64,000 nucleotides of DNA from Agromyces rhizosphaerae (lineage in GTDB: Bacteria > Actinomycetota > Actinomycetes > Actinomycetales > Microbacteriaceae), in NCBI RefSeq assembly GCF_027925245.1, contig NZ_BSDP01000001.1, forward strand, positions 372,001-436,000, given 5' to 3'. The notes beneath the pieces were generated by a model. The model saw only the letters and a program-made list of their open reading frames with translations. It ran no database searches and was not told the origin of the DNA. This document shows, one piece after another, positions 1 to 64,000 of this stretch. Positions within the stretch are counted from its first letter, which is position 1; the number at the start of each line of letters is the position of its first letter. Both the position numbers and the translations under genes were made by a program.

Positions 1-176
1 TACGCCTCCTTGCCGTAGGCGATCATCTTCTCCGGTGTGCGGTGCGCGGAGACGACCTCGACCTCGTGCGCGATCCCGAGCTCGTCGAGCACCTCGGACG
101 CCGCCTGCATGACGCGCCAGTCGGAGTCGGACCCCATCACGACGCCCACGACGGGCGCGTTCGCTGCTTCTGCCAC
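1..176 (-). CDS. purE: PurE, N5-carboxyaminoimidazole ribonucleotide mutase (N-terminal part)
   Basis: Only the first 58 codons are present; the gene continues past the window edge. PurE is a small cytosolic enzyme that moves the carboxyl group of N5-CAIR to C4 in purine synthesis, directly after PurK. The fragment carries the family signature MGSDSDW near residue 14 and SAHRTPEKM near residue 44, both of which bind the substrate phosphate and ribose. The GTG start was chosen because it puts these motifs at the usual distance from the N-terminus and lies six bases after a TACGAT box. PurK ends 46 bp upstream on the same strand. Identity is secure; the C-terminal half cannot be judged. Confidence 0.93.
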
Positions 177-182
177 CCGTCG

Positions 183-188
183 ATCGTA
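183..188 (-). promoter_or_regulatory. Candidate -10 box for a leaderless purE transcript
   Basis: The minus strand reads TACGAT, then six bases, then the purE GTG, with no ribosome-binding site between. This fits a leaderless promoter and would let purE be transcribed apart from purK. No clear -35 box was recognised. Confidence 0.5.
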
Positions 189-222
189 CGGGCAGAGCCG
201 CCGAACCGGTGCGCGGCTCGCG

Positions 223-1353
223 TCAGTCGGCGAAGACCGCGGCGGCCGCGCGCGCCTGGTACACGACCTCGTCGAGGTCGTCGCCCGAGACGGTCACGTG
301 CCCGATCTTGCGGCCCGGTCGAGGCGACTTGCCGTAGTTGTGCACCTTGGCGGTCGGGTGCGACGCGAGCATCTCCGGGTACCGGTCGACCATCTCGCCC
401 TCGGCCGGGCCGCCGAGCACGTTGACCATGACCGACCACGGCTCGCGGCACCCGGTCGCGCCGAGCGGGAGGTCGAGCACGGCGCGCAGGTGCTGCTCGA
501 ACTGCCCGGTGGTCGCGCCGTCCATGCTCCAGTGCCCGCTGTTGTGCGGGCGCATCGCCAGCTCGTTGACGAGCACCCGGCCGTCGACGGTCTCGAACAG
601 CTCGACCGCGAGCATGCCCGTGACCTCGAGCCCCTCGGCCACGCGCACGGCGATGTCCTCGGCGAGGTCGGCGACCCGGCCCGCCGAGTGCGGCGCCGGC
701 GCGATCACCTCGGAGCAGATGCCGTCGACCTGCACGGTCTCCACGACGGGCCACGCCACGATCTCGCCGCTGGGCCGGCGGGCGACCTGCTGGGCGAGCT
801 CGCGGCGGAAGTCGACGAGCTCCTCCACGAGCAGGGCCCCCGCGTTGCCGTCCTCCGCGAGCGTCGCGAACCACTCCGCGACCTCGGCGGCACGGCGCAC
901 GACGCGCACGCCCTTGCCGTCGTACCCGCCGCGGGCGGTCTTCACGACCGCGCTGCCGCCGTGCTCGGCGATGAAGTCGTCCAGCTCGGCGGCGGTCTCG
1001 ACCCGGCCCCAGTCGGGCACCGGGAGCCCGAGCTCCGAGAGACGCTCGCGCATGACGAGCTTGTCCTGCGCGACCGCGAGCGCGCCGGGACCGGGGTGCA
1101 CGGCCTCGCCCGCGTCGATGAGCGCGTGCAGCACCTCCTGGGGGACGTGCTCGTGGTCGAAGGTCACGACGTCGACGTCGCGCGCGAACGCCAGCACGGT
1201 GTCGCGGTCGCGGTAGTCGCCGACGGCCGTCGCGGCGAGCGCCGCGGACATGCCCTCCGCCTCCGCGAGCACCCGGATCTCCACGCCCAGCTCCACCGCC
1301 GCGGGGATCATCATCCGGGCCAGCTGGCCGCCACCGATCACTCCGACCCTCAC
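223..1353 (-). CDS. purK: PurK, N5-carboxyaminoimidazole ribonucleotide synthase
   Basis: PurK is the ATP-dependent synthase that carboxylates aminoimidazole ribonucleotide with bicarbonate, giving the substrate of PurE. The 376-residue protein begins with the pre-ATP-grasp motif [12 protein letters not shown]. It continues with ATP-grasp features including [18 protein letters not shown] and a late [12 protein letters not shown]. Length is normal for the family. The GTG start lies a few bases after GGAGGG, a good ribosome-binding site, and a TAGACT box at 1386-1391 is a plausible -10 with a leader of about 25 bases. purE follows 46 bp downstream on the same strand, the usual purK-purE order in actinobacteria. 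A GtrA gene diverges on the other strand. Confidence 0.95.
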
Positions 1354-1410
1354 GTCGCTCCCTCCGGTCCGTCGACAAGCACCCCAGTCTATCCGCGTGC
1401 CCACGCCGCC

Positions 1411-1416
1411 TAGGAT
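1411..1416 (+). promoter_or_regulatory. Candidate -10 box for a leaderless GtrA-family transcript
   Basis: TAGGAT is followed after seven bases by the ATG at 1424, with no ribosome-binding site. The spacing places the transcript start at or beside the ATG. Confidence 0.5.
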
Positions 1417-1423
1417 GTCGCAC

Positions 1424-1987
1424 ATGCCCGCATCCGTCCGCTCCGCGCTCGCGCGCGCGTGGCACGGCGTGATCGCGTACGCGCTCAAGTTCGGCGTGGT
1501 GGGCCTGCTGGGGCTCGTCGTGGACGTCGGCGTGTTCAACCTGCTCCGCCTCGGCGTGCTCGGCGACGACGGCTGGGCGCAGTCCGCCCTCGGGGCGAAG
1601 ACCATCTCCACGAGCATCGCGATCGTCTTCAACTGGCTCGGCAACCGCTACTGGACCTTCCGCAGGCACCGCCGCCGGAACTACCTGCGCGAGTTCGCCG
1701 AGTACCTGGCCGTCTCGCTCGGCGGCATGGCGATCGCGCTCATCTGCCTCTGGATCAGCCACCACGTGCTCGGCTACACCAGCCTGCTCGCCGACAACAT
1801 CGCGTCGAACGTGATCGGCCTGGGGCTCGGCACGCTCTTCCGCTTCGCGCTGTACCGCTGGTGGGTCTTCGGCCACCACCGCTCCGACGGGCTCTCCGAG
1901 CTCGCGCGGGTCGAGGAGGCCGAGCGCGCGCTCTTCGAGGAGCCCGGCGCCGATCGCGGCGACGCGGAGCCCGCGCGCGGCCGCTGA
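1424..1987 (+). CDS. GtrA-family membrane protein
   Basis: A protein of 187 residues with four hydrophobic segments, starting with the family pattern KFGVVGLLGLVVDVGVFNLL near residue 20 and followed by FNWLGNRYWTFRR, the conserved loop of GtrA proteins. GtrA-like proteins act in the cytoplasmic membrane, usually as flippases of lipid-linked sugars for cell-wall or polysaccharide glycosylation. The ATG at 1424 was chosen because it fits the leaderless promoter; an in-frame ATG at 1415 would add three residues. The C-terminal tail is charged and probably cytosolic. It diverges from purK and is followed by two more envelope genes. Family assignment is firm, the sugar substrate unknown. Confidence 0.85.
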   Translation: MPASVRSALARAWHGVIAYALKFGVVGLLGLVVDVGVFNLLRLGVLGDDGWAQSALGAKTISTSIAIVFNWLGNRYWTFRRHRRRNYLREFAEYLAVSLGGMAIALICLWISHHVLGYTSLLADNIASNVIGLGLGTLFRFALYRWWVFGHHRSDGLSELARVEEAERALFEEPGADRGDAEPARGR

Positions 1988-2134
1988 CGCCGAGTCCCCC
2001 GCCGCGCGTCCCGGCCGGCGAGATCGGTGGAGAGGCGCGGAAAGCGGACGCCGAGGTCGACTACGCTGTGCGCGTCGCACCGACTTGCGGCGAGCGCCAC
2101 CACCGAAGCTTCAGCGGAACCTCGATGGGGTCAC

Positions 2135-3634
2135 ATGCGAGTCCGGAGCGAACGCCCACGCACCGCCCGATGGGCACGTGCGCTGCGCGGCGAGGCGGGC
2201 CCGACCGTCGTCGCGCTGGCGCTGCTGACGCTCGCCTTCGTCGCCACGGCGTCGTTCGGCGCGATCACCCTCCCCGCAACGGGCTCCCAGGACTCGTACG
2301 ACCACCTCGACTACGTGCTCCAGGTCGCACGGGGCGGCCTCCCCGAGCCGGTGGGGCACGTGTTCGTCCCGGCCGGCTGGGACGTCGGCGTCGAACGGAT
2401 CGTCGAACGGCGCCAGTTCGCGTCCGCGCACCCGCCCGGGTACTACTGGGTGTCCGGCCTGCTCGTCGGCGGGCTCCTCGAGGCCGGCGATGCGGACCGG
2501 GCGTCGTGGGAGCTCGCGGTCGCGCTGCTGCGCGGGCTGAACGTCGCGCTCGGCGTCGGCGGCCTGCTCTGGCTGGCCCACGCGGGGTGGCACCTCGGCG
2601 GGCGACTGCGGGCGTACGCCGCCGTCGCGCTCCCCGCGGGAGGGGCCTTCTCCTACGCCTACCTCCGGTTCGGCGCCGAGGTGTACGGCGACATGCTGCT
2701 GACGCTCGCGTCGATCGGTGCGGTCGTGCTCGCGGCGACCGTGCTCGTCCGCGGCCTGACGACGGGACGCCTGGTCGGGATCACGGTGGTCTGCGTGATC
2801 GGCATGCTGACGAAGTCCACCTTCGTGCTGCCGCTCGCGCTCGCCTGCGGCGCCGTCCTCATCGCCGGGATGGCGAGGCAGGAGGGCGGCCGGCTCGCGC
2901 GCGTCCTCCGCGCGACCGCGCTCCCGCTCCTGCCCGCGATCGCGGCGATCGCCGCCTCCGGGTGGTTCTACGCGAGGAACGTCGCGGCCAGCGGCACGTG
3001 GTACCGGTCGACGCCGAAGGAGCCGCTCGACGGCCGCCCGTACCGGACCGCCCTCGACGTCCTGACGGACCCGCAGTTCTACGCGATCGTGCCCTCCCGC
3101 CTCGTCGGCACGTGGGCGGACCAGGCACTGCCCGCCGGCGCCGCGTCCGCCGCGCTCTTCGCGGCGCTCGCGGTCGTCACGGCCCGGCTGCTGGCGACGC
3201 GGTTCCCGATGCCCGGGACGCCGTCGGCGACCGGGTGGTGGGCCACCGCCGTCATGCTCGTCGCCCTCCTCGCGGGAGGCTACGTGATGCAACTCAGCCA
3301 CGCGACGGGGTACGGGGCGTACAACGCGCGCTACTTCCTGGTCGCGACGCCGGCGATCGCCGCGATCCTCGTCGTCGGGCTGATCGCGGTGCCGGTGCTG
3401 CGCACGGCCGCGATCCCGCTCGTCGCGGCCGCGCTCATCGCCGGGTCGTGCCTGTCGATGGGCGTGCACGCCACGAGCCTCGGCGGCACGGTCGGACCGG
3501 AGCTGCTCCTGCTGGTCGCCGCCGGCGCCGTCGCGGCGCTCGCGACCGCACTCCCGCTCGCATGGCTCGAGATCCGCCGCGGAGCGGTGCCGCACTCCAC
3601 ACCCGCGGCATCGCCCGGCGGCACGGGGCCGTAG
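2135..3634 (+). CDS. Multi-pass membrane protein, GT-C/ArnT-like glycosyltransferase
   Basis: A 499-residue protein with about ten or more hydrophobic segments. Near residue 50 an acidic stretch, SQDSYDHLDYV, lies in the first long external loop, and HPPGYYW follows near residue 100. Both resemble the catalytic loop and the HPP motif of GT-C glycosyltransferases such as ArnT and PMT, which use polyprenyl-phosphate sugars outside the membrane. I infer a lipid-linked sugar transferase; the exact family is not certain. The ATG at 2135 has only a weak upstream GGGG. It sits between a GtrA flippase-like gene and an O-acyltransferase in the same direction, which suggests a small envelope-polysaccharide set. 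Confidence 0.65.
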   Translation: MRVRSERPRTARWARALRGEAGPTVVALALLTLAFVATASFGAITLPATGSQDSYDHLDYVLQVARGGLPEPVGHVFVPAGWDVGVERIVERRQFASAHPPGYYWVSGLLVGGLLEAGDADRASWELAVALLRGLNVALGVGGLLWLAHAGWHLGGRLRAYAAVALPAGGAFSYAYLRFGAEVYGDMLLTLASIGAVVLAATVLVRGLTTGRLVGITVVCVIGMLTKSTFVLPLALACGAVLIAGMARQEGGRLARVLRATALPLLPAIAAIAASGWFYARNVAASGTWYRSTPKEPLDGRPYRTALDVLTDPQFYAIVPSRLVGTWADQALPAGAASAALFAALAVVTARLLATRFPMPGTPSATGWWATAVMLVALLAGGYVMQLSHATGYGAYNARYFLVATPAIAAILVVGLIAVPVLRTAAIPLVAAALIAGSCLSMGVHATSLGGTVGPELLLLVAAGAVAALATALPLAWLEIRRGAVPHSTPAASPGGTGP

Positions 3635-3674
3635 ACTCTACGGGCCCCGCCACCACCCGACGAAGACCCCACCC

Positions 3675-5762
3675 GTGACCAGTCCTCCCCCCGGCGCGCC
3701 CTCCGCGCCGCCGCGACCCGCGCGCGCCGAGAACCCCAACTGGGTCTCGGAGATCGACGGCCTCCGGGGCATCGCGCTCACCCTCGTCGTCGTGTTCCAC
3801 CTCTTCGGCCAGGGTCGCGTCTCCGGCGGCGTCGACGTCTTCCTCTTCGTCTCCGGCTTCCTGCTCACCGCGTCGCTCGCGCGCGCCGCGGCCCGCGGGG
3901 AACGGATCGGGCCGGCCCGTCGGTACGGCCGGATGCTCCTGCGCCTCACGCCCGCGGCCCTGCTGGTCCTCGTCGCCACTGGTGGAATCGTGCTGCTCGT
4001 GCTCCCGGAGCACACCTGGATCCAGAACGGCACCGAGCTCGTGGCATCCGCCCTGTTCCTCGAGAACCAGGAGCTGATCCGCTCGCAGCTCGCGTACGGG
4101 GCGGCGGGGCCGGGGACCAGCCCGTTCCAGCACTTCTGGTCGCTGTCCATCCAGGGCCAGTACTTCCTCCTCTGGCCCCTCGCCGTCGCGCTCGTCGCGC
4201 TCCTCGTGCGCCCGCGGAGCGCCCGCCGCGCGCTTGCGCTCGTGACCGGCGCGCTCGCGCTCGCCTCGCTCGCCTGGGCGGTCTGGCTGAACGGCCGCGA
4301 CGCGGACGTGGCGTACTTCGACAGCGCCGCCAGGTTCTGGGAGTTCGCGGCGGGCGGCCTCCTCGCGATCGCCTACCGCAGGCGACCCGCGCTCCGCGAC
4401 GGGCTCCGGGTCGTCCTCGGATGGACCGGCCTCGCGCTCGTGCTCGCGTCCGGAATCCTGATCGACGGCGCAGCGAGCTATCCGGGCCTTCCCGCGCTGG
4501 TGCCGATCGGCGGCGCCGCGCTCGTCATCCTGGCGTCGGGCGGCCCGACGCGGCTCGGTGCCGACCGCGTGCTCGAGCTCCGGCCGGTACGATTCGTCGC
4601 GCGGATCTCGTATCCGCTCTACCTCTGGCACTGGCCGATCCTCATCGCGTACCTCGCGGTCCGCGAACGCGACGCGGTCGGTCCCGTCGGTGCGGCGGGG
4701 GTGCTGCTGCTCGCCGTCCTCCTCGCCGTCGCGACCCAGCGCCTGCTCGTGGAGCCGATCCTCGCCCGGCGCGCGGTGCTCGGCCCGCGCCGGTCGCTCC
4801 TGCTCCCGGTCGGCGCGGCGACGGTCGTCGTGCTCACCGCGTCGCTCGGGGTCGGCGCGCAGGCCGCGGAGCGCGACCGGGCGATCGCGGCGGCGGAGGC
4901 GTTGGCGTCGGGCCGCGCGGCCTGCCTCGGCGCGGCATCCCTCGACCCCGAGCTCGACCCGTGCGTGAACCCCGACCTCGAGGACGTGCTCGTGCCCGCG
5001 ATCGCCGGGCTCCCGGCAGACGACGACAACCGGATCGACTGCTGGGCGCGCGACGACACGGCCGAGCTGAAGATCTGCACCGTGGGCGCGGACGAGCCCG
5101 GCCGACGGCTGCTCGCGATCGGCGACTCGCACAACAACACCCTCCTCGGCGTCTACGAGCGCATCGCGGAGACGTACGGCTGGTCGATCGACGTCGCCGG
5201 GCACTCGGGGTGCTACCTGACGACCGCGCCGCAGCGGAAGGCATCGGAGAAGGCGGCCGAGAACTGCGCCGGATGGGTCGATGCGGCAACGGCGCACATC
5301 GCAGCCACGGAGTACGACGCGATCATCGTCACGCAGTCGAGGCGGGCGCGGCTCGACGACGCCGTGCCCGAGGACCAGATCGGCGAGGTCCGGGTCGACG
5401 GCATGGTGGAGGCCTGGTCGCACCGGCTCGACCCGGCCACCCCCGTGATCGCGATCGAGGACAACCCGATCTTCGCGCGCCAGGTGATCGCGTGCGTCGA
5501 GGAGCACGGCCTCGGTGCCGACCGGGAGTGCGCCCTCCCGCGAGCCGAGGCGCTCCCCGACGCGGGCATTGCCGACGCCGCCGACGACGACCCGAACGCC
5601 CACGTGATCGACCTCACCGACTACATGTGCGGCCCCGACACGTGCTCCCCGGTCGTCGGGAACGTGATCCTCACCCGTGACGGGCGCCACCTGACGGCGA
5701 CGTTCGCGCACACGCTCACGCCCTACCTCGGCCCGCGGCTCCGGGAGATCGTCGAGGGCTGA
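3675..5762 (+). CDS. Acyltransferase-3 (OafA/YrhL) with C-terminal SGNH domain
   Basis: A 695-residue protein made of two parts. Residues about 25-400 form a membrane acyltransferase-3 domain with EIDGLRG, GGVDVFLFVSGFLL, FWSLSIQGQYFLLWP and ISYPLYLWHWPIL. Residues about 470-690 form a presumably extracytoplasmic SGNH esterase-like domain, with GDSHNN at about 483 and the paired D669-x-x-H672 in DGRHLT. Such proteins transfer acetyl or other acyl groups to cell-surface polysaccharides or peptidoglycan. The GTG start has no strong ribosome-binding site. It follows the glycosyltransferase-like gene by 40 bp and probably modifies the same polymer, which is inference. Confidence 0.9.
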   Translation: MTSPPPGAPSAPPRPARAENPNWVSEIDGLRGIALTLVVVFHLFGQGRVSGGVDVFLFVSGFLLTASLARAAARGERIGPARRYGRMLLRLTPAALLVLVATGGIVLLVLPEHTWIQNGTELVASALFLENQELIRSQLAYGAAGPGTSPFQHFWSLSIQGQYFLLWPLAVALVALLVRPRSARRALALVTGALALASLAWAVWLNGRDADVAYFDSAARFWEFAAGGLLAIAYRRRPALRDGLRVVLGWTGLALVLASGILIDGAASYPGLPALVPIGGAALVILASGGPTRLGADRVLELRPVRFVARISYPLYLWHWPILIAYLAVRERDAVGPVGAAGVLLLAVLLAVATQRLLVEPILARRAVLGPRRSLLLPVGAATVVVLTASLGVGAQAAERDRAIAAAEALASGRAACLGAASLDPELDPCVNPDLEDVLVPAIAGLPADDDNRIDCWARDDTAELKICTVGADEPGRRLLAIGDSHNNTLLGVYERIAETYGWSIDVAGHSGCYLTTAPQRKASEKAAENCAGWVDAATAHIAATEYDAIIVTQSRRARLDDAVPEDQIGEVRVDGMVEAWSHRLDPATPVIAIEDNPIFARQVIACVEEHGLGADRECALPRAEALPDAGIADAADDDPNAHVIDLTDYMCGPDTCSPVVGNVILTRDGRHLTATFAHTLTPYLGPRLREIVEG

Positions 5763-5781
5763 CCGCCGGAGCGGTCGTACG

Positions 5782-6345
5782 TCAGCGCCCGCCCCAGGCG
5801 GCGGCGCCGTCGGGCGCGGCCGACTGCTCGAAGCGGCGGCGCTCGGCGACGAGCGTGTTCGTCTGCTCCTGCAGGTCGTGCAGCACGCGCTGCACGAGGT
5901 TCGGGTTCGGCACGTCGACCAGCACGACGGGCTTGTCGTGGCCGGTGTTGATGCGCACGTCGCCCGAACCGAACACCGACTGCAGCCAGTTGCGCCGCAC
6001 GGTCACGTCGTAGCCGCGCGAGTGCAGGAGCTCCTGCCGGACGGCGACGAAGAGCCCTCCGCGGAGGATGAGCCGGCGGGTCGTGATCGTGTACCGCCGG
6101 GTGAGCCACGACAGGTACGGCAGCACCGTGAACACGAGCACCACGAGCGCGCCGAGGCCGACGAGCGCGAACTCCATCCACGTCTCGGGCAGGTTGCCCA
6201 CGGCGAAGCCGGTCGCCGCGCAGACCGCGAGCAGCACCAGCACCGGCACGGTCAGCACGCGCGCGTGACGCCGCACCCGCGCGACCACGCGCTCGGGCGG
6301 GGGCTCCGCGGGAGCCCCGGACTGCATCGGGCCCGTCATCGACAT
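5782..6345 (-). CDS. PH-domain (bacterial YdbS-like) membrane protein
   Basis: A protein of 187 residues with two adjacent membrane segments (about 30-80) followed by a bacterial PH domain: RRYTITTRRLILRGG and a later segment with VVLVDVPNPN. Small proteins of this type are common in actinobacteria, but their biochemical role is not known. The start lies only 7 bp after the birA stop on the same strand, so the two are likely co-transcribed. The same PH-birA pairing occurs in mycobacteria as I recall. It converges with the acyltransferase gene, leaving 19 bp between their stops. Confidence 0.8.
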   Translation of the reverse strand: MSMTGPMQSGAPAEPPPERVVARVRRHARVLTVPVLVLLAVCAATGFAVGNLPETWMEFALVGLGALVVLVFTVLPYLSWLTRRYTITTRRLILRGGLFVAVRQELLHSRGYDVTVRRNWLQSVFGSGDVRINTGHDKPVVLVDVPNPNLVQRVLHDLQEQTNTLVAERRRFEQSAAPDGAAAWGGR

Positions 6346-6352
6346 ACGCCCA

Positions 6353-7216
6353 TTAATACCGCAGGTGGGTCACGTCGCCGGCCGCGACCGCGCGCTCGCG
6401 ACCCTCGTCCGCCTCGTCCTGCACGATGAGGCGCCCCGCGTCGTCGAGCGACGCGGCGACGCCGACCAGCTCCTCGCCGCCGGGCAGCTCCACCCGCACC
6501 CGCGTGCCGAGCGTGCCGCAGAGCCCGGCGACCTCGTCGGCGAGGCCGCTGGCGCGGGCATCCGCACCCGCGTCGAGGAACGCGCGGTAGAGCGCGGTGA
6601 ACCGGCCGAGGTAGTCGACCAGCACCGCGTCGGCGTCGACGGGCGCGTGGGTCACGAGCGAGAGCGAGGTCGACGTGAGCGTCGGCAGGTCGTGCTCGTC
6701 GAGGGAGACGTTGAGCCCCGAGCCCACGAGCACGGCGTGCTGGTCGGCGAGCAGCTCCGACAGGATGCCGCAGACCTTGTAGCCCGAGATCAGCACGTCG
6801 TTCGGCCACTTGAGCCAGACGTCGACGCCCCCGGTGCCGTCGCCGTCGATGACCGCCGGCTCCTCCGGCCCGGCGTCGGCGTCCGCCGCCGGCAGCACCG
6901 CGGCGCGCACGGCCCGGGTCATCGCCGCGCCCGCCAGCAGCGGCAGCCAGCCGAGCGCGTCCGGCGGCAGCTCGCCGCCGCCGGGCAGGCGCGGCCGCAG
7001 CAGGATCGAGATCGCGAGCGACTTGCCGCTCGGGGCGAGCCAGGTGCGCCCGAGCCGTCCGCGACCGCGGGTCTGGTCGTCGGTCACGACCACCGAGAGA
7101 TCCGGCCAGTCGGATGCCTCGGAGCGCGCCCGCGCCGCCAGCTCGTCGTTCGTCGAGCCGGCCTCGTCGAGCGCGAGGAACCGCGGCACCGCGGCGCGTG
7201 AGAGCGGGAATTCCAT
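6353..7216 (-). CDS. birA: BirA, biotin-[acetyl-CoA carboxylase] ligase
   Basis: BirA activates biotin with ATP and attaches it to a lysine of the biotin carrier domain, here most likely that of AccA3 at 14.7 kb. The 287-residue protein has STNDEL near residue 20, the biotinyl-AMP loop GRGRLGRTW near 53, then LKWPNDVL and GSGLNVS. It lacks the N-terminal DNA-binding domain of Escherichia coli BirA, so it is the monofunctional type. The ATG lies seven bases after AGGAGG. It diverges from the carboxylase beta-subunit gene, a functional link. A TACCGT box just upstream of the Shine-Dalgarno sequence could be its -10. Confidence 0.94.
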   Translation of the reverse strand: MEFPLSRAAVPRFLALDEAGSTNDELAARARSEASDWPDLSVVVTDDQTRGRGRLGRTWLAPSGKSLAISILLRPRLPGGGELPPDALGWLPLLAGAAMTRAVRAAVLPAADADAGPEEPAVIDGDGTGGVDVWLKWPNDVLISGYKVCGILSELLADQHAVLVGSGLNVSLDEHDLPTLTSTSLSLVTHAPVDADAVLVDYLGRFTALYRAFLDAGADARASGLADEVAGLCGTLGTRVRVELPGGEELVGVAASLDDAGRLIVQDEADEGRERAVAAGDVTHLRY

Positions 7217-7332
7217 GCGACCTCCTGACGCATACGGTAGCGTCCGGACGCGCCCGCGACAGGCGGATGCCACCAGCCGCACGCCCCGCTTTTGTGGGAT
7301 TCCGTCAACGGTTTCGCCCGGAGGCTGGCCGG

Positions 7333-7338
7333 TAGAGT
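7333..7338 (+). promoter_or_regulatory. Candidate -10 box for a leaderless accD5 transcript
   Basis: TAGAGT is followed after seven bases by the GTG at 7346. No ribosome-binding site lies between, which fits the leaderless pattern repeated through the window. Confidence 0.55.
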
Positions 7339-7345
7339 GAACCGC

Positions 7346-8947
7346 GTGACCGACGAGACCCCCGCCGCACCCGATCTCTCCACCACCGAGGGCAAGCTCG
7401 CCGACCTGAAGGAGCGCTTCCACGAGGCCGTGACGGCCGCGGGCGAGACCGCCCGGCAGAAGCAGCACGCCAAGGGCAAGATGACGGCGCGCGAGCGCAT
7501 CGAGGAGCTCCTCGACCCGGGCTCGTTCGTCGAGCTCGACGAGTTCGTGCGCCACCGCACGCACGCCTTCGGCATGGACGCGAAGCGTCCCTACGGCGAC
7601 GCCGTCGTGACCGGCACCGGCACCGTGCACGGCCGGCAGGTCGCGGTCTACTCGCAGGACTTCACGGTGTTCGGCGGCTCGCTCGGCGAGGTCGCCGGCG
7701 AGAAGATCATCAAGGTCATGGAGCTGGCCATCAAGACCGGCGTGCCCATCATCGGCATCCTCGACTCGGGCGGGGCGCGCATCCAGGAGGGCGTGGTCGC
7801 ACTCGGCAAGTACGGCGAGATCTTCCGCCGCAACACCGCCGCGTCGGGCGTCATCCCCCAGATCTCGATCGTGATGGGCCCGGCCGCGGGCGGCGCGGTC
7901 TACTCCCCCGCGCTGACCGACTTCGTCGTGATGGTCGACAAGTCGAGCCACATGTTCGTCACCGGCCCCGACGTCATCAAGACGGTCACGGGCGAGGAGG
8001 TCGGCTTCGAGGAGCTCGGCGGCGCGCTCACCCACAACAAGGTCTCGGGCGTCGCCCACTACCTCGCGAGCGACGAGTCCGACGCGCTCGACTACGTGCG
8101 CACGCTCCTCGGCTACCTGCCCGACAACAACCAGTCGGAGGCGCCCGTCTACGACAGCGAGGCCGAGCTCGAGACCACCGACGGCGACCGCCGCCTCAAC
8201 ACGCTCATCCCCGACTCGCCCAACCAGCCGTACGACATGCACGACGTCATCGCCGGCATCGTCGACGACGGCGAGTTCCTCGAGGTGCAGCCGCTGTTCG
8301 CGCCCAACATCCTGATCGGCTTCGCCCGCATCGAGGGCCGCTCGGTGGGCATCATCGCGAATCAGCCGAGCGCGATGGCCGGCACGCTGAACATCGAGGC
8401 GGGCGAGAAGGCCAGCCGCTTCGTGCGCTTCTGCGACGCGTTCTCGATCCCGATCCTCACCCTGGTCGACGTGCCCGGGTACCTTCCCGGCACCGACCAG
8501 GAGTGGACCGGCGTCATCCGCCGCGGCGCGAAGCTGCTCTACGCCTACGCCGAGGCGACCGTGCCCCTGGTCACGGTCATCACGCGCAAGGCCTACGGCG
8601 GCGCGTACATCGTCATGGGCTCCAAGCAGCTCGGCGCCGACCTGAACTTCGCCTGGCCGACCGCCGAGATCGCCGTCATGGGCGGCCAGGGCGCCGTGAA
8701 CATCCTCTACCGCGGCGAGATCAAGCGCGCCGAGGAGGCCGGCGAGGACGTCGCCGCGGTGCGCACCAAGCTCGCGAACGAGTACACCTACAACGTGGCC
8801 TCGCCGTTCCTCGCGGCGGAGCGCGGCGAGCTCGACGGCGTCATCGAGCCGGCGGCGACCCGCGTCACCGTCACCAAGGCGCTGCGCGCGCTGCGCACGA
8901 AGCGCGCGAGCCTGCCGCCCAAGAAGCACGGCAACATCCCGCTGTAG
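7346..8947 (+). CDS. accD5: Acyl-CoA carboxylase beta (carboxyltransferase) subunit
   Basis: The carboxyltransferase half of a biotin-dependent acyl-CoA carboxylase, moving carboxyl from biotin to acetyl-CoA or propionyl-CoA. The 533-residue protein has both crotonase-fold halves. The N half contains [10 protein letters not shown] and the oxyanion loop [13 protein letters not shown]; the C half contains [23 protein letters not shown] and [11 protein letters not shown]. The GTG start was chosen from the leaderless promoter and from the usual length. It is followed by the epsilon subunit, diverges from birA, and the alpha subunit lies at 14.7 kb. The substrate (acetyl versus propionyl) cannot be read with confidence; the gene position matches mycobacterial accD5. 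Confidence 0.93.
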
Positions 8948-8964
8948 GCCGGAGGACCTCGAAC

Positions 8965-9210
8965 ATGGCCCAGATCACCCCGCCGCCGGACCAGGAGTTC
9001 GACGCGGCAGACGTGCGCATCACGACGCCCGGCATCCCCGCCGAGGAGGCCGCCGCGGCGGCCGCGGTCGTCGCCGCGGCGATCCGCGCCGAGCAGGCCG
9101 AGCGCCACGCGCTCCCCGTCGCGGTGCGCGACCTGTGGTCGCATCCCCGGCGCCGGCTGCGCGAGCCCGTCATCGCCGAGCCCGGCGGATGGCGCGCGTT
9201 CCGCGGCTGA
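8965..9210 (+). CDS. accE: Acyl-CoA carboxylase epsilon subunit
   Basis: A small protein of 81 residues starting eight bases after GGAGG and 17 bp after the beta subunit gene. It has the pattern of actinobacterial AccE: a strand-rich start (DVRITTPGIPAEE), an alanine-rich helix of about 25 residues and a C-terminal basic WSHPRRRLRE-GGWRAF tail. AccE stabilises or stimulates the alpha-beta complex of acyl-CoA carboxylases in this phylum. The sequence is short and diverges fast, so the call rests as much on the gene position as on the motifs. Confidence 0.85.
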   Translation: MAQITPPPDQEFDAADVRITTPGIPAEEAAAAAAVVAAAIRAEQAERHALPVAVRDLWSHPRRRLREPVIAEPGGWRAFRG

Positions 9211-9412
9211 ATCGGGGGCGGATGCCGGTTCCGGACCGGTCGCGGATCGGTGACGATCGGCGTGTCGGCACCCGGTCCCCCTCGGTGTCCCCCTAAATGC
9301 TGACTTTCGGCACCGGGCTTCTGCCCTCAGGATGAATATCGACAGGTGATTCCCATCGAGGAACACCGCCACCCATTCGCCGACCAGGGTATCGAGGCGA
9401 ATGTCAGGGGGC

Positions 9413-9447
9413 GAGTCCGGGAGATATTCGGGTTGTCTCCCCGACTC
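9413..9447. terminator. Long hairpin between accE and the kinase operon
   Basis: GAGTCCGGGAGA pairs with TCTCCCCGACTC (11 of 12 pairs) around an 11-base loop. It may terminate the accD5-accE transcript or the converging kinase operon. There is no following T run. Confidence 0.45.
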
Positions 9448-9469
9448 GGATTCGGATAGGGGGTCGGCT

Positions 9470-9483
9470 GGGGGCCGGCCCCC
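9470..9483. terminator. GC palindrome, possible bidirectional terminator
   Basis: GGGGGCCGGCCCCC is a perfect palindrome followed on the plus strand by TTCCTACT. It could end transcription from accE, but a real U run is missing. Confidence 0.35.
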
Positions 9484-9555
9484 TTCCTACTGCCCGCGAG
9501 TCCTCCCGCCCGCGAGGGCATGGACGGCCCGTGCGGTCACGGCGCCGCGCCGCGA

Positions 9556-10620
9556 CTACGCCCCGGGCGTATCGCCGCCGGGCGTCGCGATGCCGGCCGT
9601 GCTCGCGCGCACGGGCGCCTCGCGCGGGATCTCCAGCCAGAACTCGACCTCGTCGTCGTCCTCCTCGTCGCCGGCCTCGCCCGACGCGGCGAGCAGGCCG
9701 ACCACGGTCACGGCGGTCGGCCCGCCCGCCGCCGCCGTGCGCGCGACGATGCGATCCGCCCTGCTCGACGCGATCGCGTCGGCGAGCTGCGAGAGCACCG
9801 ACGCGCGCGACTCGTCGGACATCTCGTCGATGCCGCCCTCGTCGAGCAGGGAGACGATCGCGCCGCGCTCCCGCGCCTCGCGGACGCGCTCGCGCACGTC
9901 GTCGTCGAGCAGCATCCGGCCGCGGATCTCGTCGCGGATCGCCGCCTCCAGCATCCGGCACTCGCGTCGCTGGGCGTCGCTCAGGTCACCACCGCGCTCG
10001 ATGATGCGGCGCAGCATCGGCGCGGCGATCCTGCTCGTCTGGGCGATGCGCAGCCGGCCCTCGAACAGGTGCGCGTCCTGGGCCGCCTGCCAGTCCGCGG
10101 CCTCGCGCTCGGCGCGGGCGAACGCCCGGGTGTCGCGCGCGGCCTTCGCCAGCGCCGAGGTGAGCATGTGCGTGATCGCGACCCAGACGATGCTCCCGAT
10201 CACGCCGAGCGTGCCGAGCGCCATCGGCCCGGCCCAGACCACCGTCTGCACCGCGAGGACGACGACCCCCGCCCACGCGGCGACGAGGTGCGCCCGTGCC
10301 GCAACGATCGTCATCAGCGTGCCGACGGCCGCGACGTACCAGGTGGCGTACCCGCTCGGTTCCGCGGGGTCGAGCTGGCTCGTCACGAGCAGCGGCAGCG
10401 CGACCGCCACCGCGAGGTCGAACACGGCCATCCACAGCGGCATCCGCATGTCCTTGGCCGGCCAGAGGCTCATCGTGGTCGCGAAGGCGTACAGGGCGAG
10501 CGCGACGAGCGTGGGCACCGGCGACGCCGGCACGTCGAGCGAGGTGATGCCGAGCACGACGTGGTACGCCGAGAACAGGGCGCCGAGGGCCACCAGCAGC
10601 CACCGCGGGACGGCGATCAC
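9556..10620 (-). CDS. Histidine-kinase-like membrane protein without recognisable catalytic motifs
   Basis: A 354-residue protein with six predicted membrane segments in residues 1-185, then a helical cytosolic region rich in charged residues (RRECRMLEAAIRDEIRGR and following) and a short strand-rich end with an acidic run, DEEDDDEVEF. The layout mirrors the neighbouring histidine kinase, but no phospho-accepting histidine box and no N, G1 or G2 ATP-binding boxes can be seen. The GTG start overlaps the kinase stop by 4 bp (GTGA), so the two are translationally coupled. I infer a partner or regulator of that kinase, perhaps a degenerate paralogue. No known function is claimed. Confidence 0.6.
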   Translation of the reverse strand: MIAVPRWLLVALGALFSAYHVVLGITSLDVPASPVPTLVALALYAFATTMSLWPAKDMRMPLWMAVFDLAVAVALPLLVTSQLDPAEPSGYATWYVAAVGTLMTIVAARAHLVAAWAGVVVLAVQTVVWAGPMALGTLGVIGSIVWVAITHMLTSALAKAARDTRAFARAEREAADWQAAQDAHLFEGRLRIAQTSRIAAPMLRRIIERGGDLSDAQRRECRMLEAAIRDEIRGRMLLDDDVRERVREARERGAIVSLLDEGGIDEMSDESRASVLSQLADAIASSRADRIVARTAAAGGPTAVTVVGLLAASGEAGDEEDDDEVEFWLEIPREAPVRASTAGIATPGGDTPGA

Positions 10621-11867
10621 GACGCCGTCTCCGTCTCGTCGAGCTCGGCGGGCCAGCAGATCAGCACGCGCGTGCCCTCGCCCGGCCAGCTCGCCACGCG
10701 AGCGGAGCCGCCCGCGCTGGCCATGCGCTCCTCGATCGACATGCGGATCCCGAGCCGGCCCGACGGCACGAGGCTGCGCTCGAAGCCCACGCCGTCGTCC
10801 TCGATCTCGACGACGACGCCGTCGCGGCCGACGCCGCGCACCCGGAGCGACCGGCGGATCGGCCGCTCCTCGTCGCCGTCGCCGTGCTGGATGCTGTTGA
10901 CCATGCCCTGCACGGCCGCCGAGTAGATCGCCTCGACCGCCTCGACCGGCAGGTGCACGCCGCTCGCGTGCACCTGCCGGATCTGGAAGGGGGTCGCGAA
11001 GGTCGACAGCGCCGAGCGCAGGCGCCGCACCAGCACCGTCAGCTCGACGCGCTCGACCGCGCTGGGCACGCCGGGAGCGCCGGCCTCGGCGAGGCGCGCG
11101 ACCGCGTCGCGCGCCATCCGCGCGGCACGTGCCCGCTCCTGGCCGTCCTCGGCTGCAGCGGCGGTCAGCATGGTCGTCAGCACGCTGTCGTGCACGAGGG
11201 CGTCGATGCGCACGCGCTCGACCTCGTTCGCGTGCTGGCGCACGGCGATGTCGTAGCGGCGCAGCGCCGCCTCCTGGGCCGAGTCGACCGAGCCCGAGGC
11301 CTGCCTGAGCATCGTGATGATGATGAGCACGACGAGCCCGAGGATGATCGAGTAGGTCGCGTCGAGCGTGGCGATGACCACCCCGGCGTCGCCGCCCGGC
11401 GGGCCCTGCCGCACCACGCCGTACGCGATCGGGACCAGCACGGTGTACGCGACCGCGCCCCAGAGCGGCAGCGCGATGCACGCCGCGGTCGTCGCGACGG
11501 TGCAGAGGTAGTAGATCCACGGGACCTCGCCGGAGAGCGCGGCGGGATCGGCGACGAGCGCGGGCCAGGCGAGCACGGATGCCGCGTAGGCGATCGCGAA
11601 CAGCAGGCTCACCCGGTGCATCGCGATCTTGGTGATGCTCGCGATCGCGAGGGAGGCGATGCCGCCGTAGAGCCCGGCCATGAGCACCGTGCCCGCGCCC
11701 ACGTACAGCGCCGGGTTCTGCGCAAGCGCGATCGGGGCGGTCTGCGCGGCGAACACCAGGCCGAACAGGCCGACCGCCCGTGCGGAAACGGTCTCGATCT
11801 GCGCACGGGTGACGGCCGTGCGCTGTCGCGGGCTGAGTCGCGCGAGGGGCGACTCAGCCGCGGCCAT
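10617..11867 (-). CDS. Membrane sensor histidine kinase, NarL/DesK-type
   Basis: A 416-residue kinase with six membrane segments in residues 30-190 and no large external sensor domain. The dimerisation box ALVHDSVL puts the likely phospho-accepting histidine at about 226. The ATPase domain has an N box with N324 (GMVNSIQHG), a G1 box EDDGVGF near 357-362 and a G2 box GRLGIRMSIEERM near 370. The ATG lies inside the end of the response-regulator gene (14-bp overlap), behind GGGCGGAG. The set is regulator, kinase, kinase-like protein in that order. The signal is unknown; the short loops suggest sensing in or near the membrane. Confidence 0.85.
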   Translation of the reverse strand: MAAAESPLARLSPRQRTAVTRAQIETVSARAVGLFGLVFAAQTAPIALAQNPALYVGAGTVLMAGLYGGIASLAIASITKIAMHRVSLLFAIAYAASVLAWPALVADPAALSGEVPWIYYLCTVATTAACIALPLWGAVAYTVLVPIAYGVVRQGPPGGDAGVVIATLDATYSIILGLVVLIIITMLRQASGSVDSAQEAALRRYDIAVRQHANEVERVRIDALVHDSVLTTMLTAAAAEDGQERARAARMARDAVARLAEAGAPGVPSAVERVELTVLVRRLRSALSTFATPFQIRQVHASGVHLPVEAVEAIYSAAVQGMVNSIQHGDGDEERPIRRSLRVRGVGRDGVVVEIEDDGVGFERSLVPSGRLGIRMSIEERMASAGGSARVASWPGEGTRVLICWPAELDETETAS

Positions 11868-12573
11868 CTCCGCCCTCGGGATCGAGACCGGGGAGGATGC
11901 CGTCCTCCACCGCGCGACGCAGCAGGTCGACCTTGGTCGGCGCCGGGCGCCCCACCTCGACGTACTTCGCGCGGATGCGGTCGAGGTACTCACGCGCCGT
12001 GGAGTGCGCGATGCCGAGCTGCAGCGCCACCATCTTCAGCGGCAGGCCCGAGGCGTACAGGTGCAGCACGTCGCGCTCGCGGCGGCCGAGCTGCGCCTTG
12101 GCGAACTCGGAGTCGGCCTCGATCGCGCTCGCCCACTCGAGGTTGTTCAGCACGTCGCCGCGCGCGACGACGGCGATCGACCTGATCACGGTCTCCATGG
12201 GCGACGACTTCGGGATGACCCCCGCCGCCCCGGCCGCGAGCGACTCGCGCACGCTCGCGACGCGGTCGGCGATCGAGTGCACGAGCACGGCGGCCCCGGT
12301 CGCGCGGATGGCGAGCACGTTGTCGGTCACCGCGGTGCCGTCGCCGAGCGACAGGTCGAGGACGACCACGTCGCACGCCTCGCCGCCGAGCCGGTCGACG
12401 AGCTGGGGCACCGTCGCCGCGGTCGCGACCACGTCGTACCCCGCGTCGGCGCAGGCCCCGCGCAGCCCGAGCCGCACCGCCTCGTGGTCGTCGACGATCG
12501 CCACGCGCGGCGGTCCCGCCACGTCCGTTCCCGCTTCGCCTGCCTCCACGCCCACCCCTCGTTCGCGTCGCAC
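11854..12573 (-). CDS. LuxR/NarL-family response regulator
   Basis: A 239-residue regulator. The receiver domain (about residues 23-140) has the acidic pair VAIVDDHEAV, the phosphorylation site D73 in VVVLDLSLGDG and the conserved lysine near 122 in VIPKSS. A LuxR-type helix-turn-helix follows around 165-225 (LGRRERDVLHLYASGL and HSTAREYLDRIR). It is the first gene of a three-gene set with the histidine kinase and its companion. The GTG start was chosen because TATCGT lies seven bases upstream; this start directly follows the stop of the methyltransferase gene. Target genes are unknown. Confidence 0.9.
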   Translation of the reverse strand: MRRERGVGVEAGEAGTDVAGPPRVAIVDDHEAVRLGLRGACADAGYDVVATAATVPQLVDRLGGEACDVVVLDLSLGDGTAVTDNVLAIRATGAAVLVHSIADRVASVRESLAAGAAGVIPKSSPMETVIRSIAVVARGDVLNNLEWASAIEADSEFAKAQLGRRERDVLHLYASGLPLKMVALQLGIAHSTAREYLDRIRAKYVEVGRPAPTKVDLLRRAVEDGILPGLDPEGGDGRG

Positions 12574-13845
12574 CTAGGCAACGATACTGCCGAGTCGGGC
12601 CACCGCCTCCACGTGATGCGTGTTCGGGAACAGATCGAACGCGCGCAGCTCCTCGAGGCCGTATCCGGCCTCGCGCAGGTACCCCACGTCGCGCGCCAGC
12701 GCGACCGGATCGCACGCCACGTAGACGAGCTGTCGGGGCCGCAGCTCGCCGAGCGCGGCGATCACGGCGCGCCCCGCGCCCGAGCGCGGCGGGTCGAGCA
12801 CGACGGTCGCCTCGGCGAGTGCCTGGCGCTCGGCCCGCGACGCGTCGGCGACCAGCCCCTGCACGAAGCGGTCCACCCGGGCGGTGACCGCGGCAGCCCC
12901 CACCCAGTCGGCGAGGTTCGCCGCCGCGTGGTCGGTCGCTCGCTCGTCGGCCTCGACCGTGGTGATGCGCACGGTCTCACCGAACCGGTCGCCGACCGCG
13001 GCCGCCAGCAGGCCGACCCCGCCGTACAGGTCGAGGTTCGCCGCCCTCGGGTCGAAGGCCGACCCGTCGATCGCGTCCTGTACCGCACGGGAGAGCGTGC
13101 GCGCGGCGTTCACGTGCACCTGCCAGAAGCCGCCCTGCTCGAGCGTGAACGCACGCCCGTCGACGACCTCGACGATCTCGCCGCGGGGCGGCTTCCGGGG
13201 CTTGCCCCGGCGATCGCGCTCGGCCACCAGCACCCGGGCGCCGCCCTCGCCCGGTGCGACGACGTCGACGTGCGCGGCCCCGGGGAAGCGCTGGCCCAGC
13301 GGCGCCGCGGCGGCCACGGCCGGCGCCGCGAGCGGCAGGTCGGCGACCGGCACGACATCGTGCGAGCGCGCGGCGAACGGGCCGAGGGTGCCGTCGGGAG
13401 CGACCTGCAGGCGCACGCGGGTGCGCCAGGCGGAGCCGGCATCGGATGCCCCGGGCGGGGCGTCCTCGCCGAGCGGCACGGCCTCGACGACCGGGTCCGC
13501 CTCGAGCCCCGCGAACCGCTCGAACGCCTCGCGCAGCACGTCCGCCTTCAGCTCGCGCTGGCGTGCGAGGCGGATGTGCCCGAACTCGGCGCCGCCAGCG
13601 CGCTCGGCCGGGTCGCGCTCGAGCGACGCCGCGCTCCAGACGTGGTCGACGCGGTCGTCGGACGCCTCGAGCACCTCGACCGTCTCGGCGCGCCAGTACC
13701 GGTCGTGCCGGTCGTCGATCACGCGGGCGCGCACGCGCTCCCCCGGCAGCGCGTCGGAGGTGAACACCACCCGGCCCTCGTGCCGGGCGACGAAGACGCC
13801 GCCGTGCGCGACCGGTCCGACGTCGAGCTCGAGGGTGCGTGCCAT
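12574..13845 (-). CDS. TrmA/RumA-type RNA (uracil-C5) methyltransferase
   Basis: A 423-residue SAM-dependent methyltransferase. Residues 1-60 look like a TRAM RNA-binding domain. The catalytic part has FWQVHVNAARTL, the SAM motif DLYGGVGLLA, LDPPRSGAG, the nucleophile loop YVACDPVALARD and the terminal base motif THHVEAVARL. Family members put methyl groups on uracil C5 of tRNA or 23S rRNA, here of unknown site. No iron-sulfur cysteine cluster is seen, unlike E. coli RumA. It diverges from maf with only 36 bp between. The family is certain, the target base is not. Confidence 0.88.
   Translation of the reverse strand: MARTLELDVGPVAHGGVFVARHEGRVVFTSDALPGERVRARVIDDRHDRYWRAETVEVLEASDDRVDHVWSAASLERDPAERAGGAEFGHIRLARQRELKADVLREAFERFAGLEADPVVEAVPLGEDAPPGASDAGSAWRTRVRLQVAPDGTLGPFAARSHDVVPVADLPLAAPAVAAAAPLGQRFPGAAHVDVVAPGEGGARVLVAERDRRGKPRKPPRGEIVEVVDGRAFTLEQGGFWQVHVNAARTLSRAVQDAIDGSAFDPRAANLDLYGGVGLLAAAVGDRFGETVRITTVEADERATDHAAANLADWVGAAAVTARVDRFVQGLVADASRAERQALAEATVVLDPPRSGAGRAVIAALGELRPRQLVYVACDPVALARDVGYLREAGYGLEELRAFDLFPNTHHVEAVARLGSIVA
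12581..12586 (-). promoter_or_regulatory. Candidate -10 box for the two-component operon
   Basis: The minus strand reads TATCGT, seven bases, then the regulator GTG. The box lies inside the last codons of the upstream methyltransferase gene, so the regulator operon could be transcribed on its own as a leaderless message. Confidence 0.5.
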
Positions 13846-13881
13846 CCGTCAAGCGTCTCACGGACGGTGCAGGATGGTGCC

Positions 13882-14529
13882 ATGCGCCTGTACCTCGCCT
13901 CGACCTCGCCCGCGCGACTGCAGCTGCTGCGCCAGGCCGGCATCGAGCCGGTCGCGATCCCGCCCGGCGTCGACGAGGAGGCGCTCGTCGCGCGCACCGA
14001 GGCCGCGGAGGGCCCGCTGCCGGTCGACCGCATGGTGCAGCTGCTCGCGCGCGCGAAGGCCGAGGCGCTGGTCGGCACGGATGCCGCGGGCCCGGACGGC
14101 GCGCCGATCGACGGGCTCATCCTCGGCGGCGACTCGGCGTTCCTGGTCGACGGCGTGATCCACGGCAAGCCGCACCGCCCCGAGGTCGCGTCCGCGCGCT
14201 GGCGCGCGCAGCGCGGCGGCACCGGCGACCTGTGGTCCGGGCACTGGCTCATCGACCACCGGGGCGGCGCGGCGCGCGCCGCGGCCGGGCGCCCCGACGT
14301 GGCATCCGTCACCTTCGCCGACGTCACCGACGACGAGATCGACGCCTACGTGGCCACCGGCGAGCCGCTCGCCGTCGCGGGCGCGTTCACGGTCGACTCC
14401 CTCGGCGGGCCGTTCATCACGCGTGTCGACGGCGACCCGAGCACGGTCGTCGGGCTCTCGCTGTCGACGCTGCGCGAGCTCGTGCGCGAGCTGGGCGTGG
14501 AGTGGACCTCGCTCTGGAACCGGGGCTGA
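13882..14529 (+). CDS. maf: Maf-family nucleotide pyrophosphatase
   Basis: A 215-residue cytosolic protein with the Maf signature ASTSPARLQLLRQAGI at residue 4, ARAKAEAL near 55, GGDSAFLVDG near 75 and HGKP near 90. Maf proteins hydrolyse non-canonical or modified nucleoside triphosphates. The usual ADT at the catalytic loop reads GDS here; the aspartate is kept. The ATG at 13882 follows a CAGGAT box by six bases, so it may be leaderless. It lies between the carboxylase epsilon and alpha genes, as in mycobacteria from memory, with the two-component and methyltransferase genes inserted before it. Confidence 0.88.
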   Translation: MRLYLASTSPARLQLLRQAGIEPVAIPPGVDEEALVARTEAAEGPLPVDRMVQLLARAKAEALVGTDAAGPDGAPIDGLILGGDSAFLVDGVIHGKPHRPEVASARWRAQRGGTGDLWSGHWLIDHRGGAARAAAGRPDVASVTFADVTDDEIDAYVATGEPLAVAGAFTVDSLGGPFITRVDGDPSTVVGLSLSTLRELVRELGVEWTSLWNRG

Positions 14530-14658
14530 CGAGCGCGCGCATGCCGCACGCGGCATCCGCTCGGCCCTGAGCCGCGCCCAGCGGCGGTTGTGGCTCGCCG
14601 CCCACGCTTCGCCGGGTTTCTTGTGCGCCGTCACCAAAGATGCGGCGGCGCGCGCCAA

Positions 14659-14664
14659 TAGGCT
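14659..14664 (+). promoter_or_regulatory. Candidate -10 box for a leaderless accA3 transcript
   Basis: TAGGCT is followed after eight bases by the ATG at 14673. A GGGG run in the spacer could weakly serve as a ribosome-binding site, so the leaderless reading is likely but not certain. Confidence 0.45.
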
Positions 14665-14672
14665 GGGGAATC

Positions 14673-16439
14673 ATGCCGCGCATCACCAAGGTCCTCATCG
14701 CCAACCGGGGCGAGATCGCCGTCCGTGTCATCCGTGCCGCCCGCGACTCGGGGATCGCCTCCGTCGCGGTCTACGCCGACCAGGACCGCGACGCGCGGCA
14801 CGTCAAGCTCGCCGACGAGGCGTACGCCCTCGAGGGCAGCACCAGCGCCGAGACCTACCTCGTGATCGACAAGCTGCTGTCGGTCGCGCGCCGCTCGGGT
14901 GCCGACGCGGTGCACCCCGGCTACGGCTTCCTCGCCGAGAACTCCGACTTCGCCCGCGCGGTCATCGCCGCGGGCCTCACCTGGATCGGCCCGTCGCCCG
15001 AGGCCATCGAGCAGCTCGGCGACAAGGTGTCGGCCCGGCACATCGCCGAGAGGGTCGGCGCGCCGCTCGCGCCGGGCACCCTGAACCCCGTGGCCGACGC
15101 CGCGGAGGTGCTCGACTTCGTCGACCAGCACGGCCTGCCCGTCGCGATCAAGGCCGCGTTCGGCGGCGGCGGCCGCGGCCTCAAGGTCGCGCGCACCCGC
15201 GAGGAGGTGCCCGAGCTCTTCGACTCGGCCACCCGCGAGGCCGTCGCGGCGTTCGGCCGCGGCGAGTGCTTCGTCGAGAAGTACCTCGACAAGCCGCGCC
15301 ACGTCGAGACCCAGTGCCTCGCCGACGCCGAGGGCAACGTGGTCGTCGTCTCGACCCGCGACTGCTCGCTGCAGCGGCGCCACCAGAAGCTCGTCGAGGA
15401 GGCGCCCGCGCCCTGGCTCACCGACGAGCAGACGCGGCAGCTCTACGACTCCTCCAAGGCGATCCTGCGCGAGGTCGGCTACCTCGGCGCCGGCACCTGC
15501 GAGTTCCTGATCGGCGCCGACGGCACCGTGTCGTTCCTCGAGGTGAACACGCGCCTGCAGGTCGAGCACCCGGTCTCCGAGGAGGTCACCGGGCTCGACC
15601 TCGTGCGCGAGCAGTTCCGCATCGCCGAAGGCGGCACGCTCGACTACGAGGACCCGGTGGCGCATGGCCACTCGTTCGAGTTCCGCATCAATGGCGAGGA
15701 CCCGGGCCGCAACTTCCTGCCGGCCCCGGGCCCGGTGCACCAGCTGCGCTTCCCCGGCGGCCCCGGCGTGCGCATCGACTCGGGCGTGACCACCGGCGAC
15801 GAGATCTCGGGCGCGTTCGACTCGCTGCTCGCGAAGCTCATCGTGACCGGCTCGTCGCGCGAGCACGCGCTCGAGCGGGCCCGGCGCGCGCTCGACGAGT
15901 TCGAGGTCGCCGGCCTGCCGACCGTGCTCCCCTTCCACCGCGACATCGTGCGGAACGAGGCGTTCGCGCCGGCCGACGGCGAGCCGTTCTCGGTGTTCAC
16001 GCGCTGGATCGAGACCGAGTACGACAACCGCCTCGAGCCCTGGTCGGGCGAGCTGGCCGAGCCCACCGGCCCGGCCGCGCGCGAGGAGGTCGTGGTCGAG
16101 GCCGACGGGCGCCGCATCGCCGTGTCGATCCCGAAGCGCTTCGCCGCCACGTCGCTGCAGCCGACGGCCGGTCCCGCACCGCGCCGCCGCAACGCGGGCC
16201 ACGCGGTCGACACCGGCACCGGCGACGCCGTGAAGGCCCCGATGCAGGCGACCGTCGTGAAGGTCGCGGTCGAGCCGGGACAGGCCGTCGTGAAGGGCGA
16301 CCTCATCCTGGTGCTCGAGGCCATGAAGATGGAGCAGCCGATCGCCGCGCACAAGGACGGCGTGGTCAGCGTCGTCAATGCCGAGGTCGGCGTGACGGTC
16401 TCGAGCGGCCACCTGCTGCTCGCCATCGGCGACGCCTGA
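14673..16439 (+). CDS. accA3: Acyl-CoA carboxylase alpha subunit (biotin carboxylase + BCCP)
   Basis: A 588-residue biotin-dependent alpha subunit that carboxylates its own biotin with bicarbonate and ATP. Residues 1-110 are the biotin carboxylase N domain ([13 protein letters not shown]). The ATP-grasp domain follows with [15 protein letters not shown] and [20 protein letters not shown]. The biotin carboxylase C domain leads to a linker, then a biotinyl domain at about 515-588 with the biotin lysine K552 in EAMKM. BirA at 6.4 kb is the probable modifying enzyme, and AccD5 and AccE the partners. In mycobacteria this subunit is shared by several carboxylases; that this holds here is inference. 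Confidence 0.95.
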
Positions 16440-16467
16440 GCCCGCCCGGCCGCCCACGCACGGTGAG

Positions 16468-16600
16468 GCACTTTTCAGGAGCTGCCGAGCGGGCGGCGGC
16501 GGCAACATGCGCGGACTCCGCTCGCGCGCACGAGGCGTGCGTGTTCGGGCCAGATTCCGGCGGATTGTTGAGCCGGCCGCCCGGCTGCTCCTGAAAAGCG
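16468..16600. repeat. Inverted-repeat element A, next to the AbiEi-DUF559 gene
   Basis: A 133-bp element that starts with CTTTTCAGGAGC (16471-16482) and ends with its exact inverse GCTCCTGAAAAG (16587-16598). The arms can be extended imperfectly to about 28 bp. The same ends recur in element B at 17686-17820, but the interiors differ. It lies between accA3 and the stop of the AbiEi-DUF559 gene. It looks like a small palindromic mobile or recombination element; no matching named family was recognised. Confidence 0.75.
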
Positions 16601-16632
16601 ACGAAGGACCGGACGTCTGCGGGGTGGGCGCG

Positions 16633-17568
16633 TCAGTGGGCGGATCGGCGCAACCGCGCAGCCGCGAGGGCACCGATGACTCGCTGGACGACGCTGTCCG
16701 GGTCGGCGAGCACCTCGCGGGCCGGCACCCGGAGCGTCGGATAGCCGCGAGCGAGCAACTCCCCGTCTCGACGACGATCCTCCTCGAACGCAACGAGCGA
16801 ACTGTGGAACGCGCGCCCGTCGACCTCGACCACGAGCAGGCGGGCGACGAGGAAGTCGACGCGACCGACCCCGTCGATCCGCACCTGCTGCCGGTACTCG
16901 AGCCCGACGTCCCGGAGCATCAGGCCGAAGTGCGACTCCGCACCTGACCCGGCGGCATCGGTCAGCAGCTCCGACAGCTCCCGATGCCATCCGCCGTGTC
17001 CGGCGAGCAGGCCCCGAGCATCGTCCAGCCCGACCAGCCGCTCGGCGACGGCCGACTCGAACGTCGCAAGGACGTCTGCCCGCGGCTGACAGGTCGCCAC
17101 CTGGTCGAGCGCGGAACGGATGTCGGTACGCCACGAACTTGCATCCTCCCCTCGCTCGGCCACCGGGCCCTCGCACCAATGCAGCACCAGCAGCTCCTCG
17201 TGCCGGTCGGAGTGGATTCCATCCTCACCCGCGAGTCGCAGCGGCGCATCACTGCGGTCGGTCAGCGGATGCCGCGTGCGCAGCCGAGCCGCGTTGGCCG
17301 GGAGCGCGATGTGCACGGCGGCGTCCGACCCGGCCCACATGCCGAGGCTCGCCGCCGCGCTGACGCAACCCAGCCGCCCGCCGACGCGGACGGCGACGAC
17401 GGCCGCCCGCTCGGCCGACGTGCTCGCGTAGTGGCCCCGGCGGACGCGCCGCAGGACCCCGGCGCGCACGGCCATGGTGAGCAGCCCGGGCGAGTGGCCC
17501 GCGTCGAGCAGCTGCCGGCGCGTGGCGATGCCACCGAGTCCGTCCACTGTGCTCACGACCCGCTCCAT
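16633..17568 (-). CDS. AbiEi-type winged-helix plus DUF559 (Vsr-like) nuclease fold protein
   Basis: A 311-residue protein. Residues 1-50 match the AbiEi antitoxin winged-helix start (DGLGGIATRRQLLDAG, then GVLRRVRRGHYAS). Residues about 205-305 form a DUF559/MTES_1575 domain of the PD-(D/E)xK nuclease fold: E211 in GAESHF, D238 in GRVDFL, E248-V-D250 in VVEVDGRAFH, then RRDGELLARGYPTLRV. The last catalytic lysine is replaced by D250, as is usual in this family. No AbiEii toxin gene lies nearby, so it is an orphan. The ATG at 17568 is uncertain; in-frame starts exist upstream. Elements A and B lie 32 bp beyond its stop and 117 bp before its start. Biological role unknown. Confidence 0.75.
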   Translation of the reverse strand: MERVVSTVDGLGGIATRRQLLDAGHSPGLLTMAVRAGVLRRVRRGHYASTSAERAAVVAVRVGGRLGCVSAAASLGMWAGSDAAVHIALPANAARLRTRHPLTDRSDAPLRLAGEDGIHSDRHEELLVLHWCEGPVAERGEDASSWRTDIRSALDQVATCQPRADVLATFESAVAERLVGLDDARGLLAGHGGWHRELSELLTDAAGSGAESHFGLMLRDVGLEYRQQVRIDGVGRVDFLVARLLVVEVDGRAFHSSLVAFEEDRRRDGELLARGYPTLRVPAREVLADPDSVVQRVIGALAAARLRRSAH

Positions 17569-17685
17569 GCCGACAGGTTCGTGCTGCACCCCACTCCGAT
17601 CGGCACGGACGTCCCTTGCGCGCGCCACCAGAGCCGACAGGCATCCTGTGGAGGATACATTCCGCGGCATCCGCCCCTCGACCCT

Positions 17686-17820
17686 GCACTTTTCAGGAGG
17701 TCGCCAGCGCCCGGCGCAGCCGATCGCCAACGATCGACCTACTGGACAAGGGATCTGCGCGGGCCCGCTGAGGCACGCAAGGTATCGCCATGGCCCTGCC
17801 AGGCGCTCCTGAAAAGCGCC
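17686..17820. repeat. Inverted-repeat element B, next to the AbiEi-DUF559 gene
   Basis: A 135-bp element with the same ends as element A: CTTTTCAGGAG at 17689-17699 and GCTCCTGAAAAG at 17805-17816, in inverted orientation. The right end also forms its own small hairpin, GGCGCT and AGCGCC. Length and ends match element A while the interior does not. It lies between the AbiEi-DUF559 start and the lpdA stop. Confidence 0.75.
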
Positions 17821-17863
17821 GCTCCATACGGGGAACCGCCCCGCCTGCGGGCGGAGCGCGCGG

Positions 17864-19300
17864 CTACTGCACGATGTGCAGGGCGCGCGCGGCGTCGGTG
17901 AGCGAGCCCGACAGCGAGGGGTAGACGGGGAACGCCTCTGCGACCTCGTCGACCGTGAGGCGGTGCTCGACCGCGATCGTGAGCGGCAGGATGAGCTCGG
18001 ACGCCTTGGGCGCGACGATGACGCCGCCGATCACGGTGCCCGAGCCCGTGCGCGCGAACAGCTTCACGAAGCCGTCGCGGATGCCCATCATCTTCGCGCG
18101 CGGGTTCGACGCGAGCGGCAGCTTGTAGATGAGGCCCTGGGCGATTCCGTCGTCGATCTGCTTCTGGTTCCAGCCGACGGTCGCGATCTCGGGCTGCGTG
18201 AAGATGTTCGAGGTGATGTTGCGCTCCTCGGGCGGGTTCACGATGTCGCCCATGGCGTGGAAGATCGCGGTGCGCCCCTGCATCGAGGCCACCGAGGCCA
18301 GCGGGGGGAAGGTCGTGCAGTCACCGGCCGCGTAGATGTTCGGGATCGACGTGCGCGCGACGCGGTTGACGCGGATGTGCCCGCTCGTGGTCAGCTGCAC
18401 GCCGGCCTCGGCCAGGCCGATGTCCTTCGTGTTCGGCACCGAGCCGACCGCCATGAGGCAGTGCGACCCCTCGACGGTGCGCCCGTCGGTCAGCGTGGCG
18501 ACCACGCCGTCGCCGTCCCGTACGACCGACTCGGCACGCGACTTGTTCAGCACGCGCATGCCGTTGCGCTTGAACACCTTCTCGATGACGGCGGCCGCGT
18601 CGGCGTCCTCGCCGGGCAGCACCTGGTCGCGGCTCGAGATGAGCGTGACCTCGGCGCCCAGCGCCCGGTACGCCGAGGCGAACTCGGCGCCGGTCACGCC
18701 CGAACCCACGACGATGAGGTGCTTCGGGATGGTCTGCAGCTGGTAGAGCTGGGTCCAGGTGAGGATCCGCTCGCCGTCCGGTACCGCCGACGGCAGCACG
18801 CGCGGGCTCGCGCCGACCGAGACGACGATGGTGTCGGCCTCGATGCGGTCGAAGTCGGTGCCCTCGTCGCCGGGAGCGGTCGAGACGGTCACGGCGTCCC
18901 GCCCGTCGAGCCGGCCCTCGCCCTGCACGATGCGCACGCCCGCGTCGAGCAGGTTCGCGCGCATGTCCTCCGACTGCTGGCGCGCCAGCCCGAGCAGCCG
19001 CTTGTTCACGGCCGACAGGTTGATCGCGACCTCGGGCCGGATCGGCTTGCCCGACTCGCCGCGCGCGTAGAACTGCACGCCGAGGTCGGCGGCCTCCTTG
19101 ACCGCGTTCGACGCCTCGGCGGTCGCGATGAGCGACTTCGACGGCACGACGTCGGTGAGCACGGCCGAGCCGCCGACGCCCACGCGCTCGACGAGCGTGG
19201 TCTCCGCCCCGAGCTGTGCTGCCGCGAGCGCGGCCTCGTACCCGCCGGGCCCGCCGCCCAGCACTGCGATCCGCTGGGTGCGCTCGAACTCGTAGGCCAT
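17864..19300 (-). CDS. lpdA: LpdA-type NAD(P)H-quinone oxidoreductase (flavoprotein disulfide reductase family)
   Basis: A 478-residue FAD protein with VLGGGPGGYEAALAAAQLG at the start, the NAD(P) fold motif VVGSGVTGAEFASAYRALG near 180 and the FAD motif NIYAAGDCT near 310. The redox-active cysteine pair of lipoamide dehydrogenase is absent: the site reads VGGSAVLTDVVPSKSL. The C-terminal His-Glu pair is also absent (VYPSLSGSLTDAA). This combination is typical of mycobacterial LpdA (Rv3303c), which reduces quinones rather than lipoamide. The start at 19300 follows a CAGAAT box by seven bases; an ATG at 19309 is also possible. It diverges from punA. Confidence 0.88.
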   Translation of the reverse strand: MAYEFERTQRIAVLGGGPGGYEAALAAAQLGAETTLVERVGVGGSAVLTDVVPSKSLIATAEASNAVKEAADLGVQFYARGESGKPIRPEVAINLSAVNKRLLGLARQQSEDMRANLLDAGVRIVQGEGRLDGRDAVTVSTAPGDEGTDFDRIEADTIVVSVGASPRVLPSAVPDGERILTWTQLYQLQTIPKHLIVVGSGVTGAEFASAYRALGAEVTLISSRDQVLPGEDADAAAVIEKVFKRNGMRVLNKSRAESVVRDGDGVVATLTDGRTVEGSHCLMAVGSVPNTKDIGLAEAGVQLTTSGHIRVNRVARTSIPNIYAAGDCTTFPPLASVASMQGRTAIFHAMGDIVNPPEERNITSNIFTQPEIATVGWNQKQIDDGIAQGLIYKLPLASNPRAKMMGIRDGFVKLFARTGSGTVIGGVIVAPKASELILPLTIAVEHRLTVDEVAEAFPVYPSLSGSLTDAARALHIVQ

Positions 19301-19449
19301 GCCGACCATTCTGTCGCAGCCGCGGAAAGGCGGGCAAACGAGCGGATGCCCCAGGCGGGCGCTCGGGCGCCACGGCGTCGCCCGCGCGGCATCCGTCGCC
19401 CCGCCTGCTCATGCGAGCAGATCGACGACACCCGAACGGGGGTGCTCAG

Positions 19450-19455
19450 TAGCAT
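19450..19455 (+). promoter_or_regulatory. Candidate -10 box for leaderless punA
   Basis: TAGCAT is followed after six bases by the punA ATG at 19462, with no ribosome-binding site. An inverted repeat CTGCTC/GAGCAG lies about 40 bases upstream and could be an operator. Confidence 0.5.
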
Positions 19456-19461
19456 GGCACC

Positions 19462-20289
19462 ATGCACGCACCGAATCCGCTCGACGACCCGTCCGCCGAT
19501 CCGTTCGAGGTGGCCCGCACCGCCGCAGCGGAGCTCGCCGAGCGCACCGGGGTCGACCGGCACGACATCGCACTGACCCTCGGCAGCGGCTGGGGCAAGG
19601 CGGCGGACCTCATCGGCGAGACCACGCACACGATCCCGGCGACCGAGATCACGGGCTTCGGCAAGCCGGCCCTCGAGGGTCACGTCGGCACGCTCCGCTC
19701 CGTGCTGCTGCCGAGCGGCAAGCGCGCCCTCGTGATCGGCGCGCGCACCCACTACTACGAGGGGCACGGCGTGCGACGCGTGGTGCACTCGGTGCGCACG
19801 GCGGCCGCCGCGGGGGCATCCGTCATGATCCTCACGAACGGCGCGGGCGGCATCCGCGAGCACTGGACGCCCGGCACGCCCGTGCTGATCCGCGACCACA
19901 TCAACCTGACGGCCGACTCGCCGCTCGAGGGCGCCACGTTCGTCGACCTCACCGACCTCTACGCGCAGCGCCTGCGCGACATCGCGCACGCCATCGAGCC
20001 CGGGCTCGACGAGGGGGTCTACACGCAGTTCCGCGGGCCGCACTACGAGACCCCGGCCGAGGTGCAGATGGCGAAGACGATCGGTGGCGACATCGTGGGC
20101 ATGTCCACCGCGCTCGAGGCGATCGCCGCCCGTCAGTCGGGCATGGAGATCCTCGGCATGACGCTCATCACCAACCTCGCGGCGGGCATCCAGGCCACGC
20201 CGCTCAGCCACCAGGAGGTGATCGACGCCGGCCGCGAGGCCGAGCCGGTCATCTCGTCGCTCCTGGCCCGCATCGTCGCGGAGCTGTGA
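19462..20289 (+). CDS. punA: Purine-nucleoside phosphorylase
   Basis: A 275-residue trimeric-type purine nucleoside phosphorylase, splitting inosine and guanosine into base and ribose-1-phosphate. Visible motifs are LTLGSGWGKAAD (phosphate loop) near residue 39, GARTHYYEGH near 94, LTNGAGGI near 124, the family signature with GVYTQFRGPHYETPAE near 190 and GMSTALEAI near 215. Length is normal. It leads an operon with the phosphosugar mutase, whose candidate starts lie at or just after its stop. Together with add, deoA and cdd it forms a nucleoside-salvage region. Confidence 0.93.
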   Translation: MHAPNPLDDPSADPFEVARTAAAELAERTGVDRHDIALTLGSGWGKAADLIGETTHTIPATEITGFGKPALEGHVGTLRSVLLPSGKRALVIGARTHYYEGHGVRRVVHSVRTAAAAGASVMILTNGAGGIREHWTPGTPVLIRDHINLTADSPLEGATFVDLTDLYAQRLRDIAHAIEPGLDEGVYTQFRGPHYETPAEVQMAKTIGGDIVGMSTALEAIAARQSGMEILGMTLITNLAAGIQATPLSHQEVIDAGREAEPVISSLLARIVAEL

Positions 20290-20291
20290 CC

Positions 20292-21992
20292 ATGGCCGAC
20301 ATCGCAGAGGGACTCATCGCCCGCGCCGAGGCCTGGCTCGACCAGGACCCCGACCCCGAGACCCGCGCCGAGCTCGAGGCGCTGCTCGCCGGCGCGCGCG
20401 AGGGCGACGCCGACGCCGAGCGCGAGCTGCACGACCGTTTCGACTCCCGGCTCGACTTCGGCACCGCGGGGCTCCGCGGCGAGATCGCGGCAGGCCCCAA
20501 CCGCATGAACCGCGTGCTCGTGTCGCAGGCGGCCGCGGGCCTGGCGGCCTTCCTCACCGAGCGCGCCGCCGAGGGCGAGACGCCGTCGGTCGTGATCGGC
20601 TTCGACGGCCGGCGCAACTCGCGCGTGTTCGCCGAGGACTCGGCCGCGATCCTCGCCGGCGCCGGCGTGCGCGCGATCCTGCTGCCCCGGCTGCTGCCGA
20701 CGCCGGTGCTCGCGTTCGCCGTGCGGCACCTCGGCACGAGCGCGGGCGTGATGGTCACCGCCTCGCACAACCCGCCGAACGACAACGGATACAAGGTCTA
20801 CCTCGGCGGCGACGACCACGGCTCGCAGATCGTCTCGCCGACCGACCGCGAGATCGCCGACCACATCCTGCAGGTCGCCGCGGGGGCACAGGTGCCGCTG
20901 CTGCCACGGGGCGAGTTCGAGACCGCGGACGAGTCGCTCGTCGACGCGTACGTGTCGGCGACCGCGGCCGTCGCGGTGCCGCCGCGCGCGCAGCCGGTCG
21001 CGGTGTATACCGCGATGCACGGCGTCGGCTGGGAGGTCGTGCGCCGCGTGCTCGCCGAGGCCGGGTTCGCCGAGCCCGCGGTGGTCGACGAGCAGATCGA
21101 CCCCGACCCCGCGTTCCCGACCGTGGCCTTCCCGAACCCCGAGGAACCCGGCGCGATGGACCTCGCGCTCGCCAGGGGCCGCGAGGTCGGCGCGGACCTG
21201 GTCATCGCGAACGACCCCGACGCCGACCGCCTGGCGGTCGCGATCCCCGACGGCTCCACGGAGGCCGGCTACCGCCTGCTGACCGGCAACGAGATCGGGC
21301 AGCTGCTGGGCTGGCGCCAGGCCGAGCTGGCAGCGGCGGATGCCCCGGGCGACCGCGCCGCCGACGGCACGCTGGCCTGCTCGATCGTCTCCTCCCCCGC
21401 GCTCGGCGTCATCGCCGAGGCGTACGGGCTCGAGTTCCGCGAGACGCTCACGGGCTTCAAGTGGATCTCCCGCGCGCCCGACCTCGTGTTCGGCTACGAG
21501 GAGGCGCTCGGCTACCTCGTGAACCCGGGCACGGTGCGCGACAAGGACGGCATCTCGGCGGCCGTGGCGTTCCTGTCGATCGCCGCCGAGCTCGCGGCGG
21601 AGGGGCGCACGGTCGCCGACCGGATCGACGACCTCGCCGAGCGCTTCGGCGGCTTCGCCTCGGGCCAGGTGTCGCTGCGGTTCACCGACCTCTCGCGCAT
21701 CGGCGAGATCATGTCGCGCCTGCGCGCCGAGCCGCCGTCGCACATCGGCGACGTGCGGGTCGAGCGGATCGACGACTTCACCGACGGCGTCGGCGACCTC
21801 CCGCCGAGCGACGTGCTGCGCATCGTCCTCGAGGACGGCTCGCGCGTGATGGTGCGCCCGAGCGGCACCGAGCCCAAGCTGAAGGCGTACCTCGACGCCT
21901 CGTCCGAGTCGGGCGACGCCGCCGAGCGCCGTGCGACCGCGGCCGCACGGGTCGCCGCGCTGGACGCCGGCATGCGCGCCCTGATCGGCTGA
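20292..21992 (+). CDS. Phosphosugar mutase (PGM/PMM family), probable phosphopentomutase role
   Basis: A 566-residue alpha-D-phosphohexomutase-family enzyme. The phosphoserine loop is VMVTASHNPPNDNGYKVY near residue 155, the metal loop NDPDADRLA near 310, the sugar loop GYEEALGY near 400 and the phosphate loop RPSGTEPKLKAY near 523. It directly follows punA, and the GGAG at spacing eight favours the ATG at 20292, although a GTG at 20286 would overlap the punA stop (GTGA). The family covers glucose, mannose and pentose phosphates. Co-transcription with a nucleoside phosphorylase suggests interconversion of ribose-1-phosphate and ribose-5-phosphate; this is inference. Confidence 0.88.
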   Translation: MADIAEGLIARAEAWLDQDPDPETRAELEALLAGAREGDADAERELHDRFDSRLDFGTAGLRGEIAAGPNRMNRVLVSQAAAGLAAFLTERAAEGETPSVVIGFDGRRNSRVFAEDSAAILAGAGVRAILLPRLLPTPVLAFAVRHLGTSAGVMVTASHNPPNDNGYKVYLGGDDHGSQIVSPTDREIADHILQVAAGAQVPLLPRGEFETADESLVDAYVSATAAVAVPPRAQPVAVYTAMHGVGWEVVRRVLAEAGFAEPAVVDEQIDPDPAFPTVAFPNPEEPGAMDLALARGREVGADLVIANDPDADRLAVAIPDGSTEAGYRLLTGNEIGQLLGWRQAELAAADAPGDRAADGTLACSIVSSPALGVIAEAYGLEFRETLTGFKWISRAPDLVFGYEEALGYLVNPGTVRDKDGISAAVAFLSIAAELAAEGRTVADRIDDLAERFGGFASGQVSLRFTDLSRIGEIMSRLRAEPPSHIGDVRVERIDDFTDGVGDLPPSDVLRIVLEDGSRVMVRPSGTEPKLKAYLDASSESGDAAERRATAAARVAALDAGMRALIG

Positions 21993-22003
21993 GGGGCGAG
22001 CGG

Positions 22004-23182
22004 ATGCCCCCGGCCAGCCGCCTCCCCGCCGCCCTGGCGGCGGTCGCGCTCGCCCTCGCGAGCGCGGGCTGGGTCGTGCAGGCGTTCGTGCCGTCGCTGC
22101 CCGAGGCGCTCGCCGCCACGCTCACCGTGCTGTTCTGGTGGGTCGTGCCGACGCTCACGGTCTGCGCGTTCGTCGCCGCGGTGGCGGCGGGCGGGATGCT
22201 CGGCCGCATCCGCGCGCTCGGGGTGGCGGTCGTCGGTTCCGCCGGCTACGCCTGCGCCACCCTCGCGACGCTCGGCTTCACGCAGGGCGTCGCCGCCCTC
22301 GACGAGGACCTGCCCGACCCGCCGCTCACCCGCATCATCGTGCCGCTCGTGGTCATCGGGTGGCTGCTGGGCGCACTCGCGATCGGGATGCTGCTCGACG
22401 CCGTGGGGCGTGAGCGGATGCCGCGGACCGGCCCCCGGCTCGGCATCGCCGCACTCGTGGGCATCGTGCTCGCGCCGCTCGCCGGGCTCGCGGGCGCGAA
22501 CCCCGCCTTCTCACTCATCCCTCCCGCCGCGATCCTGCTGGTCGAGACCCTGCGGAACGCCGAGCACCGCGTGCGCCCCGCACCCGGCGCGATCCCGGAG
22601 CGCGCCTGGCTCCCCGTGGCGCTGCTCGCCTGGACCGGGCTCGTCGGCGGCGCCGCCGGCATCCTCCTCGCCATGGCGGGCACCATGGTGCCCGGCGGGC
22701 TCGACGGCACCGGCGCGCTCGCGGCCGGGCTCGCCGTCGCGGGCATGGCAGCCGTGCCCATCATCGTGGCGGTGCTGATCGTCGGGGTGCGCCGCTCGGC
22801 GACCCCGGTGCGCAGCGCCGTGCTCCCGCTCGCCGCGCTCGCGTTCGTCGAGCTGACCCCCGCGGTGCACCTGCTGGTCGCGGGGCCGGTCGCACGCCCG
22901 GGGACACCCCTCGACGTGCTGCCCGGTATGGTCGCCCTCGGTCTCGCGACCGGATGCCTCGCCTGGACGCTCGTGCCCGTCGACGGGGTCGCGCGCCTCA
23001 CGGTCGGCGCCGTCTCGGGCCTCGCGGTCGCCGCCTTCGGCGCGCTCCTCGCACCGGCGCTGCCCTTCGCGACGCCGTTCGCCGCGCTCGCGGTGCTCGC
23101 CTGGGCGCGCCGCGCGCGCCGCGCGCAGGGTCAGCCGATGGACGACTCGAGCACCGACGCGATCTCGTCGACGTCGAAGTAG
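22004..23182 (+). CDS. Multi-pass membrane protein of unknown function
   Basis: A 392-residue, alanine- and leucine-rich protein with about ten hydrophobic segments and few charged residues. No catalytic motif, ATP-binding motif or recognisable transporter signature was found. The ATG follows GAGGGGCGAG and starts 11 bp after the mutase stop, so it is probably the third gene of the punA operon. Its 3' end overlaps the convergent PTS IIB gene by 52 bp. A link to nucleoside or sugar handling is possible only by position. Confidence 0.6.
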   Translation: MPPASRLPAALAAVALALASAGWVVQAFVPSLPEALAATLTVLFWWVVPTLTVCAFVAAVAAGGMLGRIRALGVAVVGSAGYACATLATLGFTQGVAALDEDLPDPPLTRIIVPLVVIGWLLGALAIGMLLDAVGRERMPRTGPRLGIAALVGIVLAPLAGLAGANPAFSLIPPAAILLVETLRNAEHRVRPAPGAIPERAWLPVALLAWTGLVGGAAGILLAMAGTMVPGGLDGTGALAAGLAVAGMAAVPIIVAVLIVGVRRSATPVRSAVLPLAALAFVELTPAVHLLVAGPVARPGTPLDVLPGMVALGLATGCLAWTLVPVDGVARLTVGAVSGLAVAAFGALLAPALPFATPFAALAVLAWARRARRAQGQPMDDSSTDAISSTSK

Positions 23183-23415
23183 TTCTGCACGACGACGATC
23201 TCGGCGTGGCTGCCCGCGACCGCGGCACGCACCCGGTCGACGAGTTCGGGCGAGGTCAGGATCACCTGCGCGTCGCGCGCGGCGACGGCCACGCCGTCCA
23301 CGTCGCTCGCGGTGACGTCGGCCTCCAGCATGAGCCGGTCGAGGGCACGCTCGGCGTTGGTCTTCAGGATGGCCGAGGTGCCGATGCCGACGCCGCAGAC
23401 GGTGACGATCCTCAC
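23131..23415 (-). CDS. PTS sugar transporter IIB component
   Basis: A 94-residue IIB domain. The phosphorylated cysteine is C7 in VTVCGVGIGTSAILK, the pattern of ascorbate/galactitol-type IIB proteins (UlaB/GatB-like). It overlaps the upstream IIA gene by 4 bp (ATGA) and converges on the membrane-protein gene with a 52-bp overlap. No IIC permease, enzyme I or HPr gene is present in the window. The pair may serve a permease elsewhere or be regulatory. Confidence 0.8.
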   Translation of the reverse strand: MRIVTVCGVGIGTSAILKTNAERALDRLMLEADVTASDVDGVAVAARDAQVILTSPELVDRVRAAVAGSHAEIVVVQNYFDVDEIASVLESSIG

Positions 23416-23885
23416 GCCTCCGCGCCCCCGTGCACCGGGCCGTCGGGCGCGCCGAGGAGCGCGCGGATCTCGCCCGGGGCGGAGGCGCGCGCGATCGATG
23501 CGACGACGCCCTCGTCGTTGAACACGTTCGCGAGCTCGGCGACGGAGGCGACGTGCGCCTCGGCGTTGCGCACTGCGAGCCCCACCACGACCTGCACCGG
23601 GTCGTTGTGCGCGTGTCCGAACGCGACCGGGTGCGCCAGCGTGACGACGCTGATGCCCTCGGCGTGCACCTCGGGCCCGGGTCGTGCGTGCGCGAGCGCG
23701 AGACCGGGAGCCACGACGACGTAGGCGCCGAACTCCTCGATCACGTCGATCATGCGGTCGGAGTAGGCCGCGGTCGTCGCGCCGGAGGCCGCGAGCGCCG
23801 AGCCCGCTGCGCGGACGGCGGCGCGCCAGTCGTCGGCGTCGACCGCGATGGCGATCGCGCTGTCGGGCAGTGGCGGGAGGGGCAT
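23412..23885 (-). CDS. PTS sugar transporter IIA component (fructose/ascorbate type)
   Basis: A 157-residue type-2 IIA domain with the phosphorylated histidine in APGLALAHARPG near residue 66 and the downstream PVQVVVGLAV strand. The ATG at 23885 was chosen because AGGAAG stands six bases upstream; a TTG at 23918 would extend it by 11 residues. It lies 34 bp after add and overlaps the IIB gene by 4 bp. The sugar is unknown. The family assignment is good, the physiological role not. Confidence 0.8.
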   Translation of the reverse strand: MPLPPLPDSAIAIAVDADDWRAAVRAAGSALAASGATTAAYSDRMIDVIEEFGAYVVVAPGLALAHARPGPEVHAEGISVVTLAHPVAFGHAHNDPVQVVVGLAVRNAEAHVASVAELANVFNDEGVVASIARASAPGEIRALLGAPDGPVHGGAEA

Positions 23886-23919
23886 CCGGGTCTTCCTGGT
23901 TCGGTCGGGCGCGCGCAAC

Positions 23920-25038
23920 TCAGCCCGCGAAGCCGGTGACGATGCGCTCGGCGAGCGCCTCGCGCTCGTCGAGCGGCAGGAACGCGGCGGCGGCCGCGTT
24001 GAGCTGGAACGCCTCGAGGTCGCCGAGCTCGTAGCCGAACGCGTCGGCGAGCAGCGAGAGCTCGCGGGTCAGCGTGGTCGCGCTCATGAGCCGGTTGTCG
24101 GTGTTCACCGTGACCTTGAACCCGAGCTGGTAGAGCAGGTCGAACGGGTGGTCGACGAGTTCCTCGCCCCACGCCGCGATCGCACCGGTCTGGAGGTTCG
24201 ACGACGGGCTGGTCTCCAGGGCGATCTCCCGGTCGCGCACCCACTGCGCGATCCGGCCGAGCGAGACGTAGGTGTTCTCGTCGTCCTGGCGCTCGATCGT
24301 GATGTCCTCGGCGAGTCGCACGCCGTGGCCCAGCCGGAGCGCGCGCCCGTCGACGAGCGCGCCGCGGATCGACTCGAGGCCGTCGGCCTCGCCCGCGTGC
24401 ACCGTGACCGGGAAGAACTGGCCCGCGAGGTAGTCGAAGGCGGTGCGGTGGCGGCCCGCGGGGAATCCGGCCTCGGCGCCGGCGATGTCGAAGCCGATGG
24501 CGCCGCGGTCGCGGTGCCGCACGGCGAGCTCCGCGATCTCGAGGGCGCGGTCGGCGTGGCGCATGGCCGTGACGAGCTGGCCGATGCTGATCTCGGCGCC
24601 GCCGCGCGCGACCTCGTCGATGCCCTCCTCGATGCCCTCCTGGACGGCCTCGACCGCGTCGTCGAGGCTGAGGCCCCGAGCGAGGTGCTGCTCGGGCGCC
24701 CAGCGGATCTCGCCGTGCACGACGCCGTCGGCGGCGAGGTCCTGCACGAACTCGCGCGCGACCCTGGTGAGCCCCTCGCGCGTCTGCATGACCGCGGTCG
24801 TGACGTCGAACGTCTTCAGGTACTCGACCAGCGAGCCCGAGTTCGCCTGCGCGGCGAACCACTCGCCGAGCTCGCCGGCGTCGGTGGTCGGCAGGTCGAG
24901 CTCGATGTCGTCGGCGAGCTCGATGATGGTCTGGGGGCGGAGACCGCCGTCCAGGTGGTCGTGCAGCGAGACCTTCGGGAGCGTCCGGATGTCGACGCCG
25001 CCGCCTTCGAGGCGGTACTCCGGCGATGTCGTGTTCAC
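23920..25038 (-). CDS. add: Adenosine deaminase
   Basis: A 372-residue zinc enzyme that converts adenosine and deoxyadenosine to inosine forms. Metal and catalytic motifs are KVSLHDHLDGGLRP near residue 22, a metal and base site around VTVHAGEAD near 200, LGHGVRL near 225, ETSPSSN near 255 and NTDNR near 295. Length is normal. The GTG start was chosen because it follows TACATT by six bases and no ribosome-binding site is present. It stands between deoA and the PTS IIA gene, all on the minus strand. Its product feeds PunA. Confidence 0.94.
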   Translation of the reverse strand: MNTTSPEYRLEGGGVDIRTLPKVSLHDHLDGGLRPQTIIELADDIELDLPTTDAGELGEWFAAQANSGSLVEYLKTFDVTTAVMQTREGLTRVAREFVQDLAADGVVHGEIRWAPEQHLARGLSLDDAVEAVQEGIEEGIDEVARGGAEISIGQLVTAMRHADRALEIAELAVRHRDRGAIGFDIAGAEAGFPAGRHRTAFDYLAGQFFPVTVHAGEADGLESIRGALVDGRALRLGHGVRLAEDITIERQDDENTYVSLGRIAQWVRDREIALETSPSSNLQTGAIAAWGEELVDHPFDLLYQLGFKVTVNTDNRLMSATTLTRELSLLADAFGYELGDLEAFQLNAAAAAFLPLDEREALAERIVTGFAG

Positions 25039-25044
25039 GGTCCC

Positions 25045-25050
25045 AATGTA
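25045..25050 (-). promoter_or_regulatory. Candidate -10 box for leaderless add
   Basis: The minus strand reads TACATT, six bases, then the add GTG. This would separate add, and perhaps the PTS pair, from the upstream deoA-cdd transcript. Confidence 0.5.
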
Positions 25051-25114
25051 CCGGCGGGTACCGCGGGAAGTCTCGGCAATCTCGCAGCGGGCGCGTCCGC
25101 CCGGGCGCGTCGGC

Positions 25115-26416
<1,302 letters not shown>

Positions 26417-26475
26417 GGTGGTGCTCCTTCGTGTGGTGCGGGCGTCGTGCGACGCCGGTGTGTCGGTTGCGGGGG

Positions 26476-26904
26476 CTACGCCTCGCCGCCCGAGCGGTAC
26501 TCGTCGAGCTGCCTGGGGCCGAACGCGTCGGGCAGCACCTCGTCGATCGTGCGGATGCCGGAGACGGTGTCGAGGAGCATCCCCTCGACCGAGTGCTCGT
26601 AGAGCAGCTGCCGGCATCGGCCGCACGGCATGAGCACGTCGCCGTTGCCGTCGACGCAGGCGAACGCGGTGAGGCGGCCGCCGCCGGTCATGACGAGCTC
26701 CGAGACGAGCGAGCACTCGGCGCAGAGCGTCACGCCGTAGGAGGCGTTCTCGATGTTGCATCCGCTCACGACGCGGCCGTCCTCGGCGATCGCGGCCGCG
26801 CCCACCGGGAACCGCGAGTACGGCACGTAGGCCTTCGCCATGGCGGCGGATGCGGCCTGCCGGAGCGCCGCCCAGTCGACGGCAGAGGCATCGGGGAGCG
26901 TCAT
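26476..26904 (-). CDS. cdd: Cytidine deaminase
   Basis: A 142-residue homotetrameric-type cytidine deaminase converting cytidine to uridine. The zinc ligands and catalytic glutamate are in TLCAECS (C-A-E) near residue 61 and MPCGRCRQ near 92; NIENASYG, before the first zinc ligand, contacts substrate. The start lies 4 bp after the ABC permease stop, so it is translated from the importer transcript. Its product is a substrate for DeoA. Confidence 0.93.
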   Translation of the reverse strand: MTLPDASAVDWAALRQAASAAMAKAYVPYSRFPVGAAAIAEDGRVVSGCNIENASYGVTLCAECSLVSELVMTGGGRLTAFACVDGNGDVLMPCGRCRQLLYEHSVEGMLLDTVSGIRTIDEVLPDAFGPRQLDEYRSGGEA

Positions 26905-26908
26905 GGCG

Positions 26909-28195
26909 TCACTGTTTCTCGTACGGGATGCCGGAGGCGGCGGGCGGGCGCGAGCGGCCGACCAGGCCGGCGACCGCGAAGATCGTGACGAGGTACGGCA
27001 GCATCAGCATGAACTGGCTGGGCACGGGCGAGCCGATCACGCCGAGGATGCCCTGCAGGTTCGACGCGAACCCGAACAGCAGCGCCGCGAGGGTCGCCCG
27101 GATCGGGTCCCACTTTCCGAAGATGACCGCGGCGAGGGCGATGAAGCCCGCACCCGCCGTCATCTCGCGGTTGAACGCGGGCACCGAGACCAGGGTGAAG
27201 AAGCTGCCGCCGATGCCGGCGATCGCGCCCGCGAGCAGCATGTTCCAGTACCGGGTCGCTGCGACCTTGATGCCCACCGTGTCGGCCGCCTGCGGGTGCT
27301 CGCCGACCGCGCGGAGGCGCAGGCCCCACTTGGTGCGGAACATGCCCCACCAGACCAGGAACACGGCGATGTACATGATGTACACGACCAGCGTCTGGCG
27401 GAAGAGGATCGGACCGATCAGCGGGATCTCGCCGAGGATCGGGATCGGCAGCGTCTGGAACCGGGTCGGCGAGTTGAGCAGCGCGGAGTTCGGCACCAGC
27501 ACCTGCGAGAACATGAAGCTCGTCACGCCGATGACCAGCACGTTGAGCACCACGCCGACGATGACCTGGTTGACGTAGTACGTGATGGCGAAGACGCTCA
27601 GCACGAGCGCGACGAGCATGCCCGCGACCATGGCGGCGATGAGCCCCGCGATCGGCACGCCCGTGATCGAGCCCACGACGGCGGCGGAGAACGCGCCCGC
27701 GAGCAGCTGGCCCTCGATGGCGATGTTGACGACGCCGACGCGCTCGCCGATCACGCCGCCGAGTGCGCCGAAGATGATCGGGACGGCGAGCCCGAGGGAT
27801 CCGGCGAGCAGGCCGACCATCGGGACCGTGCCGCCCGCGGCGGCCCAGGCGAGGAATCCGACGAGCACCGCGACCGTGTAGACGATGACGAGCCAGAGCG
27901 GGGTCTTCCGTCGCTGCCGGGACATCCACGCGCTGGCACCGGTCGCGAGCGCCATGATCACGATGGTGACCCACGCGGTGGCCGATGAGGGCACGACGAG
28001 GTCGGGCAGTGAGAAGAAGTCGGAGCCGACGGCGAGGCGGAACGTGGTGTCGCCCTCGTGCGGGGTGAGCGCGTAGAGGATCGCGAGCAGCACCGTGAAG
28101 ATGCCGAACGTGATCGGCACCTTCCAGCTGACGACGGTGACGCGGTGCTGCTCGTCGGGCGTCGCCGCGGCGGGTGCGGGTGCGGTGGCGGTCAC
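26909..28195 (-). CDS. Nucleoside ABC importer, second permease
   Basis: A 428-residue permease of the branched-chain/BPD_transp_2 type, with about ten membrane segments and the family loop GERVGVVNIAIEGQLLAGAF in the middle. It belongs to the BmpA-NupOPQ class of nucleoside importers. The GTG start overlaps the first permease stop by 4 bp (GTGA). The N-terminus carries an alanine- and proline-rich cytosolic tail. Nucleoside substrate is inferred from the BmpA protein and the salvage genes cdd and deoA. Confidence 0.88.
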   Translation of the reverse strand: MTATAPAPAAATPDEQHRVTVVSWKVPITFGIFTVLLAILYALTPHEGDTTFRLAVGSDFFSLPDLVVPSSATAWVTIVIMALATGASAWMSRQRRKTPLWLVIVYTVAVLVGFLAWAAAGGTVPMVGLLAGSLGLAVPIIFGALGGVIGERVGVVNIAIEGQLLAGAFSAAVVGSITGVPIAGLIAAMVAGMLVALVLSVFAITYYVNQVIVGVVLNVLVIGVTSFMFSQVLVPNSALLNSPTRFQTLPIPILGEIPLIGPILFRQTLVVYIMYIAVFLVWWGMFRTKWGLRLRAVGEHPQAADTVGIKVAATRYWNMLLAGAIAGIGGSFFTLVSVPAFNREMTAGAGFIALAAVIFGKWDPIRATLAALLFGFASNLQGILGVIGSPVPSQFMLMLPYLVTIFAVAGLVGRSRPPAASGIPYEKQ

Positions 28196-29505
28196 TGGTC
28201 CACCCCCTTCGTCGTCGAACCGGTATCGGCGGCTGCCGCGGCGGCGCGCTTGGCCTTGCGCTCCCTGCGGGTCGGCTGACCCGGCTGCGGCAGGCGGAAG
28301 ATCGCACGCACGAGCGGCGGCGCGGCGATGAAGAGCACGATGAGCGACTGCACCACGAGCACGATCTCGATCGGCACGCCCTCGGAGGCCTGCATGGCGA
28401 ATCCGCCGGCCTTGAACGCGCCGAAGAGGATGCCGGCGGCGAGGATGCCGAGCGGCGTGGAGCGGCCGAGCAGCGCGACGGTGATCGCGTCGAAGCCGAT
28501 GCCCGCGTCGATGCCGACGCTGAAGCCGCTCGTGGTGGTGCCGAGCACCTGGTCGACGCCCGCGAGTCCGACGAGGGCTCCGGCGATGGCCATGACCGTG
28601 ATGTAGACGGCGCCCACGTTGATGCCGGCGACCTTCGCCGCGGCGGGGTTCTCACCGACCGCGCGGAACCGGAAGCCCATGCTCGAGCGGTTCAGCAGCC
28701 ACCAGACGAACGCGACGGCGGCGAGCGACAGGATGAAGCCGAGGTGGAGGTTGAACCGCGGCCCGAGGATCTCGGGGAAGATCGCGCCGGGGTCCATCGG
28801 CGGGGTCTTCGGGTTGTTCGAGCCCGGCGCCTGCAGCAGCCCCTGCGTCGACAGCATGTACGACAGCAGGTAGAACGCGACGTAGTTGAGCATGATCGTG
28901 ACGATCACCTCGTGCGCGCCCGTCTTGGCCTTCAGCACGCCGACGATGCCGCCCCACACGGCGCCGGCCGCGAGGCCCGCGAGCACCGCGATGATCATCT
29001 GGATCGGCCACGGCGAGTCGAGGCTGAAGCCCACCCACCCCGCGGCCGCGGCGGCCATGAGCATCTGCCCCTGCCCGCCGATGTTGAACATGCCCGCGCG
29101 GAACGCGAGCCCGACGCCGAGGCCCGCGACGATGAGCGGCGTGGCGAAGTTCAGCGACTCGGTGAGCGGACGGATGCCGGCGGCGAAGCTGTCCGCGCGG
29201 AAGTTGTAGACCGCGCCCTGGAAGAGCGCGGTGTACGCGCCCCACACGGCTTCCCAGATCGCCTGGAACGTGTCGGACGGGCGCGAGAAGAAGTACCCCG
29301 CGGCCTCCTGCACCTGCTCGTCGGTGAACGCGATCATGATCGAGCCGGCGATGATCGCGAGCAGCACCGAGAGCACGGAGATGAGCGCGTTGCCGGTGAC
29401 GACGTTGCGCCACGCGCTCTGCCAGCGGTCCATCCCCGCGGGCGCGTGCGGGTCGTCGGCCGACGGCTGCGGGAGTTCGGTCTCCGGGCTCTTGGCCGTG
29501 CTCAT
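28192..29505 (-). CDS. Nucleoside ABC importer, first permease
   Basis: A 437-residue permease of the same family as its neighbour, with the loop FRAGMFNIGGQGQMLMAAAA near residue 135 and GFRFRAVGENPAAAKVAGI near 275, typical of YufP/NupP-like permeases. A long basic C-terminal tail (RRERKAKRA) is probably cytosolic. Its ATG overlaps the ATPase stop by 4 bp and its stop overlaps the second permease by 4 bp, so the three are translationally coupled. Confidence 0.9.
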   Translation of the reverse strand: MSTAKSPETELPQPSADDPHAPAGMDRWQSAWRNVVTGNALISVLSVLLAIIAGSIMIAFTDEQVQEAAGYFFSRPSDTFQAIWEAVWGAYTALFQGAVYNFRADSFAAGIRPLTESLNFATPLIVAGLGVGLAFRAGMFNIGGQGQMLMAAAAAGWVGFSLDSPWPIQMIIAVLAGLAAGAVWGGIVGVLKAKTGAHEVIVTIMLNYVAFYLLSYMLSTQGLLQAPGSNNPKTPPMDPGAIFPEILGPRFNLHLGFILSLAAVAFVWWLLNRSSMGFRFRAVGENPAAAKVAGINVGAVYITVMAIAGALVGLAGVDQVLGTTTSGFSVGIDAGIGFDAITVALLGRSTPLGILAAGILFGAFKAGGFAMQASEGVPIEIVLVVQSLIVLFIAAPPLVRAIFRLPQPGQPTRRERKAKRAAAAAADTGSTTKGVDQ

Positions 29506-31016
29506 GCGGCTGCTCCTTCGGGGCGTTCGCCGGCCATCATCAGGCCGAGGACGTCGCGTGGCGTGTCGGCGGGCACGATCCCGACGACCTTGCCGCGGTA
29601 CATGACGAGGACGCGGTCGGCGAGGGCCTCGATCTCGTCGAGTTCCGTGGAGACGAGCACCACGGGCACGCCCGCGTCACGGGTCTCCACGATGCGCTTG
29701 TGGATGAACTCGATCGACCCGACGTCGACGCCGCGGGTCGGCTGGGCGGCCACGAACAGGCGCAGGTCGCGCGAGAGCTCGCGTGCGACGACGACCTTCT
29801 GCTGGTTGCCGCCGGAGAGCCGGCCCACCGGGGTCTGGATGCCAGGAGCACGCACGTCGAACTCCTCGAGCTTCTCCTGCGCGAAGTCGTCGCGGAACTT
29901 CAGCTGCAGCGTACCCGCCTTCACGAACGGCTCGCCGAAGCTGCGGTCGAGCATGAGGTTCTCGGCGATCGTGAACTCGCCGACGAGCCCGTCGACCTTC
30001 CGGTCCTCCGGTACGAACCCGATGCCCGCGTCGAGCGTGTCGCGCACCGAGGCGTCGACCAGCTCCTTGCCGTCGAGCATGATCGAACCGGTCACGTGGT
30101 CCTGCAGGCCGAGGATCGCCTCGGCGAGCTCGGTCTGGCCGTTGCCCTGCACGCCCGCCACCGCGAGGATCTCGCCAGCGCAGACGTGGAACGAGACGTC
30201 GTCGACGATCACGAGTCCCGACGGGTCGCTGACCGTGAGGTCCTTCACGACGAGCGCCTCGTCGCCGAGGTCCGGCGGGTCCTTCTGCACGGTGAGCTCG
30301 ACCGCGCGACCGACCATCAGGGAGGCGAGCTCGGCGTTCGAGGCGGTGGGCTCGGCCTCGCCGACGACCTTGCCGAGCCGGATGACGGTGATGCGGTCGG
30401 CGACCTCGCGCACCTCGCGCAGCTTGTGGGTGATGAAGACGATCGAGGCGCCGCTCTCCTTGAGCTGGCGCATGATGCCCATGAGCTCGTCGGTCTCCTG
30501 GGGGGTGAGCACCGCGGTCGGCTCGTCGAACACGAGCACCCTGGCGTCCCGCGAGAGTGCCTTGATGATCTCGACGCGCTGCTGCACGCCCACCGGGAGG
30601 TCCTCGACGAGCGCGTCGGGGTCGACGTGGAAGCCGAACCGGTCGGAGATCTCGCGGACCTTCGCGCGGGCCGCCGGCAGGTCGAGCTGCCCGGCGAAGC
30701 CCGTCTCCTCGTGGCCGAGCATCACGTTCTCGGCCACCGTGAACACCGGGATGAGCATGAAGTGCTGGTGCACCATGCCGATGCCGGCCGCCATCGCGTC
30801 GCCCGGGCCCTCGAAGTGCTGCACCGCGTCGTCGAGGAGGATCTCGCCCTCGTCGGCGCGGTAGAGCCCGTAGAGCACGTTCATGAGCGTGGACTTGCCG
30901 GCGCCGTTCTCGCCCAGGAGGCAGTGGATCTCTCCCGGCTCGACGGTGAGCGAGATGTGATCGTTGGCGACGAGCGAGCCGAAGCGCTTGGTGATGCCTC
31001 GGAGTTCGAGCTTCAT
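29502..31016 (-). CDS. Nucleoside ABC importer, double ATPase
   Basis: A 504-residue protein with two ABC domains in tandem. The first has Walker A GENGAGKST near residue 36 and GVQQRVEIIKALSRD with VFDEPTAVLTPQE. The second starts near 255 with a degenerate Walker A, GVQGNGQTELAEAI, and has LSGGNQQKVVVARELSRD. Such a canonical plus degenerate pair is normal for YufO/RbsA-like ATPases. It leads the permease-cdd-deoA operon. The ATG follows TAGGAT by six bases, so the transcript is probably leaderless and separate from that of the binding protein upstream. Confidence 0.92.
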   Translation of the reverse strand: MKLELRGITKRFGSLVANDHISLTVEPGEIHCLLGENGAGKSTLMNVLYGLYRADEGEILLDDAVQHFEGPGDAMAAGIGMVHQHFMLIPVFTVAENVMLGHEETGFAGQLDLPAARAKVREISDRFGFHVDPDALVEDLPVGVQQRVEIIKALSRDARVLVFDEPTAVLTPQETDELMGIMRQLKESGASIVFITHKLREVREVADRITVIRLGKVVGEAEPTASNAELASLMVGRAVELTVQKDPPDLGDEALVVKDLTVSDPSGLVIVDDVSFHVCAGEILAVAGVQGNGQTELAEAILGLQDHVTGSIMLDGKELVDASVRDTLDAGIGFVPEDRKVDGLVGEFTIAENLMLDRSFGEPFVKAGTLQLKFRDDFAQEKLEEFDVRAPGIQTPVGRLSGGNQQKVVVARELSRDLRLFVAAQPTRGVDVGSIEFIHKRIVETRDAGVPVVLVSTELDEIEALADRVLVMYRGKVVGIVPADTPRDVLGLMMAGERPEGAAA

Positions 31017-31022
31017 GTTCCG

Positions 31023-31028
31023 ATCCTA
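31023..31028 (-). promoter_or_regulatory. Candidate -10 box for the ATPase-permease-cdd operon
   Basis: The minus strand reads TAGGAT, six bases, then the ATPase ATG. With the hairpin at 31137-31174 it would allow the importer operon to be expressed at a different level from the binding protein. Confidence 0.5.
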
Positions 31029-31136
31029 TTGACGGGGCCGCCGTCGGCGGCAGGGTCTCGGTGCGATTCCCACGGATGCGCGCACATGCGCTCATGGGTG
31101 CTCGGATGCGCAACGGCCTCCGTGGGTGGAGAGACA

Positions 31137-31174
31137 CGACGGGGAGGCCGGCCGCATGGCCGTCCTCCCCGTCG
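31137..31174 (-). terminator. Hairpin after the BmpA gene, terminator or attenuator
   Basis: CGACGGGGAGG and CCTCCCCGTCG form a perfect 11-bp stem around a 16-base centre that can itself pair (GGCC and GGCC). It starts 13 bp past the binding-protein stop. The minus strand continues with GTGTCTCTCC, not a clean U run, so partial read-through is possible. Confidence 0.6.
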
Positions 31175-31187
31175 CGGTGACCTCAGG

Positions 31188-32279
31188 TCAGCTCAGGTAC
31201 GAGGTGACCTCGATCGAGCCGTCGATGATGCCGGCCTTCAGGTCCTCGATCTCCTGCTTGAGCTCGTCGGACACGGCGTCCTCGAAGTCGTGGAACGGCG
31301 CGATGCCGACGCCCTCGTTCTCGAGCGTGCCGATGTAGGTCTCCGGGTCCCACTCGTCCATGCCCGCGGCGAGCACGGCCTCGTAGGTCGAGACCTTCAT
31401 GCCCTTGAGGATCGACGTGAGCACGTAGGGCTGCGTCGTCGGGTCGGTCTCGTAGAAGTCGGCGTCGACGCCGATCAGGGCGATCTCCTCACCGGAGTCG
31501 TCGATCGCGGCGATGGCCGACTGGTAGATCGGGCCACCGACGGGCAGCAGCACGTCGACACCCTGGTCGATGATGTTCTGCGCGACGTTCTTGGCGTCCT
31601 GGTTGGCCTCGAAGCCACCGGTGAAGGAACCGGTCGAGCCGTCCCAGCCGACGACCTCGACGTCGGCGCCCTTCTCGTCGTTGTAGTAGTCGACGCCCTG
31701 CTTGAAGCCGTCCATGAAGATCGTCACGGTCGGGAACTCCATGCCGCCGAAGGTGCCGACCTTGCCGGCCTCCGAGTAGCCCGCGGCCAGGTAGCCGGCG
31801 AGGAACGCCGCCTGGGCGGTGTCGTACAGCAGCGGCTTGACGTTGTCGGCGTCCTTGTTGCCGTCGAAGTCGTTGTCGGCCGCGTCGTCGACCAGGACGA
31901 ACTCGAGGTCGGGGTTCGCGGTCGCGATGTCGACGGTCGGCGCCGAGAGGGCGAAGCCGACGCTCACGATGGTGTCGCAGCCCTGGGCGACCAGGTTCTC
32001 GAGGTTGGGCTCGTAGTCCGTCTCGGCGTTGGACTCGACGTCGATGAAGTCGGCACCGAGCTCGCCGGCGGCCTCCTCGACGCCCTCGTAGGAGAGCTGG
32101 TTGAACGACTTGTCGTCGAAGCCGCCCGAGTCGGAGACGATGCAGGGCAGGTAGTCGACGGTCTCGGCGGCCTCGCCGCCGGTCTCCTCTTCGGGAGCGG
32201 ATGCGCAGCCGGCCAGCAGCACGACGGCGCCGAGCGTCGCCAGGCCGCCGGTCGCGGCCTTCCGGATCGAGATGGTCAC
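31188..32279 (-). CDS. BmpA/Med-family nucleoside-binding lipoprotein
   Basis: A 363-residue lipoprotein, the extracellular binding part of the nucleoside importer. The N-terminus is a lipoprotein signal peptide with lipobox LAGC (Cys25). The mature part shows the BMP-family features DSGGFDDKSFNQLSYEG near residue 55, SVGFALSAPT near 110 and GTFGGMEFPTVTIFMDGF near 165. The GTG start lies five bases after GGAGG. Gene order is binding protein, ATPase, permease, permease, cdd, deoA, with a hairpin after the first gene, as expected when the binding protein is needed in excess. Confidence 0.92.
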   Translation of the reverse strand: MTISIRKAATGGLATLGAVVLLAGCASAPEEETGGEAAETVDYLPCIVSDSGGFDDKSFNQLSYEGVEEAAGELGADFIDVESNAETDYEPNLENLVAQGCDTIVSVGFALSAPTVDIATANPDLEFVLVDDAADNDFDGNKDADNVKPLLYDTAQAAFLAGYLAAGYSEAGKVGTFGGMEFPTVTIFMDGFKQGVDYYNDEKGADVEVVGWDGSTGSFTGGFEANQDAKNVAQNIIDQGVDVLLPVGGPIYQSAIAAIDDSGEEIALIGVDADFYETDPTTQPYVLTSILKGMKVSTYEAVLAAGMDEWDPETYIGTLENEGVGIAPFHDFEDAVSDELKQEIEDLKAGIIDGSIEVTSYLS

Positions 32280-32443
32280 TGTGTCCTCCAAGTGCGGGGG
32301 TATGCCCCGACTGACGCGGGGCCCGATGCAGTCACGTTACTCAATGTTGCGTTACGGCTCTGTGTCGCGCAGGGGTCGCGCGCGAAAGGTTATGAAGCCG
32401 CGACATTGTGCTCAGATGAGCAGCCGGTCATGGGCCGATTACG

Positions 32444-32459
32444 CCCCCCCGTGCGGGGG
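32444..32459 (-). terminator. GC hairpin immediately after manC
   Basis: Five C and five G pair around GCAC directly after the manC stop on the minus strand. It is short and lacks a U run. The rest of the 180-bp gap to the BmpA gene probably holds that gene's promoter; TAACCT and TAACGT are possible -10 boxes, with no basis to choose between them. Confidence 0.45.
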
Positions 32460-33581
32460 TCAGAGCACGTCGCCCGAGCCGCCCATGCGCAGCGCGTCGA
32501 CCACCGACTTCACCCGCTGCGCGTGCTCGCTCGTGGTGACCAGGAGCGCGTCGGGCGTGTCGACCACCACGATGTCCTGCACGCCGATCAGGCTGATCAC
32601 GCGCTTCGACCGGCTCACGACGATGCCGCTCGACGCGTCGGCCAGCACGCGGGCGTGCTCGCCGAGGATCGCGAGGTCGCTCGCGCGGCCCGCCGTGTTG
32701 AGCTTCGCGAGCGAGGCGAAGTCGCCGACGTCGTCCCAGTCGAAGGTGCCGGGGATGACCGCCAGCCTCCCCGCATCCGCCGCCGGCTCCGCGACCGAGT
32801 AGTCGATCGCGATCTTGGTCAGGGTCGGCCAGATGCGGTCGACCGCGGGACCGCGGGTGACCGGGTCGTCCCAGGCCGCGGCGAGCTCGACGAGCCCGTC
32901 GTGCAGCTCGGGCTGCGAGCGGTGCAGCTCCTCCAGCAGGCGGTCGGCCCGCGCGATGAACATGCCCGCGTTCCAGAGGTGGTCCCCGCCCTCGACGTAG
33001 GCCTTCGCGGTGTCGAGGTCGGGCTTCTCGACGAACTCGGTCACCGCCAGCGCGCCCTCGGCGCCGGGAACGTCGAGCGAGCCGCCGGTGTGGATGTAGC
33101 CGAACCCGACCGCGGGTTCGGTTGGTCGGATGCCGATCGTGGTGATGTACCCCGCGTCGGCCGCGGCGATCGCCTGGCGCACGGCGGCGCGGAACCCCTC
33201 GCGCTGGCCGATCACGTGGTCGGCCGCGAACGAGCCGATGATCACGCCCGGCTCACGGCGCTCGAGGATCGCGGCGGCGAGGCCGATGGCGGCCGAGGAG
33301 TCGCGAGGCTCGCTCTCGAGCACGATGTTCTCGTCGGTGAGCGCGGGCAGCTGCGCCTCGACCGCGGCACGGTGGGCGCGGCCGGTCACGACCATGATCC
33401 GCTGGTCGCCCGCGATCGGCGCGAGCCGTTCCCAGGTGTCGCGCAGCAGCGTCTGGCCGGAGCCCGTCAGGTCGTGCAGGAACTTGGGGGCGTCGGCCCG
33501 TGAGAGCGGCCACAGGCGGGAGCCGATGCCGCCGGCGGGGATCACGCTGTAGAAGCGCTCGTGCGCAGTGGTCTCCGTCAT
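32460..33581 (-). CDS. manC: Mannose-1-phosphate guanylyltransferase
   Basis: A 373-residue nucleotidyltransferase making GDP-mannose from mannose-1-phosphate and GTP. The signature AGGIGSRLWPLSR is at residue 16, followed by PKFLHDL, the metal motif ADHVIG near 120 and TEFVEKP near 180. It lacks the C-terminal isomerase domain of bifunctional enzymes. GDP-mannose would feed mannosyltransferases such as the divergent GT4 gene. The ATG follows TAGCCT by seven bases without a ribosome-binding site. Confidence 0.92.
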   Translation of the reverse strand: MTETTAHERFYSVIPAGGIGSRLWPLSRADAPKFLHDLTGSGQTLLRDTWERLAPIAGDQRIMVVTGRAHRAAVEAQLPALTDENIVLESEPRDSSAAIGLAAAILERREPGVIIGSFAADHVIGQREGFRAAVRQAIAAADAGYITTIGIRPTEPAVGFGYIHTGGSLDVPGAEGALAVTEFVEKPDLDTAKAYVEGGDHLWNAGMFIARADRLLEELHRSQPELHDGLVELAAAWDDPVTRGPAVDRIWPTLTKIAIDYSVAEPAADAGRLAVIPGTFDWDDVGDFASLAKLNTAGRASDLAILGEHARVLADASSGIVVSRSKRVISLIGVQDIVVVDTPDALLVTTSEHAQRVKSVVDALRMGGSGDVL

Positions 33582-33588
33582 GCGGGTC

Positions 33589-33594
33589 AGGCTA
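33589..33594 (-). promoter_or_regulatory. Candidate -10 box for leaderless manC
   Basis: The minus strand reads TAGCCT, seven bases, then ATG. It is one of two divergent boxes in the 81-bp gap between manC and the glycosyltransferase. Confidence 0.5.
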
Positions 33595-33649
33595 CCCGGT
33601 CGCCGTGTCGCGTTCATGACGAGTTCCACGGTCCGCCATCTCGGGTCCG

Positions 33650-33655
33650 TAGCGT
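33650..33655 (+). promoter_or_regulatory. Candidate -10 box for the leaderless GT4 gene
   Basis: TAGCGT is followed after seven bases by GTG at 33663, with no ribosome-binding site. Confidence 0.5.
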
Positions 33656-33662
33656 CGCCGAC

Positions 33663-34802
33663 GTGAGAGTCGCGGTGGTCAGCGAGAGCTTCCTTCCCAC
33701 GGTCAACGGCGTGACGACGAGCGTCTGCCGGGTGCTCGAGTCGCTGCGGGACCGAGGTGACGAGGCGGTGGTGATCGCCCCCACCGACGGCGACGGCTCC
33801 TACGCGGGGTTCCCGGTCGTCGGAGTGCCCGCCGTCGCCTACCGGAAGTTCCCGGTCGGCCTTCCCGGGCCGAGCGTGCAGCGCACGCTCGAGGCGTTCG
33901 GGCCCGACATCGTGCACGCCGCCTCCCCCTTCCTGCTCGGCGCCGAGGGCATCGCCGCCGCGCGGCGCCTGGGCGTGCCGACCGTGGCCGTGTACCAGAC
34001 GGATGTCGCCGGCTACGCGCTCCGCCACCGCTGGGGTCGCGGTGCCGCGCGCCTCGCGCGCGCCTGGGTGCGCCGCATGCACGAGCAGGCGGACCTGACG
34101 CTCGCCCCCTCGAGCGCCGCGCTCGCCGAGCTGACCGACCTCGGGGTCCCGCGCCTCGCCCGCTGGGGCCGCGGCGTCGACCTCGTCGGGTTCCACCCCA
34201 ACCTCCGCTCCGACGAGCGGACCCGCGCGCTGCGCAGGGCGCTCACTCCCGACGGCCGGGTGCTGGTCGGCTACGTCGGCCGGCTCGCGCCCGAGAAGCG
34301 CGTCGAGCGGCTGCGCGCCCTCCGGGGCATGCGCGGCATCCGCGTGGTCGTCGTCGGCGACGGGCCCGCGGCGGCGGACGTCCGCCGCGCGCTGCGCGGC
34401 GTGCCCACGACGTTCCTCGGCCAACTCACGGGCGACGACCTGCGCACGGCCTACGCCGCGCTCGACGTGTTCGTGCACACGGGCACGGAGGAGACCTTCG
34501 GGCAGACCATCCAGGAGGCGCAGGCGAGCGGATGCCCCGTGGTCGCGCCCCGCGCCGGCGGCCCGATCGACCTCGTCGAGCACGGCCGCACGGGCCTGCT
34601 CTACGCGCCCGAGGACGACGACGCCCTCGCAGCTGCGGTCGCCGGCCTCGTCGCCGACCCCGCGCGCCGTGCGCGCATCGGCGAGGCCGGGCGTCGCGCG
34701 GTGCGCGAGCGCTCGTGGGAGAAGGTCTGCGGGCAGCTCTTCGACCACTACGGCGAGGTCCTGGCCCGCCGCGCGGCGGCGCTGCCCTCTGCACAGGGTT
34801 AG
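33663..34802 (+). CDS. GT4 glycosyltransferase, MgtA-like mannosyltransferase candidate
   Basis: A 379-residue retaining glycosyltransferase of family GT4. The acceptor half begins VAVVSESFLPTVNGVTTSV, the donor half has GYVGRLAPEKRVERL near residue 200, and the EX7E motif is EETFGQTIQE near 279, followed by GCPVVAPRAGGP. The N-terminal pattern resembles actinobacterial phosphatidylinositol- or diacylglycerol-mannoside transferases (MgtA/PimB type). Divergence from manC makes GDP-mannose the likely donor, by inference. Confidence 0.87.
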   Translation: MRVAVVSESFLPTVNGVTTSVCRVLESLRDRGDEAVVIAPTDGDGSYAGFPVVGVPAVAYRKFPVGLPGPSVQRTLEAFGPDIVHAASPFLLGAEGIAAARRLGVPTVAVYQTDVAGYALRHRWGRGAARLARAWVRRMHEQADLTLAPSSAALAELTDLGVPRLARWGRGVDLVGFHPNLRSDERTRALRRALTPDGRVLVGYVGRLAPEKRVERLRALRGMRGIRVVVVGDGPAAADVRRALRGVPTTFLGQLTGDDLRTAYAALDVFVHTGTEETFGQTIQEAQASGCPVVAPRAGGPIDLVEHGRTGLLYAPEDDDALAAAVAGLVADPARRARIGEAGRRAVRERSWEKVCGQLFDHYGEVLARRAAALPSAQG

Positions 34803-34812
34803 GGTCACCTAA
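34794..34812 (+). promoter_or_regulatory. Iron-box-like palindrome upstream of sdhC
   Basis: CAGGGTTAGGGTCACCTAA agrees with the DtxR/IdeR consensus as I recall it at 14 of 19 positions. Its core GGTTAGG-N4-CCTAACC (34797-34814) is an inverted repeat. It overlaps the GT4 stop and lies just upstream of the expected -35 of the sdh promoter. It could alternatively be a weak terminator hairpin. Confidence 0.4.
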
Positions 34813-34837
34813 CCGGCATCGGCCTCCCCGGCGGGAC

Positions 34838-34843
34838 TAGACT
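34838..34843 (+). promoter_or_regulatory. Candidate -10 box of the sdhCDAB operon
   Basis: TAGACT lies about 70 bases before the sdhC ATG. Unlike most promoters in the window, this one would give a message with a leader and a good ribosome-binding site. Confidence 0.45.
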
Positions 34844-34913
34844 CGGCGCTGAGCGCTGGAGTCGCTCGTCGCCCGTGTTCCGGGCATCCAACACAGCCAG
34901 GGAGGGTCGTTTC

Positions 34914-35339
34914 ATGTCGGATTCCACGACAGGAACCCTGACAGCACCCGAGCAGCCGGCGAAGCGTCCCCGGCCCGGCGGAACGCTGTACCGGGGGAAC
35001 GAGGGCATGTGGTCGTGGGTGCTGCATCGCATCACCGGCGTCGCGATCTTCTTCTTCCTGCTCGTGCACATCCTCGACACCGCGCTCGTGCGCGTGAGCC
35101 CCGAGGCGTACAACGTGGTGATCGGCGCCTACCAGACCCCGATCATGGGGCTGGGCGAGGTCGCGCTCGTCGGAGCGATCGTCTTCCACGCCTACAACGG
35201 CCTGCGCATCATCCTCGTCGACTTCTGGGCCTGGGCGACCCGCCACCAGCGGCTGCTGTTCTACATCGTCATCGCACTCTGGGTGATCACGATGCTCGGG
35301 TTCACCCCGCGGCACCTGATCAACGTCTTCAGCCACTAG
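34914..35339 (+). CDS. sdhC: Succinate dehydrogenase cytochrome b subunit
   Basis: A 141-residue membrane anchor with three membrane segments. The heme/quinone motif is WSWVLHRITGVAIFFFLLVH near residue 35, and a second histidine lies in VFHAYNGLR near 90. SdhC anchors the SdhAB catalytic unit to the membrane. The ATG was chosen over an in-frame upstream ATG at 34875 because AGGGAGG stands eight bases before it. It leads the operon sdhC-D-A-B. Confidence 0.93.
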   Translation: MSDSTTGTLTAPEQPAKRPRPGGTLYRGNEGMWSWVLHRITGVAIFFFLLVHILDTALVRVSPEAYNVVIGAYQTPIMGLGEVALVGAIVFHAYNGLRIILVDFWAWATRHQRLLFYIVIALWVITMLGFTPRHLINVFSH

Positions 35340-35352
35340 GAGGGGCACGACC

Positions 35353-35796
35353 ATGACCACGATCGAAGCCCCCCGCTCCCCCAGCCGGCCCGCACGACGA
35401 GGCGTCAACCTCGAGAAGTGGGGCTGGATCTACATGCGCCTGTCGGGGTTCCTCCTCGTCGTGCTGATCTTCGGCCACCTCTTCGTCAACCTGCTGGTCG
35501 GCGAGGGCGTCAAGGCCATCGACTTCGGCTTCGTCGCCGGCAAGTGGGCCAGCCCGTTCTGGCAGTGGTGGGACTGCCTGCTGCTGTGGCTCGCGCTCAT
35601 CCACGGTGCGAACGGCATGCGCACGCTCGTCAACGACTACACGAACCCCGGGAAGGTGCAGACGACGCTGAAGGTCGCCCTCGGCGCGGCCGTCATCGTG
35701 CTGCTCACGCTCGGCACCCTCGTGATCTTCACCTTCGACCCGTGCCCGGCCGGTTCGCCCGCCGAGCTGCTCCCCTCGTTCTGCCCCGCGGCCTAG
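35353..35796 (+). CDS. sdhD: Succinate dehydrogenase hydrophobic anchor subunit
   Basis: A 147-residue protein with three membrane segments and histidines in [12 protein letters not shown] and [10 protein letters not shown], positions expected for heme b or quinone contact. The ATG follows GGAGG at spacing nine and 13 bp after sdhC. The cysteine-containing tail ([13 protein letters not shown]) is unusual but short. With SdhC it forms the membrane domain of complex II. Confidence 0.92.
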
Positions 35797-35803
35797 GAGA
35801 CCT

Positions 35804-37612
35804 GTGAACCCCGCGAACGCCACCGCCGACTCGACCGTGGTCGACGGCGTCCACTACCACCAGTACGACATCGTGATCGTCGGCGCCGGCGGCGCGGGCA
35901 TGCGCGCGGCCATCGAGGCCGGGCCGAACGCGAAGACCGCGGTGATCTCCAAGCTCTACCCGACGCGCTCGCACACGGGCGCCGCGCAGGGCGGCATGGC
36001 CGCCGCCCTCGCGAACGTCGAGGAGGACAGCTGGGAGTGGCACACCTTCGACACCGTCAAGGGCGGCGACTACCTCGTCGACCAGGACGCGGCGGAGATC
36101 CTCGCGAAGGAGGCCATCGACGCGGTCATCGACCTCGAGAACATGGGCCTGCCCTTCAACCGCACGGCCGAGGGCAAGATCGACCAGCGCCGCTTCGGCG
36201 GCCACACCCGCGACCACGGCAAGGCGCCCGTGCGCCGAGCCTGCTACGCCGCGGACCGCACCGGCCACATGATCCTGCAGACGCTGTACCAGAACTGCGT
36301 CAAGCACGGCATCGAGTTCTACAACGAGTACTACGCGCTCGACGTCGTCATGACCGAGGTCGACGGCGTGGAGCAGCCCTCGGGCGTCGTGGCCTACGAC
36401 CTGGCCTCGGGCGAACTGCACGTCTTCCAGGCCAAGGCGATCATCTTCGCCACGGGCGGCTTCGGCAAGATCTACAAGACCACCTCGAACGCGCACACGC
36501 TGACCGGCGACGGCGTCGGCATCATCTGGCGCAAGGGCCTGCCGCTCGAGGACATGGAGTTCTTCCAGTTCCACCCGACCGGCCTCGCCGGGCTCGGCAT
36601 CCTCCTCACCGAGGGCGCCCGCGGCGAGGGCGCGATCCTGCGCAACGCCTCGGGCGAGCGCTTCATGGAGCGCTACGCGCCGACCATCAAGGACCTCGCG
36701 CCGCGCGACATCGTCGCCCGCTGCATGGTGCAGGAGGTCGCCGAGGGACGCGGCGCGGGCCCGCACAAGGATTACGTGCTGCTCGACTGCACGCACCTCG
36801 GCGCCGAGGTGCTCGAGACGAAGCTGCCCGACATCACCGAGTTCGCGCGCACCTACCTGGGCGTCGACCCGGTCTACGAGCCGGTGCCCGTGATGCCGAC
36901 CGCGCACTACGCGATGGGCGGCATCCCCACCAACGTCAGCGCCGAGGTGCTGCGCGACAACGAGACCGTGGTACCTGGCCTCTACGCCGCCGGCGAGTGC
37001 GCGTGCGTCTCGGTGCACGGCTCGAACCGCCTCGGCACCAACTCGCTGCTCGACATCAACGTCTTCGGCAAGCGCGCCGGCCGCAACGCGGTCGAGTACG
37101 TCAAGACCGCCGAGTTCACGCCCCTGCCCGACGACCCGGCGGGCGCCGTGCGCGGCATGCTCGACCAGCTCCGCGCGTCGACCGGCACCGAGCGGATCGC
37201 CGCGATCCGCAAGGAGCTGCAGGACGAGATGGACCGCTCGGCGCAGGTGTTCCGCACCGACGAGTCCCTCGAGCACGTCACGGACGTGATCGCCGACCTG
37301 CGCGAGCGCTACACGAAGATCGCCGTGCACGACAAGGGCACGCGCTTCAACACCGACCTGCTGGAGGCCGTCGAGCTCGGCTTCCTGCTCGACCTCGCCG
37401 AGGTCGTCGTCTACTCCGCACGCAACCGCAAGGAGAGCCGCGGCGGCCACATGCGCGACGACTTCCCCGATCGCGACGACGAGAACTACATGCAGCACAC
37501 GATGGCCTACCTCACGGGCGACCCGCACTCCTCGAAGGCGGACGACCACATCTCGCTCGACTGGAAGCCCGTGACCATCACCCGGTACCAGCCGATGGAG
37601 AGGAAGTACTGA
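35804..37612 (+). CDS. sdhA: Succinate dehydrogenase flavoprotein subunit
   Basis: A 602-residue flavoprotein that oxidises succinate to fumarate. The FAD fold motif is [15 protein letters not shown] near residue 26, and the covalent-FAD histidine lies in [10 protein letters not shown] near 58. Later motifs are HPTGLAG near 260, the active-site arginine region [20 protein letters not shown] near 130 and [10 protein letters not shown] near 410. The GTG follows AGGAG at a short spacing of four. The stop is 2 bp before sdhB. Confidence 0.96.
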
Positions 37613-37614
37613 TC

Positions 37615-38376
37615 GTGTCGACCGCCACCACGGACGCGCCCGAGGCGACCGAGACCGCCGTTCCGTCCTTCACCGTTACCTTCATCATCCGCCGGTTCGA
37701 CCCGGACGCCGACAGCGAGCCCCGCTGGCAGGACTTCGACGTCGAGATGTTCCCGACCGACCGCGTGCTCGACGCGCTGCACAAGATCAAGTGGGAGCAG
37801 GACGGCTCGCTGACCTTCCGCCGTTCGTGCGCCCACGGCATCTGCGGCTCGGACGCGATGCGCATCAACGGCCGCAACCGCCTCGCCTGCAAGACCCTGA
37901 TCAAGGACCTCGACATCTCGAAGCCGATCTACGTCGAGGCGATCAAGGGCCTGCCGCTCGAGAAGGACCTCGTCGTCGACATGGAGCCGTTCTTCGCCTC
38001 GTTCCGCGAGGTGCAGCCGTTCCTGCAGGCGAGCACGGCGCCCGAGGCGGGCAAGGAGCGCATCCAGGACGTCGTCGCCCGCGAGCGCTTCGACGACACG
38101 ACCAAGTGCATCCTCTGCGCCGCCTGCACCACCTCGTGCCCGGTGTTCTGGACCGACGGGCAGTACTTCGGCCCCGCCGCGATCGTGAACGCGCACCGCT
38201 TCATCTTCGACTCGCGCGACGACCAGGCCCAGGTGCGCCTCGACATCCTGAACGACAAGGAGGGCGTCTGGCGCTGCCGGACCACCTTCAACTGCTCCGA
38301 CGCCTGCCCGCGCGGCATCGAGGTCACGAAGGCGATCTCCGAGGTGAAGCAGGCGATCATGCGGGGCAAGCCCTAA
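37615..38376 (+). CDS. sdhB: Succinate dehydrogenase iron-sulfur subunit
   Basis: A 253-residue subunit passing electrons from FAD to quinone. The 2Fe-2S site is SCAHGICGSDAM followed by C in NRLAC; the third ligand is an aspartate, as in E. coli SdhB, so this is not a defect. The 4Fe-4S and 3Fe-4S cysteines are in CILCAACTTSCPV and FNCSDACPRGI. The GTG follows AGGAAG. It ends the sdh operon. Confidence 0.96.
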   Translation: MSTATTDAPEATETAVPSFTVTFIIRRFDPDADSEPRWQDFDVEMFPTDRVLDALHKIKWEQDGSLTFRRSCAHGICGSDAMRINGRNRLACKTLIKDLDISKPIYVEAIKGLPLEKDLVVDMEPFFASFREVQPFLQASTAPEAGKERIQDVVARERFDDTTKCILCAACTTSCPVFWTDGQYFGPAAIVNAHRFIFDSRDDQAQVRLDILNDKEGVWRCRTTFNCSDACPRGIEVTKAISEVKQAIMRGKP

Positions 38377-38409
38377 CCGCTCGGACGCGACCGACAGGGG
38401 GCCCGGTAC

Positions 38410-39657
38410 GTGAGCGAGCGCGCGAACCGCGACGGATCACGAGGTTCCGGCGACCCCCGCGATGAGCTCGAGGAGGGCGTCGGCGAGACCCGCGGGCGCC
38501 TCGAGGCGGTGACGGTCGCCCTGCGCGACCGATTCGAGGAGCCCGTCAGCGCCGTCACCACGCTGACCCGGCGCACCATGGAGATCTTCCCGGTGCGGGT
38601 CTGGCGCAACTTCCTCTGGCGCAACGGCTTCCTCATGTCCGCGGGCATGAGCTACATGGCCCTGTTCGCGGTGTTCGCCGCGGTCTTCGTCGCCTTCTCG
38701 GTCGCCGGCCTCTGGCTCACCTCGAACCCCGAGCTGTTCGCCGCGCTGGTCGAGCTCATCAACGCCTACGTGCCCGGGCTCATCGAGTCGGACGACGTCA
38801 CCGGCGTGATCGACGCCGACGAACTCGCCGGCCTCGCGTCGAGCAGCATCAACCTCTTCACCATCGCGGGCATCATCGCCATCGGCGGCCTGCTCTGGAC
38901 CGCGGTGAGCTGGATCACCTACTCGCGCATCGCGGTGCGGTCGATGTTCGGGCTCTCGCGCGACTCCCGCGCGTACCTGCTGCTCAAGGCGCGCGACTTC
39001 GTGATGGCGATCCTGTTCGGCGCGGTGCTCGTGCTCACGGCGGGCCTCAGCGTCGCGACGACCTCGGCATTCGAGTGGGTGCGCAGCGCGCTCGGACTGG
39101 AGCTCGCGTCGAACTGGACCAGCCTCGTCGTCCGGCTCGGCGGTATCGCAGCGGTGCTCGTCCTGAACACCGCGGTGCTCGCCACGATGTTCCGCTTCCT
39201 CTCGGGCGCGGCCGTGCCGTGGCGCCGACTGTGGCCGGGCTCCATCCTCGGCGCGATCGCCCTCGGCATCATCCAGTCGCTCGGGAGCACCGTGCTCGGC
39301 GCGGCCTCGCGCAACCCGCTGCTCGCGACCTTCACGGTGTTCATCGCGCTGCTGCTGTGGTTCAACCTCACCAGCATCATCACGCTCGTGGCCGCATCGT
39401 GGATCTCGGTCTCCGCCGCCGACCGCAACGAGACGCTCCGCCGGGTCACGCCGGAGCAGCTCGAACGTGAGCGCCGCGAGCGCGAGCGGAACGCACGCCT
39501 GCTCGCCGCCCGCGTCCAGGTGCGCGAGGCCGAGCAGGCCGTGGCGGATGCCAGCTTCTTCCGCCGTCCGCGCGCCCGGCGCCGGCTCGCGAACGCCGAA
39601 CAGCGCCTGGTGGACCTGCAGGCCCGCTTCGACGCGGAGGATGTCGCCCGCCTCCCA

Positions 39658-39660
<3 letters not shown>
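38410..39660 (+). CDS. YihY/BrkB-family membrane protein
   Basis: A 416-residue protein with six membrane segments between residues about 75 and 335, matching the YihY/BrkB family: the start NGFLMSAGMSYMALFAVFAA, then LLWTAVSWITYSRIAVRSMF and WRRLWPGSILGAIALGIIQS. Despite the old ribonuclease BN label, the family are membrane proteins of poorly known role. The C-terminal 80 residues are a highly charged, probably coiled region. It follows sdhB by 33 bp. Confidence 0.87.
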
Positions 39661-42112
<2,452 letters not shown>

Positions 42113-42116
<4 letters not shown>

Positions 42117-42856
42117 CGACCGGCGCGATCGGGGTCGAGGTCGTGCTCTTCGACCTCGACGACACCCTGCTCGACCACCGCGGCGCGGTGGAGGCGGGCA
42201 TCCTCGCCCACGCGCGCTCGCAGCGCTACGACCTGCTCGACGAGGCGGGCGCACAGCACCTCTGGCGCGACCTCGAGGAGGAGCACTACCACCGCTACCT
42301 CGCGGGCGAGACCGACTTCCACGGCCAGCGGCGCGACCGGGCGCGCGCGTTCGCGGCCGCGCACGGCCACGCGCTCGACGACGCCCAGGCGGGCGATTGG
42401 TTCGCCGCCTACTCCGCGCGCTATCGGGCGGCCTGGGCCCTCCACGCCGACGCCCTCCCGACGCTCGATGCCCTCGCCGACGCGGTGCACGGCATCCGCT
42501 TCGGCATCATCACGAACGGCGAGCTCGACCAGCAGGCCGTGAAGCTCGACGCGGTCGGCCTCACCCGGCGCATGGAGCACCTCGTCGCATCGAGCGAGGT
42601 CGGCGCGACCAAGCCCGACCCCGCGATCTTCGTCGAGGCGTGCGCGCGCTTCGGGGTGGCGCCGGAGCGCGCCGTGTACGTCGGCGACCGGCTGCGCACC
42701 GACGCCATCGGCGCGGCTCGTGCGGGCCTCGACGGCATCTGGATCGACCGGCTCGGCACCGAGCCCGATCCGGCGGATGCCGCCGAGGCGACCGCCCTCG
42801 GGGTGCGGCGCATCGGCGGGCTCGACGCGCTGACCGGCCTCGTCGCCGGCGTCTGA
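42113..42856 (+). CDS. HAD-family hydrolase
   Basis: A 247-residue haloacid-dehalogenase hydrolase. The nucleophile motif is LFDLDDTLLD near residue 11, motif II is ITNGEL near 128, and motifs III and IV are ATKPDPAIF near 163 and YVGDRLRTDAIGA near 185. The cap is helical, as in YjjG/YihX-like nucleotidases and phosphatases. Substrate cannot be inferred. The GTG start overlaps the GNAT stop (GTGA). Confidence 0.87.
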
Positions 42857-42926
42857 GGCGGCCCGTCCGAGGGCGGGCGCCACGGGTGCGCGCAGCGGGA
42901 ATACCCCGTGCGCGCGAACGTTGATC

Positions 42927-42932
42927 TACACT
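42927..42932 (+). promoter_or_regulatory. Candidate -10 box of the rib operon
   Basis: TACACT lies 14 bases before the first stem of the FMN riboswitch, the place expected for a transcript starting near 42939. No convincing -35 was seen. Confidence 0.5.
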
Positions 42933-42945
42933 CGAGAACTAGAAA

Positions 42946-43084
42946 CGTGCTCCGGGGTCGGTGAAAGTCCGAGCCGGCGGTGACAGTCCGCGAACCGAGC
43001 GCTCGATCTCCATTGGGTCGGGCGCGAGGCCGAACCGGTGGAATTCCGGTACCGACGGTGAAAGTCCGGATGGGAGGCAGCACG
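42946..43084 (+). ncRNA. FMN riboswitch (RFN element)
   Basis: The sequence carries the conserved FMN-aptamer blocks: GGTGAAAGTCCG, GCGGTGACAGTCCGCGA, GGTGGAATTCCGGTACCGAC, a second GGTGAAAGTCCGGATGGGAG and a final GCAGCACG. The closing stem is CGTGCT (42946-42951) with AGCACG (43079-43084). FMN binding is expected to turn the operon off. The 76 bases to the ribD ATG are GC rich; whether control acts on termination or translation cannot be decided. The 304-bp gap from 42857 to 43160 is otherwise empty. Confidence 0.95.
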
Positions 43085-43160
43085 TGCCGCAGGCGTCCGC
43101 GCCGGCGGCCTGATCGGCGTTGCCGAGCCCCGGAGTCCGCGAGGACGAGAACCGGGAACC

Positions 43161-44261
43161 ATGGGCAGCACCAGCGCCGCGCACCCCGCACCGGCGGGAG
43201 CCGCATCGACGCGCGCCGCCGAGACGGCCGCGATGCGCCGTGCGCTCGAGCTCGCCGCACGGGGTCCCCGACGCGGCATCAACCCGCGCGTCGGCTGCGT
43301 GCTCCTCTCCCCCGGCGGCGAGGTCATCGCCGAGGGCTGGCACCGCGGTGCCGGCACCCCGCACGCCGAGGTCGACGCCCTCGCGCGGCTCGAGCCCGGC
43401 GCCGCACGCGGCGCCACCGCGATCGTGACCCTCGAGCCGTGCAACCACACCGGGCGCACCGGGCCGTGCTCCGAGGCGCTCATCGCCGCGGGGGTCGCGC
43501 GCGTGGTCTACGCCGTCGATGATCCCGGCGTGCACTCGGCGGGCGGGGGGCGTCGGCTCGCCGACGCCGGCGTCGACGTCGAGCAGGGCCTGCTCGCGGA
43601 CGAGGCCGAGGCGCTCATCGGCGATTGGCTGTTCGCCGAGCGGCACGGGCGGCCGTTCGTCACGGTCAAGTGGGCGTCGACCCTCGACGGCCGCATCGCG
43701 GCCGCCGACGGCACGAGCCGCTGGATCACGGGGCCCGAGGCCCGCGCCGACGTGCACGTGCGCCGCGCCGCCGCCGACGCGATCGCGGTCGGCACCGGCA
43801 CGGTGCTCGCCGACGACCCCGCGCTGACCGCCCGCGACGCCGACGGCGGGCTGCGCGCCGACCAGCCGGTCCCGGTCGTGTTCGGGCGCCGGGAGCTCCC
43901 CGACGACGCGGCGGTGCTGCACGGCCCGCACCCCGCGCTCCGCCACGACGGCACGGACCTCGTCGGCGACCTGCGCGAACTGCAGCGCAGCGGCATCCGC
44001 TCGCTCTTCGTCGAGGGCGGCCCGACGCTCGCCACCGCGTTCCTCGCCGCCGGGCTCGCCGACGAGGTGGTCGTCTACCTCGCACCCGCCCTGCTCGGCG
44101 GGCCGCGCCTCGCCGTCGGCGACCTCGGCATCGGCACCATCGCCGAGGCGCTCCGCCTCGAGACCACCCACGTCGCACGACTCGGCGACGACCTGCTGGT
44201 CGTCGCCCGCCCCGCATCCGCACGGCCCGGCGCCGCGGACGCACCGAACGGAAGGACCTGA
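43161..44261 (+). CDS. ribD: RibD, bifunctional riboflavin deaminase/reductase
   Basis: A 366-residue two-domain enzyme for the second and third steps of riboflavin synthesis from GTP. The zinc deaminase domain (residues 20-160) has GTPHAEVDAL and LEPCNHTGRTGPC. The reductase domain (about 165-360) has VTVKWASTLDGRIA, SRWITGPEARADVHVRRAAA and FVEGGPTLATAF. It is the first gene after the FMN riboswitch. Ribosome-binding site is weak (GGGAA). Confidence 0.94.
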   Translation: MGSTSAAHPAPAGAASTRAAETAAMRRALELAARGPRRGINPRVGCVLLSPGGEVIAEGWHRGAGTPHAEVDALARLEPGAARGATAIVTLEPCNHTGRTGPCSEALIAAGVARVVYAVDDPGVHSAGGGRRLADAGVDVEQGLLADEAEALIGDWLFAERHGRPFVTVKWASTLDGRIAAADGTSRWITGPEARADVHVRRAAADAIAVGTGTVLADDPALTARDADGGLRADQPVPVVFGRRELPDDAAVLHGPHPALRHDGTDLVGDLRELQRSGIRSLFVEGGPTLATAFLAAGLADEVVVYLAPALLGGPRLAVGDLGIGTIAEALRLETTHVARLGDDLLVVARPASARPGAADAPNGRT

Positions 44262-44262
44262 C

Positions 44263-44919
44263 ATGTTCACGGGCATCATCGAGGAGATCGGCCGCGTCAC
44301 GCGCATCGAGCGCACCGCCGATGCGGCCAGGCTCACCGTGCAGGGGCCGCTCGCGGTCTCCGACGCGCGCCACGGCGACTCGATCTCGGTGAACGGCGTG
44401 TGCCTCACCGTCGTCGACCGCGACGACGAGTCGTTCACGGCCGACGTGATGGCGCAGACGCTCGCGATGTCGACGCTCGCCGACGTGCGCGAGGGCGACC
44501 GTGTCGACCTCGAACGGGCGGCGAAGGTGGGCGACCGCATCGGCGGCCACATCGTGCAGGGGCACATCGACGGCACCGCCGAGGTCGTCGAGGTGCGGCC
44601 CGGCGAGGCATGGCGCGTGCTGCGGTTCGCGATCGACCCGGCGCACGCGCGGCTCGTGGTCGACAAGGGCTCGGTCGCGCTCGACGGCGTCTCGCTCACC
44701 GTCAGCGCGGTCGGCGACGACTGGTTCGAGGTCTCGCTCATCCCCGAGACCCTCACGGCGACCACGCTCGGCGACCGGGTCGTGGGCGATCGCGTGAACC
44801 TCGAGACCGACATCCTCGCCAGGCAGGTCGAGCGGATGCTCCGCCTCGGCGGCCACGACGACCTGCCGTCCTCGCTCGCCGCGCCCGCCGCGCCCGCGCC
44901 GATGGGAGGCCTCGCATGA
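44263..44919 (+). CDS. ribE: Riboflavin synthase alpha chain
   Basis: A 218-residue synthase that dismutates two lumazines to riboflavin. It shows the two-fold lumazine-binding repeat: [12 protein letters not shown] at the start with VNGVCLTVV, and the second copy with [11 protein letters not shown] and [25 protein letters not shown]. It begins 1 bp after ribD, behind GGAAGGA. Its stop overlaps ribBA by 4 bp. Confidence 0.94.
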
Positions 44920-46232
44920 GCCTCGCCGAGATGCCCGAGGTGCTGGCCGCGCTGCGCGACGGCAAGCCTGTGCTCGTCGCCGACGACGAGGGCCGCGAGA
45001 ACGAGGGCGATGCGATCATCTCGGCCGCGCTCGCGAGCCGCGAGTGGATCGCCTGGATGGTGCGCCACACGAGCGGCTACCTCTGCGCGCCGCTGCCGAA
45101 CGACCTCGCCGACCGGCTCGAGCTCCCGCTCATGACGCTCGAGAGCCAGGACCCGCGGCGCACGGCCTACACGATCACGGTCGACGCCGCCGAGGGCGTG
45201 ACCACCGGCATCAGCGCGTCCGACCGCGCGCACACGCTGCGCGTGCTGGCCGACCCCGACGCCACCCCGGCCTCGCTCATCCGCCCCGGGCACGTCGTGC
45301 CGCTGCGCGCCGTGGACGGCGGCGTGCGACAGCGCCCGGGCCACACCGAGGCCGCGGTCGACCTCATGCGCCTCGCGGGCCTCGCGCCGGTCGCGGCGAT
45401 CGGCGAGATCGTCGCCGACGACGGCGAGATGATGCGCCTGCCTGGCCTCATCGAGCTCGGCGAGCGGGAGGGGCTGCCGGTCACGACGATCGCGGCGCTG
45501 CTGAGGTACCTGCGCGACGCGCCGGCCACGAACGGCGAGGTGCCGGTCGTCGGGCCGGCGATCGGATCGCAGCCGGCCCGGGCGCCCGAGAGCGGCCGCG
45601 TGGAGTTCGAGGTCGAGACGACCGTGCCGACCGAGCACGGCCCGTTCCGCATGCGCGCCTACCGCGACCGCACGACCGGCGCCGATCACCTGGCGATCAC
45701 CGCCGGCGACCCCTCGTCGCCCGGTGCGCTCGTGCGCGTGCACTCCGAGTGCCTGACCGGCGAGGCGTTCGGCTCGCTGAAGTGCGAGTGCGGCCCGCAG
45801 CTCGACGCCGCGCTCGCGGCGGTGCAGGAGCACGGCGGGGTCGTCGTCTACCTGCGCGGCCACGAGGGCCGCGGCATCGGCCTGGTCAACAAGCTGCGCG
45901 CCTACCGCCTGCAGGAGGACGGCCTCGACACGCTGGACGCGAACCTCGCGCTCGGCCTGCCCGCCGATGCGCGCGACTACGGCGCGGCCACCGCGATCCT
46001 GCGCGACCTCGGCCTCGACGCCGTGCGGCTGCTCACGAACAACCCCGAGAAGGTGCGCCAGCTCGAGGCACAGGGCATCACGGTGCTCGAGCGCGTGCCG
46101 CTGCTGGTGGGCGTCGGCGCACTCAACGAGGCGTACCTCGAGACCAAGCGCGACCGCATGGGTCACGCGATCGACACCGTCGACCTCACCGAGCCGGCGG
46201 CGCACCACCTCCTGGAAGGACGCGCATCATGA
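44916..46232 (+). CDS. ribBA: RibBA, dihydroxybutanone-phosphate synthase / GTP cyclohydrolase II
   Basis: A 438-residue fusion of the two entry enzymes of riboflavin synthesis. RibB (residues 1-210) has [12 protein letters not shown] near 27, [13 protein letters not shown] and [15 protein letters not shown]. RibA (about 220-420) has [20 protein letters not shown] with the zinc cysteines and [18 protein letters not shown]. Both domains look intact. ATGA overlaps couple it to ribE and ribH. Confidence 0.94.
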
Positions 46233-46699
46233 GCGGAGCAGGCTCCCCCACCCTCGACGTCGACGGCACCGGCCTGTCGGTCGTGATCGTCGCCGGAAGC
46301 TGGCACGACGATATCACCGACGGGCTCATCGCCGGCGCGGTGCGCACGCTCGAGGCATCCGGGGCCGACCACTCGCTCGTGCGGGTGCCCGGCAGCTTCG
46401 AGCTGCCCGTGGTCGCCAAGGCCGCCCTCGAGGCCGGGGCCGACGCGGTGGTGGCGCTGGGCGTCATCATCCGCGGCGGCACCCCGCACTTCGAGTACGT
46501 CTCGTCGGCCGCGACCGACGGCCTCACCCGGGTCGCGATCGACACCGGCAAGCCGGTCGGGTTCGGGGTGCTCACCCTCGACGACGAGCAGCAGGGACTC
46601 GACCGAGCCGGGCTCCCCGGCTCGAAGGAGGACAAGGGCGCGGAGGCCGCCGAGGCGGCAGTCGCCACGGTGCGCGCGCTGCGCGCGGTCGGACGCTGA
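46229..46699 (+). CDS. ribH: 6,7-dimethyl-8-ribityllumazine synthase
   Basis: A 156-residue lumazine synthase that joins the RibD product and dihydroxybutanone phosphate. Motifs are [20 protein letters not shown] near residue 18, [15 protein letters not shown] near 50, [22 protein letters not shown] near 78 in shortened reading, and [12 protein letters not shown] near 110. It ends the rib operon and is followed by a perfect palindromic terminator. Confidence 0.94.
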
Positions 46700-46702
46700 G
46701 GC

Positions 46703-46738
46703 AGGGCGAGCGGATGCCCCGGGGCATCCGCTCGCCCT
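46703..46738. terminator. Perfect 36-bp palindrome, bidirectional terminator
   Basis: AGGGCGAGCGGATGCCCC is followed at once by its exact inverse, 18 bp per arm with no separate loop. It lies between the ribH stop and the convergent ABC permease stop, so it can serve both. The arms carry GGATGCC, a word enriched across the window. Confidence 0.75.
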
Positions 46739-46740
46739 GA

Positions 46741-47571
46741 TCAGTCGAGGAACAGCGCGCGCAGCCGCTTCGTGGTGAACACGACGCCGACCACGATCAT
46801 CACGGCGTAGTAGAGCACGTGCCAGAGCAGCCCCCAGTGCACCGCTCCGGTCGTGAGCCCGCGCACGAGTTCGACGCCGTGCCAGAGCGGCATCGCCTGG
46901 ATGATCCACTGCACCGCCTGCGGGTAGACCGTGATCGGGAAGAACGTGGCCGACAGCAGGAACATCGGCAGCAGCACGAAGTTGATCCAGTCCATCTGCT
47001 GGAACGTCTTCATGTAGCTCGTGATCGCCATGCCGAGGCTCGCGAAGCCGAACGCGATGAGCAGCACCGCGGGCAGCGCGAGCAGCGCCCACCACGACAG
47101 GTTCAGCCCGAGCGCCTGCATGACGACGAGGAACCCCGAGGCGTAGAACGCACCGCGGAGCAGGGCGAGCGAGATCTCGCCGAGCGCCACGTCGAGCGGG
47201 CCCAGGGACGTCGCGAGCATGCCCTCGTAGAGCTTCGCGAAGTTCATCTTGAAGAAGACGTTCCAGGTCGAGTCGTAGATCGCGCCGTTCATGGCGGCGA
47301 CCGCGAGCAGCGCCGGGGCGATGAACGCCGCGTACGAGACGTCGCCGCCCGCGGTCGCGACCTCGCCGACGAGGGCGCCGAGGCCGATGCCCATCGACAG
47401 CAGGTAGAAGATCGGCTCGAAGAAGCCCGAGACGACGATCATCCAGTTCGAGCTGCGGGTGGCCCGCCAGCCGCGCGCCATGACGGCGCGGGAGTTGCCG
47501 GCGTAGAGCGAGGCGACGCCGCGCCCGCCGGTCGGGGCGGTGGGGTCGGTGGTCGTGGCGGGTGCGGTCAT
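46741..47571 (-). CDS. ABC-2 type export permease, second subunit
   Basis: A 276-residue ABC-2 permease with six membrane segments and the family pattern FEPIFYLLSMGIGLGALVG near residue 50 and MFLLSATFFPITVYP near 195. It resembles NodJ/DrrB-like exporters. It is the last gene of a three-gene operon; the ATG overlaps the first permease stop by 4 bp. Cargo is unknown. Confidence 0.85.
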   Translation of the reverse strand: MTAPATTTDPTAPTGGRGVASLYAGNSRAVMARGWRATRSSNWMIVVSGFFEPIFYLLSMGIGLGALVGEVATAGGDVSYAAFIAPALLAVAAMNGAIYDSTWNVFFKMNFAKLYEGMLATSLGPLDVALGEISLALLRGAFYASGFLVVMQALGLNLSWWALLALPAVLLIAFGFASLGMAITSYMKTFQQMDWINFVLLPMFLLSATFFPITVYPQAVQWIIQAMPLWHGVELVRGLTTGAVHWGLLWHVLYYAVMIVVGVVFTTKRLRALFLD

Positions 47572-48446
47572 CGTCCGAGCCTCCGTGCGGCGATGCGCCG
47601 CGATGCGATCCAGCCGAACGCCGCCATCGCGACGAGCACGGCCACGTGCACGACCGTGAGCCACAGCGGCTCGGGGTAGCCGTAGGCGAAGACGCGGCTG
47701 AGCTCGGTGGCGTGCCAGAGCGGCGAGACCCAGCCGATCGGCTGCAGGAACCAGGGCAGCTGGCTGAGCGGGAAGAACGTGCCCGAGAACAGCGTCATCG
47801 GCAGCACGAGGAAGCGCATGACGAGCGCGATCTGCCCCGTGTCCTGCTCGAGCGTCGACACGTACGCCATGAGCAGGTGGCCGAACGCGAGCCCGCCGAG
47901 CGTTGCCGCGAGCACGGCGAGGTACCCCAGCGGCGACGGCACCGCGCCGAACAGCAGCATGAACAGGTAGTACACGGCGCTCGTGGCGAGGATGCGCGCG
48001 GTCACCGAGATGACGATGCCGTCGACGATCTGGCCGGGCCGGATCGGCGCCGCGTGCATGCCCGTGAACGTGGGGTTCCACTTGTAGCCGAGCATGATCG
48101 GGTACGAGAACTCCTCGGTCGCGACCGTGATGGCGGCCGACGCCAGCAGCGCGGGCGCGACGAACACGAGGTAGGGCACACCCTCGGCGCCCGGCTGCGA
48201 GGCGACCGGGGCGTCGATCAGCGACGCGAGCCCGGCCCCGAGCCCGTACAGGTAGATGATCGGGCTGCCGATGCCCGTGGCGAGCATGGTCTGCAGGTAG
48301 GACCGCATGACCCGGAACCGGTGCTCGGCGACGTACCAGGCGCCGAGGCGACGCGGACGCGCGCCCGCGGCGAGCGCGCGTGCGGTCTCGGGACGGGTGG
48401 CCTCGGGGGCATCCGTCGCCTGCTGCCGGGGTGACTCGGCGCTCAT
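47568..48446 (-). CDS. ABC-2 type export permease, first subunit
   Basis: A 292-residue ABC-2 permease with six membrane segments, including SPIIYLYGLGAGLASLID near residue 60 and LPMTLFSGTFFPLSQLPWFL near 210. The N-terminal 45 residues are hydrophilic. It is similar in layout to the second permease, so the exporter is probably a heterodimer. The ATGA overlaps with both neighbours show tight coupling. Confidence 0.85.
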   Translation of the reverse strand: MSAESPRQQATDAPEATRPETARALAAGARPRRLGAWYVAEHRFRVMRSYLQTMLATGIGSPIIYLYGLGAGLASLIDAPVASQPGAEGVPYLVFVAPALLASAAITVATEEFSYPIMLGYKWNPTFTGMHAAPIRPGQIVDGIVISVTARILATSAVYYLFMLLFGAVPSPLGYLAVLAATLGGLAFGHLLMAYVSTLEQDTGQIALVMRFLVLPMTLFSGTFFPLSQLPWFLQPIGWVSPLWHATELSRVFAYGYPEPLWLTVVHVAVLVAMAAFGWIASRRIAARRLGR

Positions 48447-49369
48447 TCGATGAGGCTCCTGCCCGTGAGGCGGAGGAACACGTCCTCGAGCGAGGAGCGG
48501 CGCACGAGGCTCGTGATCGGGTGCAGGCCCGCCTCGGTGATGCGCACGAGCTCGGCCTCGCCGTTCGCGCTGTAGACGAGGATGCGGTCGGGCAGCACCT
48601 CGATGCGCTCGCCCACCCCCTCGAGCCGCTTCGCGACCTCGGCGTTGCGGTCGGCGCCGAAACGCAGTTCGAGCACCTCGCGCGACGAGTGGGCGCGGAT
48701 GAGCTCGGCGGGGGTGCCCTCGGCCATGATGCGGCCGTGGTCGACCACGATGAGGCGGTCGCAGAGCTGCTCGGCCTCGTCCATGTAGTGCGTCGTGAGC
48801 ACGAGCGTCGTGCCCTGCTCCTTCAGGCGGAAGAGGCGATCCCAGAGGATGTGGCGCGCCTGCGGGTCGAGGCCCGTCGTCGGCTCGTCGAGCAGCAGGA
48901 TGCGCGGGTCGTTGATGAGCGCCCGGGCGATCGTGAGTCGCCGCTTCATGCCGCCGGAGAGTGCATCGACCTTGGCCTTCGACTTCTCCTCGAGCTGGGC
49001 GAACGCGAGCAGCTCGTCCGCGCGCTCGGCGATCTGCCGTCGCGGCAGGCCGAAGTAGCGGCCGTACACGAGCAGGTTCTCGCGCACCCGGAGCTCGGTG
49101 TCGAGGTTGTCGGCCTGGGGCACCACGCCGAGCTGCGAGCGGATGTCGGGACCGTACGCGTTCGGGTCGAGCCCGAGGATCTCGAGGTCACCGCTCGTGC
49201 GGGTGGAGACGGCGCCGACCATGCGCATGGTGGTCGACTTGCCGGCGCCGTTCGGGCCGAGCAGGCCGAACGACTCCCCCGGCGAGACCTCGAACGAGAT
49301 GCCGTCGACGGCGGCGACCTCGTCGTACTGCTTGCGGAGGTCGCGGGCGGTGATCACTGGTGCGGGCAC
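48443..49369 (-). CDS. ABC exporter ATPase, DrrA/NodI type
   Basis: A 308-residue ATPase with Walker A LLGPNGAGKSTTMRM near residue 37, a Q loop in GVVPQADNLD, signature LSGGMKRRLTIARALI near 138, Walker B LLLDEPTTGLDPQ and a C-terminal extension of about 70 residues as in drug or lipid exporters. It powers the two ABC-2 permeases downstream. The GTG start follows TACAGT by six bases without a ribosome-binding site. Confidence 0.92.
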   Translation of the reverse strand: MPAPVITARDLRKQYDEVAAVDGISFEVSPGESFGLLGPNGAGKSTTMRMVGAVSTRTSGDLEILGLDPNAYGPDIRSQLGVVPQADNLDTELRVRENLLVYGRYFGLPRRQIAERADELLAFAQLEEKSKAKVDALSGGMKRRLTIARALINDPRILLLDEPTTGLDPQARHILWDRLFRLKEQGTTLVLTTHYMDEAEQLCDRLIVVDHGRIMAEGTPAELIRAHSSREVLELRFGADRNAEVAKRLEGVGERIEVLPDRILVYSANGEAELVRITEAGLHPITSLVRRSSLEDVFLRLTGRSLIE

Positions 49370-49375
49370 GGGAGA

Positions 49376-49381
49376 ACTGTA
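49376..49381 (-). promoter_or_regulatory. Candidate -10 box for the leaderless ABC-2 operon
   Basis: The minus strand reads TACAGT, six bases, then the ATPase GTG. It stands back to back with the psuG promoter in a 66-bp gap. Confidence 0.5.
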
Positions 49382-49423
49382 GTCGAGGGCGGCGACATCG
49401 GATGCCCCGCCGGCAGCCCTGCG

Positions 49424-49429
49424 TACGAT
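49424..49429 (+). promoter_or_regulatory. Candidate -10 box for leaderless psuG
   Basis: TACGAT is followed after six bases by GTG at 49436, with no ribosome-binding site. Confidence 0.5.
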
Positions 49430-49435
49430 GACGGG

Positions 49436-50353
49436 GTGACCCAGACCAGCCCCGCCGTCGTCCTGTCCGACGAGGTGCGCGAGGCCGTGGCATCCGGTGC
49501 CCCGGTGCTCGCCCTCGAGACCACGATCCTGACCCACGGCCTGCCGCGGCCGCGGAACCTCGAGGTGGGCATCGCGGCCGAGGAGCAGCTGCGCGCCGCG
49601 GGCGTCGTGCCGGCGACGATCGGCGTGGTCGACGGGGTCGCGCACGTCGGCATCGACCGCGCGACCATGGCGCGCCTGTGCGACGACGACGCGGTCGTGA
49701 AGCTCAGCGTGCGCGACCTGCCCATCGCCGCGGCGCGCGGGCTGAGCGGCGGCACGACCGTGGCGGCGACCGCGTGGCTCGCGCATTCGGCGGGCATCCG
49801 GGTCATGTCGACCGGCGGGCTCGGCGGCGTGCACCGCGGGGCGAGCGAGACCTTCGACGAGTCGGCCGACCTGCCGACGCTCGCCCGCACGCCGATCACG
49901 CTCGTGAGCGCGGGCGTGAAGTCGATCCTCGACGTGGCGGCGACGCTCGAGCGGCTCGAGACGCTGAACATCCCGGTCGTGGGGTACCGCACGACCGCGT
50001 ACCCGGGGTTCTACGTCGCCGACTCGGGGTTCGCGCTCGAGCACCGGGTCGAGACGCCCGAGGAGGTCGCCGCCGTGGCCGCGGCGCGCGACGCCCTCGG
50101 GCTCGATGCCGCGGTGCTCGTCGCGAACCCCGTGGCGGAGGCCGACCAGCTCGACCCGGAGCTGCACGACCGCGTGCTCGCCGAGGCGCTGGCGGCGGCG
50201 GATGCGGCGGGCATCACGGGCCACGACACCACGCCGTTCCTGCTCGACTTCGTGCAGCGCGCGACGGGCGGGGCGAGCCTCGAGGCGAACCTCGCCGTGT
50301 ACCGCGGCAACGTCTCGCTGGGCGGGGAGATCGCGCGTGCCGTCGCCGGCTGA
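49436..50353 (+). CDS. psuG: Pseudouridine-5'-phosphate glycosidase
   Basis: A 305-residue enzyme that splits pseudouridine-5'-phosphate into uracil and ribose-5-phosphate. Family marks are ALETTILTHGLPRPRNLEVG near residue 27, TIGVVDGVAHVG near 60, KLSVRDLPIAAARGLSGGTT near 85 and MSTGGLGGVHRG near 122. It overlaps the next gene, a PfkB kinase, by 17 bp, which matches the usual psuG-psuK pairing. Confidence 0.93.
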   Translation: MTQTSPAVVLSDEVREAVASGAPVLALETTILTHGLPRPRNLEVGIAAEEQLRAAGVVPATIGVVDGVAHVGIDRATMARLCDDDAVVKLSVRDLPIAAARGLSGGTTVAATAWLAHSAGIRVMSTGGLGGVHRGASETFDESADLPTLARTPITLVSAGVKSILDVAATLERLETLNIPVVGYRTTAYPGFYVADSGFALEHRVETPEEVAAVAAARDALGLDAAVLVANPVAEADQLDPELHDRVLAEALAAADAAGITGHDTTPFLLDFVQRATGGASLEANLAVYRGNVSLGGEIARAVAG

Positions 50354-51251
50354 CCCCGGCGCGCCCGGCGTGCTGGTCGTCGCGGGCGACCTCGTCGAGG
50401 ACGTCGTGGTCTGGCTCGCCGAGCCGACCCGGCACGCGACCGACACGGCCGCGCGCATCGTGCGCTCGCGCGGCGGCAGCGCGGCCAACGTCGCCGCGTT
50501 CGCCGCGGGTGCGGGCGCCGCGGCGCGCTTCGTCGGCTGCGTCGGGGCGGATGCCGCGGGCGACGGGCTCGCCCGCGGCCTCGCGTCCGCCGGCGTCGAC
50601 GTGCGCCTCCAGCGCGCGGGCACGACCGGCACCGTCGTGCTGCTCGTCGACCCCGACGGCGAGCGCACCATGTACCCCGACCGCGGCGCGGCGGCCGAGC
50701 TGCACCGGCCCGTCGACCCGTCGTGGCTCGACGGGGCGGGCTGGCTGCACGTGCCCGCCTACGGGCTCGAGCGCGAGCCCGCGCGCTCGGCGGTCGTCGG
50801 GCTCGCGGATGCGGCCCGCGAGGCGGGCGCCGGCGTCTCGCTCGACGCCTCGTCGACCGGGCTGATCGACACGCTGGGCCTGGAGCGCTTCCGTGCGCTC
50901 GCCGCGCGGCTGGCACCCGACATCGCGTTCGCGAACGCGGACGAGGCGGCGCTGCTCGGCATCGGCTCGGCGAGCACCGGCGACCACGGCACCGCTCCGC
51001 TCGCCCCGCTCACCGTCGTCAAGCGCGGCCCCGACCCGGCCGAGGTGCTGCGCCCGGGCAGGCCCGCCCTGCACGTGCCCGCCGCGCCGGTCGCCGACGT
51101 GCGCGACGCGACCGGCGCGGGCGACGCGTTCGCCGCCGGGTTCCTGGTCGCCGCCATGTCGGGCGCCGACCCCCGGGCCGCCTGCGTCGCGGGGCACGCG
51201 CTCGCGGCATCCGTGCTCGGCAGCCCAGGGGCATCCGTCGCCTCGGCGTGA
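50337..51251 (+). CDS. psuK: PfkB-family sugar/nucleoside kinase, probable pseudouridine kinase
   Basis: A 304-residue PfkB kinase with the first signature RGGSAANVAAFAAGAG near residue 40 and the second, DATGAGDAFAAGF, with the catalytic aspartate near 262. The GTG start was chosen from GGGGAG seven bases upstream and lies inside psuG. Pairing with psuG suggests that it phosphorylates pseudouridine; sequence alone would only say ribokinase-like. The symbol is by context. Confidence 0.8.
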   Translation: MPSPADPGAPGVLVVAGDLVEDVVVWLAEPTRHATDTAARIVRSRGGSAANVAAFAAGAGAAARFVGCVGADAAGDGLARGLASAGVDVRLQRAGTTGTVVLLVDPDGERTMYPDRGAAAELHRPVDPSWLDGAGWLHVPAYGLEREPARSAVVGLADAAREAGAGVSLDASSTGLIDTLGLERFRALAARLAPDIAFANADEAALLGIGSASTGDHGTAPLAPLTVVKRGPDPAEVLRPGRPALHVPAAPVADVRDATGAGDAFAAGFLVAAMSGADPRAACVAGHALAASVLGSPGASVASA

Positions 51252-51295
51252 GCCTCCCAGCGGCCTCGCGGCAACCGTCCCCTAGAAAGGTAGTC

Positions 51296-53227
51296 ATGGC
51301 CTCCACCACCGATGCCCCCGCCCGCCGCACCCGATCGACGGCGTCCGGCCGCGGGCGCGGGCGCGGACGCGACGCCGCAGGCCCGCGCGCCACGTTCGGC
51401 CAGCTGCTGCCGTACCTGTTCGAGCACCGCGGCATCCTGAGCTTCATCCTCGTGCTGAGCGTGCTCGGCGCGCTCACCACGCTCGCGCAGCCGCTGCTCG
51501 TCGGCCAGGTCATCACGGTCGTCGAGGAGGGCGTGCCGGTCGGCCCGCTCGTCTGGGTGCTCGTCGCGCTCGTCGTCGTGAGCGCGCTGCTCAGCGGCTA
51601 CCAGCACTACCTGCTGCAGCGCACGGGCGAGGGCGTCGTGCGCTCGAGCCGCATGCACCTCGCGCGGAAGATCCTGCGCCTGCCGATCTCGGAGTTCGAC
51701 ACGCGCCGCACCGGCGACCTGGTCTCGCGCGTCGGCAGCGACACGACGCTGCTGCGGGCAGTGCTCACGCAGGGGCTGGTCGAGGCGGTCGGCGGCGCCG
51801 TCACGTTCCTCGGCGCACTCATCGCGATGATCGTGCTCGACGCCGTGCTGCTCGGGCTCACGGTGATCGTCATCGGCATCGCGATCGCGACCGTCTCGCT
51901 GCTCTCACTGCGCGTGCGGGACGCCTCGCGTCGCGCGCAGGACAAGATCGGCGACGTCGCCGCGGCGGTCGAGCGGGCGATCGGCGCGGTGCGCACCATC
52001 CGTGCGGCGGGCGCCACAGAGCGCGAGACCGCGGCGATCGAGGCCGAGACCGACGGCGCCTACCGCGAGGGCGTGAAGGTCGCGAAGATCTCCGCGCTCA
52101 TCGTGCCGATCGCGGGCATCGCGATGCAGCTGTCGCTGCTGGTCGTGATCGGCGTCGGCGGCATCCGGGTCGCGTCGGGTGCGACCAGCGTCGCGAACCT
52201 CGTGATGTTCATCATCTTCCTGTTCATGCTGATCCTGCCGCTCGGGCAGGCCTTCGGCGCGGTCACCTCGGTCAACCAGGCGCTGGGCGCGCTCGGACGC
52301 ATCCGCGAGGTGCTCGACCTGCCCGACGAGGACGCGCACGACCGCGACGGCGGCCCTGCGGTGGCGGTCGCGGGCCCGGCGAACGCGGGTGCGGCGCCCG
52401 AGGCGCCGGCCATCGCGTTCGACGAGGTGCGGTTCGCGTACGCCTCGCGCGCGGTCGACGGCGGGGCGGATGCCGGCGAGGGCGACACCGCGGTCGAGGG
52501 CACGACGTCCGGCCCGGCCGGCGTCTCCGCGGGTTCCGGCGAGGCGCGCGACGTGCTGCGCGGGGTTTCGTTCGAGGTGCCGCGCGGGCAGCGCGTCGCG
52601 CTCGTCGGCCCCTCGGGCGCGGGCAAGTCGACGACGTTCGCGCTGATCGAGCGCTTCTACGACCCCACCGCGGGCGTCGTGCGCATGGGCGGGCTCGACC
52701 TGCGCACGATCGACCGCGCCGACCTGCGCGCCCAGATCGGCTACGTCGAGCAGGACGCGCCCGTGCTCGCGGGGTCGATCCGCGACAACCTCACGCTGGG
52801 CAGCCCCGACGCGACCGACGACGAGTGCGTCGCCGTGCTGCGCGCGGTGAACCTCGGCGCGGTGCTCGATCGCGACCCCGCGGGCCTCGCGGCGCCCGTC
52901 GGCGAGGACGGCATCATGCTCTCGGGCGGCGAGCGCCAGCGACTGGCGATCGCGCGGGCGCTGCTCGCGGCGCCGCCCGTGCTCCTGCTCGACGAGTCGA
53001 CCTCGTCGCTCGACGGCGTGAACGAGCGCATGATGCGCGAGGCGATCGACGCGGTGGCCGAGGGGCGCACGCTCATCGTGATCGCGCACCGGCTCTCGAC
53101 GGTCGTCGACTCCGACCGCATCGTCGTGCTCGACGACGGCGAGGTCGTCGGCGAGGGCACGCACTCCGAGCTCGTCGAGTCGACGCCGCTGTACCGGGAG
53201 CTCGCGAAGCACCAGCTGCTCGTCTGA
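51296..53227 (+). CDS. ABC exporter, fused membrane and ATPase domains
   Basis: A 643-residue half-transporter. Residues about 40-330 are a six-helix type-1 export domain, 380-640 an ATPase domain with Walker A LVGPSGAGKSTTFALIERFY, signature LSGGERQRLAIARALL, Walker B LLLDESTSSLDG and the switch AHRLSTVVDSD. Between the first aromatic strand (RFAYAS) and DVLRGVSFEV there is an extra gly/ala/asp-rich stretch of about 35 residues not normal in this fold. The basic N-terminus (RTRSTASGRGRGRGR) is also unusual. The start follows AAAGG. It probably works as a homodimer; cargo unknown. Confidence 0.9.
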   Translation: MASTTDAPARRTRSTASGRGRGRGRDAAGPRATFGQLLPYLFEHRGILSFILVLSVLGALTTLAQPLLVGQVITVVEEGVPVGPLVWVLVALVVVSALLSGYQHYLLQRTGEGVVRSSRMHLARKILRLPISEFDTRRTGDLVSRVGSDTTLLRAVLTQGLVEAVGGAVTFLGALIAMIVLDAVLLGLTVIVIGIAIATVSLLSLRVRDASRRAQDKIGDVAAAVERAIGAVRTIRAAGATERETAAIEAETDGAYREGVKVAKISALIVPIAGIAMQLSLLVVIGVGGIRVASGATSVANLVMFIIFLFMLILPLGQAFGAVTSVNQALGALGRIREVLDLPDEDAHDRDGGPAVAVAGPANAGAAPEAPAIAFDEVRFAYASRAVDGGADAGEGDTAVEGTTSGPAGVSAGSGEARDVLRGVSFEVPRGQRVALVGPSGAGKSTTFALIERFYDPTAGVVRMGGLDLRTIDRADLRAQIGYVEQDAPVLAGSIRDNLTLGSPDATDDECVAVLRAVNLGAVLDRDPAGLAAPVGEDGIMLSGGERQRLAIARALLAAPPVLLLDESTSSLDGVNERMMREAIDAVAEGRTLIVIAHRLSTVVDSDRIVVLDDGEVVGEGTHSELVESTPLYRELAKHQLLV

Positions 53228-53301
53228 GGCGTTCGCCCGGGGCATCCGCCGGTCGCGCCATCGGCCGCGTGCACCTGCACACGGCTGTAACGCGCAGCAC
53301 G

Positions 53302-53307
53302 TACCCT
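53302..53307 (+). promoter_or_regulatory. Candidate -10 box for leaderless gabT
   Basis: TACCCT is followed after six bases by the ATG at 53314, without a ribosome-binding site. Confidence 0.45.
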
Positions 53308-53313
53308 CGTCTC

Positions 53314-54642
53314 ATGGACTTCACCGTTCCCCAGCAGCGCAGCGTCGTCACCGAGCTGCCCGGGCCGCGTTCGCGCGAGCTCCTCGAGCGCCGCAGGCGC
53401 AGCGTCTCCCGCGGCGCGGGCACCCTCGCCGACATCTTCATGGACCACGGATCGGGCGCGATCCTGGTCGACGTCGACGGCAACCGACTGATCGACCTCG
53501 GCTGCGGCATCGGCGTGACCACCATCGGGCACGCGCACCCCGACGTCGCCGCGGCCGCCTCCGCGCAGGCGTCGAAGCTCACCCACACGCTGTTCACGGT
53601 GACTCCGTACGAGAACTACGTGCTGGTCGCCGAGAAGCTCGCCGAGCTCACGCCGGGCGACTTCGAGAAGCACTCGATCCTCGTGAACTCCGGCGCCGAG
53701 GCCGTCGAGAACGCCGTGAAGATCGCCCGCCGCTACACCGGGCGCCGGGCGATCGCGTCCCTCGCGCACGCCTTCCACGGGCGCACCAACCTCACCATGG
53801 CGATGACCTACCGCCCGTGGCCCGAGCGCGCGGGCATGGGCCCGTTCCCCGGCGAGGTGTACTCGGTGCCGTCGAGCTACCCGTTCAAGGACGGCCTCAG
53901 CGGGCCGGATGCCGCGGCGCGCACCATCGACTACATCAACACGCACATCGGCCCGACCGAGCTGGCCGCGCTCTTCGTCGAGCCGATCCAGGGCGACGGC
54001 GGCATCGTCATCCCGGCCGAGGGCTACCTCGAGGCGCTCGCCGCCTACTGCGCCGAGCACGGCATCGTGCTCGTCTCCGACGAGATCCAGGCCGGCATCG
54101 CGCGCAGCGGCGCGTGGTACTCGATCGAGCACTTCGGCGTGGTGCCCGACCTGGTCACGACCGCCAAGGGCATCGCGGGCGGCTTCCCGCTCGCTGCCGT
54201 CACCGGTCGCGCCGAGATCATGGACGCGGTGCAGCCCGGCGGCATCGGCGGCACCTTCGGCGGCAACCCGGTGTCGACCGCGGCGGCCCTCGCGACGCTC
54301 GAGGTCATCGAACGCGACGGGCTGATCGCCGAGGCGCAGCGGGTCGAGCGCGCGTTCGCCGCGCGCATCGGCGACTGGGCGTCGCGGTACAGCGTGGTCG
54401 GCGAGGTGCGCGGCAAGGGCGCGATGTGGGGCGTCGAGCTCGTCGTGCCGGGCACGCGCGAGCCGAACGCGGCGGCGCTCACCTCGGTGCTGCGCCACGC
54501 CACCTCGAACGGCGTCATCCCGCTCGACGCGGGCTCGTGGGACAGCGTGCTGCGGTTCCTGCCGAGCGTCGTCATCTCGGAGGAGCTCGTCGACGACGCG
54601 GCATCCGTCATCGAGCAGGAGCTCGCCCGCCTCTCCGCCTGA
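53314..54642 (+). CDS. gabT: 4-aminobutyrate-2-oxoglutarate transaminase
   Basis: A 442-residue class III aminotransferase dependent on PLP. Marks are DLGCGIGVTTIGHAHPDV near residue 52, VNSGAEAVENAVKIAR near 128, AHAFHGRTNL near 150, VEPIQGDGG near 223, the PLP aspartate in LVSDEIQAG near 253 and the PLP lysine in TTAKGIAGGFPL near 288. The best family match is GABA transaminase, giving succinate semialdehyde. The dehydrogenase at 61.7 kb could take the next step, but the two are not in one operon. It ends at a strong terminator. Confidence 0.88.
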   Translation: MDFTVPQQRSVVTELPGPRSRELLERRRRSVSRGAGTLADIFMDHGSGAILVDVDGNRLIDLGCGIGVTTIGHAHPDVAAAASAQASKLTHTLFTVTPYENYVLVAEKLAELTPGDFEKHSILVNSGAEAVENAVKIARRYTGRRAIASLAHAFHGRTNLTMAMTYRPWPERAGMGPFPGEVYSVPSSYPFKDGLSGPDAAARTIDYINTHIGPTELAALFVEPIQGDGGIVIPAEGYLEALAAYCAEHGIVLVSDEIQAGIARSGAWYSIEHFGVVPDLVTTAKGIAGGFPLAAVTGRAEIMDAVQPGGIGGTFGGNPVSTAAALATLEVIERDGLIAEAQRVERAFAARIGDWASRYSVVGEVRGKGAMWGVELVVPGTREPNAAALTSVLRHATSNGVIPLDAGSWDSVLRFLPSVVISEELVDDAASVIEQELARLSA

Positions 54643-54659
54643 CCCGCACGGACAGCCGA

Positions 54660-54690
54660 CGAGCCCGTGCCCACGGAGGGCACGGGCTCG
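54660..54690. terminator. Strong hairpin between gabT and pckG
   Basis: CGAGCCCGTGCCC pairs perfectly with GGGCACGGGCTCG, a 13-bp stem with a 5-base loop, between two convergent stops. It can act for both gabT and pckG. Confidence 0.8.
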
Positions 54691-54706
54691 ATCGCGAGAT
54701 GCGGGA

Positions 54707-56557
54707 CTACGACTGCTTGAGGTGGTAACGCAGGCTCGCCAGCTCGGAGTTGAGCGCGGCGGGCACGCGGTCGCCGAACTGCGCGTAGTACTCCTCGGTG
54801 AGGTCGCACTCGGCCAGCCACGAGTCACGGTCGACCTCGAACAGGTGCTCGAGCACGCCCTCGTCGAGGTCGAGCCCGTCGACGTTCAGCGCGCCCTCGG
54901 CCGGGATGCGCCCGATCGGCGTGTCCTCGGAGCCGGCGTCGCCCTCGATGCGGCCGACGATCCACTCGAGCACGCGGGCGTTCTCGCCGAACCCGGGCCA
55001 GAGGAACCCGCCGTCGGCATCCTTGCGGAACCAGTTCACCTGGAAGATCTTCGGCGCCTTGTCGCCCAGGATGCGGCCCATCTTCACCCAGTGGCCCCAG
55101 TAGTCGGCCATGTTGTAGCCGCAGAACGGCAGCATCGCGAAGGGGTCGCGGCGGAGCTCGCCGACCGTGCCCTCGGCCGCAGCCGTCTTCTCCGACGAGA
55201 TCGTCGAGCCCATGAACACGCCGTGCTTCCACGACCGGGCCTCGGCCACGAGGGGCACGTTCGTCGCGCGGCGCCCGCCGAAGAGGATCGCATCGACGGG
55301 CACGCCGTCGTGCGCCTCCCAGTCGTCCGCGATCGACGGGCACTGCGCGGCGCCCACCGTGAAGCGCGAGTTCGGGTGCGCGGCCGGACGGCCGGAGTCG
55401 GGCGTCCAGTCGTTGCCCTGCCAGTCGATGAGGTGGTCGGGCGCCTCGTCGGTCAGGCCCTCCCACCAGACGTCGCCGTCGTCGCGGAGCGCGACGTTCG
55501 TGAAGATCGTGTTGCCCCACAGTGTCTGCACCGCGGTCGGGTTCGTGGTCTCGCCCGTGCCCGGCGCGACGCCGAAGAAGCCCGCCTCGGGGTTGATGGC
55601 GTAGAGCCGGCCGTCGGGGCCGGGGCGCATCCAGGCGATGTCGTCGCCGACGGTCTCGACCTTCCAGCCGGGGATGGTCGGGCGGAGCATGGCGAGGTTG
55701 GTCTTGCCGCAGGCCGACGGGAACGCGGCCGCCACGTGGTACACCCGGCCCTCGGGCGAGGTGATCTTGATGAGCAGCATGTGCTCGGCGAGCCAGTCGT
55801 CGTCGCGGGCCATGACGCTCGCGATGCGCAGCGCGAAGCACTTCTTCGCCAGCAGCGCGTTGCCGCCGTACCCCGAGCCGAACGACCAGATCTCACGGGT
55901 GTCGGGGAACTGCACGATGTACTTCTCGGGGTTGCTCGGCCAGTCGGCGTCGGCCCGGCGGAAGCCCTGGGCGTCGACCAGCGGGTAGCCGACCGAGTGG
56001 ACCGTGCGCACCCACGGCGTGCCCTGCTCGATCATCTCGAAGACGCGCTCGCCCATGCGGGTCATGATGCCCATGGACAGCACCACGTAGGGCGAGTCGG
56101 TGATCTCCACGCCGAGCTGCGAGATCGGGCCGCCGAGCGGTCCCATCGAGAACGGCACGACGTACATCGTGCGGCCGCGCATCGACCCCTCGAAGACCTC
56201 GCTGAGCTCCGCGCGCATGCCGGCCGGGTCGCGCCAGTTGTTCGTCGGCCCCGCGTCCTCCTCGAGCTCGGAGCAGATGAAGGTGCGGTCCTCGACCCGG
56301 GCGACGTCGCCGGGGTCGGTGCGCGCGAGGTAGCTGTTGGGGCGCCACTCCGGGTTCAGGCGGATGAGCTTGCCCTCGTGCACGAGCTGTTTGGTGAGGC
56401 GGTCCGCCTCCTGCAGCGACCCATCGCACCAGACGATCTCCTCGGGCTGGGTGAGTCGCGCGATCTCCGCCACCCACTCGCGGAGCGCGGGGTCGGTGGT
56501 GCCGGTGCGGTGCGAGCGGCCGGCCGCCTCGTTCTCGAGGGAGAGTTCCATGGTCAT
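54707..56557 (-). CDS. pckG: Phosphoenolpyruvate carboxykinase (GTP)
   Basis: A 616-residue GTP-type PEPCK converting oxaloacetate to phosphoenolpyruvate. Marks are [20 protein letters not shown] near residue 135, [19 protein letters not shown] near 235, the P loop [13 protein letters not shown] near 283 with the active-site cysteine, and DDIAWMRP near 310. The ATG at 56557 follows GGAGGA at spacing six. It diverges from a RamB-type regulator with a 24-bp palindrome in the gap. Confidence 0.96.
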
Positions 56558-56642
56558 CGCCGTTCCTCCGATGCTCTGGCGGGTCGTTGCGGTCGTGATT
56601 CCAGAATGCGCGAAGATTCCCGCGACGAGTCCGCACCGCATG

Positions 56643-56666
56643 CGGAAAGAATCACGATTCTTTCCG
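56643..56666. promoter_or_regulatory. 24-bp palindrome between pckG and ramB, probable operator
   Basis: CGGAAAGAAT and ATTCTTTCCG form perfect 10-bp arms around CACG. It ends one base before the -10 box of ramB, so bound protein would block RNA polymerase there, fitting autoregulation. A smaller inverted repeat, ATTC-CA-GAAT, lies about 45 bases away towards pckG. Confidence 0.7.
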
Positions 56667-56672
56667 TATGGT
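56667..56672 (+). promoter_or_regulatory. Candidate -10 box for leaderless ramB
   Basis: TATGGT is followed after six bases by the ATG at 56679, with no ribosome-binding site. Confidence 0.55.
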
Positions 56673-56678
56673 TAACCC

Positions 56679-58118
56679 ATGCAGGCAGCCACCGACCTCA
56701 CCACCCTCGGCCAGCGCATCCGCCACTTCCGCGGCGAGCGGGGCCTCACCCTCGACCAGCTCGGCGAGCAGGTCGGCATCGCGGGCAGCCAGCTCTCGCT
56801 CATCGAGAACGGCAAGCGCGAGCCCAAGCTGTCCGTGCTGCACGCCCTCTCGGCCGCGCTCGGCGTCGACCTCGCCGAGCTGCTCTCCCCCGAGCCGCCC
56901 AACCCGCGCGCGGCGCTCGAGATCGAGCTCGCCCGGGCGCAGGCGAGCCCCCTCTACGCGATGCTCGGGCTGCCGGCGGTGCGACCCGGCAAGGGCATCA
57001 GCGACGAGGCGCTCGAGTCGATCGTCGGCCTGCACCGCGAACTCCAGCGACGCGCGAGCGAGGCGATCGCGACCCCCGAGGAGGCGCGCCGGGCGAACAC
57101 CGAGCTGCGCACCCGCATGCGCGAGCGCGACAACTACCTGCCCGACATCGAGGAGCTCGCCGAGCAGCGCGTCGCGGCCTCGGGCCACCGCCAGGGCGCG
57201 CTGACCCACCGCGAGGTGAGCGTGATGGCCGAGCAGCTCGGCTTCCGGCTGATCTACGTCGACGACCTGCCGGATGCCACGCGGTCGATCACCGACCTGG
57301 CCAACGGGCGCATCTACCTGCCGCCCGCCTCGATCCCCGGCGGCCACGGCCTGCGCTCGATGGCGCTGCAGGCGATGGCGCACCGCCTCCTGGGCCACGA
57401 GCGTCCGGGCAGCTACGCCGAGTTCCTCTGGCAGCGCCTGGAGATCAACTACTTCGCCGCGTGCTGCCTGATGCCGCGCGAGGCGTCGGTGAAGTTCCTC
57501 ACCGAGGCCAAGCGCGAGAAGCGGCTGGCGGTCGAGGACTTCCGCGACGCCTTCGGCGTGACGCACGAGGCGGCGGCGCTGCGCCTGACGAACCTCGGCA
57601 CGTCGCACCTGGACATGACCCTGCACTTCCTGCGCGTGAACGGCGACGGCGCACTGCAGAAGGGGTACGAGAACGACGGCATCCCGCTGCCCGCCGACGT
57701 GACCGGATCGATCGAGGGCCAGTGGGTGTGCAAGAAGTGGAGCGCGCGCAACGCGTTCGACCGCACCAACCGCACCACGGAGAACTACCAGTACACCGAC
57801 ACCCCTGCGGGCACGTACTGGTGCGCGACGCAGACGGGCCGAACGGATGCCGCGGAGTTCTCGATCACGATCGGCGTGCCGTTCCAGGACGCGAAGTGGT
57901 TCCGCGGGCGCGAGACGACGGTGCGCGTCGAGTCGCGCTGCCCCGACGTCACGTGCTGCCGGCGCGCACCCGAGGAGCTGTCCGACCGCTGGGACGGCAG
58001 GGCCTGGCCGAGCGCGCGGCTGCACGCGCACGTGCTCTCACCGCTGCCCTCGGGGCGATTCCCGGGCGTCGACGACGCCGAGGTCTATGCGTTCCTGGAG
58101 GCGCACGCCGAACAGTAG
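56679..58118 (+). CDS. ramB: RamB-type regulator (XRE helix-turn-helix, ImmA/IrrE-like and ScfR domains)
   Basis: A 479-residue regulator. Residues 8-65 are an XRE helix-turn-helix (RIRHFRGERGLTLDQLGEQ then GSQLSLIENGKREPKLSVL). The middle, about 200-310, is ImmA/IrrE-like, but the zinc-peptidase HExxH motif reads MAHRLLGH. The C-terminal third has repeated cysteines (CPDVTCCRR) as in short-chain fatty-acyl regulators. RamB controls acetate and gluconeogenic genes, pck among them, in corynebacteria and mycobacteria. Divergence from pckG supports that role here. Confidence 0.88.
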   Translation: MQAATDLTTLGQRIRHFRGERGLTLDQLGEQVGIAGSQLSLIENGKREPKLSVLHALSAALGVDLAELLSPEPPNPRAALEIELARAQASPLYAMLGLPAVRPGKGISDEALESIVGLHRELQRRASEAIATPEEARRANTELRTRMRERDNYLPDIEELAEQRVAASGHRQGALTHREVSVMAEQLGFRLIYVDDLPDATRSITDLANGRIYLPPASIPGGHGLRSMALQAMAHRLLGHERPGSYAEFLWQRLEINYFAACCLMPREASVKFLTEAKREKRLAVEDFRDAFGVTHEAAALRLTNLGTSHLDMTLHFLRVNGDGALQKGYENDGIPLPADVTGSIEGQWVCKKWSARNAFDRTNRTTENYQYTDTPAGTYWCATQTGRTDAAEFSITIGVPFQDAKWFRGRETTVRVESRCPDVTCCRRAPEELSDRWDGRAWPSARLHAHVLSPLPSGRFPGVDDAEVYAFLEAHAEQ

Positions 58119-58141
58119 GCGAGACAGGGTATCGCGACCCG

Positions 58142-58170
58142 TTGCATTAGTGTGTGTCACACAGTATCGT
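58142..58170 (+). promoter_or_regulatory. Promoter of padR with -35 and -10
   Basis: TTGCAT, a spacer of exactly 17 bases and TATCGT form a complete promoter. The padR ATG follows after seven bases, so the message is leaderless. Confidence 0.65.
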
Positions 58171-58175
58171 GTGTG
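58158..58175. promoter_or_regulatory. Inverted repeat over the padR -10, probable PadR operator
   Basis: CACACA and TGTGTG flank GTATCG, which contains most of the -10 box. A second overlapping inverted repeat, TGTGTG-T-CACACA, lies directly upstream. The position suits autorepression by PadR. Confidence 0.6.
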
Positions 58176-58177
58176 GC

Positions 58178-58519
58178 ATGACACCGGATGACGCCACCGC
58201 ATCGCACCTGCAGGAGCTGCGCCGTGGCACGACCGTGCTCGCGTGCCTGCTGCGGCTGCGCACGCCCGAGTACGGGTACGCACTGCTGGAGTCGCTCGCC
58301 GGGCTCGACCTGGCGGTCGACGCGAACACGCTCTACCCCCTGCTCCGGCGGCTCGAGAAGCAGGGCCTGCTCACCAGCGAGTGGAACACCGACGAGGCCC
58401 GCCCGCGCAAGTTCTACCGCACCAGTCCCGCCGGCGAGCGCCTCGCCGTCGCGCTCACCGACGACTGGCGACGCATCGACACCGCACTCGCACGACTGAC
58501 CGAAGGAGACGTACCATGA
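58178..58519 (+). CDS. PadR-family transcriptional regulator
   Basis: A 113-residue winged-helix regulator with ELRRGTTVLACLLRLRTPEYGYALLESL at the start read as two pieces, the recognition part ANTLYPLLRRLEKQGLLTSEW near residue 50 and the wing RKFYRTSPAGERL. Small PadR proteins often repress a nearby membrane-protein gene. It overlaps the next gene by 4 bp (ATGA) and carries inverted repeats over its own promoter. Confidence 0.88.
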   Translation: MTPDDATASHLQELRRGTTVLACLLRLRTPEYGYALLESLAGLDLAVDANTLYPLLRRLEKQGLLTSEWNTDEARPRKFYRTSPAGERLAVALTDDWRRIDTALARLTEGDVP

Positions 58520-59469
58520 CCACGCTCACCGACCGCTACGTCCAGGCGACGGCGCGGTACCTGCCCGAGCGTCAGCGACCCGAGCTCGCGCGCGAGCTGC
58601 GCGAGCGCATCGGCGACCGGCGCGACGCCATGGTCGAGGCGGGGCACGACCCCGACGACGCCGAGCGCGCGACGCTCGTCGAGCTGGGCGACCCGGCCGC
58701 GCTCGCGGCGGGCTACGCGGACCGGCCCATGCACCTGATCGGCCCGCGCACCTACCTCGCCTGGCTGCGCGTGCTGAAGCTCGTGCTCCTCATCGCGGTG
58801 CCCATCGTCACGGCGATCAGCCTGCTCGCGCAGCTGCTCTCGGGCGCCACCGCGGGCGAGGTCGCCGCGTCCACGTTCGGCGCCGCGCTGAACACGGCGC
58901 TGCAGGTCCTGTTCTGGGTGACCCTCGTGTTCGCCGTGATCGACCGGTCGCCGGCCGCCTCGAAGGCGCGCGCCTGGACGCCCGCCCAGTTGCCGGCCGT
59001 GCACGACGAGTACAAGGCGAAGCGACTGCCCGACCTCGTCTTCTCGCTGATCGCCCTCACGGTGTTCGCGGTGCTCATCGTCTGGCAGCAGACGGGCATC
59101 CCCGTGAACGGCGAGCCGATCCCGTTCCTCGACCCGTCGCTGTGGTCGTTCTGGATCCCGTGGTTCCTGGTGCTCATCGCACTCGAGATGGCGTTCGCCG
59201 GCGCCGTGTACGCGTGGGGCTGGAACTGGTGGCTCGCGCTCGTGAACGTGCCGCTGAACATCGCCTTCGCGGTGCCCGCGCTGTGGCTGCTCACGAACGG
59301 CATGCTGGTCAACCCCGACTTCCTCGACGCGATCGGCTGGCCGTGGGGCGACGCGGGCGACGTGATCACGACGATCGTCGTCGTGCTGTTCGTGTTCGGC
59401 GCGGTCGTCGACATCATCGACGGCGCCGTGAAGGCGTACCGGGCCGGGAAGGCACGGGGCCTCGCCTGA
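58516..59469 (+). CDS. HAAS-domain membrane protein coupled to padR
   Basis: A 317-residue protein. Residues 1-75 form a helical HAAS/permease-prefix domain (RYLPERQRPELARELRERI and TLVELGDPAALAAGYADRP), followed by about six membrane segments. Such proteins are regularly the target of an adjacent PadR regulator; the biochemical role is unknown. The ATG follows AAGGAG at spacing eight and overlaps the padR stop. Confidence 0.78.
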   Translation: MTTLTDRYVQATARYLPERQRPELARELRERIGDRRDAMVEAGHDPDDAERATLVELGDPAALAAGYADRPMHLIGPRTYLAWLRVLKLVLLIAVPIVTAISLLAQLLSGATAGEVAASTFGAALNTALQVLFWVTLVFAVIDRSPAASKARAWTPAQLPAVHDEYKAKRLPDLVFSLIALTVFAVLIVWQQTGIPVNGEPIPFLDPSLWSFWIPWFLVLIALEMAFAGAVYAWGWNWWLALVNVPLNIAFAVPALWLLTNGMLVNPDFLDAIGWPWGDAGDVITTIVVVLFVFGAVVDIIDGAVKAYRAGKARGLA

Positions 59470-59483
59470 CGGGCGCGACCCGA

Positions 59484-59532
59484 GCGAGACGGATGCCCCG
59501 AGGCGCGCGCCGGCCCCGGGGCATCCGCTCGC
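59484..59532. terminator. Hairpin between the HAAS gene and the SDR gene
   Basis: GCGAG-AC-GGATGCCCC and GGGGCATCC-GCTCGC form an imperfect stem of about 14 bp around a GC-rich loop between convergent stops. It again contains GGATGCC in both arms. Confidence 0.65.
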
Positions 59533-60324
59533 CTACTTCGGCTGCATGCGGATCGCGCCGTCGAGGCGGATCACCTCGCCGTTGAGCAGCGGGTTCGCCA
59601 CCACGTGCATGGCGAGCGCCGCGTACTCGGCGGGCGTGCCCAGGCGCGAGGGGTGCGGGATCTGCGCCGCGAGCGAGGCCTGCACGTCGTCGGGCATGCC
59701 GGCCATCATCGGCGTCTGCATGATGCCCGGGGCGATGGTGACCACGCGGATGAGCAGCTTCGACAGGTCGCGCGCGAGCGGCAGCGTCATCGCGGCCACG
59801 CCGCCCTTCGACGCCGAGTAGGCGGCCTGGCCGATCTGGCCGTCGAACGCGGCGACCGACGCCGTGCTCACGATCACTCCACGCTCCGCGGTCTCGGGCA
59901 CACCCGGCAGGGGCTGGGCGGTCACGGGCTCGCCGGCGGCCATGGCGGCGGCGGCCAGGCGCGTGACGTTGAACGTGCCGATCAGGTTCACCCGGATGGT
60001 GCGCTCGAAGTCGGCGAGCGCGAGCGGCCCGTCGCGGCCGACCGTGCGACCGGCGGTCGCGATGCCGGCGCAGTTGACCGCGACCCGCAGCGGACCGAGC
60101 GCCGTCGCCTGCTCGATCGCCGCCGCGACCTGCGCCTCGTCGGCGACGTCGGCCGGGGCGAACCGGGCGCGCTCCCCCAGCTCGGCCGCGGCCTGCTCGC
60201 CGCGGCCGCCGGGCAGGTCGACGATGACGACGGATGCCCCGGCGTCGATGAGCGCCTCGGCCGTGGCGCGGCCCAGGCCCGACGCCCCTCCGGTGACGAT
60301 GGCGGATGCCCCGCTCAGCTCCAT
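59533..60324 (-). CDS. Short-chain dehydrogenase, 3-hydroxyacyl-CoA dehydrogenase type II-like
   Basis: A 263-residue SDR enzyme with the NAD(P) motif [10 protein letters not shown] near residue 9, the aspartate NAD contact in VVIVDLPGG near 35, NCAGIATAG near 88 and the catalytic YSASKGG near 158. The ending [14 protein letters not shown] and the overall pattern match HSD17B10-like 3-hydroxyacyl-CoA dehydrogenases. The ATG follows AGAGGA. It lies downstream of the thiolase, supporting a role in acyl-CoA breakdown. Confidence 0.82.
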
Positions 60325-60426
60325 GCGCTGTCCTCTCGTGGTTCGTGGGTGCACCGGCGCGGTCGCGTCGGCGTCTGCCGCGGCTCCGATGCCGCGGCGG
60401 TACTGGTTCGGTGCCGATCGTACCGT

Positions 60427-61602
60427 TCAGACGCGCTCGACGACGTACGCGTTCGCCATGCCGCCGCCCTCGCACATGGTCTGCAGGCCGAGCGTCGCAT
60501 CGCGCCGTTCGAGTTCGCAGACCATGGTCGCGAGCAACCGCGTGCCCGACGACCCGAGCGCGTGGCCGAGCGCGATCGCGCCGCCGTTGGGGTTGAGCTT
60601 CGCCGGGTCGGCGCCGGTGTCGGCGAGCCAGGCGAGCGGCACCGACGCGAACGCCTCGTTCACCTCGTAGACGTCGATGTCGTCGTGGGTCAGCCCCGCG
60701 CGCTCGAGCACGCGCGCGGTCGCCGGGATCACGCCGGTCAGCATGAGCAGCGGATCGCTGCCGGTCACGCTGAAGGCGCGGAATCGGGCCCGTGGCGTCA
60801 GCCCGAGCGCGGCGGCGCGCTCGGCGCTCATGATCAGGGCGGCGGATGCCCCGTCGGTCAGCGGCGACGAGTTGCCGGCCGTGACCCGCCAGTCGAGTTC
60901 CGGGAAGCGCTCGGCGAGTGCGTCGGTGCGGAACGCGGGCTGCAGCCCGGCGAGGCCCTCGGCCGTGGTGCCGGGCCGGACGGTCTCGTCGACGAGCGCG
61001 TCGACGCCCCGCACGGGCACGATCTCGTGGTCGAAGTCGCCGCGCCCCGCGGCATCCGCCGCCTTGCCATGGCTCTCGGCCGCGAACGCGTCGAGCTCGT
61101 CGCGGCCGAACCCCCACTGCTGGGCGATGAGGTCGGCCGAGACGCCCTGGCCCACGAGCCCCTCGGGATAGCGGGCGTGCATGCGGGTGCCGAACGGGTC
61201 CTTCCCCGTGCTCGACGAGCCGAGCGGCACGCGGCTCATCGACTCGACGCCGCACGCGATCACGATGTCGGCGGCACCGGCGATCACGGCCTGCGCGGCG
61301 AACGTGGCGGCCTGCTGGCTCGACCCGCACTGGCGGTCGACCGTGGTGCCGGGCACGTGCTCGGGGAACCCGGCCGCGAGCAGCGCGTTGCGGGTGATGT
61401 TGTACGACTGCTCGCCGACCTGGCTCACGCACCCGCCGATCACGTCGTCGACGAGCGCCGGGTCGAGGTCGTTGCGGGCGACCAGGTGGTCGAGCACGCC
61501 CGCGAGCAGGTCGACCGGATGCACCCCCGCGAGCTGTCCGCCCGGCTTGCCCCGCCCGCTGGCGGTGCGGATCACGTCGACGATCACGGCCTCTGCGCCC
61601 AT
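60427..61602 (-). CDS. Thiolase (acetyl-CoA C-acyltransferase)
   Basis: A 391-residue degradative-type thiolase that splits 3-ketoacyl-CoA. The nucleophilic cysteine lies in VDRQCGSSQQAA near residue 90; the second site motifs are NEAFASVPLAW, NPNGGAIALGHALGSSGTR near 340 and CEGGGMANA near 378. The ATG follows TAGGGT by six bases. An SDR dehydrogenase gene follows downstream. Chain-length preference is unknown. Confidence 0.92.
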   Translation of the reverse strand: MGAEAVIVDVIRTASGRGKPGGQLAGVHPVDLLAGVLDHLVARNDLDPALVDDVIGGCVSQVGEQSYNITRNALLAAGFPEHVPGTTVDRQCGSSQQAATFAAQAVIAGAADIVIACGVESMSRVPLGSSSTGKDPFGTRMHARYPEGLVGQGVSADLIAQQWGFGRDELDAFAAESHGKAADAAGRGDFDHEIVPVRGVDALVDETVRPGTTAEGLAGLQPAFRTDALAERFPELDWRVTAGNSSPLTDGASAALIMSAERAAALGLTPRARFRAFSVTGSDPLLMLTGVIPATARVLERAGLTHDDIDVYEVNEAFASVPLAWLADTGADPAKLNPNGGAIALGHALGSSGTRLLATMVCELERRDATLGLQTMCEGGGMANAYVVERV

Positions 61603-61608
61603 GCTCCC

Positions 61609-61614
61609 ACCCTA
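61609..61614 (-). promoter_or_regulatory. Candidate -10 box for leaderless thiolase gene
   Basis: The minus strand reads TAGGGT, six bases, then ATG. GGGAG in the spacer could weakly act as a ribosome-binding site, but it is too close to the ATG to be efficient. Confidence 0.45.
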
Positions 61615-61639
61615 CGCGCGCGGCTCGCGTTGCTTTCCG

Positions 61640-61695
61640 AGACCCGTCAATAGACTGCGCTTCCCGCGCCCGGAGTGCAGTCTTTCGACGGGTCT
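61640..61695. repeat. Long imperfect inverted repeat after the aldehyde dehydrogenase gene
   Basis: The arms 61640-61658 and 61677-61695 match at 17 of 19 positions (AGACCCGTCAATAGACTGC against AGACCCGTCGAAAGACTGC) around an 18-base loop, and GCTTTCC/GGGAAGC extends the stem. It starts 8 bp after the dehydrogenase stop and lies upstream of the thiolase promoter. It may be a terminator, an operator or a small palindromic element. Confidence 0.65.
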
Positions 61696-61703
61696 GGGAA
61701 GCG

Positions 61704-63158
61704 TCAGGCGGGGAGCATCGTGTACTTGGTCGCGAGGTACTCGTGGATGCCCTCGAAGCCGCCCTCGCGGCCGATCCCTGAGGCCTTCACCCCGCCGAAC
61801 GGCGCGGCCGCGTTCGAGATGACGCCCGCGTTCAGGCCCATCATGCCGGTGTCCAGCCGGTCGATCATGCGGTGCCCGCGCGCGAGGTCGGTCGTGTAGA
61901 CGTACGAGACGAGCCCGAACTCGGTGTCGTTCGCGAGCCGCACCGCCTCGTCCTCGTCGGCGAAGGTCGTGATCGAGAGCACCGGCCCGAAGATCTCGTT
62001 GCGGAGGATCTCGCTGCCCGCGACCACGCCCGACACGACCGTCGGCTGGAAGTACGTGCCCGGGCCCTCGATGCGGCTGCCGCCGGTGGTGACGGATGCC
62101 CCGCGCCCGACCGCGTCCTGCACGAGCGCCTCGGCCTTGCCGACCGCGTCCTCGTCGATCAGCGGGCCGATCTGCACGCCCTCCTCGGTGCCGCGGCCGA
62201 CGCGCATGGCCGCCACCCGCTCGGTCACCCGGCGCGCGAACTCCTCGGCGACCGCCTCGTGCACGATGAACCGGTTCGCCGCCGTGCAGGCCTGGCCGAT
62301 GTTGCGGAACTTCGCGAGCATCGCACCGTCGACGGCCGCATCGAGGTCGGCGTCCTCGAACACCACGAACGGGGCGTTGCCGCCGAGCTCCATCGACACG
62401 CGCAGCACGCCGTCGGCGGCCTGCGCGATGAGCTTCCGGCCGACCTCGGTCGAGCCCGTGAACGACAGCTTCCGCAGCCGCCGGTCGGCGAGGATGGGCT
62501 CGGTCACCGCCGACGAGCTCGACGACGTGATGACGTTCACCACGCCCGCGGGCAGCCCCGCCTCCTCGAGGATCGCGGTGAACGCGAGCGTCGTGAGCGG
62601 CGTGAGCTGCGCGGGCTTCACGACCACGGTGCAGCCGGCCGCGAGCGCCGGCGCGATCTTGCGCGTGGCCATCGCGAGGGGGAAGTTCCACGGCGTGATG
62701 AAGTACGACGGGCCGACCGGGCGCTGCGAGACGATCATGCGGCCGGTGCCCTCGGGGTTCAGCCCGTAGCGGCCGTGGATGCGCACGGCCTCCTCGGAGA
62801 ACCAGCGCAGGAACTCACCGCCGTAGGTCACCTCGCCGCGCGACTCGGCCAGCGTCTTGCCCATCTCGAGGGTCATGAGCAGCGCCAGGTCGTCGGCGCG
62901 CCGGGTGACGAGCTCCCACGCACGTCGCAGGAGCTCGCCGCGGACGCGCGGCGCCGTGGCGGCCCACGAGTCCTGCGCGGCGACCGCGGCGTCGAGGGCA
63001 CGCACGGCGTCGGCCGGCGAGGCATCCGCGATCGACCGGATCACCTCGCCCGTGGACGGATCGTGCACGTCGAGCGTGCGACCGCCCTCGGCGCTCACCC
63101 ACTCCCCCGCGATGAACAGCTTCTCCGGTGCGGCGTCGAGCAGCGCGCGCTCGTCCAT
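61704..63158 (-). CDS. gabD: NAD(P)-dependent succinate-semialdehyde dehydrogenase type
   Basis: A 484-residue aldehyde dehydrogenase. Marks are YFITPWNFPLAMATRKIAPA near residue 153, the cofactor loop FTGSTEVGRKL near 232, the general base in MELGGNAPFVVFEDADL near 256 and the nucleophilic cysteine in NIGQACTAANRF near 290. NPFGxxK-type ending AAPFGGVKASGIGREGG fits succinate-semialdehyde dehydrogenases. The symbol is by similarity; other semialdehydes are possible. The ATG follows GGGGAGG at spacing seven, and TACGCT at 63190-63195 may be its -10. Confidence 0.82.
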   Translation of the reverse strand: MDERALLDAAPEKLFIAGEWVSAEGGRTLDVHDPSTGEVIRSIADASPADAVRALDAAVAAQDSWAATAPRVRGELLRRAWELVTRRADDLALLMTLEMGKTLAESRGEVTYGGEFLRWFSEEAVRIHGRYGLNPEGTGRMIVSQRPVGPSYFITPWNFPLAMATRKIAPALAAGCTVVVKPAQLTPLTTLAFTAILEEAGLPAGVVNVITSSSSSAVTEPILADRRLRKLSFTGSTEVGRKLIAQAADGVLRVSMELGGNAPFVVFEDADLDAAVDGAMLAKFRNIGQACTAANRFIVHEAVAEEFARRVTERVAAMRVGRGTEEGVQIGPLIDEDAVGKAEALVQDAVGRGASVTTGGSRIEGPGTYFQPTVVSGVVAGSEILRNEIFGPVLSITTFADEDEAVRLANDTEFGLVSYVYTTDLARGHRMIDRLDTGMMGLNAGVISNAAAPFGGVKASGIGREGGFEGIHEYLATKYTMLPA

Positions 63159-63223
63159 GTCGTGACCTCCCCGTCGGACTGACGCGACCAGCGTAGTCCG
63201 CGGGGCTCGGGCGCCGGCCGGGC

Positions 63224-63526
63224 TCAGGCCTCGACGTCGACGAACTCCACGTCGTAGACCGCGACGCGCTGCGGCACGCCCGCGAACACCTCGGCGCGCG
63301 CCTCCGACGCCAGGTACTCCTGCTCCAGCGCGAGGAACGCGTCACGGTCGCCCTCGGTGCTCACCGCCCAGACGAACTGGCTGCGCTCGGGCAGGCCGTA
63401 GGCGAAGTCGATGCGGAATCCGGCCGGGGGGCGGACCTTGGGCATACTGGCGTGCCACCACGCGACGAAGGCGTCGTACTCGCCCTCGACGAGGGTGTAG
63501 CGGCGGAGCTGGACGGTGCGGGTCAT
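63224..63526 (-). CDS. Small NIPSNAP-like dimeric alpha-beta barrel protein
   Basis: A 100-residue protein beginning TVQLRRYTLVEGEYDAFVAW, the pattern of NIPSNAP/EthD-like ferredoxin-fold barrels. It has several aromatic residues in the first half and no catalytic residue that can be named. Function unknown. The ATG follows CAGAAT (63533-63538) by six bases. It stands between the dehydrogenase and pncA genes on the same strand. Confidence 0.65.
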   Translation of the reverse strand: MTRTVQLRRYTLVEGEYDAFVAWWHASMPKVRPPAGFRIDFAYGLPERSQFVWAVSTEGDRDAFLALEQEYLASEARAEVFAGVPQRVAVYDVEFVDVEA

Positions 63527-63565
63527 GCGTCCATTCTGGCCGGTCGCGCGGGCGAGCCGGCACGG

Positions 63566-64000
63566 TCAGCCGTCCGAGGCCTCGGATGCCTCCTCGCCGG
63601 CGATCTCGGCCCCGGCATGCCCCATCTCGGCGATCGCGGCCTCGCTCGTCTCGGCGGCCACGCCCGCCACCAGCCCCGTCAGCACTCTCGCGTGCTGGCC
63701 GTGCTCGAGCGCGTCGAGCGTGCTCGCGCGCACGCAGTAGTCGGTCGCGATGCCGACCACGTCGACCTCGGTCACGCCGTGCCGGGTGAGCAGCTCGGGG
63801 AACGGCGTGCCCTCGTCGTCCGTGCCCTCGAAGATCGAGTAGGCGGGCACGCCCTGCCCCTTGCGGATGTGCACGTCGACGCGCGACGTGTCGAGGTCGG
63901 GGTGGTACTCCGCGCCGGTCGTGCCCGAGACGCAGTGCACGGGCCACGTGTCGACGAAGTCGGGATCGGCCTCGCCCGCGAAGTGCCCGCCGTTGTCGTT
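63566..64000 (-). CDS. pncA: Nicotinamidase (C-terminal part)
   Basis: The last 144 codons of an isochorismatase-family nicotinamidase; the start lies beyond the window. PncA converts nicotinamide to nicotinate for NAD salvage. Visible are the metal-side region NDNGGHF, then WPVHCVSGT, and the nucleophilic cysteine in VVGIATDYCVRASTLDAL. The ending carries an acidic, alanine-rich tail (EEASEASDG) a little longer than usual. The N-terminal aspartate of the catalytic triad is not in view. Confidence 0.9.
   Translation of the reverse strand, partial: NDNGGHFAGEADPDFVDTWPVHCVSGTTGAEYHPDLDTSRVDVHIRKGQGVPAYSIFEGTDDEGTPFPELLTRHGVTEVDVVGIATDYCVRASTLDALEHGQHARVLTGLVAGVAAETSEAAIAEMGHAGAEIAGEEASEASDG

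Follow-up and report, generated by a model that had tools for sequence, protein, structure and literature searches.

We found that, in the 64-kb stretch of DNA analyzed here (the window), a gene for a predicted nuclease lies between two elements with common inverted ends, that copies of these elements are dispersed through the genome, and that many relatives of the gene in other species are bracketed by repeats as well. The reading that we favor, and hold to be probable, is that the nuclease is paired with its own dispersed double-stranded sites, in a REPtron-like layout built from unrelated parts, and that the sites would have spread by cut-stimulated copying while the gene stayed put.

A predicted nuclease gene between two elements with common ends

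The source genome of the window (G000) comprises 3.6 Mb in a single contig. The nuclease gene occupies positions 16633..17568 on the minus strand and encodes 311 amino acids from the ATG at 17568, which is probably the start, since the frame stays open to 17730. Residues 1 to 198 (16975..17568, minus strand) form an AbiEi antitoxin-like part, with winged-helix matches within residues 1 to 51, and residues 204 to 311 (16636..16959, minus strand) form a Vsr/I-Bth0305I-type nuclease domain, as judged by domain matches, alignment, and predicted fold. Pfam gave AbiEi_4 and DUF559 above their curated cutoffs and MTES_1575 just below its cutoff, with no known transposase or recombinase domain among the matches, and PADLOC returned an AbiEi match. 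Within the nuclease domain, E211, D238, E248, H255, and D264 are invariant in 63 aligned sequences, and a confident structural model combines the AbiEi part with a Vsr-type nuclease fold. With a modeled EDxHD/Vsr fold and conserved acidic and histidine active-site residues, the protein is a predicted nuclease, in agreement with the preliminary description of this DNA, which had called the gene an AbiEi winged helix fused to a Vsr-like DUF559 fold. That description had also seen no toxin partner. By coordinates, the gaps to the two neighbors, putatively accA3 and lpdA (names given in the preliminary description), are only 193 and 295 bp and leave no AbiEii (DUF1814) partner in the same operon.

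Element 1 (16471..16598, no strand assigned) stands between convergent genes and 3' of the nuclease gene, and element 2 (17689..17816, no strand assigned) lies on its 5' side, approximately 120 bp upstream of the probable start. Each has two inverted CTTTTCAGGAG ends and measures 128 bp from motif to motif; the lengths of 133 and 135 bp given earlier reflect loosely drawn edges. A motif search placed the ends of element 1 at 16471..16481 (plus strand) and 16588..16598 (minus strand) and those of element 2 at 17689..17699 (plus strand) and 17806..17816 (minus strand), which confirms the reported orientation of right, left, right, left. These four exact copies are the sole matches to CTTTTCAGGAG in the 64 kb at up to one mismatch, against an expectation of 0.18, and four copies were matched in none of 100 shuffles of the window. 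The two elements share no common interior, so motif search and interior comparison together uphold the original picture of two elements with common ends and different interiors flanking one gene.

A dispersed family of 128-bp elements

The preliminary description did not see that the end motif belongs to a genome-wide family, the members of which are dispersed elements mostly far from the nuclease gene. The G000 genome contains 26 exact copies of CTTTTCAGGAG (reversed control, 0) and 18 matches to the paired pattern (reversed control, 0), including two that overlap each other at a single complex locus; two further paired copies appeared once mismatches were allowed. At G000:C1:1649770-1649933 (L014, 1381-1544), two left and two right end motifs form two overlapping 131-bp pairs. 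The family is defined by inverted CTTTTCAGGA ends, and we detected the exact type in 4 of 60 genomes of the genus (18 in G000, 6 in G015, 11 in G030, and 14 in G056). The same four genomes were recovered with up to three mismatches at a length of 128 bp. A family-wide search of 398 genomes for the exact 128-bp type returned only G000 itself, G015, G030, and G056 being outside that draw.

Considering the four genomes together, the 49 distinct elements measured 128 bp (33 elements), 127 bp (5), 129 bp (4), 137 to 139 bp (5), or 131 bp (2), which places 42 of 49 at 127 to 129 bp; the two 131-bp elements are an overlapping pair. The elements of 137 to 139 bp (L042, L052, L056, L064, and L065) form a second length class, about 10 bp over the usual 128 bp. 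Interiors of random element pairs were 39% identical. At ortholog places the ends were more conserved than the interiors, with mean identities of 97% and 77% across 19 pairs, although these are the pairs with interior identity above 0.5 among 27 ortholog places (8 were dropped), and the comparison is biased toward conserved ends because elements were located through their ends. Inside the 128-bp elements, a weak GCGGATNCTGCGC-like motif recurs near positions 34, 64, and 94, in steps of roughly 30 bp.

In G015, G030, and G056, pairs of 128-bp elements also bracket ordinary genes, some with a second gene. These ordinary genes encode GNAT, Band_7/flotillin, luciferase-like monooxygenase, CysZ-like, exo/endonuclease/phosphatase, and ATP-dependent ligase proteins. 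Bracketing that is special to DUF559 genes, read literally, is therefore out, and the link between nuclease and repeats rests on the cross-species and spacing tests.

Repeats bracket relatives of the nuclease across genera

At E ≤ 1e-15, relatives of the nuclease were detected in 48 of the 60 genomes of the genus (89 matches in total). Of 63 other genera searched, 46 had a match. Among eight named loci encoding relatives of the gene, seven are from Agromyces and one is from Salinibacterium, and we take the genus of the 60 genomes to be Agromyces. We surveyed the flanks of 118 loci, comprising 88 of the 89 Agromyces matches (one was dropped for its short flank) and the 30 best loci of 30 other genera. 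A repeat common to the left and right flanks exceeded the 95% value of a cross-genus null at 69 of 88 Agromyces loci and 20 of 30 loci in other genera, and the 99% value at 35 of 88 and 12 of 30, respectively. Among 184 control genes of similar length, taken from G030 and the window only, 16 exceeded the 95% value, a rate above the nominal 5%, and 3 exceeded the 99% value. An earlier null, which put 0 of 11 and 0 of 19 loci in two Agromyces sets above its 95% value, was unusable for those sets because homologous flanks had entered it.

A flank repeat with a CAGGA or CATGAG core exceeded the 95% null at 50 of 118 loci and at none of the 184 controls; these cores, and the spacing bins used below, were set after viewing the same flanks. 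Inverted CAGGA pairs were present on at least one side of 56 of 118 loci and on both sides of 34 (controls, 3 and 0 of 184), and the spacing was equal on the two sides in 33 of those 34. In the CATGAG type, inverted pairs stand exactly 44 bp apart, start to start, in several species, and four genomes (G018, G052, G055, and G021) carry the exact motif on both flanks of the nuclease gene, while two (G029 and G032) carry it on one flank. The survey also included 29 loci not above the 95% null and 62 without an inverted CAGGA pair on either side; at these 62, perhaps the cores differ or the elements have been lost. The preliminary description had set a randomly scattered motif against one linked to DUF559 genes. 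We found the motif to be scattered, but linked to such genes.

Flank inspection revealed an inverted element on both sides of all 11 close orthologs in the genus, with an end motif specific to the lineage: CTTTTCAGGA in G000, G056, and G015; TTCTCAGGA in G012, G026, G022, and G023; TTTTCAGGAGGGGG in G059; ACAACTCAGGAAC in G042 and G034; and GAATTCAGGA in G048. Some ends in G056, G015, G022, and G023 have mismatches. The 11 genomes also have dispersed nine-base motifs, with 44 to 88 copies of TTYTCAGGA or AAYTCAGGA in each, and at least 40 copies occur in 3 of the 49 other genomes of the genus (Fisher, 1e-9, with the cutoff set after seeing the counts). All 22 pairs listed for G026 are exactly 54 bp, and in 19 of 20 examined elements a third copy of the motif (up to one mismatch) stands exactly 31 bp outside on one side. 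These 20 elements comprise 4 convergent, 14 tandem, and 2 divergent placements, and a preference for gene 3' ends was not seen among them. At G010:C2:180176-180279, five direct copies of AATTCAGGA spaced 23 to 26 bp apart are followed by one inverted copy.

Dispersal extends to other genera. We took TCCTGCATTTC from the flanks of nuclease loci in G088, G107, and G068 and tallied its copies across 63 genomes from other genera. The predicted dispersal was borne out, with 79, 40, and 21 copies, respectively. Unpredicted copies were found in G117 (28) and G135 (8), the remaining 58 genomes had three or fewer each, and the reversed control gave at most one per genome. In G135, the copies bracket a nuclease gene. 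In G117, there was no nuclease match at E ≤ 1e-25 among the candidates scored (up to 39 per genome). Dispersed GAAATGCAGGA..TCCTGCATTTC pairs occur in that genome, with 14 forward and 14 reverse motif copies (e.g., L331).

Element spacing follows the protein phylogeny

We assigned 105 of the 115 inverted pairs in the flanks to spacing classes of 36 to 38, 43 to 45, 55 to 58, 67 to 69, 75 to 77, and 107 to 108 bp; the ten pairs outside these classes have spacings of 17, 100, 110, 111, 120, 133, 137, or 138 bp. Although discrete, the classes do not fall at even steps of 10.5 bp, and we did not press a strict helical-phase model. When the 61 proteins with a class were placed on a maximum-likelihood tree, in which row L235 sits on a very long branch, spacing class changed 10 times, compared to a mean of 35 in shuffled data, with none of 200 shuffles as low. 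In 11 genomes, the paralogs differ in spacing class, in keeping with their protein clades. Shuffling among the paralogs within those 11 genomes gave a mean of 18.4 changes and a minimum of 11, again with none of 200 as low as 10, which removes species relatedness as the cause of the match between spacing and clade.

Linkage could explain part of this co-inheritance, since a gene and its adjoining elements are inherited together even without recognition and the shuffle leaves linkage in. Dispersed copies in G008 speak against linkage alone: this genome has two nuclease genes, one bracketed at an inner spacing of 44 bp and the other at 55 bp, and has unlinked copies of about both spacings elsewhere. 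Bracketing of relatives far above the control level, together with spacing that tracks the protein phylogeny, supports one part of an earlier suggestion, namely that the protein and the repeat ends belong together.

Element-free sites and recent copies

Seven of the 11 close orthologs lie between accA3 and lpdA, and three lie beside one of these genes, which indicates that the gene is old at this place; the ortholog in G023 has only a partial, weaker accA3-like match, in another arrangement. G030 lacks the gene and both elements, and the two neighbors end approximately 40 bp apart. This genome has no nuclease relative at E ≤ 1e-15, and its 11 exact elements lie elsewhere. Presence and absence of elements were also seen between sister genomes, six comparisons giving an element-free site and a seventh a shortened element. 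A comparison of such empty sites had been proposed in the preliminary description; none of the seven comparisons shows a clean target duplication. Where G000 has its element at 1857632 (G000:1857632), G015 carries a shortened, altered version with TCCTGAGAA ends (L074, about 4777-4820).

Copying is seen in a few genomes only. In G088, 14 of 22 other examined copies are 81 to 90% identical in their interiors to a copy beside the nuclease gene, and the similarity runs on into the flanks. This suggests amplification in recent times, to which larger tandem duplications may have added. Similar elements stand in runs at G088:C15:44213-44921 and G088:C4:18098-18840, approximately 260 to 390 bp apart, possibly as larger tandem duplications. 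The flanking copies in G008 (L212) are nearly identical. In G000 and G026, copying is not visible because the copies have unrelated interiors. G043 harbors 61-bp near-identical palindromic repeats (TTTTCAGGACCACA..) with conserved interiors at C1:243446, 581640, 938447, and 1691633 (L351 and L352), a family that looks like a young MITE; the one nuclease locus examined in that genome (L298) is bracketed by a different, 44-spacing type.

A classical mobile element, with the two elements as transposon ends, the gene as transposase or cargo, and the dispersed copies as miniature transposons or solo ends, would account for equal-spacing bracketing on both sides, for presence and absence between sisters, and for the similar copies in G088, the nearly identical ones in G008, and the conserved 61-bp ones in G043. 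We nevertheless judge this explanation unlikely. The positions of the orthologs, seven between the same two genes and three beside one, imply that the gene rarely moves, and the same positions lend no support to the earlier proposal of a self-contained cassette inserted at this site. In addition, the bracketing elements have unrelated interiors both in the window and in G088, clean target duplications are absent from the sister comparisons, and the Pfam matches include no known transposase or recombinase domain.

Placement and structure of the 128-bp elements

Using a simple gene caller, we classified the placement of 67 elements from the four genomes as convergent (28), tandem (31), divergent (6), or uncallable (2). 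Convergent and divergent regions account for 13% and 39% of sampled intergenic bases, compared to 28 of 65 and 6 of 65 elements. With overlaps of up to 40 bp allowed, none of these 67 elements, all of the 128-bp type, falls within a called gene, and the median distance to gene 3' ends is 21 bp in G000 and 34 bp in its relatives.

This placement bears on the possibility that the nuclease is a defense or toxin-like effector and the repeats are operators, with the AbiEi part repressing its own gene and the dispersed sites acting as decoys or self-marks. One study states that AbiEi antitoxins autoregulate via inverted repeats in their promoter (PMC7319586), and the PADLOC match to AbiEi and the position of element 2, upstream of the probable start, are in keeping with such a role. 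The second element lies at the 3' end of the gene, however, and the dispersed elements avoid the divergent regions in which promoters would be expected; we consider operators unlikely, and a more doubtful explanation than a mobile element.

Single-sequence folds suggested a long hairpin, cruciform, or RNA, but among 47 elements of the 128-bp type, 50 nested position pairs showed no complementarity beyond the common consensus (largest |z| 2.5, with a few values of 2.0 to 2.5 in both directions). The hairpin ends of the preliminary description are not supported by this result. Small local hairpins may exist in the elements, as single position pairs score weakly as such in 18 sequences (best z 3.5 among thousands of pairs). 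No Rfam family reached its cutoff for the elements. It is very unlikely that the elements are transcription terminators or structured RNAs whose place beside the nuclease is incidental: proximity to gene 3' ends, the convergent share, and the few weak local pairs would suit that role, while the nested-pair and Rfam results, and spacing that tracks nuclease clades, count against it. Least credible of all is that some other chromosomal DNA-binding protein uses the repeats as its sites and nuclease genes merely adjoin them. This would fit persistence of repeats in G030 and G117, ends more conserved than interiors, and bracketed ordinary genes, but not the paralogs of 11 genomes whose differing spacing classes fit their clades or the lack of two-sided pairs at all 184 control genes, two arguments that linkage weakens.

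Proposed mechanism and comparison with known systems

Our preferred explanation remains a nuclease paired with its own dispersed sites. It has to contend with the observation that repeats can persist without a detected nuclease, as in G030 and G117, which counts against it. Bracketing, dispersal, and fixed spacing come directly from the sequence; binding, cutting, and copying by the nuclease are our inference. The gene would encode a sequence-specific nuclease that recognizes the inverted ends through its AbiEi-type winged helix and has the two flanking elements as its cognate sites. Copies of the site pair are dispersed between genes, the 128-bp group preferentially just downstream of genes, and each protein clade has its own version, in which a CAGGA (or CATGAG) core is joined to outer bases particular to the clade and the spacing is fixed. 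Such fixed spacing would be expected if at least two subunits occupy one piece of DNA in a set arrangement. At these sites, the EDxHD/Vsr-type domain probably makes a nick or a cut, and a homing- or RAYT-like process of cut-stimulated copying probably spreads the site pairs and keeps them alike, with the gene staying in place.

A broader proposal, toward which we lean by a little, is that AbiEi-DUF559 proteins form a large unrecognized class of nucleases throughout Microbacteriaceae, possibly extending beyond this family, and that each is accompanied by a family of inverted, double-stranded sites of its own, dispersed and of fixed spacing. Clade would set motif and spacing, and the nuclease would copy, homogenize, or use the sites. 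Such a class would be the non-HUH equivalent of RAYT/REPIN systems, with an independent origin from a DNA-binding module of the antitoxin type and a nuclease of the homing-endonuclease type. The family is common in Microbacteriaceae, where its members are named AbiEi-family antitoxin, DUF559 protein, or very-short-patch-repair endonuclease. If the proposal is true, the family acquires a defined substrate and a part in genome shaping, and the REP/RAYT layout has evolved more than once, from unrelated nucleases. Clade-specific spacing would give direct access to the way in which the protein reads DNA, and the natural variants in motif and spacing would supply many related site-specific DNA-binding nucleases for comparison.

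In the literature searched, whose scope left aside preprints and subscription journals, we found no paper joining DUF559 with repeats; we rate this kind of system as new, and an earlier description in those sources is possible. ERIC- and MITE-type repeats are short and intergenic, with inverted ends. The elements described here resemble them in these respects, but their length is fixed even though copies in G000 and G026 do not share interiors; the common interior of MITE and IS copies has a parallel in the G088 copies described above. Unlike the AbiEi of AbiE type IV toxin-antitoxin systems, the protein has no adjoining partner gene, carries a fused nuclease domain, and is accompanied by genome-wide repeats. 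Compared to the Vsr very short patch repair endonuclease (1cw0, 1vsr), it has an extra DNA-binding part and cognate repeats. I-Bth0305I is an EDxHD homing endonuclease (PDB 3r3p; PMC3943268); relative to that enzyme, the system here differs in its AbiEi-type recognition part, in having no intron and many genomic sites instead of one, and in the bracketing of the gene by sites.

The closest likeness is to the REPtron, described as a TnpA-REP/RAYT gene (PMC8266576), mostly single copy per type, with its own REP, BIME, or REPIN repeats. As in that account, a nuclease gene here has its own repeat family, dispersed between genes and often in inverted pairs, with a repeat type for each gene group. 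The defining protein feature of the REPtron, a Y1 HUH transposase, is absent from the locus, where the domains are AbiEi_4 and MTES_1575/DUF559 and the predicted fold is an AbiEi winged helix joined to a Vsr-fold nuclease, and we therefore do not file the system as a REPtron. Hairpin-forming palindromes, another REPtron trait, gave no signal among nested pairs of the 128-bp type, though weak local hairpins may be present. The end motifs also differ from GTAG-tagged palindromes, and its spacing is fixed within each protein clade while the interiors are free in most genomes.
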